43,201 bases of DNA, from contig MNJR01000119.1 of NCBI GenBank assembly GCA_001920415.1, forward strand, positions 1 through 43,201, written 5' to 3'. The notes beneath the pieces were generated by a model, which ran no database searches, was not told the DNA's origin, and worked only from the letters and a program-made list of their open reading frames with translations. The stretch comes from Acidobacteria bacterium 13_1_20CM_3_53_8. GTDB taxonomy: Bacteria > Acidobacteriota > Blastocatellia > Pyrinomonadales > Pyrinomonadaceae. Both the position numbers and the translations under genes were made by a program. Below, one piece after another: positions 1-43,201 of the stretch (positions are counted from its first letter, which is position 1; each line of letters opens with the position of its first letter).

Positions 1-75
1 TCCCCTCACTTTTTACTTTTACCTTTTGCCTTTTGCCTTCTTCGCCCGTGTCTCCGCGTCTCCGCGTCCTCTCCT
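1..75. repeat. Heptamer/octamer repeat element, partial at window edge
   Basis: Tandem 7-mers of the AAAAGGY/AAAAGTR family lie next to 8-mers of the GTCTCCGC type. The segment is almost the exact reverse complement of 6118-6186, so it is one arm of the same composite element as the full copy at 6111-6292, cut by the window start. It lies just downstream of the phosphatase gene ending at 97. Confidence 0.85.
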
Positions 76-96
76 CTTTCATCCGCCTTGCTCTTC

Positions 97-1632
97 TTAC
101 ACTCCGATAGCAGCGACCGAGGCCGCTTCGGCCTGTCGCTTGACTATGACTAGTGTGATGTCATCGGCAGCCGCAGTGCCTTCTGCGAATTTTGTGAGCG
201 CCGATTCTATACGGTCGCGTATACCAGAGGCCGATGCGTCCAGATTGCGCGCGACCGCTTCGCTCAATCGAGCCGTGCCGAACTCTTCGCCTTGCGGGTT
301 GTACGCCTCTGAAACTCCGTCTGAATAGATGACCAGCACATCGCCTTCCTGCAACTGTGTGCGCCCTTCCTTATATTGCGCGTTCACAGTGATTCCTAGA
401 GGCAATCCTCCCGAAGCAAGATGCTCGACCGTTCCGGCTGCGTGCAGGCTGGACATCAGAAGCGCTGCGGCAGTTCCCTTTCCCGACACGTCGCCCAGAG
501 CTACTATCAATCGCCCGTCATCTCGCTCTATGAAATCATAATAGTCGCCGCCGATTTCGTAACACGGAAAGCTTATGCCCTGAAGCTCGTAGCCAGCGAC
601 TTGCGGCGGCGCTGTAGGCTGGAAGCGCTGCTGAATTTCACTGGCAAGTTGCAACTCGTGTTCAAGTCGTTCGCGCTCAATCTGCTCTTCCGTAAGCCGC
701 GCGTTCTCGACCCTGATGGCTGCGACACTTGCCAGCGTGGTCAGAACTTTCAAATGATCTTCCGTAAACCTTCCTTCTGCTATGGGCGAGTCCGCGTAGA
801 TGATGCCGAAGACCTTCTCGCCTACCCCCAAAGGGACTGCAAGCACAGAGCGTATGCCTTGCAGCGTCATAGTATGGCTCATTAATCGCTCGTCATGCTG
901 CGCGTCTGCCGTGAGAACGGATTTGCCTTGCCCCACGACCTCTTCCATTATCGTGCGGCTCACGCGTATCTCGCCGACTTCGCCCACGCGGTCACGCAAG
1001 CGAGCCACCCTGACCTTCAACTCCTCTTCCTTGCCCTCGCGCATCATGATTAGGCAGCGATCCGCCGGGACAGACTCAAAGACTAGCGCGACTATCTGCT
1101 GCAATGTCTCGTTCAGCGTGGCCGATGCAAGAAGCGTCACGCCCACCTTGCTTATCAGCGCCAGAAGATCGCCCTGCCTCTCGGCTCGCTTCTGCGGCGC
1201 TTCGCGGTCTGGCTGAGTGCGCGCGCCTTCTATTTGTTCCAGAAGCCCGGACGTTGTGCGGTCGCTTGAGCTTAAAGCGATTGTAACTTCGGGCACGGGC
1301 GACGAGTCGTGATCCGTAATCATCGTAGCGCCCATAGCGCCCGAATCGTCGTCGAAGACTATCTCTGTCTCGCCAATCTGTATGCGACCACCCGGCGTAA
1401 GAGGGATGGCCGTCTCAACCGGCAAGCCGTTATAAAGCGTCCCGTTTGCCGAACCCAAATCCTGAAGAATGTACTGGTCGCCCTCCTTGCGCACCTCCGC
1501 ATGAACGCGCGACGCAAACGGGTCTGGTATGCACAGGTCGTTACGCGCCGAGCGCCCAATGGTTATACGAAGGCGTCCCAGCGGAAAAGTATCCGGCGAA
1601 CGGTCAGGATATTTGACTATAAGGTCAGGCAT
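97..1632 (-). CDS. FHA-GAF-SpoIIE (PP2C-type) serine phosphatase, internally deleted
   Basis: A signalling protein phosphatase of the RsbU/SpoIIE class with an N-terminal phosphothreonine-binding FHA domain. FHA spans about residues 20-95 (GRSARNDLCIPD, SRVHAEV, LGSANGT), a GAF sensor about 155-310, and the phosphatase about 335-500. The metal-binding aspartates are present in GDYYDF, GDVSGKG, YSDGVSEA and DDITLV. However, the segment normally found between the ALLMSSLHA helix and the GG-PLG strand, which carries the TLFYGVLD and NAGHN strands, is absent: LLMSSLHAAG runs straight into TVEHLASGGLPLGI. About 65 residues are missing in frame, so activity is doubtful. It heads or belongs to a minus-strand cluster of FHA, zinc-ribbon and kinase genes, suggesting it opposes or reads phosphorylation made by the kinase at 3933-5261. 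Family assignment is firm; function of the shortened form is uncertain. Confidence 0.9.
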   Translation of the reverse strand: MPDLIVKYPDRSPDTFPLGRLRITIGRSARNDLCIPDPFASRVHAEVRKEGDQYILQDLGSANGTLYNGLPVETAIPLTPGGRIQIGETEIVFDDDSGAMGATMITDHDSSPVPEVTIALSSSDRTTSGLLEQIEGARTQPDREAPQKRAERQGDLLALISKVGVTLLASATLNETLQQIVALVFESVPADRCLIMMREGKEEELKVRVARLRDRVGEVGEIRVSRTIMEEVVGQGKSVLTADAQHDERLMSHTMTLQGIRSVLAVPLGVGEKVFGIIYADSPIAEGRFTEDHLKVLTTLASVAAIRVENARLTEEQIERERLEHELQLASEIQQRFQPTAPPQVAGYELQGISFPCYEIGGDYYDFIERDDGRLIVALGDVSGKGTAAALLMSSLHAAGTVEHLASGGLPLGITVNAQYKEGRTQLQEGDVLVIYSDGVSEAYNPQGEEFGTARLSEAVARNLDASASGIRDRIESALTKFAEGTAAADDITLVIVKRQAEAASVAAIGV

Positions 1633-1638
1633 AAAAGG

Positions 1639-1756
1639 AAGTCTGGAGTCTGGAGTCCGGTTGATTTTGGATTTTAGATTTGCGATTGGAAGAAGCGGAG
1701 TGCTTTTAAATCTAAAATCTAAAATCCAAAATCGAAAATCCCCAGACTCCAGACTT
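1639..1756. repeat. Nested heptamer hairpin element
   Basis: The outer arms are AGTCTGG 7-mers (left 1639-1660) and their complement (right about 1738-1756). Nested inside are arms of AAAATCN 7-mers. The apical part is GATTGGAAGAAGCGGAG followed by TGCTTTTAAATC, nearly the same as in the element at 13823-13949. It fills the gap between two minus-strand genes. Confidence 0.88.
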
Positions 1757-1761
1757 TTCCG

Positions 1762-2847
1762 TCATCGTTGATTTCTCCGTCGGTCGTACTCGTGCCCAAG
1801 GCGTTCGGCGTATTGCGCTGCTTCTGCGCGGTGCGCGCCTCTCTGCGCGAGTTGAAAATATTGCAGCGCGGCTACAAGCTCTGCGCGTTGCAAAGTGCGC
1901 GGGTCGTGCCCTTCGACCAGATTTAAGCCCAGATAATAATATGCGTCAGGATTGCTCTGCGCCGCAACGCGAAACTCCGCGATTGCAGCCTGACGATTCT
2001 GCCCCCATAACTCTACGCCACGCTTGTAATGGTCTGCTGCGACTGCCGCAGCGGGCTGCGCGTTCGTACGCGGCTGCTCGGCGGCTGCGCGCAGCGTTGC
2101 GTTCGAGTTCGATGCTGCATCCTCTTCAGATAAGTGGTTGCGCGAAGCGCGCTCATTCGCTGTACGCTCCGCAGAAGGCTCTGGCCTTGCAACCGATGGC
2201 TGAGGCGCTACCGATTGTGCTGTGCTTGCGCCCTCAGTGCCATTAACGCGCGCAATCTCTCCTGAACTCCCATTCGTCTCGGCTGGCGCGTTCGCGGAAG
2301 ATTTCGACTCGGAAGACGCACGGTTGCGCGCCAGTATGTAGATGAGGACTCCACCAGCAAGCGCAACAAGCAGAAGCGCGGCGACTGCTATGGGCCAAAC
2401 CTTGCGCGTGCGTTCTCGCTTTTGCGCGGGCGGCAGTGCTGCTGCCGGAACGTCCGGCGCTTGCGTAGATGCAATGGTCGGAGCAACAAGTCTTGATGTA
2501 GTGAGCGGAGAACTTTCCGAAGCCGCATGCGACGTAGGAATCGAGATGTATCCGGGCGACCCGGAATCTTGCTTCTCAGGCGCGCGTGAATCTTGCCCCT
2601 CTTTTAGCAGCCTTTCGATCTCCGCGTGCGCTACGCGGCTGGTATCGGGCGACGGTCTGCGTGGGTCGTCCGGCGGCAGGCCGTCCGTGCTTCTGCTCTC
2701 ACCTGTGAGCGGAACCGTCTGCGCTATTGGAGAGACCGAGAGATCGCTTACGCCTGCGCCATCGCGCCGCAGAGGCGTGCCGCAAAGACGACAGAAACGC
2801 GCCTCCTGGGGCGAAGATGCTCCGCAGTTTGGACAAACTTGCGCCAT
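1762..2847 (-). CDS. Zinc-ribbon, single-pass membrane protein with TPR-like C-terminus
   Basis: A two-Cys-pair zinc ribbon occupies the N-terminus (C5, C8, C19, C22 in CPNC and CRLC). A long Ser/Pro/Glu-rich linker follows, then one transmembrane helix near residues 150-172 and a low-complexity Ala/Asn/Ser stretch. The C-terminal helical segment (YKRGVELWGQNRQAAIAEF, YYYLGLNLVEG, ALQYFQLAQRGAHRAEA) resembles TPR/Sel1 repeats. The zinc ribbon would face the cytoplasm and the repeats the periplasm. The same type of ribbon occurs in the kinase and FHA proteins of this cluster, so a scaffold role in the same signalling pathway is plausible, but I know no specific function. It lies 39 bases downstream of the RDD gene. 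Confidence 0.85.
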   Translation of the reverse strand: MAQVCPNCGASSPQEARFCRLCGTPLRRDGAGVSDLSVSPIAQTVPLTGESRSTDGLPPDDPRRPSPDTSRVAHAEIERLLKEGQDSRAPEKQDSGSPGYISIPTSHAASESSPLTTSRLVAPTIASTQAPDVPAAALPPAQKRERTRKVWPIAVAALLLVALAGGVLIYILARNRASSESKSSANAPAETNGSSGEIARVNGTEGASTAQSVAPQPSVARPEPSAERTANERASRNHLSEEDAASNSNATLRAAAEQPRTNAQPAAAVAADHYKRGVELWGQNRQAAIAEFRVAAQSNPDAYYYLGLNLVEGHDPRTLQRAELVAALQYFQLAQRGAHRAEAAQYAERLGHEYDRRRNQR

Positions 2848-2886
2848 TGATTCTCTCTTCTACCTTCGCTCGCCTACAGGGGGATT

Positions 2887-3402
2887 TCAACGGACGCGTG
2901 CGCGGCGCGCCTCTTCCCTTACCACCACTGTCCCGGCTATGAAGTCATGCAGCCCGCGCCCCTGCTGGTTGAAGGCCGCTACGATAAACCCAAGTCCGAG
3001 TGTGAGGAATGAAAGAGTGTAGCCTATAAGATGTCTGACAAGCACGCGGACTATTCCAGCGCGCTCTCCATTCTTGCGCTCTATGCGCAACCCTGTAGCC
3101 CACTTTCCTATTGATTGGCCGCGCCACATAGGAAGCAGCAGCAAGTCAACTACGGCCACAGCCGCAGCAATCACCAGCCCAGTAGTCTCCGTAGTGTCGC
3201 CAGCCGAGCGCGTGCCGCCACCGAACAGGCGCGCCGCCAGCGTCATGAAAGCAACGATGCCGACCAGCACTATGTAGTCAACGAGAAACGCTCCACAACG
3301 CAAAGAGAATGGCGCGCGAAAGCGCTCGACGTGCGCAAGCGAATGCGCACGCGCGTTCGCGTGTGTATCAACCAGAGTTGCTCGTTCAATATTCGCGGCC
3401 AT
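2887..3402 (-). CDS. RDD family membrane protein
   Basis: Matches the RDD family: an Arg and Asp in the first helix (FSLRCGAFLVDYIVL), a second helix around residues 75-95, then the conserved IGKWATGLRI motif and a final helical hairpin ending in LHDFIAGTVVV. Length (171 residues) is typical. RDD proteins are integral membrane proteins of mostly unknown function, some implicated in ion exchange. About 30 polar residues precede the first helix. The start at 3402 is only a few bases from the repeat element 3409-3508, so its leader overlaps that hairpin. It sits in the FHA/kinase cluster and probably shares its transcript. Confidence 0.9.
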   Translation of the reverse strand: MAANIERATLVDTHANARAHSLAHVERFRAPFSLRCGAFLVDYIVLVGIVAFMTLAARLFGGGTRSAGDTTETTGLVIAAAVAVVDLLLLPMWRGQSIGKWATGLRIERKNGERAGIVRVLVRHLIGYTLSFLTLGLGFIVAAFNQQGRGLHDFIAGTVVVREEARRARVR

Positions 3403-3408
3403 AAAAGA

Positions 3409-3508
3409 CAGTTTTCAGTTTTTAGTTTTCAGTTTTCAGTTCGTATTTTTAAGTTTTCAGAAAGAAGCGAACCGGCTTTTAACTTAAAACTGAAAACTAA
3501 AAACTGTT
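3409..3508. repeat. Heptamer hairpin element, CAGTTTT family
   Basis: Left arm of CAGTTTT 7-mers and right arm of AAAACTG 7-mers, separated by an apical segment with GAAAGAAGCGAACCGG then CTTTTAACTTAAAAC. It lies between the RDD gene and the FHA segment, overlapping their flanks by almost nothing. Confidence 0.9.
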
Positions 3509-3510
3509 CT

Positions 3511-4071
3511 TCATCCTATGAGAAAATGTAGCATCGTTTCGCCCAGGCGAAGCTTGTCGCCGTTCTCAAGGACGCGCGGTTGATGCGGCGCTAGGCGCAC
3601 GGTGTCGTTGTCGCGTCCCAAGACAACCGTGCCGTTTACGCTCCCAAGGTCTTCTATAAGGAAGGTCTCGCCCTTGCGCCAGATTCGCGCGTGTTTTCGG
3701 GAAACTTTCGTTTCTAGATCGAAATTTGAAAGATCAACTTCGGGAAAAATGTTCGAGTTCGGGTCTGTTCTCCCGATTAGATTGCTCTCCTTCTGCAAGA
3801 CGAACGAAGAATCAAGCTCTGTGGTTCCCGCGACCACAAGCTTTGCTGTCGCGCGCGCAGCACGCAATGGCTCGCTTGCGCCTATAAGGGGCTGGCGCTG
3901 TCCGCAGTGCGCGCAGAATAGATCATCAGCAGCTATGCGCCCACCGCAGAAACCGCAGTAGACCATCTCGACCTGCACGGTTTCACTTGCGCCCACCTGG
4001 CCTGACACAACTCCGTATGTGACTTCGCCTGTGCGAATTTTTTCGGCGTGGCTGGCGAGCACCGCGCGCAT
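3511..4071 (-). CDS. Zinc-ribbon plus FHA domain protein, probably the detached C-terminus of the adjacent kinase
   Basis: The reading frame holds a second zinc ribbon (YCGFCG and FCAHCG, about residues 38-58) and a C-terminal FHA domain (LIGRTDPNSNIFPEVDLS, KVSRKHARIWR, DLGSVNGTVV). Its first residues, MRAVLASHAEKI, and the codons before them (SAAE) are the usual end of a Ser/Thr kinase domain. They overlap the 3' end of the kinase frame at 3933-5261 in another frame. I infer that the ancestral gene encoded zinc ribbon-kinase-zinc ribbon-FHA from 5261 to 3511 and that a frame-changing deletion near 4080-4110 split it. Whether the FHA part is translated on its own from the ATG at 4071 is unknown. 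FHA domains bind phosphothreonine peptides, often on the partner kinase. Confidence 0.8.
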   Translation of the reverse strand: MRAVLASHAEKIRTGEVTYGVVSGQVGASETVQVEMVYCGFCGGRIAADDLFCAHCGQRQPLIGASEPLRAARATAKLVVAGTTELDSSFVLQKESNLIGRTDPNSNIFPEVDLSNFDLETKVSRKHARIWRKGETFLIEDLGSVNGTVVLGRDNDTVRLAPHQPRVLENGDKLRLGETMLHFLIG

Positions 4072-5261
4072 CTCTGCGGCAGAGCGGTCTCCGATGAGAT
4101 GGTCGGATTGATCTGACGCGGGCGCGGGTTTTTTGCAAAGTCGAAAATCAGCAGCGGATTATCCTGCGGGTCTGCGCCGGTCAGAAGATGGAACATCGTA
4201 GCGCCCAGACTGTAGATGTCTGAACGCGGTTCGACCTTGCCGCTGAAAAGCTCCGGCGGCGCATAGCCCATAGTGCCCACAGCCGTCACGCCCTTCTCCT
4301 GCTTGGCAACGGTGCGCGCGATTCCGAAGTCAATCAGCATGACGCGCCCTGTATTGCCATCAATCATCAGGTTCGCGGGCTTCAAATCGCGATAGATGAT
4401 CGGCGTGGGCTTGCGATTGTGCAGGTAGTCGAGCACGTCTGCGACCTGCGTGGCCCAATCCGTCACAGTCTTTTCGTCAATCCGTCCGGTCTGCGAGTTC
4501 CTGAGCCGCGACGCTATGTCGCCGCCCGAAATGTATTTCATGACGAGGTAGAAACGCCCCGCGTTATCGTCATAGAAATAGTCGTAGATGGTCGGAATCG
4601 AAGGATGCTCAAGCTCCGAGAGAATTACGGACTCGCGCTTGAAATCGTTTATGGCCTTCTCGTGCTGCGACTCGTCAATGTGCGATTCGATCATCTCCTT
4701 GACGGCGCGCGCAGCGTCGCCCAAGTTTCTATCTTTCGCAAGGTAGACGGCGCCCATGCCGCCGCCGCCGATTCTCCTGGCTATCTCGTAGCGCCCGTTC
4801 AAAACGGTGCCGGACTCCAACTGCTTCGCAGAAGAAGGAGCGCGGCCTCCTGTCGAACCCGCTTTCACAGTAGGCTGTGCTGGCTGCTCTTCCCCTATCT
4901 CGCCCGTCTGGTGCGCGCCATCCGGCGCATGAGTCACTGCAAGTTCATTGGATTGCTGCGCAGGCTCGGCGGCTTCGCCAGCTTCATCGCCCTCGTAATC
5001 ATGTAGGGTTGACTCGCCGTTTATCTCTTCAGATGACCGGGCGGGTTCGCTCGCTTTCAACTCTTCCGGCGGCTCCGTCAGAGTTTCGCCAAGGTCGGCT
5101 GCTTGAATACGGCTTGCAATGTTGTCGGACATTGTGATGTCGTCACTTCTGCGCCTCTGCGCTGCGCCACATAAGCCGCAGAAAGGGTCAGACGGGCTGA
5201 TCTTTGTACCGCACTCGTGGCACAAACCCGTCTCTCCCGATGATCTCTCGTCGAGCATCAT
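3933..5261 (-). CDS. Zinc-ribbon Ser/Thr protein kinase, frame-disrupted at the end of the kinase domain
   Basis: A Hanks-type kinase with an N-terminal zinc ribbon (C14, C17, C28, C31) and a Glu/Ala-rich linker of about 110 residues. Kinase landmarks in order are GGGGMGAVY (P-loop), AVKE (lysine), YRDLKPANLM (YRD in place of HRD), DFGIAR, GTMGYAPPE and SDIYSLG. After RPRQINPTIS the frame departs from the family and ends in an unrelated Cys/Arg-rich tail. The expected subdomain XI segment, about 20 residues, is missing and the family-like sequence resumes in the frame of 3511-4071. There is no transmembrane segment, so it would be cytoplasmic. It is separated from the FHA gene at 5364 by a repeat hairpin. 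Identity is clear; the disrupted C-lobe makes activity uncertain. An assembly or base-calling gap is an alternative. Confidence 0.88.
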   Translation of the reverse strand: MMLDERSSGETGLCHECGTKISPSDPFCGLCGAAQRRRSDDITMSDNIASRIQAADLGETLTEPPEELKASEPARSSEEINGESTLHDYEGDEAGEAAEPAQQSNELAVTHAPDGAHQTGEIGEEQPAQPTVKAGSTGGRAPSSAKQLESGTVLNGRYEIARRIGGGGMGAVYLAKDRNLGDAARAVKEMIESHIDESQHEKAINDFKRESVILSELEHPSIPTIYDYFYDDNAGRFYLVMKYISGGDIASRLRNSQTGRIDEKTVTDWATQVADVLDYLHNRKPTPIIYRDLKPANLMIDGNTGRVMLIDFGIARTVAKQEKGVTAVGTMGYAPPELFSGKVEPRSDIYSLGATMFHLLTGADPQDNPLLIFDFAKNPRPRQINPTISSETALPQRCARCSPATPKKFAQAKSHTELCQARWAQVKPCRSRWSTAVSAVGA

Positions 5262-5268
5262 AAACTAA

Positions 5269-5369
5269 GGCAAAAGTAAAAAGGTAAAAGGCAAAAGGCA
5301 GGACAAAAGCATTTTAATTAAGAATGGTTTCAGCCGCACTTTTGCCTTTTGCCTTTTTACTTTTTACTT
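5269..5369. repeat. Heptamer hairpin element, AAAAGGC family
   Basis: Tandem AAAAGGY/AAAAGTR 7-mers form the left arm and TTTTGCC/TTTTTAC units the right arm. The apical part is CAAAAGCATTTTAATTAAG. The right end overlaps the stop codon of the FHA gene (5364-5366), so that gene ends inside the repeat. Confidence 0.9.
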
Positions 5370-5972
5370 AACAACGTGGAACCGCAGAAAAGTTTTTCCA
5401 ACGATGATCTCGTCGCCATCTCTGAGCGGCTGGCGATCGCCCGGTAAAAGCCTACGCCCGCGATTTATAAAAGTTCCATTCGTGGAACCAAGGTCTTCAA
5501 TGAAATACTGCCCGTTGCGCCGCATGATTCGCGCATGACGGCGCGAGACCTTAGCCTCTGGATCGTCCGCGTCCAGATCAACGTCTGGAAAGATTCCGCC
5601 GTCGGCATCCCAACGGCCTATCTGCGACTCATCTTCGCTCAAAGGAAACTGCTTGCCCGCAGAGCGACCGCGCTCGATTATGAGGCGTGCGTGCGCGCCC
5701 TCCATCAAATTTATAGAGCCGGAGGATGCCGCGAAAGCAGGAGCAGCAGCAGCCTGGCGCGCAACCGTGACGGAATCTTGCTGGGCAGCGCGAGCCGGCA
5801 CTTCTACGCGCTCCGGCTGGCCTGATAGGCCGCCAGCGCCCCCGTTAGTTTGCGCGCCCGCCGAATCCTGCTGTTGCGCCGCCGCCGCAGCCGTACGAAG
5901 CGGCCCGCCGCACTCGTCGCAGTATTGCGAGCCGTCTAGATTCTCCGTGTTGCACCTCTCGCAAATTGTCAT
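5364..5972 (-). CDS. Zinc-ribbon FHA domain protein
   Basis: An N-terminal zinc ribbon (CERC and CDEC, residues 4-21) leads, through an Ala/Gln-rich linker, to an FHA domain from about residue 95 to the end. Landmarks are RGRSAGKQFPL, SQIGRWDADGGIFPDVDL, VSRRHARIM and DLGSTNGTFINRG. It closely resembles the detached tail at 3511-4071, suggesting a duplication. The FHA domain should recognise phosphothreonine on partners, probably the neighbouring kinase. The final codons and stop are embedded in the repeat element 5269-5369. It is the first gene of the minus-strand cluster and is divergent from the efflux operon starting at 6508. Confidence 0.92.
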   Translation of the reverse strand: MTICERCNTENLDGSQYCDECGGPLRTAAAAAQQQDSAGAQTNGGAGGLSGQPERVEVPARAAQQDSVTVARQAAAAPAFAASSGSINLMEGAHARLIIERGRSAGKQFPLSEDESQIGRWDADGGIFPDVDLDADDPEAKVSRRHARIMRRNGQYFIEDLGSTNGTFINRGRRLLPGDRQPLRDGDEIIVGKTFLRFHVVK

Positions 5973-6110
5973 AAGAAATTTCCTCTCGGCATTGGACGCG
6001 ATGTGGGAGTGTCGCCAGCGCGATGCCGCTCAAGTAGGTGCCAGCGCCACCGACCGAGAAACCTCTCGCATTGTAGCGCGAAACGAGCGAGGCTGAAAAG
6101 CTAAGGATGA

Positions 6111-6292
6111 AAGAAGGGACGCGGAGACGCGGAGACGCGGGCGAAGAAGGCAAAAGGCAAAAGGTAAAAGGTAAAAGTGAGGGGAAGCCAATCTTTTTAT
6201 TAAATCCGGTTTCATCCTTCCTTTTGCCTTTTACCTTTTGCCTTTTTACTTTCTTCTTTCGCCGTGTCCCCGCGTCTCCGCGTCTCTTTTCA
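6111..6292. repeat. Composite octamer/heptamer nested hairpin element
   Basis: Outer arms are tandem GACGCGGA 8-mers (left) and their complement (right). Inside are AAAAGGC/AAAAGGT 7-mer arms, and the apical loop contains AATCTTTTTATTAAATCC. The left half is nearly identical to the reverse complement of 1-75. It occupies the divergent intergenic region between the signalling cluster and the efflux operon. Short open frames read through it, giving RRGDAGTR-like and SPRLRV-like peptides, but these are repeat translations, not genes. Confidence 0.92.
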
Positions 6293-6389
6293 TCGGACAA
6301 CTTGCGCTTGCTTCCGCGCTTCTAAATACTTGCACCCGACTGCTAGTGAATCCGGCCTGGGCACATATCCTGAAACCGTCAACCCCTTT

Positions 6390-6419
6390 TTGACGTAAAA
6401 GCTACTCTGGCATGAATAT
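6390..6419 (+). promoter_or_regulatory. Candidate promoter for the MacA-like operon
   Basis: TTGACG at 6390-6395 is followed, 17-18 bases later, by TGAATAT (6413-6419), a modest -10 match. A GCGCGC-TGT-GCGCGC hairpin followed by TTTT lies at 6423-6441, so the predicted transcript would start at or in a terminator-like stem. This is inference from consensus only. Confidence 0.35.
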
Positions 6420-6507
6420 GCCGCGCGCTGTGCGCGCTTTTCATGAGAGTTTTGTTGTTCTACGCCGGGTTAAATTTTCACCTCCCCGAAGAAGGAAGTA
6501 AACGAAG

Positions 6508-8037
6508 ATGGCTTTGAGCCGCAAGAAAAAGATTATCATAGGGGTGGCCGCCGTGGCCGTCCTCGGACTTATCATTATCATCAGCGTCTTCGCCAGCCGC
6601 AAAGACGAGCCAGAGGTCACGACCGTGACCATAACAAAGCGGCCAGAGCTTCGCCAGACTGTCACGGCATCAGGCGAGATACGACCCGTTCGCTTCATCA
6701 AGCTGACGAGCGAAGTGCCCGGTCGCATAGAAGAGATTTACGTCAATCCAGGCGACGTTGTGAACGTAGGCAAACCGCTCGTTCGCATTGACCCGACGCA
6801 GTTGCAGTCTAGCCAGGAGGCGCAGTACGCAGCCGTTCAGGCTTCCATCAGCGACGTGCAGAACGCGCGCTCTCAGGTCGCGTCTGCCCAGCAGTCTCTA
6901 GCCGCTACGGAAGTGGGCGTTCAGTCCGCACGCCAGCAGGTCATAGCTTCACAGACCAATGTTGACCGCGCGCAGGTTGATTTGAACACGGCCAAGCGCG
7001 AGCTTGATCGCGCAACGCAGCTTGTAGAGTCCGGCGTCATCTCGCGCTCGGATTACGACGCAGCGCGCGACCATTACGAGCAGGCGCGCGTAGGATTGAA
7101 GACCGCTCAGGCGAATCTTGAAGTTCAGAAGCGTGCTGTGGACGAGGCCATTGCTCGCGCCAATCAGCAGCGACAGGCTGTCAAGAGCGCTCAGGTCAGC
7201 GTGAACACAAGCGAGCAGCGCGCCAGTCAACAGCAAGCTCTGTTGCGCGGCCAGACCAGCCAGCGTAATAAATCGCTGACGCTCTCGCCGCTAAACGGCG
7301 TCGTCGCAGACATCCCGACTCGCGTGGGTGAATTCGCCGTCGCAGGTCTCTCGACCACGCCGCTCATGACCATAGCGGACATGTCAACGATTAATGTTGA
7401 AGTGAACGTTGACGAGACAGAGATTGCGAACGTAGCTGAAGGTCAGCCTGTGAAAGTGAAAGTGGACGCGTTTCCAGACCGCGAGATTGAGGGAACTGTG
7501 ACGCAGAAGAACCCGCTTGCCATAGCCAAGTCCGACACTCAGGGCGGTCTATCGAACCGCGTCAACGTTCAAGAGGCCAAAGAGTTCAAAGTTGTAATCG
7601 AATTGAAGCAGATGCCGGACGAAGTGCGACAGGCTCTGCGTCCGGGCATGAGTGCAACCGCGACGGTAACGACGAAAGTTAAAACGGACGTAATCGCAGT
7701 TCCCTTGCAAGCCATAGTTGAAAGAAATCCTACGCCGTCTGCATCGCCATCTGCTAGCGTTGCCGGGAGCGTGCCGCAGCCTTCGCCCGTAGGCGAGCAC
7801 CCGCGCGAAATCAAAGGCGTTTACGTTTTGCAGGGTAATAAAGTAAAGTTCGTAGAGGTCACGACCGGCATCACCGGCGAATCTGACATAGAGATAACGA
7901 GCGGGCTTGAACCGAACATGGAAGTCATCACAGGCCCCAGCCGCATTCTCAAGACGCTCAAGGAAAGCCAGACCGTGAAGAAGCAGACGCGCAAGCCTGG
8001 AGACTCTAACTCCAACACTAGCGGGGGCGCACAATGA
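6508..8037 (+). CDS. MacA/HlyD-type periplasmic adaptor subunit of an ABC exporter
   Basis: A membrane-fusion protein that would link an inner-membrane MacB-type ABC transporter to an outer-membrane channel. An uncleaved membrane anchor spans about residues 8-28. A first lipoyl half follows near 60-95 ([19 protein letters not shown]), then a long Gln/Ala-rich coiled-coil hairpin at about 95-250, the second lipoyl half ([11 protein letters not shown]) and a beta-barrel region to about 400. The C-terminus is rich in Ser, Asn and Gly. Length (509) is longer than E. coli MacA mainly because of the hairpin and a Pro/Ser-rich insert near residue 410. The stop overlaps the ATPase start as ATGA (8034-8037), indicating translational coupling. 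The substrate cannot be inferred. Confidence 0.93.
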
Positions 8038-8798
8038 GCGACGCTACATTTGCATCGGCGGGCGTTATCGAGCGCGAAAGGGCGTTGGCGACAGACGCGG
8101 TCGCAACCGTTCCGTCCGCGCTCATAACCATGCGCGACATATGGAAGACCTACGACATGGGCGCTGAGAAAGTGCACGCGCTTCATGGCGTATCCTTCGA
8201 CGTGCAGAAGGGCGAGTATCTTGCCATCATTGGCCCATCGGGTTCGGGCAAATCAACGCTGATGAATCTCATTGGCTGTCTGGACACGCCCTCGCAAGGT
8301 CAATACTGGATTAACGGCAAGAACGTATCTGAGATGGACGATGACGAGCTTGCTCGCATACGCAACAAAGAGGTCGGCTTCGTCTTTCAGACCTTCAACC
8401 TTCTGGCGCGCGCGACAGCTTTGCACAATGTTGAGTTGCCGCTCATCTACGCCGGAATGTCTTCAGCCGCGCGACACGAGAAGGCAAAGCAAGCGCTCGC
8501 TGAGGTTGACCTTGCGGATCGCGCCATGCACCGTCCGAACGAGCTTTCGGGCGGCCAGCGCCAGCGCGTTGCGATTGCTCGCGCGCTCGTCAACCATCCA
8601 TCAATCCTGCTTGCGGACGAGCCTACGGGCGCGCTAGACACGCACACCAGCTACGAGATTATGAACCTCTTCGAGAAACTGCACGAAGAGGGCAACACCA
8701 TCATAGTCGTCACGCACGAGCAGGACATAGCCGCTCGCGCGCACCGCGTCATCTCCATACGCGACGGGCTGATCGAGAAGGACGAAAAAATTCGATGA
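8034..8798 (+). CDS. MacB/LolD-type ABC transporter ATP-binding protein
   Basis: The nucleotide-binding subunit for the permease(s) downstream. It has Walker [10 protein letters not shown] (about residues 67-75), Q-loop FVFQTFNLL, signature LSGGQRQRV, Walker [13 protein letters not shown] and the switch histidine in VVTHEQD. About 30 extra residues precede the first strand. ATP hydrolysis by this family drives mechanotransmission through MacB-type permeases. It overlaps both neighbours by ATGA junctions, so adaptor, ATPase and first permease are one translationally coupled unit. It is the only ATPase in this region although four permease genes follow, so it may serve several of them. Confidence 0.95.
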
Positions 8799-10111
8799 AC
8801 AGACGCGGAGACGCGGTGACACGGGGGCGCGGCGAAAGCAGATACATCCCCGCGTCGCCGCGTCTCCGCGTCACATTGTCATCTTTATGGGAGTCGTTCC
8901 GGGTCGCTGGCGGCAGCCTGCGCTCGAACAAGATGCGCACGCTGCTGACGCTCGTTGGCATAGTGGTGGGCGTCTCTGCGGTCATTGCGGTCGTGACGAT
9001 TATCAAGGGGTTAGACCAAACGGTCGCAACCACATTCTCATCGCAAGGCTCTACGGTCTTCACAGTATCGAAGCGCCCGCTTGTCATCACCTCGCGCGAA
9101 GATTTTATTAAATTCAATAAGCGGAAAGACATCACGCTCGATGACGCTGAGTCTATCATTCGCCTTTGCAACTCTTGTTGGCGTGTGGGCATGGCCGTTG
9201 CGACTCGTCAGCAGGTCAAGTACGGCGACCAGAAATCGGATGACGTGTTCGCGCGAGGGCTTACGCCTTCTATGTTCGACATAGAGAACGTGCAGATTGA
9301 CGCGGGGCGCATATGGACTGACACGGAAGGAGCGGCCACGCGCGAGGTTGCAGTCATAGGCCCAGACGTGCTTCAGAACCTCTTTGGCGGCGCGCGACCC
9401 GATCAGGTTTTAGGAAAACAGATTCGCGTAGGCGGCATAGAGTTTCGCATTATCGGCGTGTCCATAGCGCAGGGGAAAATTTTTGGGCAATCGCGTGACA
9501 ACTTCGTCTTCATGCCGTTTCAGACTTTCCAAAAGATTAACGGCGCGCACGATTCCATCAACATACACATTCAAGTTCCTACAGCCGACACCTTAGAAGA
9601 AGCGCGCGATCAGGTTCGCGCCATCATGCGCAACCGTCGCGGCAAGACTTTCGATGACGAGGATGACGGTTTCTCTATGGATTCGCAGGATGTGTTTCTT
9701 GATCTTTACAAAAAAGCCACGTCGAACATATACCTTGTCACAGTCGGCGTCGCAGCAATCTCGCTCGTCGTGGGCGGCATCGTCGTAATGAACATCATGC
9801 TAGTCTCTGTTACGGAAAGAACGAAAGAGATTGGAATTCGCAAAGCAATCGGCGCGCGGCAGAAAGACATTTTAACTCAGTTTCTGATCGAAGCTGTGAC
9901 CGTCACAGCAATAGGCGGCGCGATAGGCGTTGGCACAGGCTTTGGCCTTGCCTATCTGATTTCGTTCGCCATAGGCTTCCCGCTTCTCTTCAGCATAGGC
10001 TCTGCGGTGATGGGCGTTGGCGTTTCCTCCGTAGTCGGAATAATCAGCGGCCTGTGGCCTGCATGGCGCGCCGCCCGCCTTGACCCGATTGAAGCGTTGA
10101 GAGCTGAATAA
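8795..10111 (+). CDS. MacB-type ABC permease 1, N-terminus encoded by a repeat element
   Basis: An FtsX/MacB permease: first helix [18 protein letters not shown], a large periplasmic MacB_PCD domain, then three helices and the conserved cytoplasmic end [18 protein letters not shown]. The motifs [15 protein letters not shown] and [11 protein letters not shown] are present. The ATG at 8795 overlaps the ATPase stop (ATGA), which fixes the start. Codons 3 to about 26, giving the Arg-rich segment [11 protein letters not shown] to SPRLRV, coincide with an octamer hairpin repeat (8801-8874). Related permeases begin directly with a helix like [18 protein letters not shown], so the extra residues are a repeat-derived extension on the cytoplasmic N-terminus. 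Confidence 0.94.
8801..8874. repeat. Octamer hairpin repeat inside the permease coding sequence
   Basis: Left arm of GACGCGGA/GACGCGGT 8-mers and right arm of CGCGTCTC-type 8-mers, the same family as the outer arms of 6111-6292. It lies just after the start codon of the permease gene and keeps the frame open. Confidence 0.9.
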
Positions 10112-10117
10112 GAGACG

Positions 10118-10468
10118 ATGGCGCGCACGAAGAAAAGAGTTCTGGTCATCATCTCTCTCGTCGTTGCACTTTTCGTCGTGGAGCTTGTGCGCGAGGAGAT
10201 GGTCTATCTTTATACAGGATGGTTTCTGCAACATACTTACTGGCAGGTGAGGCCGGGGATGACGAAGGAGCAAGTCAGGCAGCTTGTTGGCGAACCTGAA
10301 TCGGTTGTTCATGCAGAAGACGGCGAGCATTGGGTGTGGAGCGCGGCAAACCATCGCGGCCTTTTATTCAAGACGCTGAGGCTTGCATCACCGAACGGTC
10401 ATTACGAATTAGTCGTCACGTTCGACGATCAGAATCGCACGAGCGATGTTTTCGCAGGGAGCAGTTAA
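10118..10468 (+). CDS. Small membrane-anchored protein with a BamE/SmpA-like fold
   Basis: A hydrophobic segment at about residues 6-22 (VLVIISLVVALFVVELV) is a signal anchor. The remainder carries VRPGMTKEQVRQLVGEPESV, the pattern typical of SmpA/BamE-like domains (G-T-xx-QV-xx-LG-P), and a beta-strand end HYELVVTFDDQN. No lipobox cysteine is visible, so it is probably anchored by the helix. It follows the first permease by six bases and is likely in the same transcript. A role in the exporter is possible but not shown. Confidence 0.8.
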   Translation: MARTKKRVLVIISLVVALFVVELVREEMVYLYTGWFLQHTYWQVRPGMTKEQVRQLVGEPESVVHAEDGEHWVWSAANHRGLLFKTLRLASPNGHYELVVTFDDQNRTSDVFAGSS

Positions 10469-10489
10469 TCGCGCGAGGATTGAAGACTA

Positions 10490-10639
10490 TATAGCGGTTC
10501 TCACTTGGGTGCGACCACTCTGATCAAGGCATGCAGGTCAGTACCGCCTGCGGTAGCGGGCGGGTCGTAGCCACACCGATACCCGCCCGCTACCGCAGGC
10601 GGTACTGACATGAGTCGCATTCAAGTGAGAACCGCTATA
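10490..10639. mobile_element. MITE-like nested inverted repeat
   Basis: Terminal inverted repeats of about 26 bases (10490-10515 and 10614-10639, TATAGCGGTTCTCACTTG) match with two mismatches. Inside is a second, perfect 28-base inverted repeat (10538-10565 and 10581-10608) with a GC-rich core CCGCCTGCGGTAGCGGGCGG. There is no open frame. The 150-base structure suggests a non-autonomous mobile element or a very stable hairpin. Confidence 0.75.
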
Positions 10640-10660
10640 GTTGCAGAAAGTGAAGATAGA

Positions 10661-10698
10661 AAAACGCCCACAGGCTTGGCGCAGCTTGCGGGCGTTTT
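10661..10698. terminator. Bidirectional intrinsic terminator
   Basis: AAAACGCCC pairs with GGGCGTTTT, with further pairing inside (GCTTGGCGCAGC), giving a GC-rich stem with an A-run on one side and a T-run on the other. It lies between convergent genes ending at 10468 (plus) and 10725 (minus). Confidence 0.8.
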
Positions 10699-10724
10699 GA
10701 GTTGGAGCGATATGTCTTCAAAAG

Positions 10725-11750
10725 TTAATGGACGAGGAACACGTCCCAAGCCCAACGACCAACCTGCGCGCCGTGAACGTCTCTAACCTTAGCACGATAA
10801 CGAAACTGATTGCCGTACTGGTCTATACGCTTTGATTCCTTGTAATCAAGCTCAATACTCGCCAGCCCCAATTCCGTCAAAGTGTGCAATTCATTAGGCT
10901 CAGAGATGCCATTGTGATTCGTGTCTTGCCAGAGCCGTAAGCTTTGGAATGTGGAGTCGTGGCTATCAATCACACCATCACCGTTGCCTCCGTTTACTGC
11001 CTTGTCATACTCAGCCAGAGCAAGGAATCCGTTTGAATTTGCTGAGTGTGGCTGTGGCGTGAAGTTACCGAACAACTCCGTTCCACTGTCAATTACATCG
11101 TTACTGTTACGGTCTAAGACTAACCAAGCATCATCTGAATTAGCAGCGGTCCATGCTAGATGTTCAGATGTTCCGTCAGCATCTAGATCGAAGTTCACTC
11201 CGTTCTGTGCATCAGTCAATTGAAAACCGTTGCCTGTTACGTCAATAACGATGGGACTCTGCGAACACTGGTTGCCTCCGATAGGGACGCACATGCATCT
11301 TCTTTCGCACCATACTTCAACATTCGGCTCACAACTTTGCTGGTCATCTTCATTAGGGCAGATGCATTCAAAGCCGTTTGATACTTTCGGGCTGGTACAG
11401 CAGGTATTATTAGGTACAACAGTTGGAACATTCAGCACCGGACCACAATCCGAACCACTACATGGTACATCTCTAACACCTTGAGAGGATGTCCCAGACC
11501 TCGAAGCATCAACATCACTCTCATCATACGTGCCAGGGCCACACGAATAAGGGGGATTAGCATCACTACCACCGCAAGAAGGGTGAGATGTAGGACCGGC
11601 GGCGTAGCATCCACTTGGGTAAGGCCCCTGCATTCGCGCTGAACTGGATGCATAAATCCCACTCACTACTTGATGCTTATTCAAAATGTAAGCTAACCCT
11701 ATAGTAGCACCAAACATTAATATGATGGTCAAGGACATCGTTCTTTTCAT
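10725..11750 (-). CDS. Secreted cysteine-rich protein with EF-hand/dockerin-like calcium motifs
   Basis: The ATG at 11750 is preferred because GAGGG lies ten bases upstream, and it gives a signal-anchor start ([19 protein letters not shown]). The next part, about residues 35-165, is rich in Cys, Pro and Ser. The C-terminal half carries Asp/Asn loops typical of calcium binding: [43 protein letters not shown] and [13 protein letters not shown]. These are related to EF-hand and dockerin loops often found in extracellular proteins. It follows the gene at 11761-12402 by only ten bases and both are AT-richer than the surrounding exporter genes. Specific function is unknown. Confidence 0.82.
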
Positions 11751-11760
11751 GATTAAGCCC

Positions 11761-12402
11761 TCAATTGTTTGATGGAACATTTTGTGTATTTTCTATGGGA
11801 ATTAACTTATGCGGGTTGTTTGGATCAATGCGATAAAATGAGCCGTTGCTCCATATCGTGCCGTCATCAAAGTACACATCGGTGAGCCGCATGCTCGCTC
11901 TCTTAATAGTAGAAATAGGATGCCTTCGTTCTAAGAACTCTTTTAATTTGGCATACTGTTCGTCTGTGAGCGTAAGATCGGCTGCCTCACCTGGTAGCAG
12001 GCGCTTTGCTTCCCCAGAGTTAATTGCTGCTTGAGGGTTTCGACCATAGGTTATAGGAAAGGCCATTATATTCCCTGTCGCTTTTGTTTCGGGAAAGTCG
12101 TAGTACATATTTATAAAGATTATCGTTTTTGGGGAAACATTCTTCACCGTTATGGCTAATTTCTTTAGCCAATTCTCATCCTCATCAATTCTTTCATTGA
12201 GTCTGAAATGTTTTCCCGAAACGCTCGCACCAACAATTTGAATAGGCTCATGAGGGAACGGGGTGTGTTCCACAATTCTATCCTGCACTTGAGCAGAATA
12301 GCTGCTAGAAGCCCGAAGACTCACTCCTACAACGACTAAACAAATTAAAATAATGCAGAATCTTGTCCATCCAAATCGTTGGAACAAAGACTTATTATTC
12401 AT
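11761..12402 (-). CDS. Secreted or membrane-anchored hypothetical protein
   Basis: The start at 12402 is chosen for its strong AGGAGG ribosome site eight bases upstream. A longer frame to 12531 exists but lacks one. A hydrophobic segment near residues 13-32 ([17 protein letters not shown]) is a signal peptide or anchor. The rest is a soluble domain with [26 protein letters not shown], which looks like a beta-sandwich, and a C-terminal RMTD-like region with [16 protein letters not shown] do not recognise the family with confidence. Together with 10725-11750 it forms a two-gene minus-strand unit inserted between exporter permease genes. Confidence 0.78.
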
Positions 12403-12661
12403 AATGCCTCCTGTGAAATAATCAATGACTTTGCGGCGAGATGTACTTGATTCACTCGCGTTAAGCTGACCTGAGTTTAAGCAGGAGCAAGACTTGCGAG
12501 GGTGAGACTCTTGCTTAACAGAAAAGAGCAACGACAGACCGCTTTATACTCCTGTACTTTTCGGCTGTCAACAACTATTTTATGAAGAAGAATGGCTTGA
12601 ACGCACCGCAACATTTTGGCAGCAACCATTTGTCAGGCAGTTCCGTATAACCTTTAGCTTT

Positions 12662-13821
12662 ATGACTTTCGAGGGTGTAAAAGAGTCCGCTTTGATGGCC
12701 GTTGATACCGTGTGGACGAACAAGCTCCGCTCGGCTCTCACAATTCTTGGCGTGGGCGTGGGCGTGCTTACAATCATCTTCATGGTCTCTATCATCCAGG
12801 GATTGAACAAAGCTTTCGCAGAGCAAATAGAAGCTCTGGGGTCGAACGCAATCTGGGCTACGAAGTTTGATCCGAGCATAGGCCACCAACCTACATCGGA
12901 AGAGATTCATCGCAAAGAACTGACGATGGATGATGCAGAAGCTCTCAGGCGAGATGCGCCTTCGATTTTGAGCGTCTCGCCCATTCGCCGAAAGATTGCG
13001 GAGACTGTGCGCTATCAAGACCGTCAATCAGACACGCCCATCCTGCTCGGCGTCACGCCTTACTACGAGTTCACGCAATCCAGCTACGTTGGGCGCGGGC
13101 GATTCATCACGGACATAGACCTGGAAGGTCGAACTAACATCTGTGTGCTTGGCATTGATCTTGTGCATTCAATGTTCCCTCACGAAGAGCCTATAGGGAA
13201 AGAGTTGAAGATTGCGGGTCGCCCTTTCACAATCGTCGGCGTCATGGAGCCGTTAGGAAATTTCCTGGGCCAATCGCGCGATAACACTGTGTTCATCCCG
13301 CTTACGACTTTTCAGAAATATTATCCCGACACTCATTTCCCAGAAGACATCTTTGTCGTCATAGTGCGCCCGAAATCCAGAGCATACGTCAAATCTGCAA
13401 CTGACGAGATGACGGACATCTTGCGCCGCCGACGCCGTGACGCGCCGGGCGCGCCCAACAGTTTCGGAATCTCTGGACAGGACGCGCTCATGGACGTTTA
13501 CAACCAGTTGACGGGCGCAACCGCCGTAGTGCTCACAGCAATCTCTTTCGTAGCGCTGATGATCGGAGGCATAGGCGTGATGAACATCATGCTGGTCTCC
13601 GTCACTGAAAGAACCAGAGAGATTGGCATACGCAAAGCCGTTGGAGCTACGCGCAGCAACATCCTGTCGCAATTTCTAATAGAGGCGGTTGTGCTAACAG
13701 CCATAGGCGGCCTGATAGGACTCGCCATCGGAGAGATAGCAAGCCTCTTAACAAATTCGGCCTTTGGCCTGCGTGGAAAGCCGCAAGGCTAGACCCTATT
13801 GAATCGCTGAGGTATGAATAA
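12662..13821 (+). pseudogene. MacB-type ABC permease 2, broken near the C-terminus
   Basis: The first 365 or so codons are a typical MacB permease: N-terminal helix SALTILGVGVGVLTIIFMV, MacB_PCD domain, then [23 protein letters not shown] and a third helix. After EIASLLTNS the frame turns into GLRGKPQG and stops at 13792. The expected ending [18 protein letters not shown] is present at 13759-13821 in another frame. About 80 bases that would encode the last transmembrane helix are missing. No clear ribosome site precedes the ATG at 12662. Without the final helix the product is unlikely to be functional. Assembly loss is an alternative to real decay. Confidence 0.87.
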
Positions 13822-13822
13822 G

Positions 13823-13949
13823 AAGTCTGGAGTCAGATTAATTTTCGATTTTGGATTTGCGATTTTCGATTGGAAGATGCGGAAAAGCTTTTAAATCGCA
13901 AATCTAAAATCGAAAATCGAAAATTAATCTGACTCCAGACTCCAGACTA
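13823..13949. repeat. Nested heptamer hairpin element
   Basis: Outer AGTCTGG-family arms and inner AAAATCG-family arms. The apical part GATTGGAAGATGCGG then CTTTTAAATC almost equals that of the element at 1639-1756. It starts two bases after the stop of the broken permease. Confidence 0.9.
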
Positions 13950-14032
13950 TTTTCCGAGCATCCGTTAGCCCCTCGATTTCATCTAAAAATTTCCCCCGCA
14001 ACCCTGCTGCACTTTATTGCGTACAATCAGTC

Positions 14033-15271
14033 GTGAAATTTATAGAGACAATTAAGATTGCCATCGCAGCCATCTGGGCGCACAAGCTGCGCTCTGTGCT
14101 AACGCTTCTGGGCATGATTATTGGCGTTATGGCTGTGGTCGTCGTTTACTCGCTGATTCAAGGTTTCAATGCCTATTTCGACGAGAAAGTTGCCAACATA
14201 GGCTCGAAGGCGTTCAGCGTCACACGCTTTAACCCGTTTGAGGACTTCAAAAATCAGGACACGATTGCCGCTGCTCAGCGCCGCAACAAGGAACTGACTA
14301 TGGAGGATTTTGAGTTCGTGCGAGAACACGCCACGCTGGTTGACAGGATAGGAGCAAAGGCGCGCGCCTCTCGTTCGGAGGTCAAGCGCGGAACGGAGAT
14401 TCTTCAGGACGTACCTGTTGACGGCGCTATGCCTATCACTGCGGACATTGAAAACGTGGAAGTAGAGAACGGGCGCTACTTTTCTGACATTGAGAATGAA
14501 TCTGCGTCGCGCGTCGCGTTCATTGGCGCTGATGTTGCTAACCGCCTCTTCCCCTATAGCTCGGCTATTGGAGGTGAGATAACCGTCGCAGGTCTTCCAT
14601 ACAAGGTCGTAGGTGTGGCTGTGGCGAAGGGCACAGTCTTTGGCGTTCCGCAGGATATGTTCGTAACAGTGCCTCTGAAGACTTATGGCGAGAACTTTGG
14701 GGGATTCACGCGCAACCGCCTTCTCTATTTCGAGGCCACTGCGAAATCAGATCGTCAATTCAACGATGCTGTCGAGGAGGTTCGCTTCCTTATGCGCGCG
14801 CGCCGCCGCCTTGGGCCAAGCGAGCGCGATAACTTCGGTATAGTCACGCCGGACGCAATCACAGGATTGCGCGACCGCATCCTCGGCACAGTTTCAATAG
14901 TCGCAGTCCTTGTTCCCGCAATCGCGCTCGTCATAGGCGGAATCGTTATCATGAACATCATGCTGGTCTCTGTTACGGAAAGAACGAAAGAGATTGGCAT
15001 AAGGAAATCTTTGGGAGCGCGTCGCAACGACATTCTGAAACAGTTTCTGATCGAGGCCGTAACGCTCTCGGCTATTGGCGGAGCGGTCGGCGTCCTTTTA
15101 GCGTGGATTGTCGGACGCATCTGCACGGCTGTTTTCTTCCCGACCTATCTTTCAATCGGCGCGGTAATCATCGCGGTCGGTATTTCCGGCGGCATAGGAA
15201 TTCTTTCCGGCATCTTCCCCGCATGGAAGGCCGCGCGCTTAGACCCGATTGAAGCGCTGAGGGCGGACTAG
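14033..15271 (+). CDS. MacB-type ABC permease 3
   Basis: A complete MacB/FtsX permease of 412 residues: N-terminal helix SVLTLLGMIIGVMAVVVVY, periplasmic domain with IENVEVENGRYFSDIE, motifs [18 protein letters not shown] and FLIEAVTLSAIGGAVG, and the C-terminal [17 protein letters not shown]. The start is a GTG at 14033; there is no in-frame ATG nearby and no strong ribosome site. It has no fused ATPase domain, so it needs a separate one, presumably that at 8034-8798. The 5' gap of about 80 bases could hold its own promoter. Confidence 0.93.
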   Translation: MKFIETIKIAIAAIWAHKLRSVLTLLGMIIGVMAVVVVYSLIQGFNAYFDEKVANIGSKAFSVTRFNPFEDFKNQDTIAAAQRRNKELTMEDFEFVREHATLVDRIGAKARASRSEVKRGTEILQDVPVDGAMPITADIENVEVENGRYFSDIENESASRVAFIGADVANRLFPYSSAIGGEITVAGLPYKVVGVAVAKGTVFGVPQDMFVTVPLKTYGENFGGFTRNRLLYFEATAKSDRQFNDAVEEVRFLMRARRRLGPSERDNFGIVTPDAITGLRDRILGTVSIVAVLVPAIALVIGGIVIMNIMLVSVTERTKEIGIRKSLGARRNDILKQFLIEAVTLSAIGGAVGVLLAWIVGRICTAVFFPTYLSIGAVIIAVGISGGIGILSGIFPAWKAARLDPIEALRAD

Positions 15272-15272
15272 G

Positions 15273-15360
15273 GATTTTAGATTGCCGATTTTGGATTGAA
15301 AGAGAAACCATCGCTTCCCTTCAATCCGTTCGTTAATCCAAAATCCAAAATCTAAAATCA
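15273..15360. repeat. Heptamer hairpin element, AAAATCN family
   Basis: Arms of GATTTTR and AAAATCN 7-mers surround an apical segment with GAAAGAGAAACCATCGCTTCC. It fills the complete space between permeases 3 and 4 and ends one base before the ATG at 15362, so it forms the leader of the next gene. Confidence 0.87.
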
Positions 15361-15361
15361 T

Positions 15362-16621
15362 ATGAAACAATTACTCCGCAGTGACATTTTAGAGAACTTC
15401 TGGATGGCGCTTCAGACTTTGCGCGCAAACAAGCTGCGCTCCATCCTGACCGTAGTAGGCGTGGTCATAGGCGTGTGGACTGTGATGGCTATAGCCTCTA
15501 TCATCAGCGGCATTGATACGGCTGTGCGCAAGGAACTGGAATCGTTCGGCACGCGCTCGATCTTCATAGCGAAGTTTCAGCCCGGCATACACATAGGGCG
15601 GCTCTCGCGCGAAGAGCGAATGCGCAAGGAGTTGACCTACGACGATGCGATTGCCATAGGGCAACTTCCTGCGATTGAGGTGAGCGTTCCTTTCCTTGAT
15701 GTCAGCAGCGATTTCTTCGGGCAGAAGACTACGGTCTCGGGCAACGGGAAAACAACAGTGTCTGTGAATATACAAGGCACGCTGCCGGATTTCGAGCGCG
15801 CAGGAACAGAGATAATCACAGAAGGCCGCTTCTTCTCGCAATTCGAGAACGACAACAACGCCAACGTCTGCGTCATAGGCTCAAAAGTCGCTGAAGATTT
15901 CTTCCCTTACACGACAGCCGTAGGCCAGACGCTTGAGATTAACGGCGAGAAGTTTCGCGTGCTGGGCGTTCTGGAAAAGCGCGAGCAATTTCTCTTCGGC
16001 GGCGGAAACGACGACCGCAACAACGCCATCTATCTTCCCTTCAACGTCGCGCGCAAGATCAAGCCGAACTCGGACGACATCTTCATAATGGCCGTCGCAA
16101 AGCCCGGAATGATGGATCAGGCCAGAGACCAGATTACGGATCTTCTGCGCGTTCGCCGTCAAGTTCCTTTCGGCAAGCCGGACAACTTCGGCATGGCAAC
16201 AAGTGAAACCGTCATAGAGCAGTTCCGCGCCATCACCTACGGCGTAGCGATAGCTATGGTCGTCATCTCTTCCGTAGGTCTGATGGTCGGAGGCATAGGC
16301 GTGATGAACATCATGCTGGTCTCCGTCACAGAACGAACCAGAGAGATAGGCGTGCGCAAAGCAATCGGCGCAAGGCGCAGAGACATTTTATGGCAATTTC
16401 TGATTGAAGCCATGACGCTCACTGGAATAGGAGGCTTGCTGGGCTTGGGCCTAGGCTGGCTCACCACGCTGCTGATACGGCTCATCGTTCCCTCATACGT
16501 TCCACTGTGGGCGCCCATAGGCGGCTTCGTCGCCAGCGTCGGCATAGGTCTAATCTTCGGCCTGTGGCCTGCGTGGAAGGCTGCAAGACTAGACCCCATC
16601 GAATCGCTCCGTTATGAGTAG
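15362..16621 (+). CDS. MacB-type ABC permease 4
   Basis: A full-length MacB/FtsX permease of 419 residues with N-terminal helix SILTVVGVVIGVWTVMAIAS, a large periplasmic domain, [23 protein letters not shown], and the ending [18 protein letters not shown]. It is closest by eye to the broken permease 2, sharing REIG-RKA and the final LDPIESLRYE. Its start codon is immediately behind the repeat 15273-15360, with no visible Shine-Dalgarno sequence. As with the others, an ATPase in trans is required. Confidence 0.93.
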   Translation: MKQLLRSDILENFWMALQTLRANKLRSILTVVGVVIGVWTVMAIASIISGIDTAVRKELESFGTRSIFIAKFQPGIHIGRLSREERMRKELTYDDAIAIGQLPAIEVSVPFLDVSSDFFGQKTTVSGNGKTTVSVNIQGTLPDFERAGTEIITEGRFFSQFENDNNANVCVIGSKVAEDFFPYTTAVGQTLEINGEKFRVLGVLEKREQFLFGGGNDDRNNAIYLPFNVARKIKPNSDDIFIMAVAKPGMMDQARDQITDLLRVRRQVPFGKPDNFGMATSETVIEQFRAITYGVAIAMVVISSVGLMVGGIGVMNIMLVSVTERTREIGVRKAIGARRRDILWQFLIEAMTLTGIGGLLGLGLGWLTTLLIRLIVPSYVPLWAPIGGFVASVGIGLIFGLWPAWKAARLDPIESLRYE

Positions 16622-16679
16622 AAGGATTATCGTTGAAGGCTAAGAGACAAGCAGTATTACTCACCCTACGTGGATTTAG

Positions 16680-16905
16680 GATTTAAGCCCGCGAGAGCGG
16701 GCGACAGCATAAAGCCCAGCGTGAAGCCGAAGGCGAAACGCTGGGTTAGCGTTTAGAGAAAAATGTTAGAGCTATCGAAGATAGCGACAGCCTGTTTATG
16801 ATCGAACGGCTGTCGCCTGCTGACGCAGGCTTTGATAAATTTTTAATGCCATCTTCTCCCAGCCCTTATGGGCTGGGCTTTATGCTGCCGCCGTCTAAAG
16901 ACGGC
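16680..16905. repeat. REP/MITE-like multi-hairpin element
   Basis: Arms of about 22 bases at 16700-16721 and 16871-16892 (GACAGCATAAAGCCCAGC and its complement) enclose smaller hairpins: CCGCGAGAGCGG, CCCAGCG...CGCTGGG, GCGACAGCC...GGCTGTCGC (16785-16816), CAGCCCTTATGGGCTG and CCGTC-TAAA-GACGG. It lies between convergent genes and has no open frame. It may end transcription from both sides. Confidence 0.72.
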
Positions 16906-16977
16906 TTCATGCATAAACTGAGTTAATTATCAATTCTCATCACTCGCCTCGTTATCTCTGCCCTACCTCTTAAACCC

Positions 16978-17796
16978 TTACGGCGTTCCCGTCAGCGCGG
17001 CCTTGCCCATGTGATAGAGAACGTTCAAGAGCCAGAGCGAAAGCACTATTCCCCAAGCCGAGCCGGATGAAAGGCGCGCTACCTTTCGTAATCCCAGAGC
17101 GGCTAGAAAGAGACCGTAAAAGGCCAGCAGGTCTAGCGAATTGAGCAGCGCTCCCAGAATGGGGTGTTCCGTCATACTTACAATAAATCCCAGATTAGCG
17201 TGAACCAGACTGCCGCGCTGCATGATCTCCTGCGGATCAATATCGTCTCGCGATTTCAGAAACAGCAGCACGAAATTCAGCAGCGTGCCCACCAGCACAG
17301 GCGGAAAACTCGAATAGACCCACACGGACAGAGCCTGCTTGTAGCTGAGCTTCTTTCCCATCAACATCGCGCCGAGCAGGTAAAGCGCCGCACCGGCAGC
17401 GAAGATAACGGCCAGCACAACCACAGGCGCACCGTAGGCTATGGCTTTGCCGATTGGCCCAGTGTAAAACCCCACGGCTCTATCCATCTGCTCCGGCGAC
17501 ATGTTGGCCGCCTGCGGCGAGTTCTCAATCGCCGAGCGTATAAGGTTCTCGTAACCCATGCGTTGAAGCAGTATGAAGTTGAATGCCACTATGAGCACGA
17601 TGATGATGATGCCCGCGACAAGGAATTTCGGGCGCTGGCGCAATGCCTCGAATGTACGCCCCGGCTCGAAGAAGATGCCTGTTAAAGTCTCGCCCGTTGA
17701 CATAGTAGGCCCGGTAGGTTCAGCAGGCTTTGTGGTATCAGAGTAAGAGGGCGATGGTGGCAGAGGTTGATCGTCAGAAATGTTTGCGTCGCTCAT
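16978..17796 (-). CDS. Yip1-family integral membrane protein
   Basis: A Pro/Ser/Thr-rich cytoplasmic N-terminus (about 40 residues) precedes a conserved FFEPGRTFEALRQRPKF motif and then five or six hydrophobic helices, including FLVAGIIIIVLIVAFNFILL and VVVLAVIFAAGAALYLLGAML. This arrangement matches the bacterial YIP1 family (DUF of Yip1 domain). Function of bacterial members is not established. It is transcribed away from the permease array and is separated by 141 bases from the OppF-like gene end; no clear operon partner. Confidence 0.87.
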   Translation of the reverse strand: MSDANISDDQPLPPSPSYSDTTKPAEPTGPTMSTGETLTGIFFEPGRTFEALRQRPKFLVAGIIIIVLIVAFNFILLQRMGYENLIRSAIENSPQAANMSPEQMDRAVGFYTGPIGKAIAYGAPVVVLAVIFAAGAALYLLGAMLMGKKLSYKQALSVWVYSSFPPVLVGTLLNFVLLFLKSRDDIDPQEIMQRGSLVHANLGFIVSMTEHPILGALLNSLDLLAFYGLFLAALGLRKVARLSSGSAWGIVLSLWLLNVLYHMGKAALTGTP

Positions 17797-17937
17797 GTTT
17801 CTAATCCTCGGGGAGTCAAATGTGTTATAGCTTTCGTCTCACGCACTGGTTCGGCGCAGGCCAAAATTCAGAGACCTTGTTACGAACGACTGGCGTTTTA
17901 AGTTTCAGCCGCGCGCTTCAAACATGGGAAAGAAGCT

Positions 17938-19026
17938 TCATGCGGCGGTCGGCGCATCCTTCCAGCCGGGCACGCGTATGCAGGCCACTGTATGACCGTG
18001 CGAGATTTCGCGCAAGTCCGGGTCAACGCGCGCGCACTCCGCAATCGCCGCAGGGCAGCGCGTGCGAAAGCGACAGCCCGACGGAGGATTGATGGGCGTG
18101 GGCACATCGCCCTCTAAAACTATGCGCTCGCGCTTTCGTCCGGGGTCTGGCACTGGGATGGCGGAAAGCAGAGCCTGCGTGTACGGATGAAGAGGCCGCG
18201 CATAAAGTTCTTCGGAGCTTGCGACTTCGACTATGCGCCCCAGATACATCACAGCCACGCGCGTTGAGATGTGCTCGACTACGGCCAGCCCGTGCGAGAT
18301 GAATAGATAAGTCAGGCCGAACTCTTCCTGCAAGTCCTGCAAAAGGTTTACGACCTGCGCCTGAACGGAAACGTCCAGCGCCGAGACGGGTTCGTCGGCA
18401 ACAATCAGCTTCGGATTAAGAGCGAGCGCGCGTGCAATTCCGATTCGCTGGCGTTGTCCACCTGAAAACTCGTGCGGGTAACGATTCATGTAATCGGGAT
18501 CAAGCCCGACCTTCAGCATCAGATCAGCGACCTTTGCTCGCCTCTCCTCTTTCCCGCTCATCCCGTGAATCAAGAGAGGCTCGGCCACTATGTCTCTCAC
18601 CTTCATGCGCGGATTCAGCGAAGCATACGGGTCTTGAAAAATTATCTGCATCTCGCGTCGCAACTCTCTCAAATCTTTCTTGCCGAGCGCGCGAACATCT
18701 TTTTCTTCAAATCTAATCTCGCCCGACGTAGGCTCTATCAATCTAAGCAAGCAGCGCCCAACAGTTGATTTCCCGCAGCCAGACTCGCCGACTAATCCAA
18801 GAGTCTCGCCGCGAAGAATCTCGAACGTCACGCCGTCAACCGCGCGCACGACCAAGTCCGAGCCTTCCACAGGGAAATGCTTCACAAGCTTGCGCACACT
18901 CACAAGCTCGCCCTTTCTGTTCGCCCGCGCATCAAAGCTACGCGCCTCTCTCTCAGGCACGCTCGGCACGCCGGGCCGCGAATCAAAATTTAACTGTTGC
19001 TCTGAACTCATCAGTTTATCTGTCAC
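17938..19026 (-). CDS. Oligopeptide/dipeptide ABC transporter ATP-binding protein (OppF/DppF type)
   Basis: An ATPase with Walker [11 protein letters not shown]-loop [13 protein letters not shown], signature FSGGQRQRI, Walker [13 protein letters not shown] and switch [11 protein letters not shown]. The C-terminal oligopeptide/dipeptide extension contains [12 protein letters not shown] and the Cys-containing GCRFRTRCP...C iron-sulfur-like motif. It would energise peptide or nickel uptake together with the OppD-type partner encoded upstream at 19327-20352. No permease or binding protein lies in the window. The ATG at 19026 is the likely start, with an alternative Met five codons later. Confidence 0.93.
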
Positions 19027-19035
19027 CTAAATATA

Positions 19036-19104
19036 AAGTTTTCAGTTTTCAGTTTACAGAAGAAGAGCGAAAATCTTTTCACTGAAAACTGAAAACTAAA
19101 AAGC
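19036..19104. repeat. Heptamer hairpin element, CAGTTTT family, short
   Basis: Arms of TTTTCAG and CTGAAAA 7-mers flank an apical GAAGAAGAGCGAAAATC then TTTTC. It lies upstream of the OppF-type gene. The remaining 19105-19326 shows nothing I can assign apart from a short GCCGCGCGAAGCGGC hairpin near 19124. Confidence 0.85.
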
Positions 19105-19326
19105 TGTTTGGAGATTCCCTTTCAGCCGCGCGAAGCGGCTCGTAGATGGTAGCCGGATGTGAAACATCTGGAATCAGTCAACGTGATAAAACATAGCGCA
19201 TTGAAGATGTGCGCAAGACAAATCCAGCGCGTCCTCAACGCGCATCTATTTTATCTACCGCATACCAGACGTTTCACATATCGCGCCAAAAATTTCTCTT
19301 TCAGTTTCAGCCCTGTGAATAAACTT

Positions 19327-20352
19327 CTACTGAGAAGGTTTCGTTTCCTGCTGATGATCCGCCGCCACAGCCGCCGCCAAATCGTAGAGCACGCAACGAA
19401 CGCGAACGCCGCCTTCCAGATCGTAAAGCGGTATATCGCCAGTCGTGCAGCGCGGCATGCGATGCGTGCAGCGCGGTGCGAAGTGGCAACCCTGCGGCAA
19501 GTTTGTGGGACTCGGCACGACGCCTTCAATCGTCTCCAACCTCTTAGTCTTTCCAACGTGCTCTGCCGTCAATTTCGGCACTGAGCGCAACAAACCTTCC
19601 GTGTACGGATGCTTGGGGCGCGCAAACAACTCTTCGACCGGAGACTCTTCTACAATCCTTCCCGTGTACATCACGCACACGCGGTCTGCCACTTCAGCCA
19701 CCACGCCCAGGTCGTGCGTAATCAGAAGCACTGCCAACTCTCTTGTTCGTCTCAACTCATCCAGAAGTTCAAGAATCTGCGCCTGAATCGTCACGTCCAG
19801 CGCCGTCGTAGGCTCATCTGCAATCAATAATTTCGGATCGCAAGCTAACGCCATAGCGATCATCACGCGCTGTCGCATCCCGCCTGAAAGCTGGTGCGGG
19901 TAATCGTCCACGCGCCGCGCAGGGTCTGGAATCGTAACCTCCTTCATAGCCTCAATCGCAGCCCTTTTAGCTTCCCTGCGCGAAAGTTTTCGATGCAATC
20001 TAAGCGCTTCGGCAATCTGCTCGCCCACAGTGTACACAGGATTCAAGGAAGTCATAGGGTCTTGAAAGATCATAGCAATATCATCGCCGCGAATCCCACG
20101 CATCTCTTCATCAGAGAGTTTTAAGAGATTCTTCCCATCAAAAATAATCTCTCCGCCCACAATCCGCCCCGGCTTAGAAATAAGACGCATAACCGAGAGC
20201 GCCGTGATTGATTTCCCGCACCCAGACTCGCCCACCAATCCCAGCAACTCGCCCTTATCAAGATAAAAGCTCACGCCGTTTACAGCCTTCACCAGCCCGG
20301 CGCGAGTCGGAAAATGTGTTTGAAGATTTTTGACTTCGAGCAAATGAGGCAT
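19327..20352 (-). CDS. Oligopeptide/dipeptide ABC transporter ATP-binding protein (OppD/DppD type)
   Basis: Walker [11 protein letters not shown]-loop [12 protein letters not shown], signature LSGGMRQRV, Walker [13 protein letters not shown] and switch [11 protein letters not shown] are all present. The C-terminal Opp extension has [12 protein letters not shown] and GCHFAPRC...C. OppD- and OppF-type proteins form a heterodimer on a peptide permease, so this pairs naturally with 17938-19026. The ATG lies three bases after the stop of the TonB-domain gene, implying one transcript. The permease partners must be elsewhere. Confidence 0.93.
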
Positions 20353-20355
20353 GAT

Positions 20356-21273
20356 TCAGTATAGATTAAAGTTGTATTCGATCTGAATGTACTGCGAGAC
20401 TAAGCGTCCATCTCTTTCTGCCGGAACAAATCTGATTTGACGTGCCGCAGCGATTGCTCTTTCCGTCAAGCGAAAAGGCAAGCCAGAGACGGCACGAATA
20501 CCTGTCACTTTACCAGAAGATGAGAGCACCGCTCTTAAGATGACCGTGCCTGTGACCTGGTTCTGACGCGCTTCCTCGGTGTACGCTGCCTGCGGTTTAG
20601 TTACAATTACTGCTTTGCGTGTTACCTCTCTGCTATTTAAAATCCTAGCCTGTTCCTGCGCATTGCTATTTGCTGCGGCTGATTGCGCGCCCGGTAAAGC
20701 TTTCACATCAGCGCCCGGCCCGTCCGTTACTTCCTGCCCTGTAGGACTATTTTCAAGCTGGAATGAGTTAAAGAATCGCTCTACCGCAGACCTATCACCA
20801 TGACTACTTACAACTTCGAGAATGTAAGTGTGTTTCTTCGTAGCATAGAAACGGACTGAGCCGTCGCAACCAGGTATGTTAAGAAGAAACTGTTTTCCTT
20901 TAAAGCCTTTAAGATTTAAATCGCGCTGGAAAGTTATCTGCCCTCTGGCTGCTTGAAACTCAGAAATGAAATCTTCAAGCGTCAACTTCTTTTTAGCATT
21001 TTCATAGGTGAAGATCGCATAAACAGTTCCGTCAGCATAAGCTCCCAGGACACGCTCTTGCCGTTCCGCGTTCAGTTTGGGCACAAAGTTAACGGAGGTA
21101 GTCATTGCTGGCAATTCAGGCAACAATACAGAGAACTCTTCGCCTCGAACAAAATACCTTTTCCACGCGGATTCGTCGCTGGCAGGCGTCTGCGCGCCTG
21201 TAACTTGAACACCAGTCTTCGGAGTTATGATTAATGAACTGGCAAGCAATGCAAATAAGATTATTTTCTTCAT
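20356..21273 (-). CDS. Secreted TonB C-terminal domain protein
   Basis: A signal peptide (MKKIILFALLASSLIITP) is followed by a domain of about 150 residues with FVPKLNAERQERVLGAYAD and VRFYATKKHTYILEVV. The C-terminal 85 residues are a TonB-like energy-transducer fold: PQAAYTEEARQNQVTGTV, LRAVLSSSGKV, AARQIRFVPAERDG. It lacks the usual N-terminal membrane helix plus Pro-rich stalk of TonB, so it is a periplasmic protein carrying the domain. The ATG at 21273 has AGGA 13 bases upstream; a TTG at 21285 is a less likely start. Three bases separate it from the OppD-type gene. Confidence 0.88.
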   Translation of the reverse strand: MKKIILFALLASSLIITPKTGVQVTGAQTPASDESAWKRYFVRGEEFSVLLPELPAMTTSVNFVPKLNAERQERVLGAYADGTVYAIFTYENAKKKLTLEDFISEFQAARGQITFQRDLNLKGFKGKQFLLNIPGCDGSVRFYATKKHTYILEVVSSHGDRSAVERFFNSFQLENSPTGQEVTDGPGADVKALPGAQSAAANSNAQEQARILNSREVTRKAVIVTKPQAAYTEEARQNQVTGTVILRAVLSSSGKVTGIRAVSGLPFRLTERAIAAARQIRFVPAERDGRLVSQYIQIEYNFNLY

Positions 21274-21303
21274 AGCATCTAACAATTCCTGCTAAGTAAT
21301 TCC

Positions 21304-21332
21304 CTTTGAGGTCGCAACACGCGACCTCAAAG
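21304..21332. terminator. Perfect 12-bp stem-loop downstream of the mutase/antitoxin genes
   Basis: CTTTGAGGTCGC, loop AACAC, GCGACCTCAAAG. There is no long U-run, so it may be a terminator of low efficiency or an mRNA-stabilising hairpin in the leader of the TonB-domain gene. Confidence 0.5.
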
Positions 21333-21338
21333 CATCTG

Positions 21339-21415
21339 CTAGACCGTCACAGTCTCTCTATACTCGTCCCACACGCGGCATAGGCCGTAGCCGACTCTGA
21401 TTATCCTTGAAATCA
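21339..21415 (-). pseudogene. Remnant of a second methylmalonyl-CoA mutase C-terminus
   Basis: On the minus strand this reads VISRIIRVGYGLCRVWDEYR then ETVTV and a stop. It aligns with the end of the intact mutase at 21712 ([21 protein letters not shown]). About 25 codons are kept, with no upstream similarity beyond them because the antitoxin gene intervenes. It indicates a duplication, or an insertion that duplicated the gene end. Confidence 0.65.
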
Positions 21416-21430
21416 CAATTTGTGATTTCA
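21408..21430. promoter_or_regulatory. Palindrome downstream of the antitoxin gene
   Basis: TGAAATCACA and TGTGATTTCA are perfect 10-base arms around a 3-base centre. It could be an operator or a small terminator stem; it lies ten bases from the stop of the antitoxin gene. Confidence 0.4.
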
Positions 21431-21439
21431 ACCTATCCC

Positions 21440-21685
21440 TTAATGGCGTTCATGCAATTCCTCGCGGGTGAAGCGCGCAGGGGCGTCAGCAGGGATAGGA
21501 TTATCACGCATATTCTGAATCAACTCTTCCAGAATGCGTTTACGCTCTTCAGGGTCGGTCACTGTTGGAGGAAGAATGCTAGGGCCTTCGATGATAAGCT
21601 CCACTTCAGAATTTTCGGGCAGGTCACATGGCGCTTGTGGAATGAATGCGCCGCCTTGATAGATAGCTTTTAATCTTTGAACCAT
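21440..21685 (-). CDS. AF2212/DUF104-type antitoxin-like protein
   Basis: The first 35 residues, LKAIYQGGAFIPQ followed by DLPENSEVELIIEG, match the AF2212-like (DUF104) family of predicted antitoxins with an AbrB/MazE-type beta fold. A charged helical tail follows (EERKRILEELIQNMRDNP), suited to toxin binding. No PIN-type or other toxin gene lies next to it, so it is solitary here. It sits between the intact mutase gene and a mutase C-terminal remnant, which suggests insertion into this locus. Confidence 0.78.
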   Translation of the reverse strand: MVQRLKAIYQGGAFIPQAPCDLPENSEVELIIEGPSILPPTVTDPEERKRILEELIQNMRDNPIPADAPARFTREELHERH

Positions 21686-21711
21686 ATGTTTGCTCCTTCT
21701 GCTTACCTATT

Positions 21712-23322
21712 CTACACCGTAACAGCTTCCCTGTACTCGCCCCACACGCGCCGCAAACGATGGCTTATCTCGCCGACTGTAACGTATGCCTCGACGCAGG
21801 TGAGGATGCGTGGCAGCAGGTTTTCCGTGCCGCGTGCAGCCTCTTCTAATTTGACGAGTGCAGTTTCGGCGGCGAGGTGGTCGCGGCGTTCGCGTAAAGT
21901 GCGGACGCGCTCTATCTGTGCCTGTTCGATTGCGGGGTCAATGCGGAGCGTGGGCACGCTTCGTTCTTCTTCTACCTGAAAGCGGTTGACGCCTACGACG
22001 ATTGCATCATTTGTTTCGATGGCGCGCTGGTAATCGTAGGCCGCCTCCTGAATCTCGCGCTGGACGTAGCCCGTCTCAATCGCCCTCAACATGCCGCCCA
22101 TCGCGTCAATTTTTTCAAGATAATTTTTGGCGCGCTCTTCTATCTCGTTCGTCAACTCTTCAATGCAGTAAGAGCCTGCGAACGGGTCAACTGTGTCTGC
22201 GACGCCCGATTCATATGCGATAACCTGTTGAGTGCGAAGAGCCAGGCGCGCAGATGATTCTGTGGGAAGCGCCAGCGCTTCGTCCATAGCGTTGGTGTGA
22301 AGCGATTGAGTTCCGCCCAAAACGGCTGCGAGCGCCTGAATCGTAGTTCGCACGACGTTGACTTCGGGCTGCTGGGCTGTGAGCGTTGAACCCGCCGTCT
22401 GCGTGTGAAACCTTAGCATAAAGGAGCGCGGGTCGCGCGCGTTGAAACGTTCGCGCATCACGCGCGCCCACAATCTTCGCGCGGCGCGAAACTTCGCTAT
22501 CTCTTCCAGAAGATTGTTGTGCGCGTTGAAGAAGAAAGAGATGCGCGGCGCAAACTCGTCCACTTTTAACCCTACGGCGAGCGCGGCTTCAACATAAGCT
22601 ATGGCGTCTGCGAGCGTGAACGCGACTTCCTGAACTGCCGTAGAGCCTGCTTCGCGTATGTGATAGCCGCTAATGGAAATCGTATTCCAGTTCGGAACTT
22701 CTCGCGCGCAGAAACTGAACGTGTCCGTCACCAATCGAAGCGAAGGCACTGGAGGATAGATGTACGTGCCGCGCGCTATGTACTCTTTCAAAATATCGTT
22801 CTGAAGCGTGCCGTTTACTTTGTCGAACGTCACACCCTGTTTTTTCGCAACCGCAAGATAGAGAGAGAGCAGCATCGCCGCAGTCGCGTTGATGGTCATC
22901 GAAGTCGAAACCGTGTCTAGGGGAATTCCGTCGAAGAGACGCAGCATGTATTCTATAGAATCAATCGCAACGCCGACTTTGCCGACTTCGCCTGCCGCGA
23001 GCGGGTCGTCTGAATCAAGCCCAATCTGCGTAGGAAGATCAAACGCAACGGAAAGCCCGGTCGTCCCCTGCGCCAATAAATATTTGTATCGAGCATTAGA
23101 TTCTTCAGCCGTCGCATAGCCAGCGTACTGCCGCATAGTCCAGAGCCTGCCGCGATACATGTTGTGACGAATCCCGCGCGTGTATGGAAACTCGCCCGGC
23201 GCGCCCAAATCTTTCTCATAATCCGGCGCTTCCGTGTTCGACGGATTGAAATCGTTCGGCAGTTCTATGCCGGAAGAAGTCCTAAAGTGCTCGCGCCCCT
23301 CTGTGATGGTTTTCGATGCCAT
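21712..23322 (-). CDS. Methylmalonyl-CoA mutase large (catalytic) subunit
   Basis: The substrate-binding TIM-barrel subunit of the adenosylcobalamin-dependent mutase that interconverts methylmalonyl-CoA and succinyl-CoA. Landmarks are [64 protein letters not shown] (within 20 residues), [30 protein letters not shown] and GGTQSLHTN. At about 536 residues it lacks the C-terminal cobalamin-binding domain, so it needs a separate small subunit, as in many archaeal and bacterial two-subunit enzymes. No such gene is in the window. I prefer the ATG at 23322; an in-frame TTG lies at 23337. Confidence 0.94.
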
Positions 23323-23337
23323 GATTTTTCTCTTCAA

Positions 23338-23570
23338 CTTCGTACGAATTAAGAAGCCAGGTCAAATGCTCAACCCTTTGCATTCTTCTTAGCTTCTACA
23401 GCGCCTTGGCGTGAGATGGTTTTTCTCGCAAAGACGCAAGGACGCAAAGAAACGCAAAGGTGATTTTGAATCGCGCGCTAAATCTTAGGAACATTATCCG
23501 CGAAGTGGCGGAAAGCTAACAAGAGCGCGAGCCAATTCTGTGGGGTTAATTCATTTTCATAGGAAGCAGA
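23338..23570. repeat. Intergenic region with CGCAAAGA octamers
   Basis: Around 23427-23460 there are four imperfect tandem CGCAAAGA units, a known kind of dispersed intergenic octamer. The rest of the region upstream of the mutase shows no gene. Its role is unknown. Confidence 0.6.
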
Positions 23571-23574
23571 AACA

Positions 23575-23648
23575 GTCCACGCGCATCACACGAAGCTACA
23601 CGAAGAAGAGGCCGCATATTCGTGTAGCTTCGTGTGATGCGCGTGGAC
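23575..23648. repeat. Long perfect inverted repeat, CACGAAG family
   Basis: Perfect 30-base arms at 23575-23604 and 23619-23648 built on GTCCACGCGCATCACACGAA and its complement, with a 14-base loop. A related, weaker copy is at 34448-34510. It lies between divergent genes. Confidence 0.85.
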
Positions 23649-23770
23649 TATCTTTTCGCCGTCGCAGAAATCTTTGCTCATAAGATTGACCGTGAGCGCG
23701 CACCTCGTTTAGCATCAGTCAGAATCAAAATGCATATTGAAATCGAGCGCAAGGCCATGAAGGGACAACC

Positions 23771-24037
23771 TTGGAACTAGACGACAAAGCAAAAGAGATA
23801 GTTCAGGAGATAGGCTCGGCCATCAACTCCGCTGTTGAGCATTCGCATGAGGTGGCAGAGGCTATAGAGCGGCTGCGCGATGCCGGATACGAAATGGAGT
23901 TGACGCTGCGGCTTGAGATTGGCTTGCGTCCAAACGATCTGGACGATAACGAAGAAGTGGAAGCCGCGCTCGATTTGACGGACGAGGACATGCGCACGCT
24001 TCGCAACATGAAGATTCGCATTGACAACGACGAGTAA
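23771..24037 (+). CDS. Small acidic hypothetical protein
   Basis: An 88-residue, strongly acidic protein beginning at a TTG (23771) with AGGGA nine bases upstream. The first half is helical (IVQEIGSAINSAVEHSHEV, AIERLRDAGYEMEL), then TLRLEIGLRPND and an Asp/Glu-rich tail. No known domain is recognised. It is 22 bases upstream of the HAD phosphatase and probably in the same transcript. Confidence 0.7.
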   Translation: MELDDKAKEIVQEIGSAINSAVEHSHEVAEAIERLRDAGYEMELTLRLEIGLRPNDLDDNEEVEAALDLTDEDMRTLRNMKIRIDNDE

Positions 24038-24059
24038 GCTTTAGACGGCCATTCCTGCA

Positions 24060-24704
24060 ATGACGCCCGCAAGCCAGTCTTTCATCAACACACTTCTCTT
24101 CGACTGGGACGGCACGCTCAACGATTCCGCCGCCGCAGGTTTCAGAGCATTTCAAAAGAGTCTGGAAGGATTTGATGTTCAGTTCGACCGAAAATTTTAC
24201 GACCAGCACTACACGCCCAACTGGTACGCTATGTATGAAACGATGGGACTCGCGCGCGAGCATTGGGAGCAGGCCGACTCGCTCTGGATGCAGCATTACG
24301 CGTCGGAAGAATCAAAGATGGTCGAAGGCGCGCTGGAAACTGTCATAAAACTTCACAGCAAAGGCTACAACTTAGGGATAGTCAGCAGCGGCAACCACTC
24401 GCGCATTTTCGGTGAACTTCAAAGACAGCAGCTTGATTCCATCTTCAAAACACTTGTCTGCAACGAGCAGATCACGAACAAGAAACCGCACCCGGAAGGA
24501 TTGGAATGCGCCATGCGCGCTCTTGATTGCTCGCCACGCGCGTGCGCCTACATTGGCGACGTGCCCGAAGATATTGAGATGGGACGCCGCGCGCGCGTTC
24601 TGACCGTTGGCGTCAGAAGCAATTTTCCGAGCAGCAAGAATCTAATTGAAACTCGACCCGATATTTATCTCGATTCGATAACCGAACTCCTGCTACACTT
24701 CTGA
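24060..24704 (+). CDS. HAD-superfamily phosphatase (phosphoglycolate phosphatase-like)
   Basis: The HAD motifs are all visible: motif I FDWDGTLND, motif II VSSGNHSRI, the lysine in TNKKPHPEG and motif III IGDVPEDIEMGRRA. A helical cap of about 70 residues is inserted after motif I, as in Gph/PpaX-type phosphatases. It would hydrolyse a small phosphorylated metabolite in the cytoplasm; the substrate cannot be named. It follows the small acidic protein and precedes another small gene at 24741. Confidence 0.88.
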   Translation: MTPASQSFINTLLFDWDGTLNDSAAAGFRAFQKSLEGFDVQFDRKFYDQHYTPNWYAMYETMGLAREHWEQADSLWMQHYASEESKMVEGALETVIKLHSKGYNLGIVSSGNHSRIFGELQRQQLDSIFKTLVCNEQITNKKPHPEGLECAMRALDCSPRACAYIGDVPEDIEMGRRARVLTVGVRSNFPSSKNLIETRPDIYLDSITELLLHF

Positions 24705-24740
24705 TCGAAGAAACGAATCTTTTTTAATGAAGAGGAAGAG

Positions 24741-25031
24741 ATGGCCGACGAAGAATTACAACTGAGAGCGCAACGCAGTCTTCAAGAATACGAAGACGCC
24801 GTAGAAAACCTTGACCCCAACTTCGCGGAGCTTGGCCGCAAATGCGTAGCCGTGCTTGACGAGTTCATAGAATTCTGGAACCACCAGTTCACGTCAAGGG
24901 CGTTGCTTGCGGAGACTTACCACCCCACCAGCGAGCAACCCGACAACGACATGCGAAAATTCGTTGAGAGACAATTAGAGTGGGCGCAGTCTGAGAAAAA
25001 GAGAGTGCTCGCGCAGCTTTCAAAGAAATAG
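24741..25031 (+). CDS. Hypothetical helical protein
   Basis: A 96-residue, mainly helical charged protein (EDAVENLDPNFAELGRKCV, FVERQLEWAQSEKKRVLAQL). GAGGAAGAG lies just upstream of the ATG at 24741. I do not recognise a domain. It is 36 bases after the HAD gene, so probably co-transcribed. Short gap to the convergent pair at 25090 holds nothing notable. Confidence 0.7.
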   Translation: MADEELQLRAQRSLQEYEDAVENLDPNFAELGRKCVAVLDEFIEFWNHQFTSRALLAETYHPTSEQPDNDMRKFVERQLEWAQSEKKRVLAQLSKK

Positions 25032-25089
25032 AATTAGACAATGGATAACAAGATGGTTGAACTCTATTTCCGTTTGGGAGTTGAGGGAA

Positions 25090-25377
25090 CTACTTGGATG
25101 AGTCTATGTCAAGATGAAAATCAGCAAGGGGTATCTCTAGTCTCACGCAGATACTCCGCAGATTAGTTAATGCTACTCTTTCGGTTTCATCGTTAGGGAA
25201 GACAACAACACATTGTAAAATCTTATCTCCCATCTTGCGCTCAAAGTAAGGAACAGGATAAGAGTCGCTTACACCGTCAAGATGTACTGAAATCTCTCTA
25301 AACTCACACCCGTACTTGCTCGTCAGCATATGCTTCAACTCCGCAAAGGTTGGAAGCTGGGCGAAAGGTATCGGCAA
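25090..25377 (-). CDS. Hypothetical partner of a HicB-like protein
   Basis: A 95-residue protein with LPTFAELKHMLTSKYGCEF near its start and YFERKMGDKILQCVVVFPND in the middle. It lacks the GSHHxF-type histidine motif of HicA toxins. It lies 12 bases downstream of a HicB-like gene, so a role as the toxin or effector half of a toxin-antitoxin pair is a fair guess from position only. An internal Met (residue 17) could be a later start. Confidence 0.65.
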   Translation of the reverse strand: MPIPFAQLPTFAELKHMLTSKYGCEFREISVHLDGVSDSYPVPYFERKMGDKILQCVVVFPNDETERVALTNLRSICVRLEIPLADFHLDIDSSK

Positions 25378-25389
25378 GAGGATGCCTCT

Positions 25390-25722
25390 CTAAAAGACGC
25401 GCAATTCTTTTACAATCTCACTTACAACGAACGGTGGCGGCACGCCTTTTGGAAGACTGATAGGCTCTTCATCTTCTAACTTTAGTGCCTTGTCAAACAT
25501 CTCCCAATACGTATCAGGGGCTTTAGGAATGCCCTCAAAGGGCTGCTTGCCGCTACGAACGTCTAACTCCATCTGACCTGCCAGGGTAAGCTCAAAAGCG
25601 CGCTTAACTTCAGGCATCGTCTTCCCTTGAGCGGCAATGTCATACTCAAGACACTGCGCTACATAGGAATCCCCTTCACGAAGAAACAGAACTCTTACCA
25701 CTAAAGTCTTTTCCTGTGTCAT
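25390..25722 (-). CDS. HicB-like antitoxin-type protein
   Basis: The N-terminal partial RNase-H-like fold of HicB is seen in VVRVLFLREGDSYVAQCLEYDIAAQGKTMPE (shown in parts: GDSYVAQCLEYDIAAQG) followed by a helix EVKRAFELTLAGQMEL. The C-terminal half (PKAPDTYWEMFDKAL) is not a typical HicB DNA-binding domain. It is paired with 25090-25377. HicB-like folds usually neutralise HicA RNases; here the partner is not clearly HicA. Confidence 0.75.
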   Translation of the reverse strand: MTQEKTLVVRVLFLREGDSYVAQCLEYDIAAQGKTMPEVKRAFELTLAGQMELDVRSGKQPFEGIPKAPDTYWEMFDKALKLEDEEPISLPKGVPPPFVVSEIVKELRVF

Positions 25723-26004
25723 GGTTGTATCCTATGCTGTTTGCATTTGCCAAGTGAGAATCATAACGAGGTTAAGCGTTAGAGACGCCAACAAAGCCAT
25801 TCCTGCTCGGTAACGGCTTACCTATATCCTCTCAAACCAGAGAAACTGTCAAGGCTTATTTTCTATCTTGGGCGTAAAATAGTCAACAAATAGTCAACTT
25901 GACTTAACGGGCTTAACAGCTAAGATGGCGGGCGCTAAGCTTAAGTCGGGCGGTTCTAAGGCTTAGCAACATTTATTAGGACACCACCCGATTCTCACAT
26001 CACT
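25723..26004. other. Intergenic region upstream of atpD with short direct repeats
   Basis: No gene is visible. It contains the direct repeat AATAGTCAAC at about 25878-25899 and several CTTAA/TTAAG half-palindromes (AGCTTAAG, GGCTTAG) between 25905 and 25970. These could be operators, but no known factor is suggested. Confidence 0.4.
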
Positions 26005-26033
26005 TTGCACACCTCCAACCAATATGCTATCTT
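26005..26033 (+). promoter_or_regulatory. Candidate sigma-70 promoter of atpD
   Basis: TTGCAC (26005-26010), 17-base spacer, TATCTT (26028-26033), four of six matches in each box, about 65 bases before the start codon. Confidence 0.5.
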
Positions 26034-26086
26034 TTTCGGCTTTAGTACCTGCCAATTTTTTCGCCTATACAGGCTTTATTAACTGA

Positions 26087-27631
<1,545 letters not shown>

Positions 27632-27637
27632 GAAGAG

Positions 27638-27714
27638 CAGTTTTCAGTTTTTAGTTTTCAGTTTTAAGCCAAAGGCTTTTTCTGAAAACTGAAAACTGAA
27701 AACTAAAAACTGTC
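27638..27714. repeat. Heptamer hairpin element between atpD and atpC
   Basis: CAGTTTT 7-mers on the left and CTGAAAA 7-mers on the right, apical segment AAGCCAAAGGCTTTTTC. It fills the atpD-atpC gap and ends five bases before the atpC start, replacing a normal ribosome-binding leader. Confidence 0.9.
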
Positions 27715-27718
27715 TTTT

Positions 27719-28117
27719 ATGCTTCAACTAGAAATTGTAACGCCTGAGCGGCGCGTGATCTCTGAATCAGTTGACATGGTGACCGTGCCGGGCTTGAACG
27801 GCGAGCTTGGGATTTTGCCCGGACACACGCAACTCATCTCGCAACTGCGTACAGGCGTTTTGACCTACACGCAGGCGGGCGCAACCTACAAGCTTCACGT
27901 CTCCGGCGGGTTCGTGGAAGTGAGCGACGACCGCGTTTCTGTCCTTGCAGAAGTCGCAGAGCGACCCGAAGAGATTGACGCCGCACGCGCTCGCATAGCA
28001 CACGAGCACGCCGAAAAAACTCTGAGCGCGTGGAGCGGCACCGTAGAAGATTTCGAGATCGCCCGCGCCAAACTTGAACGCTCAATCGTCCGCCTACAAC
28101 TAGCCGCAGGAGAATAA
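27719..28117 (+). CDS. atpC: F1Fo ATP synthase subunit epsilon
   Basis: A 132-residue epsilon subunit: N-terminal beta sandwich (EIVTPERRVISESVDMVTVPG, in parts VTPERRVISE and VPGLNGELGILPGH) and C-terminal two-helix domain (EIDAARARIAHEHAEKTL). It couples rotation to catalysis and restrains ATP hydrolysis. The ATG directly follows the repeat element, so there is no clear Shine-Dalgarno sequence. Confidence 0.95.
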   Translation: MLQLEIVTPERRVISESVDMVTVPGLNGELGILPGHTQLISQLRTGVLTYTQAGATYKLHVSGGFVEVSDDRVSVLAEVAERPEEIDAARARIAHEHAEKTLSAWSGTVEDFEIARAKLERSIVRLQLAAGE

Positions 28118-28119
28118 AG

Positions 28120-28218
28120 AAGTCTGGAGTCTAGAGTCTGGAGTCTGGAGTCAGAAGTCAAAAACAGTCCTTTGCTTCTGCCTTTGACTCCAGACTTTAG
28201 ACTCCAGACTCCAGACTT
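28120..28218. repeat. Heptamer hairpin element, AGTCTGG family
   Basis: AGTCTGG/AGTCTAG 7-mers form the left arm and ACTCCAG units the right arm. Apical segment AAAAACAGTCCTTTGCTTCTG. It directly follows the atpC stop and may act as its terminator. Confidence 0.87.
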
Positions 28219-28234
28219 ATTCCGTGTTTCACAC

Positions 28235-28263
28235 TTGAAACAATAGCCCAGACGCGGTATAAT
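28235..28263 (+). promoter_or_regulatory. Strong sigma-70 promoter of ruvB
   Basis: TTGAAA (28235-28240), 17-base spacer and a perfect TATAAT (28258-28263), 38 bases upstream of the ruvB ATG. It is just right of the repeat element, so the repeat separates atpC from the ruvB promoter. Confidence 0.8.
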
Positions 28264-28301
28264 CTCGGAGTCAACAGAACCGAAGGTCAAAGGGGTTTTC
28301 A

Positions 28302-29357
28302 ATGTCACAACCTGTTGCGGAAATTCAGTCGGCGGAGGAAGTGCGCCATGTTTTGGGCGAGGCTACGCCGGAGGATGTGGCGGCAGAGCCTAGTTTGCGT
28401 CCGCGTCGTCTGAGCGAGTACATAGGCCAGACGAAGATCACAGGCAACTTGAAGATTTTCATAAAGGCCGCAGCCGCGCGGCGCGAGGCTCTGGATCATG
28501 TGCTGTTTAGCGGCCCGCCGGGCTTGGGCAAGACCACGCTCGCCAACATAATCGCTACGGAATTGAACGCGCCAATGAAGAGCGTGAGCGCTCCTGCGAT
28601 TGAGCGAGGCGGAGACCTTGCTGCTCTGCTCACGAATTTGCAGGAGGGCGAAGTTCTATTCATTGACGAAATTCATCGCCTGAAGCCGCAGATTGAAGAA
28701 GTCCTTTACTCTGCTATGGAGGATTACCAGCTTGACCTGATGATAGGGCAAGGGACGGCTGCGCGTTCGATTAAATTGGATTTACCGAAGTTTACTCTGG
28801 TCGGCGCAACAACCCGTGCCGGGATGATAACTGCGCCGTTGCGCGGACGCTTCGGCATAGTTCAGCACCTTGATTTCTATTCGCAGCAAGACCTTGAAAT
28901 AATCATTCATCGCTCCGCAGAGATTCTAGGTGTGGAGATTGAAGCAACAGGCGCAAGCGAGATAGCGCGTCGCTCTCGCGGCACACCGCGAATCGCAAAT
29001 CGCCTGCTTCGTCGCGTGCGCGATTACGCAGAAGTCTTGAGCGACGGACGCATCACGCAAGAGGTCGCGTGCCGCGCTCTGGACGAGATGGAGGTTGACC
29101 GCTTCGGCCTTGACGAGATTGATAGAAAACTTCTCTCCGTCATCATAGAAAAATTCGACGGCGGCCCCGTAGGAGTCGGAACACTTTCCGCTTCTATCAA
29201 CGAAGAGCGCGAGTCAATCGAAGAGATAATCGAGCCGTACCTGATTCAAATAGGATTCTTGAATCGCACACCGCGCGGTCGCATGGCTACGCGCGCAGCG
29301 CACAAGCATCTGGGCATTTCGATGAAGCCAAGGCAACGCGATTTATTGGCGAGTTAA
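28302..29357 (+). CDS. ruvB: Holliday junction branch migration ATPase RuvB
   Basis: A complete RuvB of 351 residues, the AAA+ motor that drives Holliday junction migration with RuvA. It has Walker [10 protein letters not shown] (71-79), Walker [10 protein letters not shown], sensor 1 GATTRAGM, the arginine finger region [11 protein letters not shown] and the C-terminal winged helix with [20 protein letters not shown] precedes the ATG. There is no ruvA or ruvC next to it. Confidence 0.97.
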
Positions 29358-29468
29358 AAATTCACAACAAGTTTCGGCGGCTTTTTTGCTGACCGAAAAC
29401 GACTGGGGGCGACAAGAGAGGAGCGGATCGGGAGCCATTCTTCTTCAAGTCGCCTTCAGTGTTTAAGA

Positions 29469-29553
29469 GCAGTTTTCAGTTTTGAGTTTTCAGTTTTCAG
29501 CAAAAGCGTCGCGCGCCTTTCTTAAAACTGAAAACTCAAAACTGAAAACTGCT
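29469..29553. repeat. Heptamer hairpin element overlapping the pdxJ 3' end
   Basis: CAGTTTT/GAGTTTT 7-mers on the left, AAAACTG on the right, apical segment CAAAAGCGTCGCGCGCC then TTTC. Its right end, 29536-29553, encodes the last residues and stop codon of PdxJ. The preceding gap 29358-29468 shows nothing else. Confidence 0.9.
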
Positions 29554-30297
29554 CTTTTCAATTGCTTCTTTCATCTCTCTTACTGCTTGTTCTAATCCTA
29601 CAAAAATTGAGCGGGCTACGATGTTGTGGCCTATGTTGAATTCGGTGATCTCTTCGATTGCCGAGACTGCGCCGACGTTGCGGTAAGTGAGACCGTGACC
29701 TGCTGCGACTCGCAGGCCGTATTGTGATGCGAGTATTGCGGCTTCGCGCAGGCGCTTCAATTCCTGCGCGACGTGCGCTGCGCCTTCGCCGTGAAACCCG
29801 CGCGCGCCGAGTGTGGCTTCGGCGTAAACCGCCGTGCAGAGTTCGACCTGATGCGCGCCGACAGTGTGCGCAGATTCTATCTGGTGCACGTCCGGGTCTA
29901 TGAAGAGACTGGTGGTGATTCCTGCTTCGCGCAGACGATGAACTGCGGCGCGGACTAGCGAAAGATTCGTGCGAACATCTAACCCGCCTTCCGTTGTTAT
30001 CTCGTTAGGATTTTCTGCCACGAGCGTCACACAGTCCGGCTTCGCATCGAGCGCTATCTTCATCATCTCTTCGGTCGCGGCCATCTCTACGTTCAGGTAA
30101 GTCATGACCATACGGCGCAGAAGATGTAAATCTTCATCCTGAATATGTCGGCGGTCGCCGCGCAGGTGAATCGTGATGCCGTCCGCGCCAGCGTGTTCGC
30201 ACGCGACGGCAGCCGCAACCACGCCAGGCTCCGGCGCTCGCCGCGCCTGTCTAACGGTCGCCACATGGTCAATGTTTACGTTTAATCTCGCACACAT
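29536..30297 (-). CDS. pdxJ: Pyridoxine 5'-phosphate synthase
   Basis: Catalyses the last ring-closing step of DXP-dependent vitamin B6 synthesis from 1-deoxy-xylulose 5-phosphate and 3-amino-2-oxopropyl phosphate. It shows the family start LNVNIDHVATVRQARR, DGITIHLRGDRRHI, TLVAENPNEITTEGGLD (Glu in the TLVPE position), FIDPD and VAAGHGLTYRNV. Length of 253 is normal. The ending SSFQF and the stop are translated from the repeat element at 29469-29553, an unusual repeat-derived C-terminus. A second repeat hairpin (30310-30394) lies just upstream of the start. Confidence 0.95.
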   Translation of the reverse strand: MCARLNVNIDHVATVRQARRAPEPGVVAAAVACEHAGADGITIHLRGDRRHIQDEDLHLLRRMVMTYLNVEMAATEEMMKIALDAKPDCVTLVAENPNEITTEGGLDVRTNLSLVRAAVHRLREAGITTSLFIDPDVHQIESAHTVGAHQVELCTAVYAEATLGARGFHGEGAAHVAQELKRLREAAILASQYGLRVAAGHGLTYRNVGAVSAIEEITEFNIGHNIVARSIFVGLEQAVREMKEAIEKSSFQF

Positions 30298-30309
30298 GGT
30301 AACTACAGA

Positions 30310-30394
30310 GCAGTTTTCAGTTTTTAGTTTTCAGTTTTAAGAAAGGTGCGCGATGCTTTTACTTAAAACTGAAAACTAAAAACTGAAAACTGTT
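30310..30394. repeat. Heptamer hairpin element, CAGTTTT family
   Basis: CAGTTTT arms with an apical AAGAAAGGTGCGCGATGC then TTTTACTT. It fills the gap between the glycosyltransferase and pdxJ, both on the minus strand. Confidence 0.9.
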
Positions 30395-30398
30395 CTTG

Positions 30399-31265
30399 TC
30401 ATTGCTTTACAGCCATCTCCTTTCTCCGTCTTCCGTCCGAGGGCGCTTGGGGTTGGGCGGAGTGGTGCAGTTCACGTTCGCGCTCTTGGGCGGCGACGAG
30501 GAAGGCTGTGCGCGCAGAGGCTATGGCTGAATCGTAGAGGCCGCGACGAACGCGCTGGCGTATGGTCTGCACTTCCTGAATCATACGAAGACTGTCGCGC
30601 GCGTAGTTGCCGGAAGCGTCCAGTGTACCCGTGCGGTGATCCCAGCGCACTGGAATTTCCCTAAGATTTAGCCCGGCCAGATGCGCGACGTAGAGCAATT
30701 CCACGTCGAAGCCGAAGCGGTCAATCGCCCCAGCCTCTATGACCGGGCGGCAGACGCTCATGTTGAATGCCTTGAAGCCGCACTGCGTGTCCCAGAAGGG
30801 CAAGCCCGTTGCGAGCTTTACTATCAAATTAAAGACGCGGCCTCCCTGCTCGCGCCGCCAGGGTTGATGCACACCTATCAAACTTCTATCCAACGCGCGC
30901 GAGCCGAAAGTTAAGTCGCACTCGCCGCGCTGAATCGGTCTGATGAGTTTGGGCGTCTCTGTAATTGGGGTTGAAAGGTCTGCGTCAGTGAAGAGCGCAA
31001 TCGAGTTGCGTGCTGCTAGCAATCCTGTGCGAACCGCGTGACCCTTTCCGCGATTAGGCTCTATACGAATGAGACGCGCGCCGCTCGCGTTGCTGCTTGC
31101 AAAACTCTCTTCAGCGACGCGGGCTGTATCGTCCTCAGAACCGTCGTCAACGACAATGATTTCGCTTCCTGTGACGTGACGGTTCATGTAATCGAAGACA
31201 ATAGGCAGAGTCTCGCCCAGCCGCGCGGCTTCGTTGTAAGCAGGGATGATAACGGATAGAGACAT
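30399..31265 (-). CDS. Family 2 glycosyltransferase (dolichyl-phosphate glucosyl/mannosyltransferase-like)
   Basis: A GT-A-fold enzyme: SVIIPAYNEAARLGET, VVDDGSEDDT, NRGKGHAVRTG, the metal-binding DAD in FTDADLSTP, GSRALDRS and CGFKAFN with the acidic DVELLYVA. This resembles polyprenyl-phosphate beta-glucosyl/mannosyl synthases that make lipid-linked sugar donors. No transmembrane helices are present, so it acts at the cytoplasmic membrane face. The C-terminal 40 residues are charged and variable. Probably transcribed with pdxJ. Confidence 0.88.
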   Translation of the reverse strand: MSLSVIIPAYNEAARLGETLPIVFDYMNRHVTGSEIIVVDDGSEDDTARVAEESFASSNASGARLIRIEPNRGKGHAVRTGLLAARNSIALFTDADLSTPITETPKLIRPIQRGECDLTFGSRALDRSLIGVHQPWRREQGGRVFNLIVKLATGLPFWDTQCGFKAFNMSVCRPVIEAGAIDRFGFDVELLYVAHLAGLNLREIPVRWDHRTGTLDASGNYARDSLRMIQEVQTIRQRVRRGLYDSAIASARTAFLVAAQERERELHHSAQPQAPSDGRRRKEMAVKQ

Positions 31266-31266
31266 G

Positions 31267-31353
31267 AAAACAGTTTTTAGTTTTCAGTTTTTAGTTTTCA
31301 GAAAGAATCTAATTGCTTTTAACTTAAAACTGAAAACTAAAAACTGAAAACTG
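31267..31353. repeat. Heptamer hairpin element, CAGTTTT family
   Basis: CAGTTTT/AAAACTG arms around GAAAGAATCTAATTGC then TTTTAACTT. It lies in the divergent region between the glycosyltransferase and the processing peptidase. Confidence 0.9.
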
Positions 31354-31470
31354 CTTTTACGGAATATAGCACAAGAGGGGACGGCTGCGCTTTCTGCCAG
31401 AGGCCGCGAGCTATGGTATATTTAACCGGGAGTCTGTCTCAAGAATTTCCGTGCGGGCTAATTGGTAAGT

Positions 31471-33177
31471 ATGAGAAAAAAGTTCGGCGCAATAGCAATA
31501 ATAGTCATTCTGGCATCAACCATTGTCGGCGGCTTTGCGGGGCGTGGGCAGCGAAGACGCGCCTACGTTCCCAAACAGCAGGCGGGAAAGCCTGACGCTA
31601 CTGCGAGCAGTGTGGAATCCAGCTATGACGAAGCTATGGCGCTAGTGTCGAACAACTACGCGGGCGACATTGATTACGAGCGCGCTACGCAGGCCGCTGT
31701 TCAAGGAATGCTCTCTACGCTTGACCCGCACTCTATGTTCTTCTCGCGCTCAGAGTTCAGAAAGCTTCACGAAGATCAGGACTCGCGCTTCTACGGCATA
31801 GGCGTCTCAATCCTTCAGCACCGCGACGGCGTTTACATTCAGGCTATAGTCGAGGGCACGCCTGCTGCACGCGCAGGGCTTCGCTACGGCGATCACATAT
31901 TGGAGGTTGACGGACATGACGCGCGCGATTGGTCTAGCGCAGAAGTTTCAAAAAACGTGCGCGGCGACCGTGGCGAATCCGTCCATGTGAAGGTTGAGCG
32001 CGCAGGCTCTGAAGCTCCGCTCAATTTCACAATCGTGCGCGACGCCGTGCCGCTTCCTTCCATCCGAAACTCTTTCATAGTTCGACCCGGCATAGGCTAC
32101 ATAGGTCTGACCGGAGGGTTTCAATCAACTTCCGCAGACGAATTGCGCGAAGCCATAAGCAATCTGAAATCGCAGGGCATGAGGCAGGTCATACTTGATC
32201 TTCGGGGCAATCCCGGCGGATTGCTGGATCAGGCAGTGAAGGTGACGAGCCAGTTTCTTGCGCGCGGGCAAGTCATCGTTTCAGTTCGCGGGCGAGAGTA
32301 CGCGCAGCCTGCCGTCTATCGCTCGTCGGGCGGAGACTCGGAAGACCTTCCGCTCGTCGTGCTGATTAACCGCAACACGGCTTCAGCATCTGAAATCGTC
32401 GCAGGCGCTATACAGGATCACGGGCGCGGCTACATAGTTGGCGAGACCAGTTTCGGCAAAGGGTTGGTGCAGCGCGTCTTCAATCTTCCGTTTCAGACGG
32501 GGCTGACGCTGACCACAGCGCACTACTACACGCCTTACGGTCGCTTGATTCAGCGCGACTATTCAAACGGCTCGCTCTACGATTACTACGTGCGCCACGA
32601 CGCGGCTGATGAAACTCAGACGCAGAAGCCCAGCCATGAACTGAACCCCGCTCAACCTCTGCCGAGTCCAACGCCCACGCCGCAACCCACAGGGCCAGCC
32701 GTTAGGACTGCGGCAGGCAGAATTTTCTACGGCGGCGGCGGCATCTCGCCCGATGTTGAAGTCAAGCCGCTCCAAGCCACACCTTTGCGAACGCGCATCG
32801 CTGAAGAAGCTTTCTATTTCACGCGCGAGCTTACCAACGGAACGATTTCCGGGCTTGAGAATTACAAGGTTGAAACTCCGCAGTTCGGCCACGACCCGCG
32901 CCCGACCGATTACGCTATAACAGACCGCGTCATAGAAGCCTTCCGCAACTTTATCAAGCGCGACACGGCTTCAGGGTTGCAGCCCAACCAGATTGACGAC
33001 GAAATGGATTTCACTCGCCTTCGCCTGCGCGAAGAGGTTGTCACGGCTGCCTACTCGCAGGATGCTGGCGTGCGCGTTCTTCTGGAAAGCGACCCGCAGT
33101 TATTGAAAGCACTTGACGCGCTGCCTGACGCCAAACGACTGGCCGAACTCGCGCGCGAAAGCGAATCGTATAGCTGA
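31471..33177 (+). CDS. C-terminal processing peptidase, S41 family (CtpA-like)
   Basis: An exported serine protease. It has a signal anchor (FGAIAIIVILASTIVGGF), an N-terminal helical region, a PDZ domain near 95-175 (GVSILQHRDGVYIQAIVEG, HILEVDG) and the S41 core with LDLRGNPGGLLDQ, the catalytic serine in TASASEIVAG and the lysine in ETSFGKGLVQ. The C-terminal 170 residues, starting after the Pro-rich PSPTPTPQP linker, are helical. These enzymes trim C-terminal tails of periplasmic proteins. I prefer the ATG at 31471 to a TTG at 31462. Confidence 0.93.
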   Translation: MRKKFGAIAIIVILASTIVGGFAGRGQRRRAYVPKQQAGKPDATASSVESSYDEAMALVSNNYAGDIDYERATQAAVQGMLSTLDPHSMFFSRSEFRKLHEDQDSRFYGIGVSILQHRDGVYIQAIVEGTPAARAGLRYGDHILEVDGHDARDWSSAEVSKNVRGDRGESVHVKVERAGSEAPLNFTIVRDAVPLPSIRNSFIVRPGIGYIGLTGGFQSTSADELREAISNLKSQGMRQVILDLRGNPGGLLDQAVKVTSQFLARGQVIVSVRGREYAQPAVYRSSGGDSEDLPLVVLINRNTASASEIVAGAIQDHGRGYIVGETSFGKGLVQRVFNLPFQTGLTLTTAHYYTPYGRLIQRDYSNGSLYDYYVRHDAADETQTQKPSHELNPAQPLPSPTPTPQPTGPAVRTAAGRIFYGGGGISPDVEVKPLQATPLRTRIAEEAFYFTRELTNGTISGLENYKVETPQFGHDPRPTDYAITDRVIEAFRNFIKRDTASGLQPNQIDDEMDFTRLRLREEVVTAAYSQDAGVRVLLESDPQLLKALDALPDAKRLAELARESESYS

Positions 33178-33205
33178 AGAGCCGCGCCCATCAACTCATA
33201 ACGAG

Positions 33206-34372
33206 TTAATCAAGCACACGCACGATCAAGCACTTTAAGTAATAGGTCTCAGGCACTCCGACGAGGATAGGGTGATCGCTCGCCTGCATACGCTTTTCTA
33301 CAAGCTGAATGCGGCGGCGTGCGTCGCGCGCTGCGTCAGCGATTATTTCAAGAAACATCTTTTCCGACATGTGGTAGGAGCAGGTGCATGTGACTAACGT
33401 GCCGCCTGTGTTGAGTAGTTTCAGAGCGCGCAGGTTTATCTCTTTATAGCCGCGCGAAGCTGCCGCGACGCTCGCACGATTCTTTGCGAACGCGGGCGGA
33501 TCCAGAATAATCGTGTCGAAGCGTTCGCTGCTTGCCTCCATCTCACGCAGCGCGTCGAAGACGTTCGCTTCCAGAAATTCTACATTGCGCGCGCTGTTCA
33601 GTTCAGCGTTGCGACGCGCAGACGCAATCGCTTCCGCAGAGATGTCAAGGCCAAGAACCGTTTCGCACGCGCCCGCAAGGTGAAGCGCGAATGCGCCGTT
33701 GAATGTGAAGCAGTCTAGCGCGCGACCATGAGCAAGCGCGCGCGCGGCCAGACGATTCTCTCTTTGATCCAGAAATGAACCGGTCTTCTGCCCGCCGAGC
33801 GGCGCGACCATAAAACGCACGCCCGATTGCATTATTTCTATCTCTTCGGGCGCATCACCATAGAGGACGCCCGCGCGCATCTCCAATCCTTCAAGCTCGC
33901 GCACGCGCACATCATTGCGCTCTATGATGGCGCTAGGCTTGAACTCCTCTATGAGCAATTCCACGAACATCTCTTTCAAACTTTCAGTGCCTTGCGAGAG
34001 CGTCTGCAACACCAGCGCATCGCCGTAAACGTCCAGAATAAGCGATGACAGCAGATCGCCTTCAGAGTATATGAGACGATATGCATTCGCGTCCGCTCTG
34101 ACCTGCTCACGCCTGCGGTACGCCGCGCGAACGCGCTCGCGCCACCACTCGCGCGTTATCTCTTCGTCGCGCAGGGTCAGAATTCTCAAGGCTATCTCGG
34201 AGCGATCACTGTAGAGCGCGCGAGCAATATAACGACCACGCTCGTCGCGCACGCGCACCGTCTGCCCGCCCTCAACACCCGCAGCGTTCAGAACATCGCT
34301 GCGGTAAATCCACAGATGACCATTGCGAGCGCGCTCCGCACCCCGTTTATTTATTGTCACGTGCTGTTTCAT
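33206..34372 (-). CDS. RlmI-like 23S rRNA cytosine-C5 methyltransferase
   Basis: A SAM-dependent rRNA methyltransferase of the RlmI/YccW type. A PUA-like RNA-binding domain occupies the first 75 residues (HLWIYRSDVLNA). The central EEHD part follows, and then the Rossmann fold at about 190-388: RALDCFTFNGAFALHLAG (motif I), LDISAEAI, TIILDPPAFAKN and the Cys-rich TCTCSYHMS, which holds the catalytic cysteine for m5C. Length 388 is usual. The -10-like TATAAT at 34388-34383 is so close to the ATG that the message may be nearly leaderless, and no Shine-Dalgarno is seen. Confidence 0.92.
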   Translation of the reverse strand: MKQHVTINKRGAERARNGHLWIYRSDVLNAAGVEGGQTVRVRDERGRYIARALYSDRSEIALRILTLRDEEITREWWRERVRAAYRRREQVRADANAYRLIYSEGDLLSSLILDVYGDALVLQTLSQGTESLKEMFVELLIEEFKPSAIIERNDVRVRELEGLEMRAGVLYGDAPEEIEIMQSGVRFMVAPLGGQKTGSFLDQRENRLAARALAHGRALDCFTFNGAFALHLAGACETVLGLDISAEAIASARRNAELNSARNVEFLEANVFDALREMEASSERFDTIILDPPAFAKNRASVAAASRGYKEINLRALKLLNTGGTLVTCTCSYHMSEKMFLEIIADAARDARRRIQLVEKRMQASDHPILVGVPETYYLKCLIVRVLD

Positions 34373-34382
34373 AATTTTGAGT

Positions 34383-34388
34383 ATTATA
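34383..34388 (-). promoter_or_regulatory. -10 box of the RlmI-like gene
   Basis: A perfect TATAAT on the minus strand, 10 bases upstream of the ATG, with a weak TTTAAG 17 bases further up. A transcript starting the usual 7 bases after it would have a leader of about 4 bases. Confidence 0.5.
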
Positions 34389-34447
34389 CTTTTTCAAAGG
34401 GAAAGCTTAAACGCAAAGGGAATTGTTAAGGTAGAAAGAGAGAGCAT

Positions 34448-34510
34448 GATCCACGAATTTACACGAAGAGAACATTTCATTTCGTGCTGTTTCGTGTGAT
34501 GCGCGTGGAT
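34448..34510. repeat. Degenerate inverted repeat, CACGAAG family
   Basis: ATCCACG (34449-34455) pairs with CGTGGAT (34504-34510), and ACACGAA with TTCGTGT. The right part TTTCGTGTGATGCGCGTGGA is shared with 23629-23647. It is a second copy of the family seen at 23575-23648. Confidence 0.75.
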
Positions 34511-34626
34511 AACTCTTCCATCTATGCTTTCTAAACGCTTATATCGAACTCAGGATTGCGTTTAAGCTTTTCCTTCCCGTTTTGAAATCTCTCCCTTGAA
34601 TCACGCTCTGCAAAGATGTAATCTTG

Positions 34627-34646
34627 GTGTGAAATTCGTATCACAC
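34627..34646. promoter_or_regulatory. Operator-like palindrome upstream of the peroxiredoxin gene
   Basis: GTGTGA, 8-base centre AATTCGTA, TCACAC. It is 43 bases before the start codon. The 8-base spacing differs from the 6 of CRP sites, so the binding protein is unknown. Confidence 0.4.
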
Positions 34647-34688
34647 AATTCGGTCTATTTCTTCGAGCGTAAAGGAGGATTATCTCGC

Positions 34689-35153
34689 ATGCCTGAAGTT
34701 GGAGATATGGCTCCCGATTTCGAGTTGAAGAGCCACCTTGTCAAAGACAAGAAGGTGCGCCTCTCGGATTTTCGGGGCAAGAAGAATGTTGTGCTGGCGT
34801 TTTATCCGCTGGCGTGGACGCCCGTATGAACTGCGCAGATGCCAGCCTACGAAGCAGACCTTGAACGCTTCGCGGGCTATGATGCTCAGGTTCTGGGCAT
34901 CTCAGTTGACTCTGTTCCCTGCAACGCCGCGTGGGCTAAATCTCTCGGCGGACTCTCTTACGATCTTTTAAGCGACTTTCATCCCAAAGGCGAAGTCGCA
35001 CGTGCTTACGGCGCATACAGGGAGAATGATGGCATCTCCGAGCGCGCGCTCTTTATCGTGGATAAGGACGGCAAATTAGCTTACAAGGACATACACGATA
35101 TTTCTGACCAGCCGGATAACGAGGACTTGTTCGAGGTGCTGCACAACCTCTGA
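34689..35153 (+). CDS. Selenocysteine-containing peroxiredoxin (AhpC/TSA family), UGA at codon 47
   Basis: A thiol (selenol) peroxidase of 154 residues if the TGA at 34827-34829 is read as selenocysteine. Before it stands the classic active-site approach [13 protein letters not shown], then U at the exact position of the peroxidatic Cys, then [14 protein letters not shown] in the same frame. The rest, [35 protein letters not shown] and [17 protein letters not shown], is a normal AhpE/Prx-like end. Upstream and downstream parts share a frame. AAGGAGG lies ten bases before the ATG. The protein would reduce peroxides in the cytoplasm. I could not fold a convincing SECIS just after the TGA. A point mutation or sequencing error is unlikely given the Cys position and a second UGA gene nearby. 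Confidence 0.88.
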
Positions 35154-35186
35154 CGCTGGTGTACTCCCCGGTCGCCTACGGCCGAC

Positions 35187-35235
35187 GGGCTGAATCGTGA
35201 CGCGCTTCTTCCGAGAAGCCTCTCCGGTTCAGCCC
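35187..35235 (+). promoter_or_regulatory. Nested hairpin between the peroxiredoxin and the coiled-coil gene
   Basis: GGGCTGAA (35187-35194) pairs with TTCAGCCC (35228-35235). Inside, GCTTCT (35204-35209) pairs with AGAAGC (35214-35219). No U-run follows, and GCTAAAATAG just downstream may be a -10 box. It could be a terminator, a leader structure or an unknown regulatory RNA element. Confidence 0.45.
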
Positions 35236-35266
35236 ATCGTGCTAAAATAGTAGTAGGAGAAATAAT

Positions 35267-35563
35267 ATGAGCGAAGACCCTACGCAGAACATGGATGGCT
35301 CGCGTTCTTTTGAAGAGCGCGTCTTTAATGAATTGAGAGCAATCAACCTGCGCCTGACTAATCTTGAAGAGCGCGTTGACAAGCGTCTACAAGAGACACG
35401 CCCTATATGGGAAGCAGTACAAGAAAAACTCGAACGACTAGAAAGAAAGTTTGACCGCTTGAATGAGAAGTTCGACCTTGTTACTTCAGACCTTTACGAC
35501 ATGCGCGCGAATTACAAATCGCTGAGCAAGCGTTTGAACGATCTCGAAGACGCGCGCTCGTAA
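35267..35563 (+). CDS. Small coiled-coil protein
   Basis: A 98-residue protein almost wholly composed of heptad-like charged helix (EERVFNELRAINLRLTNLE, KLERLERKFDRLNEKFDLV). AGGAG lies eight bases before the ATG. It has no known domain. It lies between two probable selenoprotein genes, 23 bases before the second, and is likely co-transcribed with it. Function is unknown; a scaffold role is conceivable. Confidence 0.75.
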   Translation: MSEDPTQNMDGSRSFEERVFNELRAINLRLTNLEERVDKRLQETRPIWEAVQEKLERLERKFDRLNEKFDLVTSDLYDMRANYKSLSKRLNDLEDARS

Positions 35564-35586
35564 TAGATAAATAGGGGTAACTTGTT

Positions 35587-36324
35587 GTGGCACTATCTCG
35601 CAAATGCGTTCCCTTCACTCCCTTTGACCGTGAGCTTGCGAAAAGCAGCATCGCCATAGTCACGGCTGGCGGCGTTCACATGAAAGAGCAGGAGCCTTTC
35701 AACATCGCGGACGAGCTTGGCGATCTCACTTTCAGAATCATCCCGCCCGATGTTGATTCAAAAAATTTGATGGTCACCCATCATCACTACGATCATTCGG
35801 ACGCAGACCATGACATCAACGTAGTCTTCCCCATTGACGTGCTGCGCGATCTTGTAGAAGAAGGTTTCGTGGGCGGGGTGGCGCGCAAGCATGTGGGCTA
35901 CATGGGATACACAATGCAGTTGAAAGCCATGTACGAAGGCACTGCGCCTGAGATAGCTAACGAAATTGACAGAGGTTCAAGGGCTGATGCAGTTGTTCTG
36001 ACAGGCGGCTGACCGAACGTCTGCCACCGCACGGTCGTAGCGGTTCAGCGAGAGATTGAGATGAAAGGAATCCCAACGGTTCTTATCACGGTCAGCCCGG
36101 AAGTTTCGGGGCAGATGCGTCCGCCCCGCGCGCTCTACCCTAAAGGCTTCAAGATAGGCAACAGTCTGGGGAAACCCGGCATGCGCGAGTTGCAGCGCAA
36201 GGTGCTGCGCGACGCGCTCACGCTTTTAACCGAGAACACGCGCCCCGGCTCTGTCATCACACTCGAATACCCGGAATACGGCGATTACTTTGAGCCGCCG
36301 AAAGTCAGGGCTGAAAAGCAGTGA
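35587..36324 (+). CDS. Glycine/sarcosine/betaine reductase selenoprotein B-like protein, UGA at codon 142
   Basis: Reading through the TGA at 36010-36012 gives one 245-residue protein. The N-terminal part has DSKNLMVTHHHYDHSDADHD and VFPIDVLRDLVEEGFVGGVA, typical of the GrdB/PrdB family, and then ADAVVLTGG-U-PNVCHRTVV, with U in the redox motif position and a Cys four residues on. After it follow REIEMKGIPTVLITVSPE and IGNSLGKPGMRELQRKVL. In clostridia this family forms the substrate-specific subunit of amine reductases; in other bacteria stand-alone forms of unknown substrate exist. The start is a GTG with AGGGG upstream. A stem-loop after the UGA (36026-36044) fits a bacterial SECIS. Confidence 0.87.
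36026..36044 (+). promoter_or_regulatory. Candidate bacterial SECIS hairpin
   Basis: ACCGC pairs with GCGGT around the loop ACGGTCGTA. The stem starts 13 bases after the UGA and the loop contains GGUC, as in the E. coli fdhF SECIS loop. Bacterial SECIS elements lie directly downstream of the UGA inside the gene, as here. Confidence 0.6.
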
Positions 36325-36329
36325 TAAGA

Positions 36330-36437
36330 ACAGTTTTCAGTTTTTAGTTTTCAGTTTTCAGAAAAAGCAAATGCTTTCTGATTACATACCAACTGAAAAC
36401 TAAAAACTGAAAACTGAAAACTGAAAACTGAAAACTG
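36330..36437. repeat. Heptamer hairpin element, CAGTTTT family
   Basis: CAGTTTT arms and six AAAACTG-type units on the right, apical GAAAAAGCAAATGCTTTC. It ends three bases before the pfkA start codon. Confidence 0.9.
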
Positions 36438-36440
36438 TTT

Positions 36441-37562
36441 ATGTATAGAACCATCGGAGTTTTGACTGGAGGAGGCGATGCGCCGGGCTTGAATGCTGTG
36501 ATTCGCGCGGTGGTAAAGACTGCCATAGGCGAATACGGTATGCGCGTCATCGGCATAGAGGACAGTTTCGAGGGGCTGCTCAGTCCTACGAAGACGCGCG
36601 AGTTGACGGCGGCACACGTGCGCGGGCTTCTGCCGCGAGGCGGCACTATCTTAGGCGCGCGCAACCGTGGCAGCTTCGTGGAGCAGGGCGAAGACGGGAC
36701 GGTCGGCAAACATCATGATGTTTTTCAGGAGGCGATTAAAAATCTGGAGAAGCTTGGTATTGACGCATTAGTAGTTCTTGGCGGCGAAGGTTCCCTGGCA
36801 ATCGCTGCGGAGTTTGATCGTCAGGGTGTTCCTGTGGTGGGCGTGCCGAAGACGATTGATAACGACCTTGCTTGCACGGAACTGACATTCGGCTTTGCTA
36901 CGGCGCTAGACATTGCGACCGAAGCGATTGATCGCCTTCACACTACTGCCGAATCGCACGACCGCGTGATGATACTGGAAGTTATGGGGCGGCACACGGG
37001 TTGGATTGCGCTGCATTCGGGCGTGGCTGGCGGGGCGGACGTGATTCTCATCCCTGAGATTCCATTTTCTATGGAATCGGTAGCATCGAAGATACGCGAG
37101 CGCGAAGAGTGTGGCTCGCAGTTCAGCATCATGGTCGTCTCGGAAGGGGCTAGAGAGATAAGCGGCCAGCAGATTTATCAGGACAAAGGCGACCGCCAGC
37201 ACGCGCCCAGATTGGGCGGCGTGGGCTTCTTCTGCCAGCATGAACTCGAAGGATTGACGGGCAAGGAAGTGCGTTGCGTAGTCCTTGGACACTTGCAGCG
37301 CGGAGGGCGTCCGAACGCATTCGACCGCATGCTCGCAACCAACTTCGGCTCGTGCGCTGTGCGCGCGCTGGCGCGTGGCGAGCGTGACGTGATGGTAGCG
37401 TTGCAGGCCGCAGACATTATCACAGTCCCCTTGGACGAGGCCGTTGCGAATCTCAAGACAGTGCCGTTCACAAGTCAACTCATTCGCACGGCGCGCGACA
37501 TAGGCATAAGTTTCGGCGCGACGGACGAAGCGTCTTACCACATGTCGCTCGAATGCGTTTGA
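36441..37562 (+). CDS. pfkA: 6-phosphofructokinase (group III type)
   Basis: Phosphorylates fructose 6-phosphate in glycolysis. The conserved motifs are GGGDAPGLNAVIR, VLGGEGSLAIA, GVPKTIDNDLACTE, MEVMGRHTGWIAL, ILIPEIPF and LGHLQRGGRPNAFD. Glycine in GGEGS suits ATP as phosphoryl donor, while the lysine in PKTIDND is shared with pyrophosphate-dependent and group III enzymes such as those of actinobacteria, so donor choice is not settled. Length of 373 fits this group. The start codon directly abuts the repeat element, with no Shine-Dalgarno sequence of its own. Confidence 0.94.
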   Translation: MYRTIGVLTGGGDAPGLNAVIRAVVKTAIGEYGMRVIGIEDSFEGLLSPTKTRELTAAHVRGLLPRGGTILGARNRGSFVEQGEDGTVGKHHDVFQEAIKNLEKLGIDALVVLGGEGSLAIAAEFDRQGVPVVGVPKTIDNDLACTELTFGFATALDIATEAIDRLHTTAESHDRVMILEVMGRHTGWIALHSGVAGGADVILIPEIPFSMESVASKIREREECGSQFSIMVVSEGAREISGQQIYQDKGDRQHAPRLGGVGFFCQHELEGLTGKEVRCVVLGHLQRGGRPNAFDRMLATNFGSCAVRALARGERDVMVALQAADIITVPLDEAVANLKTVPFTSQLIRTARDIGISFGATDEASYHMSLECV

Positions 37563-37564
37563 TA

Positions 37565-37694
37565 GAAAAGGCAAAAGGTAAAGGAAAGTAAAAAGGTAAA
37601 AGTAAAAAGGCAAAAGTGCGGACAAAAACATTTTTAATAAAGAATGGCCTCAGCCTAACTTTTGCCTTTTTCCTTTTTACTTTTGCCTTTCTTT
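37565..37694. repeat. Heptamer hairpin element, AAAAGGC/AAAAGTA family
   Basis: Arms of AAAAGGY/AAAAGTR 7-mers around GGACAAAAACATTTTTAATAAAG. The apical portion is closely similar to that of 5269-5369, including GAATGGYYTCAGCC. It lies between pfkA and greA. Confidence 0.9.
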
Positions 37695-37709
37695 TGATGG
37701 AGGACAGAC

Positions 37710-38204
37710 TTGACACAGGATGTAAAAAACCGATTGCAGGCTGAGCTTGAAACGCTTGAATCAGAGCTTCGCGTGCACCTGCCGAAAGAGATAAAGCGAG
37801 CGCTTGAGTTTGGTGATTTAAGAGAAAACTCCGAGTACAAGGCTGCGCTTGACCGCCAGCATTTCATCAAGGCACGCATAGCGGAGCTTCGCCAGCGCAT
37901 CAGCGAAATCGCTTCCATAGACATCTCGAAAGTCCCGCATGACCGCGCAGCCTATGGCTCTACGCTCTTGCTTTACGATTCAGAGCGCAACGAGGAAGTG
38001 ACTTACAAATTGGTTACGCCCGAAGAGAGCGATCCGCAGAACGGCCTCATCTCGACCACTTCACCTGTCGGGAAGAGTTTAATGGGCAAAGAAGAGGGCG
38101 ACGAAGTAACTGTCAGAACCCCTGCGGGTGCTCGCAACTTCGAGATAAGACGACTCACAACGCTGCACGATGAAGTTGGCAAAGAAGAAGCTGGTGAAGA
38201 TTAA
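37710..38204 (+). CDS. greA: Transcript cleavage factor GreA
   Basis: A 164-residue GreA that rescues backtracked RNA polymerase by stimulating transcript cleavage. The N-terminal coiled coil has the acidic-tip motif FGDLRENSEYKAALDRQ, and the C-terminal FKBP-like domain shows ISTTSPVGKSLMGKEEGDEV (split: SPVGKSLMGKEEGDEV) and NFEIRRL. Start is a TTG at 37710 with a good GGAGG seven bases upstream. The integron cassette array starts eight bases after its stop. Confidence 0.95.
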   Translation: MTQDVKNRLQAELETLESELRVHLPKEIKRALEFGDLRENSEYKAALDRQHFIKARIAELRQRISEIASIDISKVPHDRAAYGSTLLLYDSERNEEVTYKLVTPEESDPQNGLISTTSPVGKSLMGKEEGDEVTVRTPAGARNFEIRRLTTLHDEVGKEEAGED

Positions 38205-38212
38205 GCCTTTGT

Positions 38213-38250
38213 AGCTATTTTCCGCGCTCCGTTTGAATGAGTTGTCCGGC
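38213..38250 (-). other. Half attC site at the distal end of the array
   Basis: GCTATTTTCCGCGCTCCGTTTGAATGAGTTG resembles the R''-side half of the attC at 40054-40155 (quoted in part: CGCTCCGTTTGAATGAG). The core reads GTCCGGC (38244-38250) in place of GTTAGGC. The other half, with the recombining R' core, is missing and greA lies there. Confidence 0.7.
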
Positions 38251-38276
38251 GCGGCATTAGTAGGAATCGGACGAGA

Positions 38277-38825
38277 TTAGTCGAACAGTTCATCTACAGA
38301 CATTCTCCAGCCAGGAACGGCAGGCTCGGCTTCGGCTATCTCACCTCTACGGTAAATCCTTGGACTCTCTGGATCAGAAGCACGATAGACTTTAATCACA
38401 TCATCACTAAGCAAATCTACGTCCCAAACAACTAACGTCCCGGCAGCAAAATAATCTTGGCGCTTTAACGCAATCTCAATTTCCGCCTCTTTCCCATAAT
38501 CGTTCTCACTCCTGATTTCAGCAGCAAAGGTGGGTGCGCCCTCAAGGAATTTCATACCTGAAGATTTGCCTACATAGAAAGCGGCATCGGGGCTAAAGGA
38601 CTTACGATTTGGCAGATTTACTCTGAATCCGACATTATCTGGATACGCGCGTCCGCCCACCTGACGTTCAATTCCTCTGAGACTTACGTAGATCGAACCG
38701 CCTGCGCGTCCGGGCATGTCACCTGTTGGACTCATTAGGACAATTTCTCCATTAACGATTTCAGCTTTCCCATTATTAGGGAGCCGATACAAATCTTCGA
38801 TAGTCGCTTGGGTTTTAGTGGTCAT
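38277..38825 (-). CDS. Cassette gene: Uma2-family (DUF820) nuclease-like protein
   Basis: A 182-residue PD-(D/E)XK-superfamily protein of the Uma2/DUF820 type. It shows ATIEDLYRLPNNGKAEIVNG, the aspartate in SFSPDAAFYVG, the acidic TFAAEIRSENDYG and the WDVDLLSDDVIKVYR strand that follow in this family. Family members are predicted endonucleases and very common in cyanobacteria and acidobacteria, but function is unproven. This is the most distal, hence probably oldest, cassette. Its leader to the next attC is only about 45 bases. Confidence 0.88.
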   Translation of the reverse strand: MTTKTQATIEDLYRLPNNGKAEIVNGEIVLMSPTGDMPGRAGGSIYVSLRGIERQVGGRAYPDNVGFRVNLPNRKSFSPDAAFYVGKSSGMKFLEGAPTFAAEIRSENDYGKEAEIEIALKRQDYFAAGTLVVWDVDLLSDDVIKVYRASDPESPRIYRRGEIAEAEPAVPGWRMSVDELFD

Positions 38826-38868
38826 ATCAAAACCTCACTGCTTGAATCTTATCATATGCACCAAGAGG

Positions 38869-38975
38869 CGCTGAACGCCCGGATTAACCGGGCGGCGCGA
38901 ATCCACACAACATTGAAAGGATAGATTAACATGAGAGACATTCAATCGCCGCTCCGGTTGAATGAGTTGTTAGAC
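38869..38975 (-). other. Integron attC site 2
   Basis: On the minus strand it begins with core GTCTAAC (38969-38975), then AACTCATTCAACCGGAGCGG, and ends with CCGGTTAATCCGGGCGTTCA. Complementary stems are GAGCGGCG with CGCCGC and CAACCGG with CCGGTTAA. It follows the acetyltransferase gene. The R' core (GTTCAGC) deviates from consensus. Confidence 0.88.
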
Positions 38976-38986
38976 CGCCCATTAGA

Positions 38987-39430
38987 TTATATCTGGCGGT
39001 TTTCTAATCTGATAAGACCTGCCGCCGTGTTTCTAAATCCACATTCATCATAAAACTTTTGCAAGTGTGGCTCGAAATCCACATGGACCCATTTAAGAGC
39101 GCGACTCTCGGCTTCTGCCACCGCTCGTCTAACAAGTTCTCGACCAATACCACGTCGCCGAAACTCTGGATGTACGAGCGTGTCAAGAATGAACGAATGC
39201 TCGCCGCCATCCCACGCTAGATTAACGAAACCTACCAACTGTTCTTCATGATAAGCGCAGACGAACGCTAGGCTGCGACTCAGCACAGGTTGGAAGTCTT
39301 GCCATGTATGATCATCCCAAGCAGCAGTCATCAGCGCGTTTAGATCATCGTTTGTCAGCGGAGGGCTAACGCGATAAACCAGATGAGCCATTTCGTGATT
39401 AGCTTGTTCGGATTTCAGCATCTTGTTCAT
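38987..39430 (-). CDS. Cassette gene: GNAT-family N-acetyltransferase
   Basis: A 147-residue acetyltransferase with the acetyl-CoA binding motif A FRRRGIGRELVRRAV, preceded by FILDTLVHPE, and the motif B region FYDECGFRNT. GNAT genes are among the most frequent integron cassette cargo, some modifying aminoglycosides or toxins. The substrate is not evident here. The stop codon lies 12 bases from attC 2, and its leader is about 30 bases, without an obvious ribosome site. Confidence 0.9.
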   Translation of the reverse strand: MNKMLKSEQANHEMAHLVYRVSPPLTNDDLNALMTAAWDDHTWQDFQPVLSRSLAFVCAYHEEQLVGFVNLAWDGGEHSFILDTLVHPEFRRRGIGRELVRRAVAEAESRALKWVHVDFEPHLQKFYDECGFRNTAAGLIRLENRQI

Positions 39431-39460
39431 ATTAGTAGCATGGATTCACTGGGCGCAACG

Positions 39461-39562
39461 GTCTAACGCCTGAATTATCATGGCGGGAAATATCTGCTAA
39501 TAGCATCCAAGTTGTCGATAAAAATCAAGCTACATCTGCTCCGGTTGAATGAGTTGTTATAT
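39461..39562 (-). other. Integron attC site 3
   Basis: On the minus strand the core is ATATAAC (39556-39562), followed by AACTCATTCAACCGGAGC, with CAGGCGTTAGAC at the other end (R' GTTAGAC at 39461-39467). It follows the HicA gene by 13 bases. Confidence 0.85.
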
Positions 39563-39574
39563 TGCGGGTTGGCT

Positions 39575-39796
39575 TTAAATCGCTTTGACGAATTCATCAA
39601 CCGTGAGATTTGCAGAACGGATAAGACTCCTCAACGTACCTCTTGCCACTTCTTTGTGATTGGGAATAGAAAGCGTTACGATTTCGCCTTCTTTGGTCAT
39701 GATAATGTGGCTGCTCTCTTGACGCGCTACGCTCCAGCCCAGGGACTCAAATACGCGCACTACTTCCTGCCCGCTCAAAACCTGAAGCGAAGCCAT
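39575..39796 (-). CDS. hicA: Cassette gene: HicA-type mRNA interferase toxin
   Basis: A 73-residue HicA-family protein with a dsRBD-like fold: SGQEVVRVFESLGWSVARQ, the catalytic-histidine-type SSHIIMTKEG and IPNHKEVARGTLRSLIRSA. HicA cleaves mRNA and is neutralised by HicB. The start overlaps the hicB stop by one base (TAATG). This is the second gene of a two-gene cassette. It is the reverse of the usual hicA-hicB order, as also seen in some HicAB loci. Toxin-antitoxin cassettes are known to stabilise large cassette arrays. Confidence 0.88.
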   Translation of the reverse strand: MASLQVLSGQEVVRVFESLGWSVARQESSHIIMTKEGEIVTLSIPNHKEVARGTLRSLIRSANLTVDEFVKAI

Positions 39797-40002
39797 TATG
39801 CTGCGACCTCAACCTGCTGCGTCTCAATAGTCAATGGCAAGCCTTTCTCTGCTCTCACTTCTAGACACAAGGCAATAGCGTCTTTAATATTTTCAACAGC
39901 CTCTTGCTTGGTTTTTCCCTGACTCACGCAACCGGGAATAGAAGGACACTCAGCAATCCAAATACCATCCTCGTCTCTATCAAGCGTTATGTTAAATCTC
40001 AT
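39796..40002 (-). CDS. hicB: Cassette gene: HicB-type antitoxin
   Basis: The partial RNase-H-like HicB fold is seen in MRFNITLDRDEDGIWIAEC, then PSIPGCVSQGKTKQEAVENI and DAIALCLEVRAEKG. At 68 residues it is the short form lacking a DNA-binding domain. The ATG at 40002 has GGAGG seven bases upstream; a longer frame from 40050 lacks such a site. It is translationally coupled to hicA and first in the cassette, with a leader of about 50 bases. Confidence 0.87.
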   Translation of the reverse strand: MRFNITLDRDEDGIWIAECPSIPGCVSQGKTKQEAVENIKDAIALCLEVRAEKGLPLTIETQQVEVAA

Positions 40003-40053
40003 GGTCAACCTCCAAAGCCAGATGATTACACGACGTAGAAAAACAGGCAAGCA

Positions 40054-40155
40054 GCATAACGCGCGAATTAATCGGGCGGGAAGAATCTAACCAAGCATCC
40101 AACCTTGCGAATGAACTTCAAGCTATTTCCGCTCCGGTTGAATGAGTTGTTAGGC
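40054..40155 (-). other. Integron attC site 4
   Basis: Minus-strand core GCCTAAC (40149-40155), AACTCATTCAACCGGAGCGG, and GATTAATTCGCGCGTTATGC at the far end (R' GTTATGC). The stop codon of the upstream cassette gene lies inside the R'' core. Confidence 0.9.
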
Positions 40156-40590
40156 TGCGGGATTGCTGAGCACATTGCCTTCTGTATCATAGTATTTTGT
40201 CTCTATGTATTCACCCCTCTCGTCACGTTCAATGATTCCTTTACCGCGCAATACTCCCTGCGCATCATAATAATGTTCCTCAGTTTCCATGTTTTCAGAA
40301 TCATAAAAGTGCACTGTGCGCCTTATAAGATTGCCATCTTCTCCATATTCCCTATTTTCTGACTCGAGGCCGGGAGAATAATAATCAACTTCAAACCTAC
40401 GGAACATCCCTCCTTTTCGATTATAGACTTTCCAGCCTGTAATATCCCCAAGCTCATTATGTTCATAATGAATATCGTAGATCATATTCCCATCAGCATC
40501 ATAATCAGTTGTGCGCAACTGAATCCCTGCATCATCACAAATATATGAAGTGCGAGAGCCATTATCAAATTCACGAGTTTCTGTTTTCAT
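40150..40590 (-). CDS. Cassette gene: YwqK/MORN-like repeat protein
   Basis: A 146-residue acidic, tyrosine-rich protein with repeated Y-D-x-G-N-type units (DYDADGNMIYDIHYEHNELG, EYGEDGNLIRRTVHFYDSE, YYDAQGVLRGKG, YYDTEGNVLS). This resembles toxin-antitoxin-associated YwqK/MORN-like or RHS-like repeats. I do not assign a function. ATG at 40590 is preferred; an in-frame TTG lies nine bases upstream. The TAA stop is created by the attC core GCCTAAC, so the reading frame depends on the recombination site. Confidence 0.78.
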   Translation of the reverse strand: MKTETREFDNGSRTSYICDDAGIQLRTTDYDADGNMIYDIHYEHNELGDITGWKVYNRKGGMFRRFEVDYYSPGLESENREYGEDGNLIRRTVHFYDSENMETEEHYYDAQGVLRGKGIIERDERGEYIETKYYDTEGNVLSNPAA

Positions 40591-40608
40591 ACTATTCAAT
40601 GCGAAGCA

Positions 40609-40694
40609 GCCTAACGCCCGGCATCACCCGCGCCCCAGTTCAACGTTCATGAGAGGCATCGTGGCGGGGCGTCGGGTGCATGCCGTTGTTAGAT
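40609..40694 (-). other. Integron attC site 5, of a different subtype
   Basis: Minus-strand core ATCTAAC (40688-40694) and R' GTTAGGC (40609-40615). The stem uses GGCATGCACCCGACGCCCCGCC against GCGCGGGTGATGCCGGGC rather than the CATTCAAC-type stem of the other sites (both quoted in part: CACCCGACGCCCC, GGGTGATGCCGGGC). It is shorter, 86 bases. Confidence 0.8.
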
Positions 40695-40727
40695 TGCGTT
40701 ACGTATAACAATGCGCTTTTGATTAAA

Positions 40728-42554
40728 TTACTTTCGACTAAATTGCTCGAAAATAGAAACTATATCCGCGAAGGGATAAGGGGTATGCTTTTCAGATTCA
40801 CGCAGATATAACGTTTTCAAACGACCGGAATCAATCTTGGTTAGTGATGCAAATCTGTTGAATAACTGCTTCCCGGGGAAATTATTTTTCCATGAGTCAG
40901 AACCTTCTATTAAGCTTTGCTGTAACATCTTAATTGTTTCCTTTATAGAAAACTCTATCCTGCTTTCGTCAACAATCGAATTGATTCTAGTCCTTTCCGA
41001 TTTCGCTTTATCTTGCATCAATGTAGCAAGTTCTTCCGGGGATTTTTCATGGCACGCTTTCGGCATAATATCCATATTGCCAACCAAATTACGGTAGTGC
41101 GCGGATTCTATAAGTGCTGTCGTGTAAGAAACCATTGACTGTGCAATTTCTTTTAATTTAGTTTGGATTTGTTCGGGATCTCTGAGCCAAGAACCTTCTG
41201 GCTCCATCATCGAGAATATACCTGCTAATGCACTCTCATCTAGAAAGTAATTCTCAAGATGATAGCGATTTAGAACTTTAAAGCGCCCCTTCCCAGCCGT
41301 CTCAAGATCAACTGCTGACACTGATAGCGGAATCGCGTCACGGTCACAGAGCATAAAGAATTCTACTCCCCAAATCGTTCTCTCTAATACGGAGGTCATT
41401 ACGGAGGAGAATGACGTGATCAACCCTTTACCCCCGCTAGGGACCAGAACGAGATTAGGGAACTTGTTTTTTAGAATTGTGCCATATACTTGCTTGTCAA
41501 GGCTTGAATCCTCTCCCTCAACTAAAACAAGCTTTTTCCCTAAGGCGATTATTCCTATTGATTGACCAAGGAGTTTCAGTGCTTCATGAGTTTCATCATC
41601 TTCCTTAACAACGATGGCTTGATTTGAAGGCGGGTCTTTCGGCGGCCCTAAAAAAATTACTGAATTCTCCAAAGATGCAGTAATTATGTCAGGAGAGTGC
41701 GTGCAATAGATAAACTGATTATTAGAACCTATATTCTGAAGAGTTTGGAGTAGTTTATAACTTAGTTCAGGATGAAGATGTAATTCAGGCTCGTCGAAAA
41801 TCACTATGGAGTCAGATGGGTTTCGAAGTAGAAAATCAAAAACAATATTGACTACTTCACGCTCACCAGAGCTTAGGCTATCAATAGAGAATTGTTGCCC
41901 TTGATCGGTGTAGTAAAGTTGTTGTTGTTTTGCTTCAGGATCAAGAAGTTCTTTTGGTGCAAGTAACTGACTGAAAGCATTCTTGAATGGGAGCAGCGGG
42001 TCGGGAAAATCTAAACTCATCGTGTGCTCGCCCCGCTTTATGAGGGACTCAGCAGTTCTGGCTATTTCATCACGTCGGCTCTGCATCTTGCGAAATAGGG
42101 AATGCAAGGTATCTTGGAATCTATTCTTCAAAGGAATAAAACTATAATTCCATCCTATTAACTCTTCCCAAGGGTCAGTCATGTCCCAGCTAAAGCTGTA
42201 TGGCTGAATCTGCTGTATGGTTCGATCACTTTCAAATTGAACAACACTACTTTCCCACGTACTACGTCGCTTACTCTTTTGCAACGTCGCAGCAAGCTTC
42301 TGCGCGTCATCAGATAAAGCCGTGTCCAATTCTCTCTTCCCCCAATCATTCTGTTCAGAGTCGGTAGTAGCCTCAATTACAAGGCGAATGTTGGGATATA
42401 CACCGCCCGATTGGAATGCAGCAAGAATGCCCTGAATCAAGCGTGTTTTGCCGACCCCATTAGGGCCAGCTAGAACAACGACGTTTGAAAGATCGCCTAC
42501 GCTAAATTGCTTTATTGGAGGCGTATCTTTCGCATCAATCTGCTTTAATCTCAT
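40728..42554 (-). CDS. Cassette gene: OLD-family AAA-ATPase/TOPRIM nuclease
   Basis: A 608-residue class 1 OLD-like protein. The ATPase has Walker A AGPNGVGKT (29-37), a signature-like SLSSGEREVVNIVFDFL, Walker B SIVIFDEPELHLHPE and the H-loop YCTHSPD. The TOPRIM nuclease domain at about 345-440 shows LVLVEGEDSSLD (glutamate motif) and MLCDRDAIP (DxD). OLD proteins such as P2 Old and the Gabija GajA subunit cut DNA and act in phage defence, so a defence role is likely. No GajB helicase gene is adjacent. At 1.8 kb it is far larger than usual cassette cargo, and very AT-rich relative to the backbone. Confidence 0.92.
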   Translation of the reverse strand: MRLKQIDAKDTPPIKQFSVGDLSNVVVLAGPNGVGKTRLIQGILAAFQSGGVYPNIRLVIEATTDSEQNDWGKRELDTALSDDAQKLAATLQKSKRRSTWESSVVQFESDRTIQQIQPYSFSWDMTDPWEELIGWNYSFIPLKNRFQDTLHSLFRKMQSRRDEIARTAESLIKRGEHTMSLDFPDPLLPFKNAFSQLLAPKELLDPEAKQQQLYYTDQGQQFSIDSLSSGEREVVNIVFDFLLRNPSDSIVIFDEPELHLHPELSYKLLQTLQNIGSNNQFIYCTHSPDIITASLENSVIFLGPPKDPPSNQAIVVKEDDETHEALKLLGQSIGIIALGKKLVLVEGEDSSLDKQVYGTILKNKFPNLVLVPSGGKGLITSFSSVMTSVLERTIWGVEFFMLCDRDAIPLSVSAVDLETAGKGRFKVLNRYHLENYFLDESALAGIFSMMEPEGSWLRDPEQIQTKLKEIAQSMVSYTTALIESAHYRNLVGNMDIMPKACHEKSPEELATLMQDKAKSERTRINSIVDESRIEFSIKETIKMLQQSLIEGSDSWKNNFPGKQLFNRFASLTKIDSGRLKTLYLRESEKHTPYPFADIVSIFEQFSRK

Positions 42555-42567
42555 AGGAGGCTCCTAT
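42553..42567 (-). promoter_or_regulatory. Palindrome covering the ribosome site of the OLD gene
   Basis: ATAGGAG-C-CTCCTAT, seven-base perfect arms around a one-base centre, covering the Shine-Dalgarno GGAG and the first two bases of the ATG. The one-base centre makes a dimer-binding operator more likely than a hairpin. Confidence 0.45.
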
Positions 42568-42595
42568 TCGTTTGAGGGTGGGATTCTTAATCCAA

Positions 42596-42601
42596 ATTAT
42601 A
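42596..42601 (-). promoter_or_regulatory. -10 box of a cassette-borne promoter
   Basis: Perfect TATAAT on the minus strand, 42 bases upstream of the OLD gene start, inside the cassette leader. The best -35 match (TTAGAT at the attC edge, 16 bases upstream) is weak. Most cassettes lack promoters, so this one may be expressed on its own. Confidence 0.5.
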
Positions 42602-42617
42602 CCAACATTCAACAGCA

Positions 42618-42725
42618 ATCTAACGCCCGAATTAACGCGGCGGCGCAAGAAGCATACAACACACGAAGCAAAAGACAATCTTGAAAGGCATCCAATCGCC
42701 GCTCGCGTTGAATGAGTTGTTAGGC
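42618..42725 (-). other. Integron attC site 6
   Basis: Minus-strand core GCCTAAC (42719-42725), AACTCATTCAACGCGAGC, and CGCGTTAATTCGGGCGTTAG at the far end (R' GTTAGAT 42618-42624). CAACGCG pairs with CGCGTTAA and GCGGCG with CGCCGC. It is the best-formed attC in the array. Confidence 0.93.
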
Positions 42726-42731
42726 GCGCCG

Positions 42732-43157
42732 TCAGTCGGAAAGATGAAATCCCCGTTGACTATCCTGCCATTCTTTAGCGTGCTGCTTGCGTACTTTCAA
42801 CTCGTCGCTAGACTCAACACCACCATCAGAATCGGTCGCCCCATTTTGTTCAAGCAACCTTACGATTGGATGATATTTATCCCAATCCAACAGAAAGCGA
42901 GATTGCATCGCCAACTCAAGCGGTTTCTCTGCGTAAATAGTTGCCGCTGGCTCATCCGCAATTAGGTTTGGATCGGCACCATGCTTAAGCATCAACCGGA
43001 GAATAGATGCATTGCCTTGCAAGATAGCGACAAACAAAGCTGATGCGCCTTGATCGCAACGAACGTTCAGATTAAGACCGTTTCGGATAAGGCGGCTAAC
43101 TTCGCCAACATTGTCTTCGACAATGGCAGTCATAAGTTGTTCGTGAAGACTCATCAT
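42732..43157 (-). CDS. Cassette gene: ankyrin-repeat protein
   Basis: A 141-residue protein with ankyrin units: LMTAIVEDNVGEVSRLIRNG, SALFVAILQGNASILRLMLKH, GADPNLI and LELAMQSRFLLD...IVRLLEQNGA. The repeats cover residues 5-110 and a charged tail follows. Ankyrin proteins mediate protein binding; no specific role can be given. The stop codon lies seven bases from attC 6, and the ATG at 43157 (or 43154) is about 30 bases from the next attC. Confidence 0.88.
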   Translation of the reverse strand: MMSLHEQLMTAIVEDNVGEVSRLIRNGLNLNVRCDQGASALFVAILQGNASILRLMLKHGADPNLIADEPAATIYAEKPLELAMQSRFLLDWDKYHPIVRLLEQNGATDSDGGVESSDELKVRKQHAKEWQDSQRGFHLSD

Positions 43158-43187
43158 AAGGTCTCATATCTTTCACTGATCGCTAGC

Positions 43188-43201
43188 GCCTAACGCCCGA
43201 A
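43188..43201 (-). other. Integron attC site 7, partial at window edge
   Basis: GCCTAACGCCCGAA on the plus strand is the R' end (GTTAGGC on the minus strand) of another attC, matching 42619-42631. It shows that the array continues to the right. Confidence 0.8.

What the first reader, a model, noticed from the sequence alone, without database searches (positions are those of the whole stretch)
40728..42554. OLD-type AAA-TOPRIM nuclease carried as an integron cassette
The largest cassette encodes a complete OLD-like protein with intact Walker A, Walker B and TOPRIM acidic motifs. OLD proteins are established phage-defence or interference nucleases, and cassettes of 1.9 kb are uncommon. It suggests that integrons outside Proteobacteria also collect defence genes.
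Basis: partly seen in the sequence, partly recalled or inferred. Interest (0 to 1): 0.8.

Follow-up and report, generated by a model that had tools for sequence, protein, structure and literature searches.

The report
PARIS-like defence gene in integron cassette
A large integron cassette of an environmental bacterium carries an intact single-gene relative of the PARIS anti-virus system, an ATP-driven sensor fused to a nuclease, which adds to recent evidence that integrons store bacterial immune genes.

Summary
Window 40728-42554 (-) is an intact 608-aa ATPase-Toprim protein, alone between two attC sites in canonical orientation, in a cassette of about 2.0 kb. The attCs are genuine: a model built from them finds 115 sites in the host genome, and in three relatives such sites sit beside an integron integrase. 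No integrase was found in the host assembly, so this is a CALIN (array lacking an integrase) or an assembly gap. The interpretation needs correcting: it is not a classical OLD nuclease. Its best profile by far is PADLOC AriAB, single-gene PARIS (E 2e-63), and its effector half aligns to fused AriAB proteins, not to the one OLD tested. It scores a third of core AriAB and misses Pfam's DUF4435 cut-off, so it is a divergent sister family. Five full-length homologues were found (Nostoc 74%, Parcubacteria 53%, a viral-database contig 55%, two relatives 46% and 32%); no attC was detected beside them. Most likely it senses a phage product and cleaves RNA, probably tRNA, to abort infection; that is inferred, not tested. 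Defence genes in integrons are already published; new here are the family and its carrier.

The parts
40728..42554 (-). Fused AriAB-like (PARIS-like) ATPase-Toprim gene, 608 aa
   Evidence: ORF; PADLOC AriAB 213.1 bits, E 2.2e-63; Pfam AAA_21 68.8 and AAA_15 61.5 bits, both over cut-off; DUF4435 20.8 bits, below cut-off 27; only AriAB match in the genome at E 1e-10
42444..42467 (-). Walker A GPNGVGKT (residues 30-37)
   Evidence: sequence; G30, N32, G33, G35 and K36 invariant in 6 of 6 family members
41862..41876 (-). ABC signature LSSGE (residues 227-231)
   Evidence: sequence; invariant in 6 of 6
41787..41807 (-). Walker B IVIFDEP (residues 250-256)
   Evidence: sequence; D254, E255 and P256 invariant in 6 of 6
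41496..41519 (-). Toprim EG...D motif (E346, G347, D353)
   Evidence: sequence; invariant in 6 of 6; hhalign places it on the EG motif of a two-gene AriB
41337..41345 (-). Toprim DxD motif D404-R405-D406
   Evidence: sequence; invariant in 6 of 6; D404 and D406 invariant in all 10 rows of a wider alignment, 4 of the family and 6 distant
41238..41261 (-). HLENYFLD motif (residues 432-439)
   Evidence: 6 of 6 family members and 3 of 3 core fused AriAB match the motif; the OLD, the Paraburkholderia fusion and the Gloeobacter protein do not
42561..42565 (-). Shine-Dalgarno-like AGGAG upstream of the ATG
   Evidence: sequence
42618..42725 (-). attC site of the preceding (ankyrin) cassette; upstream border of the AriAB-like cassette
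40609..40694 (-). attC site of the AriAB-like cassette; folds as a single strand with z -4.9
40057..40155 (-). attC site of the MORN-like cassette
39463..39561 (-). attC site of the HicBA cassette
38871..38974 (-). attC site of the GNAT cassette
38222..38250 (-). Degenerate half attC at the end of the array beside greA
   Evidence: sequence; 12.3 bits, E 0.6 with the attC model, so not significant
43189..43201 (-). Partial attC, cut by the contig end
   Evidence: 11.1 bits, E 1.3 as a cut match
42732..43157 (-). Neighbouring cassette gene: ankyrin-repeat protein
   Evidence: Pfam
40150..40599 (-). Neighbouring cassette gene: weak MORN-like repeats
   Evidence: Pfam MORN_2 below cut-off
39575..40050 (-). 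Neighbouring cassette: HicB-like antitoxin and HicA toxin
   Evidence: Pfam
38987..39430 (-). Neighbouring cassette gene: GNAT acetyltransferase
   Evidence: Pfam
38277..38825 (-). Neighbouring cassette gene: Uma2-family putative nuclease
   Evidence: Pfam

Best explanation
A self-contained, single-gene relative of PARIS, carried as an integron cassette. SHOWN: ABC-type ATPase half (about 1-320) and Toprim-type half (about 325-608) in one intact, conserved frame; both halves align to fused AriAB proteins; it sits alone between attC sites. INFERRED from the biochemistry of two-gene PARIS: the ATPase half forms an oligomer that holds the Toprim half inactive; a phage product (in E. coli PARIS, an anti-restriction protein such as Ocr) binds it; the Toprim sites then pair and cut host RNA, most likely the anticodon stem of a few tRNAs, using two metal ions held by E346, D404 and D406, so translation stops and infection aborts. 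In two-gene PARIS the effector is released before it pairs. In this fusion it cannot leave, so activation must be a rearrangement within the oligomer. Carriage as a cassette would let an integrase move it.
For: PADLOC AriAB is the best of 5027 models (213 bits; next PtuA1 114, AriA 83) and the best hit of all five other family members (174-201 bits). A profile of five members finds AriA as its best solved chain (E 9.2e-15; OLD 6p74 E 5.3e-6). Profile alignment of the six-protein family against single proteins (local): effector half 97.2, 97.2 and 96.7% with three core fused AriAB, 92.0% with a Paraburkholderia fusion, 0.2% with one OLD, 0.1-1.4% with five unrelated proteins; ATPase half 98.7-99.3% with core AriAB, 22.5% with OLD. 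EG, DxD and ENY motifs line up with a two-gene AriB. The predicted model (pLDDT 72.5, parts of 319-396 under 50) gives a strand-helix alternation of Toprim type at 341-427. Rousset et al. count single-gene AAA+DUF4435 fusions as PARIS (passages of PMC9122126). AriB biochemistry: PMC12409363 (introduction and sections e, f).
Against: The PADLOC AriAB match covers only model positions 263-657 of 694, at about a third of the score of core members (656-676 bits). DUF4435 is below Pfam's cut-off in the window protein (20.8) and Nostoc (24.4), and is not listed at E 0.5 for the other four. In two homologues Old scores 53-55 bits and GajA up to 65; a third has a sub-threshold OLD-like_TOPRIM hit. hhalign to the one two-gene AriB is weak (5.2%, E 0.0076) and near zero in global mode. 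No solved AriB chain is among the 60 chains shown by the profile search, whose best stretches all lie in the ATPase half. In the second model's Foldseek list OLD and GajA are in the top 50 and AriA is not (in the list of the first, poorer model AriA was). The ATPase fits PtuA (Z 17.6) better than AriA (14.8). The tree leaves the nearest kin open. No activity, trigger, target or expression was tested.
Confidence: 0.6

Rival explanations
1. A class 1 OLD-type DNA nuclease: a single-gene ATPase-Toprim enzyme that degrades DNA.
For: Same domain order and single-gene layout. Foldseek of the second model lists T. scotoductus OLD (6p74, rank 11) and GajA (rank 4) but no AriA in the top 50, with TM-scores of only 0.22-0.25. 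phmmer to 6p74 E 1.2e-4 over the ATPase. Old and GajA profiles score 50-65 bits in two homologues.
Against: No OLD-like_TOPRIM match in the host genome at E 0.001; Old absent from the 25 best PADLOC hits of the window protein; effector half 0.2% to the one OLD tested; HxENY absent from that OLD. Only one OLD sequence was compared.
Confidence: 0.17
2. A silent passenger: a once-functional defence gene stored in an integrase-less array far from any promoter, giving no protection here.
For: No integrase over the cut-off in the assembly; cassettes far from the integron promoter are thought to be poorly expressed (PMC12409362 section 16).
Against: Intact frame, invariant catalytic residues, few changes at codon positions 1 and 2 and an upstream AGGAG. 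This speaks to upkeep over the family's history, not to expression now.
Confidence: 0.12
3. Not defence: an ATPase-Toprim protein with a cellular role such as cell-cycle or chromosome work.
For: An archaeal OLD-family ATPase is reported to act in cell-cycle progression rather than defence (PMC12796447, start of abstract in the listing).
Against: Patchy distribution: 3 of 297, 3 of 162 and, with a profile at a looser limit, 6 of 396 genomes, host included, samples overlapping; homologues in distant phyla and a viral-database contig; lower GC (42%) than the chromosomal part of the contig (53%); mobile cassette.
Confidence: 0.08
4. A Septu-like system: PtuA-type ATPase working with a separate nuclease.
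For: PtuA1 is the second-best PADLOC family (114 bits); PtuA gives the best structural Z over residues 1-333.
Against: The protein has its own Toprim half; no PtuB-like gene among the six neighbouring cassette proteins scanned.
Confidence: 0.03

Closest known systems
PARIS, single-gene (fused) AriAB
   Same: ABC ATPase followed by a DUF4435-like Toprim effector in one protein; best profile match; HxENY and DxD motifs shared.
   Different: 608 aa against about 700 for the three core members compared; a third of their profile score; DUF4435 below cut-off; carried in an integron cassette.
PARIS, two-gene AriA + AriB (E. coli B185 type)
   Same: Same two activities expected; catalytic motifs line up with those of one two-gene AriB.
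   Different: One protein, so the effector cannot be released; statistical match to the single two-gene AriB tested is weak.
OLD nucleases (class 1 P2/Ts OLD; class 2 GajA)
   Same: ATPase-Toprim order; class 1 is also a lone gene; whole-model Foldseek hits.
   Different: No OLD Toprim profile match over cut-off; no HxENY in the OLD tested; effector half not alignable to it.
Septu PtuA / retron PtuA ATPase
   Same: ATPase fold, best structural Z.
   Different: PtuA works with the HNH nuclease PtuB; here the nuclease half is Toprim and fused.
Integron-borne defence cassettes of Vibrio and mobile integrons (Darracq 2025, Getz 2025, Kieffer 2025, known to me here only as described in PMC12409362)
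   Same: Defence gene as a single cassette in an integron array.
   Different: Different gene family; an array without a detected integrase in an unnamed environmental lineage; a larger cassette.

Membership tests
PARIS (fused AriAB) | Match to a fused AriAB profile (published rule: at least 80 bits for AAA_15+DUF4435, 20 for AAA_21+DUF4435) | tested here: met
   PADLOC PDLC02981 213.1 and PDLC02982 76.2 bits; rule from PMC9122126 passages. That these PADLOC models equal the published profiles is my inference; the match is partial (263-657 of 694).
PARIS (fused AriAB) | DUF4435 (PF14491) over its Pfam gathering score of 27 | tested here: not met
   20.8 bits in the window protein, 24.4 in Nostoc, not listed at E 0.5 for four others. 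Hence filed as a PARIS-like sister family, not as a core member.
PARIS (fused AriAB) | AAA_15 or AAA_21 ATPase over cut-off | tested here: met
   AAA_21 68.8 (cut-off 27), AAA_15 61.5 (32.1)
PARIS (fused AriAB) | Catalytic Toprim residues and ENY motif | tested here: met
PARIS (fused AriAB) | Clade with AriAB in a tree | tested here: inconclusive
   Six-member family 94/93, just under the starred level; deeper forks open and long branches flagged
PARIS (fused AriAB) | AriA/AriB fold | tested here: inconclusive
   ATPase half: AriA Z 14.8, PtuA 17.6; the effector half was not covered by the rows
PARIS (fused AriAB) | Trigger-induced tRNA cleavage and abortive infection | not testable with these tools
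   needs experiments
OLD (class 1) | OLD-like_TOPRIM (PF20469) | tested here: not met
   no match in the host genome at E 0.001; not among the protein's hits at E 0.5; sub-threshold in one homologue (13.0 bits, cut-off 23.2)
OLD (class 1) | ATPase-Toprim in one lone gene | tested here: met
Integron gene cassette | Gene followed by attC in canonical orientation, R'' RYYYAAC and R' GTTRRRY boxes | tested here: met
   Both flanking sites carry both boxes. Some other window sites have variant boxes.
Integron gene cassette | attC type associated with an IntI | tested here: met
   In relatives G309, G305 and G297 integrases lie divergently beside 7, 2 and 1 such sites; that of G297 has an internal stop
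Complete integron | intI beside the array | tested here: not met
   No match over cut-off in G000; the contig ends in an attC. Assembly gap not excluded.

The most novel reading that the evidence does not exclude
A distinct class of AAA-Toprim immune proteins: compact fused PARIS relatives whose effector is never released, activated inside a homo-oligomer, light enough (about 2.0 kb) to travel as one integron cassette, in a lineage whose genome holds over a hundred scattered attC sites as a store of immune genes.
Probability: 0.3. Interest if true: 0.62.

Novelty: new variant of a known kind. Interest (0 to 1): 0.45.

Why it matters
Two-gene PARIS is explained by release of its nuclease; the single-gene form cannot work that way, and a review calls its place among OLD proteins unsettled. 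A compact, single-gene member that fits in one cassette is a convenient test case. It also extends integron-borne immunity from Vibrio and mobile integrons to a different lineage with a very large attC complement, where TIR, HicA and PemK/MazF-type genes are cassettes too.

Tried and rejected
Compactness as adaptation to integrons: rejected as an explanation of size, because the five homologues with no attC detected have about the same length (603-617 aa).

Homologues in other integrons: none found. The attC model gave one match in the loci of four homologues (L014-L017), a 25-bp one in L015 (9.4 bits, E 4.2), and none at E 0.1 in the viral one. A generic R''...R' pairing scan gave 0 in 5 loci, but it finds only 2 of the 5 true sites of the window, plus one overlapping pair, and 11 and 6 pairs, not checked one by one, in arrays with 22 and 12 model sites. 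Flanks were short: about 0.5 to 5 kb.

Distribution: matches in 3 of 297 and 3 of 162 genomes (protein query, E 1e-30) and 6 of 396 (profile, E 1e-20, three of them partial and distant), the host included in each; the samples overlap. Plasmids gave only hits under 60% identity (41 records), phages 4.

VIA rows covered residues 1-333 for the most part, and OLD is not among its 50 rows, which excludes nothing. The Toprim half was never folded or searched alone. Rfam gave no match over a gathering score.

A 16S search to place the organism found none, but its control rings in only 9 of 14 known genomes, so this says little. A viral scan with a core AriAB query found nothing; a scan with the viral homologue found only itself.

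Literature: eight searches listed no paper, by title and abstract start, on PARIS in an integron cassette. The three primary integron-defence papers were not read, so the absence is weak. The two PARIS structure papers are not held.

Full report
OBSERVATION. It lies between two attC sites, 42618-42725 and 40609-40694, 64 bp and 34 bp from start and stop. In the minus-strand reading both sites carry R'' RYYYAAC and R' GTTRRRY boxes and the gene precedes its own attC, the canonical cassette orientation. From R' to R' the cassette is about 2009 bp. Folded as single-stranded DNA (plus strand), two of the five window attCs beat shuffles by more than 3 sd (z -4.9 and -3.1); the other three do not (z -0.8 to -1.6), and in only two of five does the lowest-energy fold pair the two ends.

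IS IT A REAL INTEGRON ARRAY? A covariance model from the five window sites found 115 sites at E 1 or better in the host genome, these five included, with only 150 of 942 candidates scored; by my count of that listing they lie on 29 contigs. I then used 81 sites in ten array loci plus the window's five. Dropped from the 86 rows were four that repeat window sites (L013) and one weak opposite-strand echo in L062. Every one of the 11 loci has its sites on one strand. The 72 intervals (three over 4 kb left out) have a median of 710 bp, and the longest ORF of 30 aa or more is co-oriented with the attC in 56 of the 70 intervals that have one. The 14 anti-oriented ones include ORF-poor short cassettes and the window's HicBA cassette, where a chance antisense frame is longer than the true genes. 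No integron integrase reaches the cut-off in the host; the best matches (82 and 72 bits, cut-off 265) lack the middle of the model and look like Xer recombinases, which is my inference. Among 40 genomes, host included, 24 have an integrase match at E 1e-30 and 21 are over the cut-off; 19 have attC matches at E 1e-6, host included. Four contigs of relatives appear in both listings. I fetched three: the integrase is on the minus strand and the attCs on the plus strand, the nearest 1.1 to 1.8 kb beyond it: 7 sites in G309, 2 in G305, 1 in G297, whose integrase has an internal stop. The fourth, G259:C33, has an integrase fragment about 3.7 kb from an attC on the same strand and was not fetched. 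So the attCs are true integron sites, and the host array is a CALIN or is cut off from its integrase by an assembly gap. The window is a whole contig and ends inside an attC. IntegronFinder's authors note that draft genomes inflate CALIN counts because similar attCs complicate assembly (passages of PMC9024848).

WHAT THE PROTEIN IS. Pfam: AAA_21 and AAA_15 over cut-off; DUF4435 at 344-572 with 20.8 bits, under its cut-off of 27. PADLOC: AriAB 213 bits, then PtuA1 114 and AriA 83. For calibration, two core fused AriAB from plasmids score 676 and 656 bits over nearly the full model, a Paraburkholderia fusion 582 on the second AriAB model, and a Gloeobacter protein 148. The window family scores 174-213 over about positions 250-677. 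It is therefore a divergent sister of core fused PARIS. Against this reading, Old scores 54.8 and 53.5 bits and GajA 65.3 and 49.5 in the two relatives' homologues, and the Parcubacteria homologue has a sub-threshold OLD-like_TOPRIM hit. The six-protein family was cut at residue 325 and each half compared with single proteins by hhalign, local mode. Effector half: 97.2, 97.2, 96.7% (core AriAB), 92.0 (Paraburkholderia fusion), 90.5-93.5 (L067-L069), 74.2 and 61.5 (L075, L071), 65.2 (Gloeobacter), 5.2 (two-gene AriB), 0.2 (OLD), 0.1-1.4 (five unrelated controls). ATPase half: 98.7-99.3 (core AriAB), 98.6 (Paraburkholderia fusion), 99.4 (Gloeobacter), 22.5 (OLD). An earlier run, in what the output shows to be global mode and partly cut from view, agrees for core AriAB and for OLD in the effector half, but gave near zero for two-gene AriB and L075 and 71.8 for the ATPase half of OLD. 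Targets were single sequences and only one OLD was used. The motifs EG, DxD and ENY line up with those of two-gene AriB; an AriB E26A mutant does not cut (PMC12409363 section f). That E346 is the counterpart of E26 is my inference.

DISTRIBUTION AND MOBILITY. Full-length homologues found: Nostoc mirabile (74%), Parcubacteria LiPW_30 (53%), a viral-database contig (55%), G051 of the same class (46%) and G038 of the same family (32%). The closest is a cyanobacterium and the one in the same family is the most distant, which points to horizontal transfer. Against Nostoc, DNA similarity covers the gene and stops near its ends (query 194-2001 of a gene at 187-2013; codon-position identities 78/88/44%). 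No attC was detected beside a homologue, with limited sensitivity and short flanks. Recombinase genes lie near some of them by my reading of the ORF lists, which were not scanned with profiles. Gene GC is 42%, the array 45%, the rest of the contig 53%.

MECHANISM. In E. coli PARIS an AriA hexamer holds three AriB copies; phage triggers such as Ocr release AriB, which dimerises and cuts tRNAs in the anticodon stem (introduction of PMC12409363; commentary PMC11455837, read whole). The conserved ATP-binding and Toprim residues here fit the same logic, but in a fusion release is impossible, so activation must lie within the molecule or oligomer. RNA as substrate is inferred from kinship only. The trigger is unknown.

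STRUCTURE. AlphaFold2 on ten sequences gave pLDDT 72.5, pTM 0.44, with a strand-helix alternation at 341-427 that fits Toprim, though 380-396 is under pLDDT 50. Foldseek's top 50 are mostly retron and PtuA chains, with GajA, OLD, Rad50 and RecN also listed and no AriA. VIA-align: PtuA Z 17.6 (4.0 A over 265), AriA 14.8 (3.8 A over 242), SMC heads 13-16, over residues 1-333 for the most part. The effector half was not tested by fold. The tree groups the six proteins at 94/93, and window with Nostoc at 100/99, but leaves the deeper order open.

NEIGHBOURS AND CONTEXT. 57 cassette proteins were scanned: 7 of the window and 50 of the 66 best ORFs of the other ten loci (13 anti-oriented and 3 under 75 aa left out). 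PADLOC hits at E 1e-8, likewise capped, include TIR-TM (6e-67), candidate families PDC-S66 and PDC-S15, and mad2. So other defence-like cassettes exist; no count of defence cassettes is claimed.

NOVELTY. Integrons in Acidobacteriota and 13 other phyla were known (PMC8618304 passages), as were defence cassettes in Vibrio (at least 16 of 179 in V. cholerae, 9 of 57 tested in V. parahaemolyticus) and mobile integrons, and Darracq et al. found such systems streamlined in size (PMC12409362 section 16). Xanthomonas integrons: 20 orthologous genes, 12 systems (PMC12444791 passages). The organism here is unnamed. Its class has 162 held genomes, which argues against the large proteobacterial classes; that it is an acidobacterium is my guess from recall. 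New, as far as the eight literature searches go: a divergent fused PARIS family, and its carriage in an integron cassette.

Noticed in passing
G000, 29 contigs: 115 attC-like sites (E 1 or better, 150 of 942 candidates scored) scattered over the genome, several separate groups on single contigs (for example C24 and C97), without a detected integrase.
   Followed up: partly
L055:2675-3064, L055:3640-4010, L055:5731-6115, L055:6009-6398, L062:7777-8166: Five cassettes of 278-285 bp, with no ORF or only tiny ones, in different arrays. Whether they are the same sequence was not tested.
   Followed up: no
L055:15088-15984 and L062:9515-11050: TIR-type proteins as integron cassettes in the same genome, PADLOC E 7.7e-18 and 1.9e-11.
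   Followed up: partly
L071:2071-3870, L075:2071-3867, L067:2298-3962, L068:1740-3335, L069:1673-3268: Two further groups of ATPase-Toprim-like fusions with H(L/I)E-Y motifs in viral-database contigs (531-599 aa), unlike core AriAB.
   Followed up: partly
L088:1-4239 (Paraburkholderia sabiae plasmid): An annotated ATPase/DUF4435 gene pair lies directly beside a fused AriAB gene: possibly two PARIS forms in tandem.
   Followed up: no
window 38156-38250: The array ends in a degenerate half attC next to the stop codon of greA, which may mark the original insertion point.
   Followed up: no
window 3397-3515, 27626-27721, 29458-29560, 30299-30401, 31259-31362, 36319-36446: AT-rich repeats (CAGTTTTCAGTTTT... 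with inverted copies) recur between genes of the contig.
   Followed up: no
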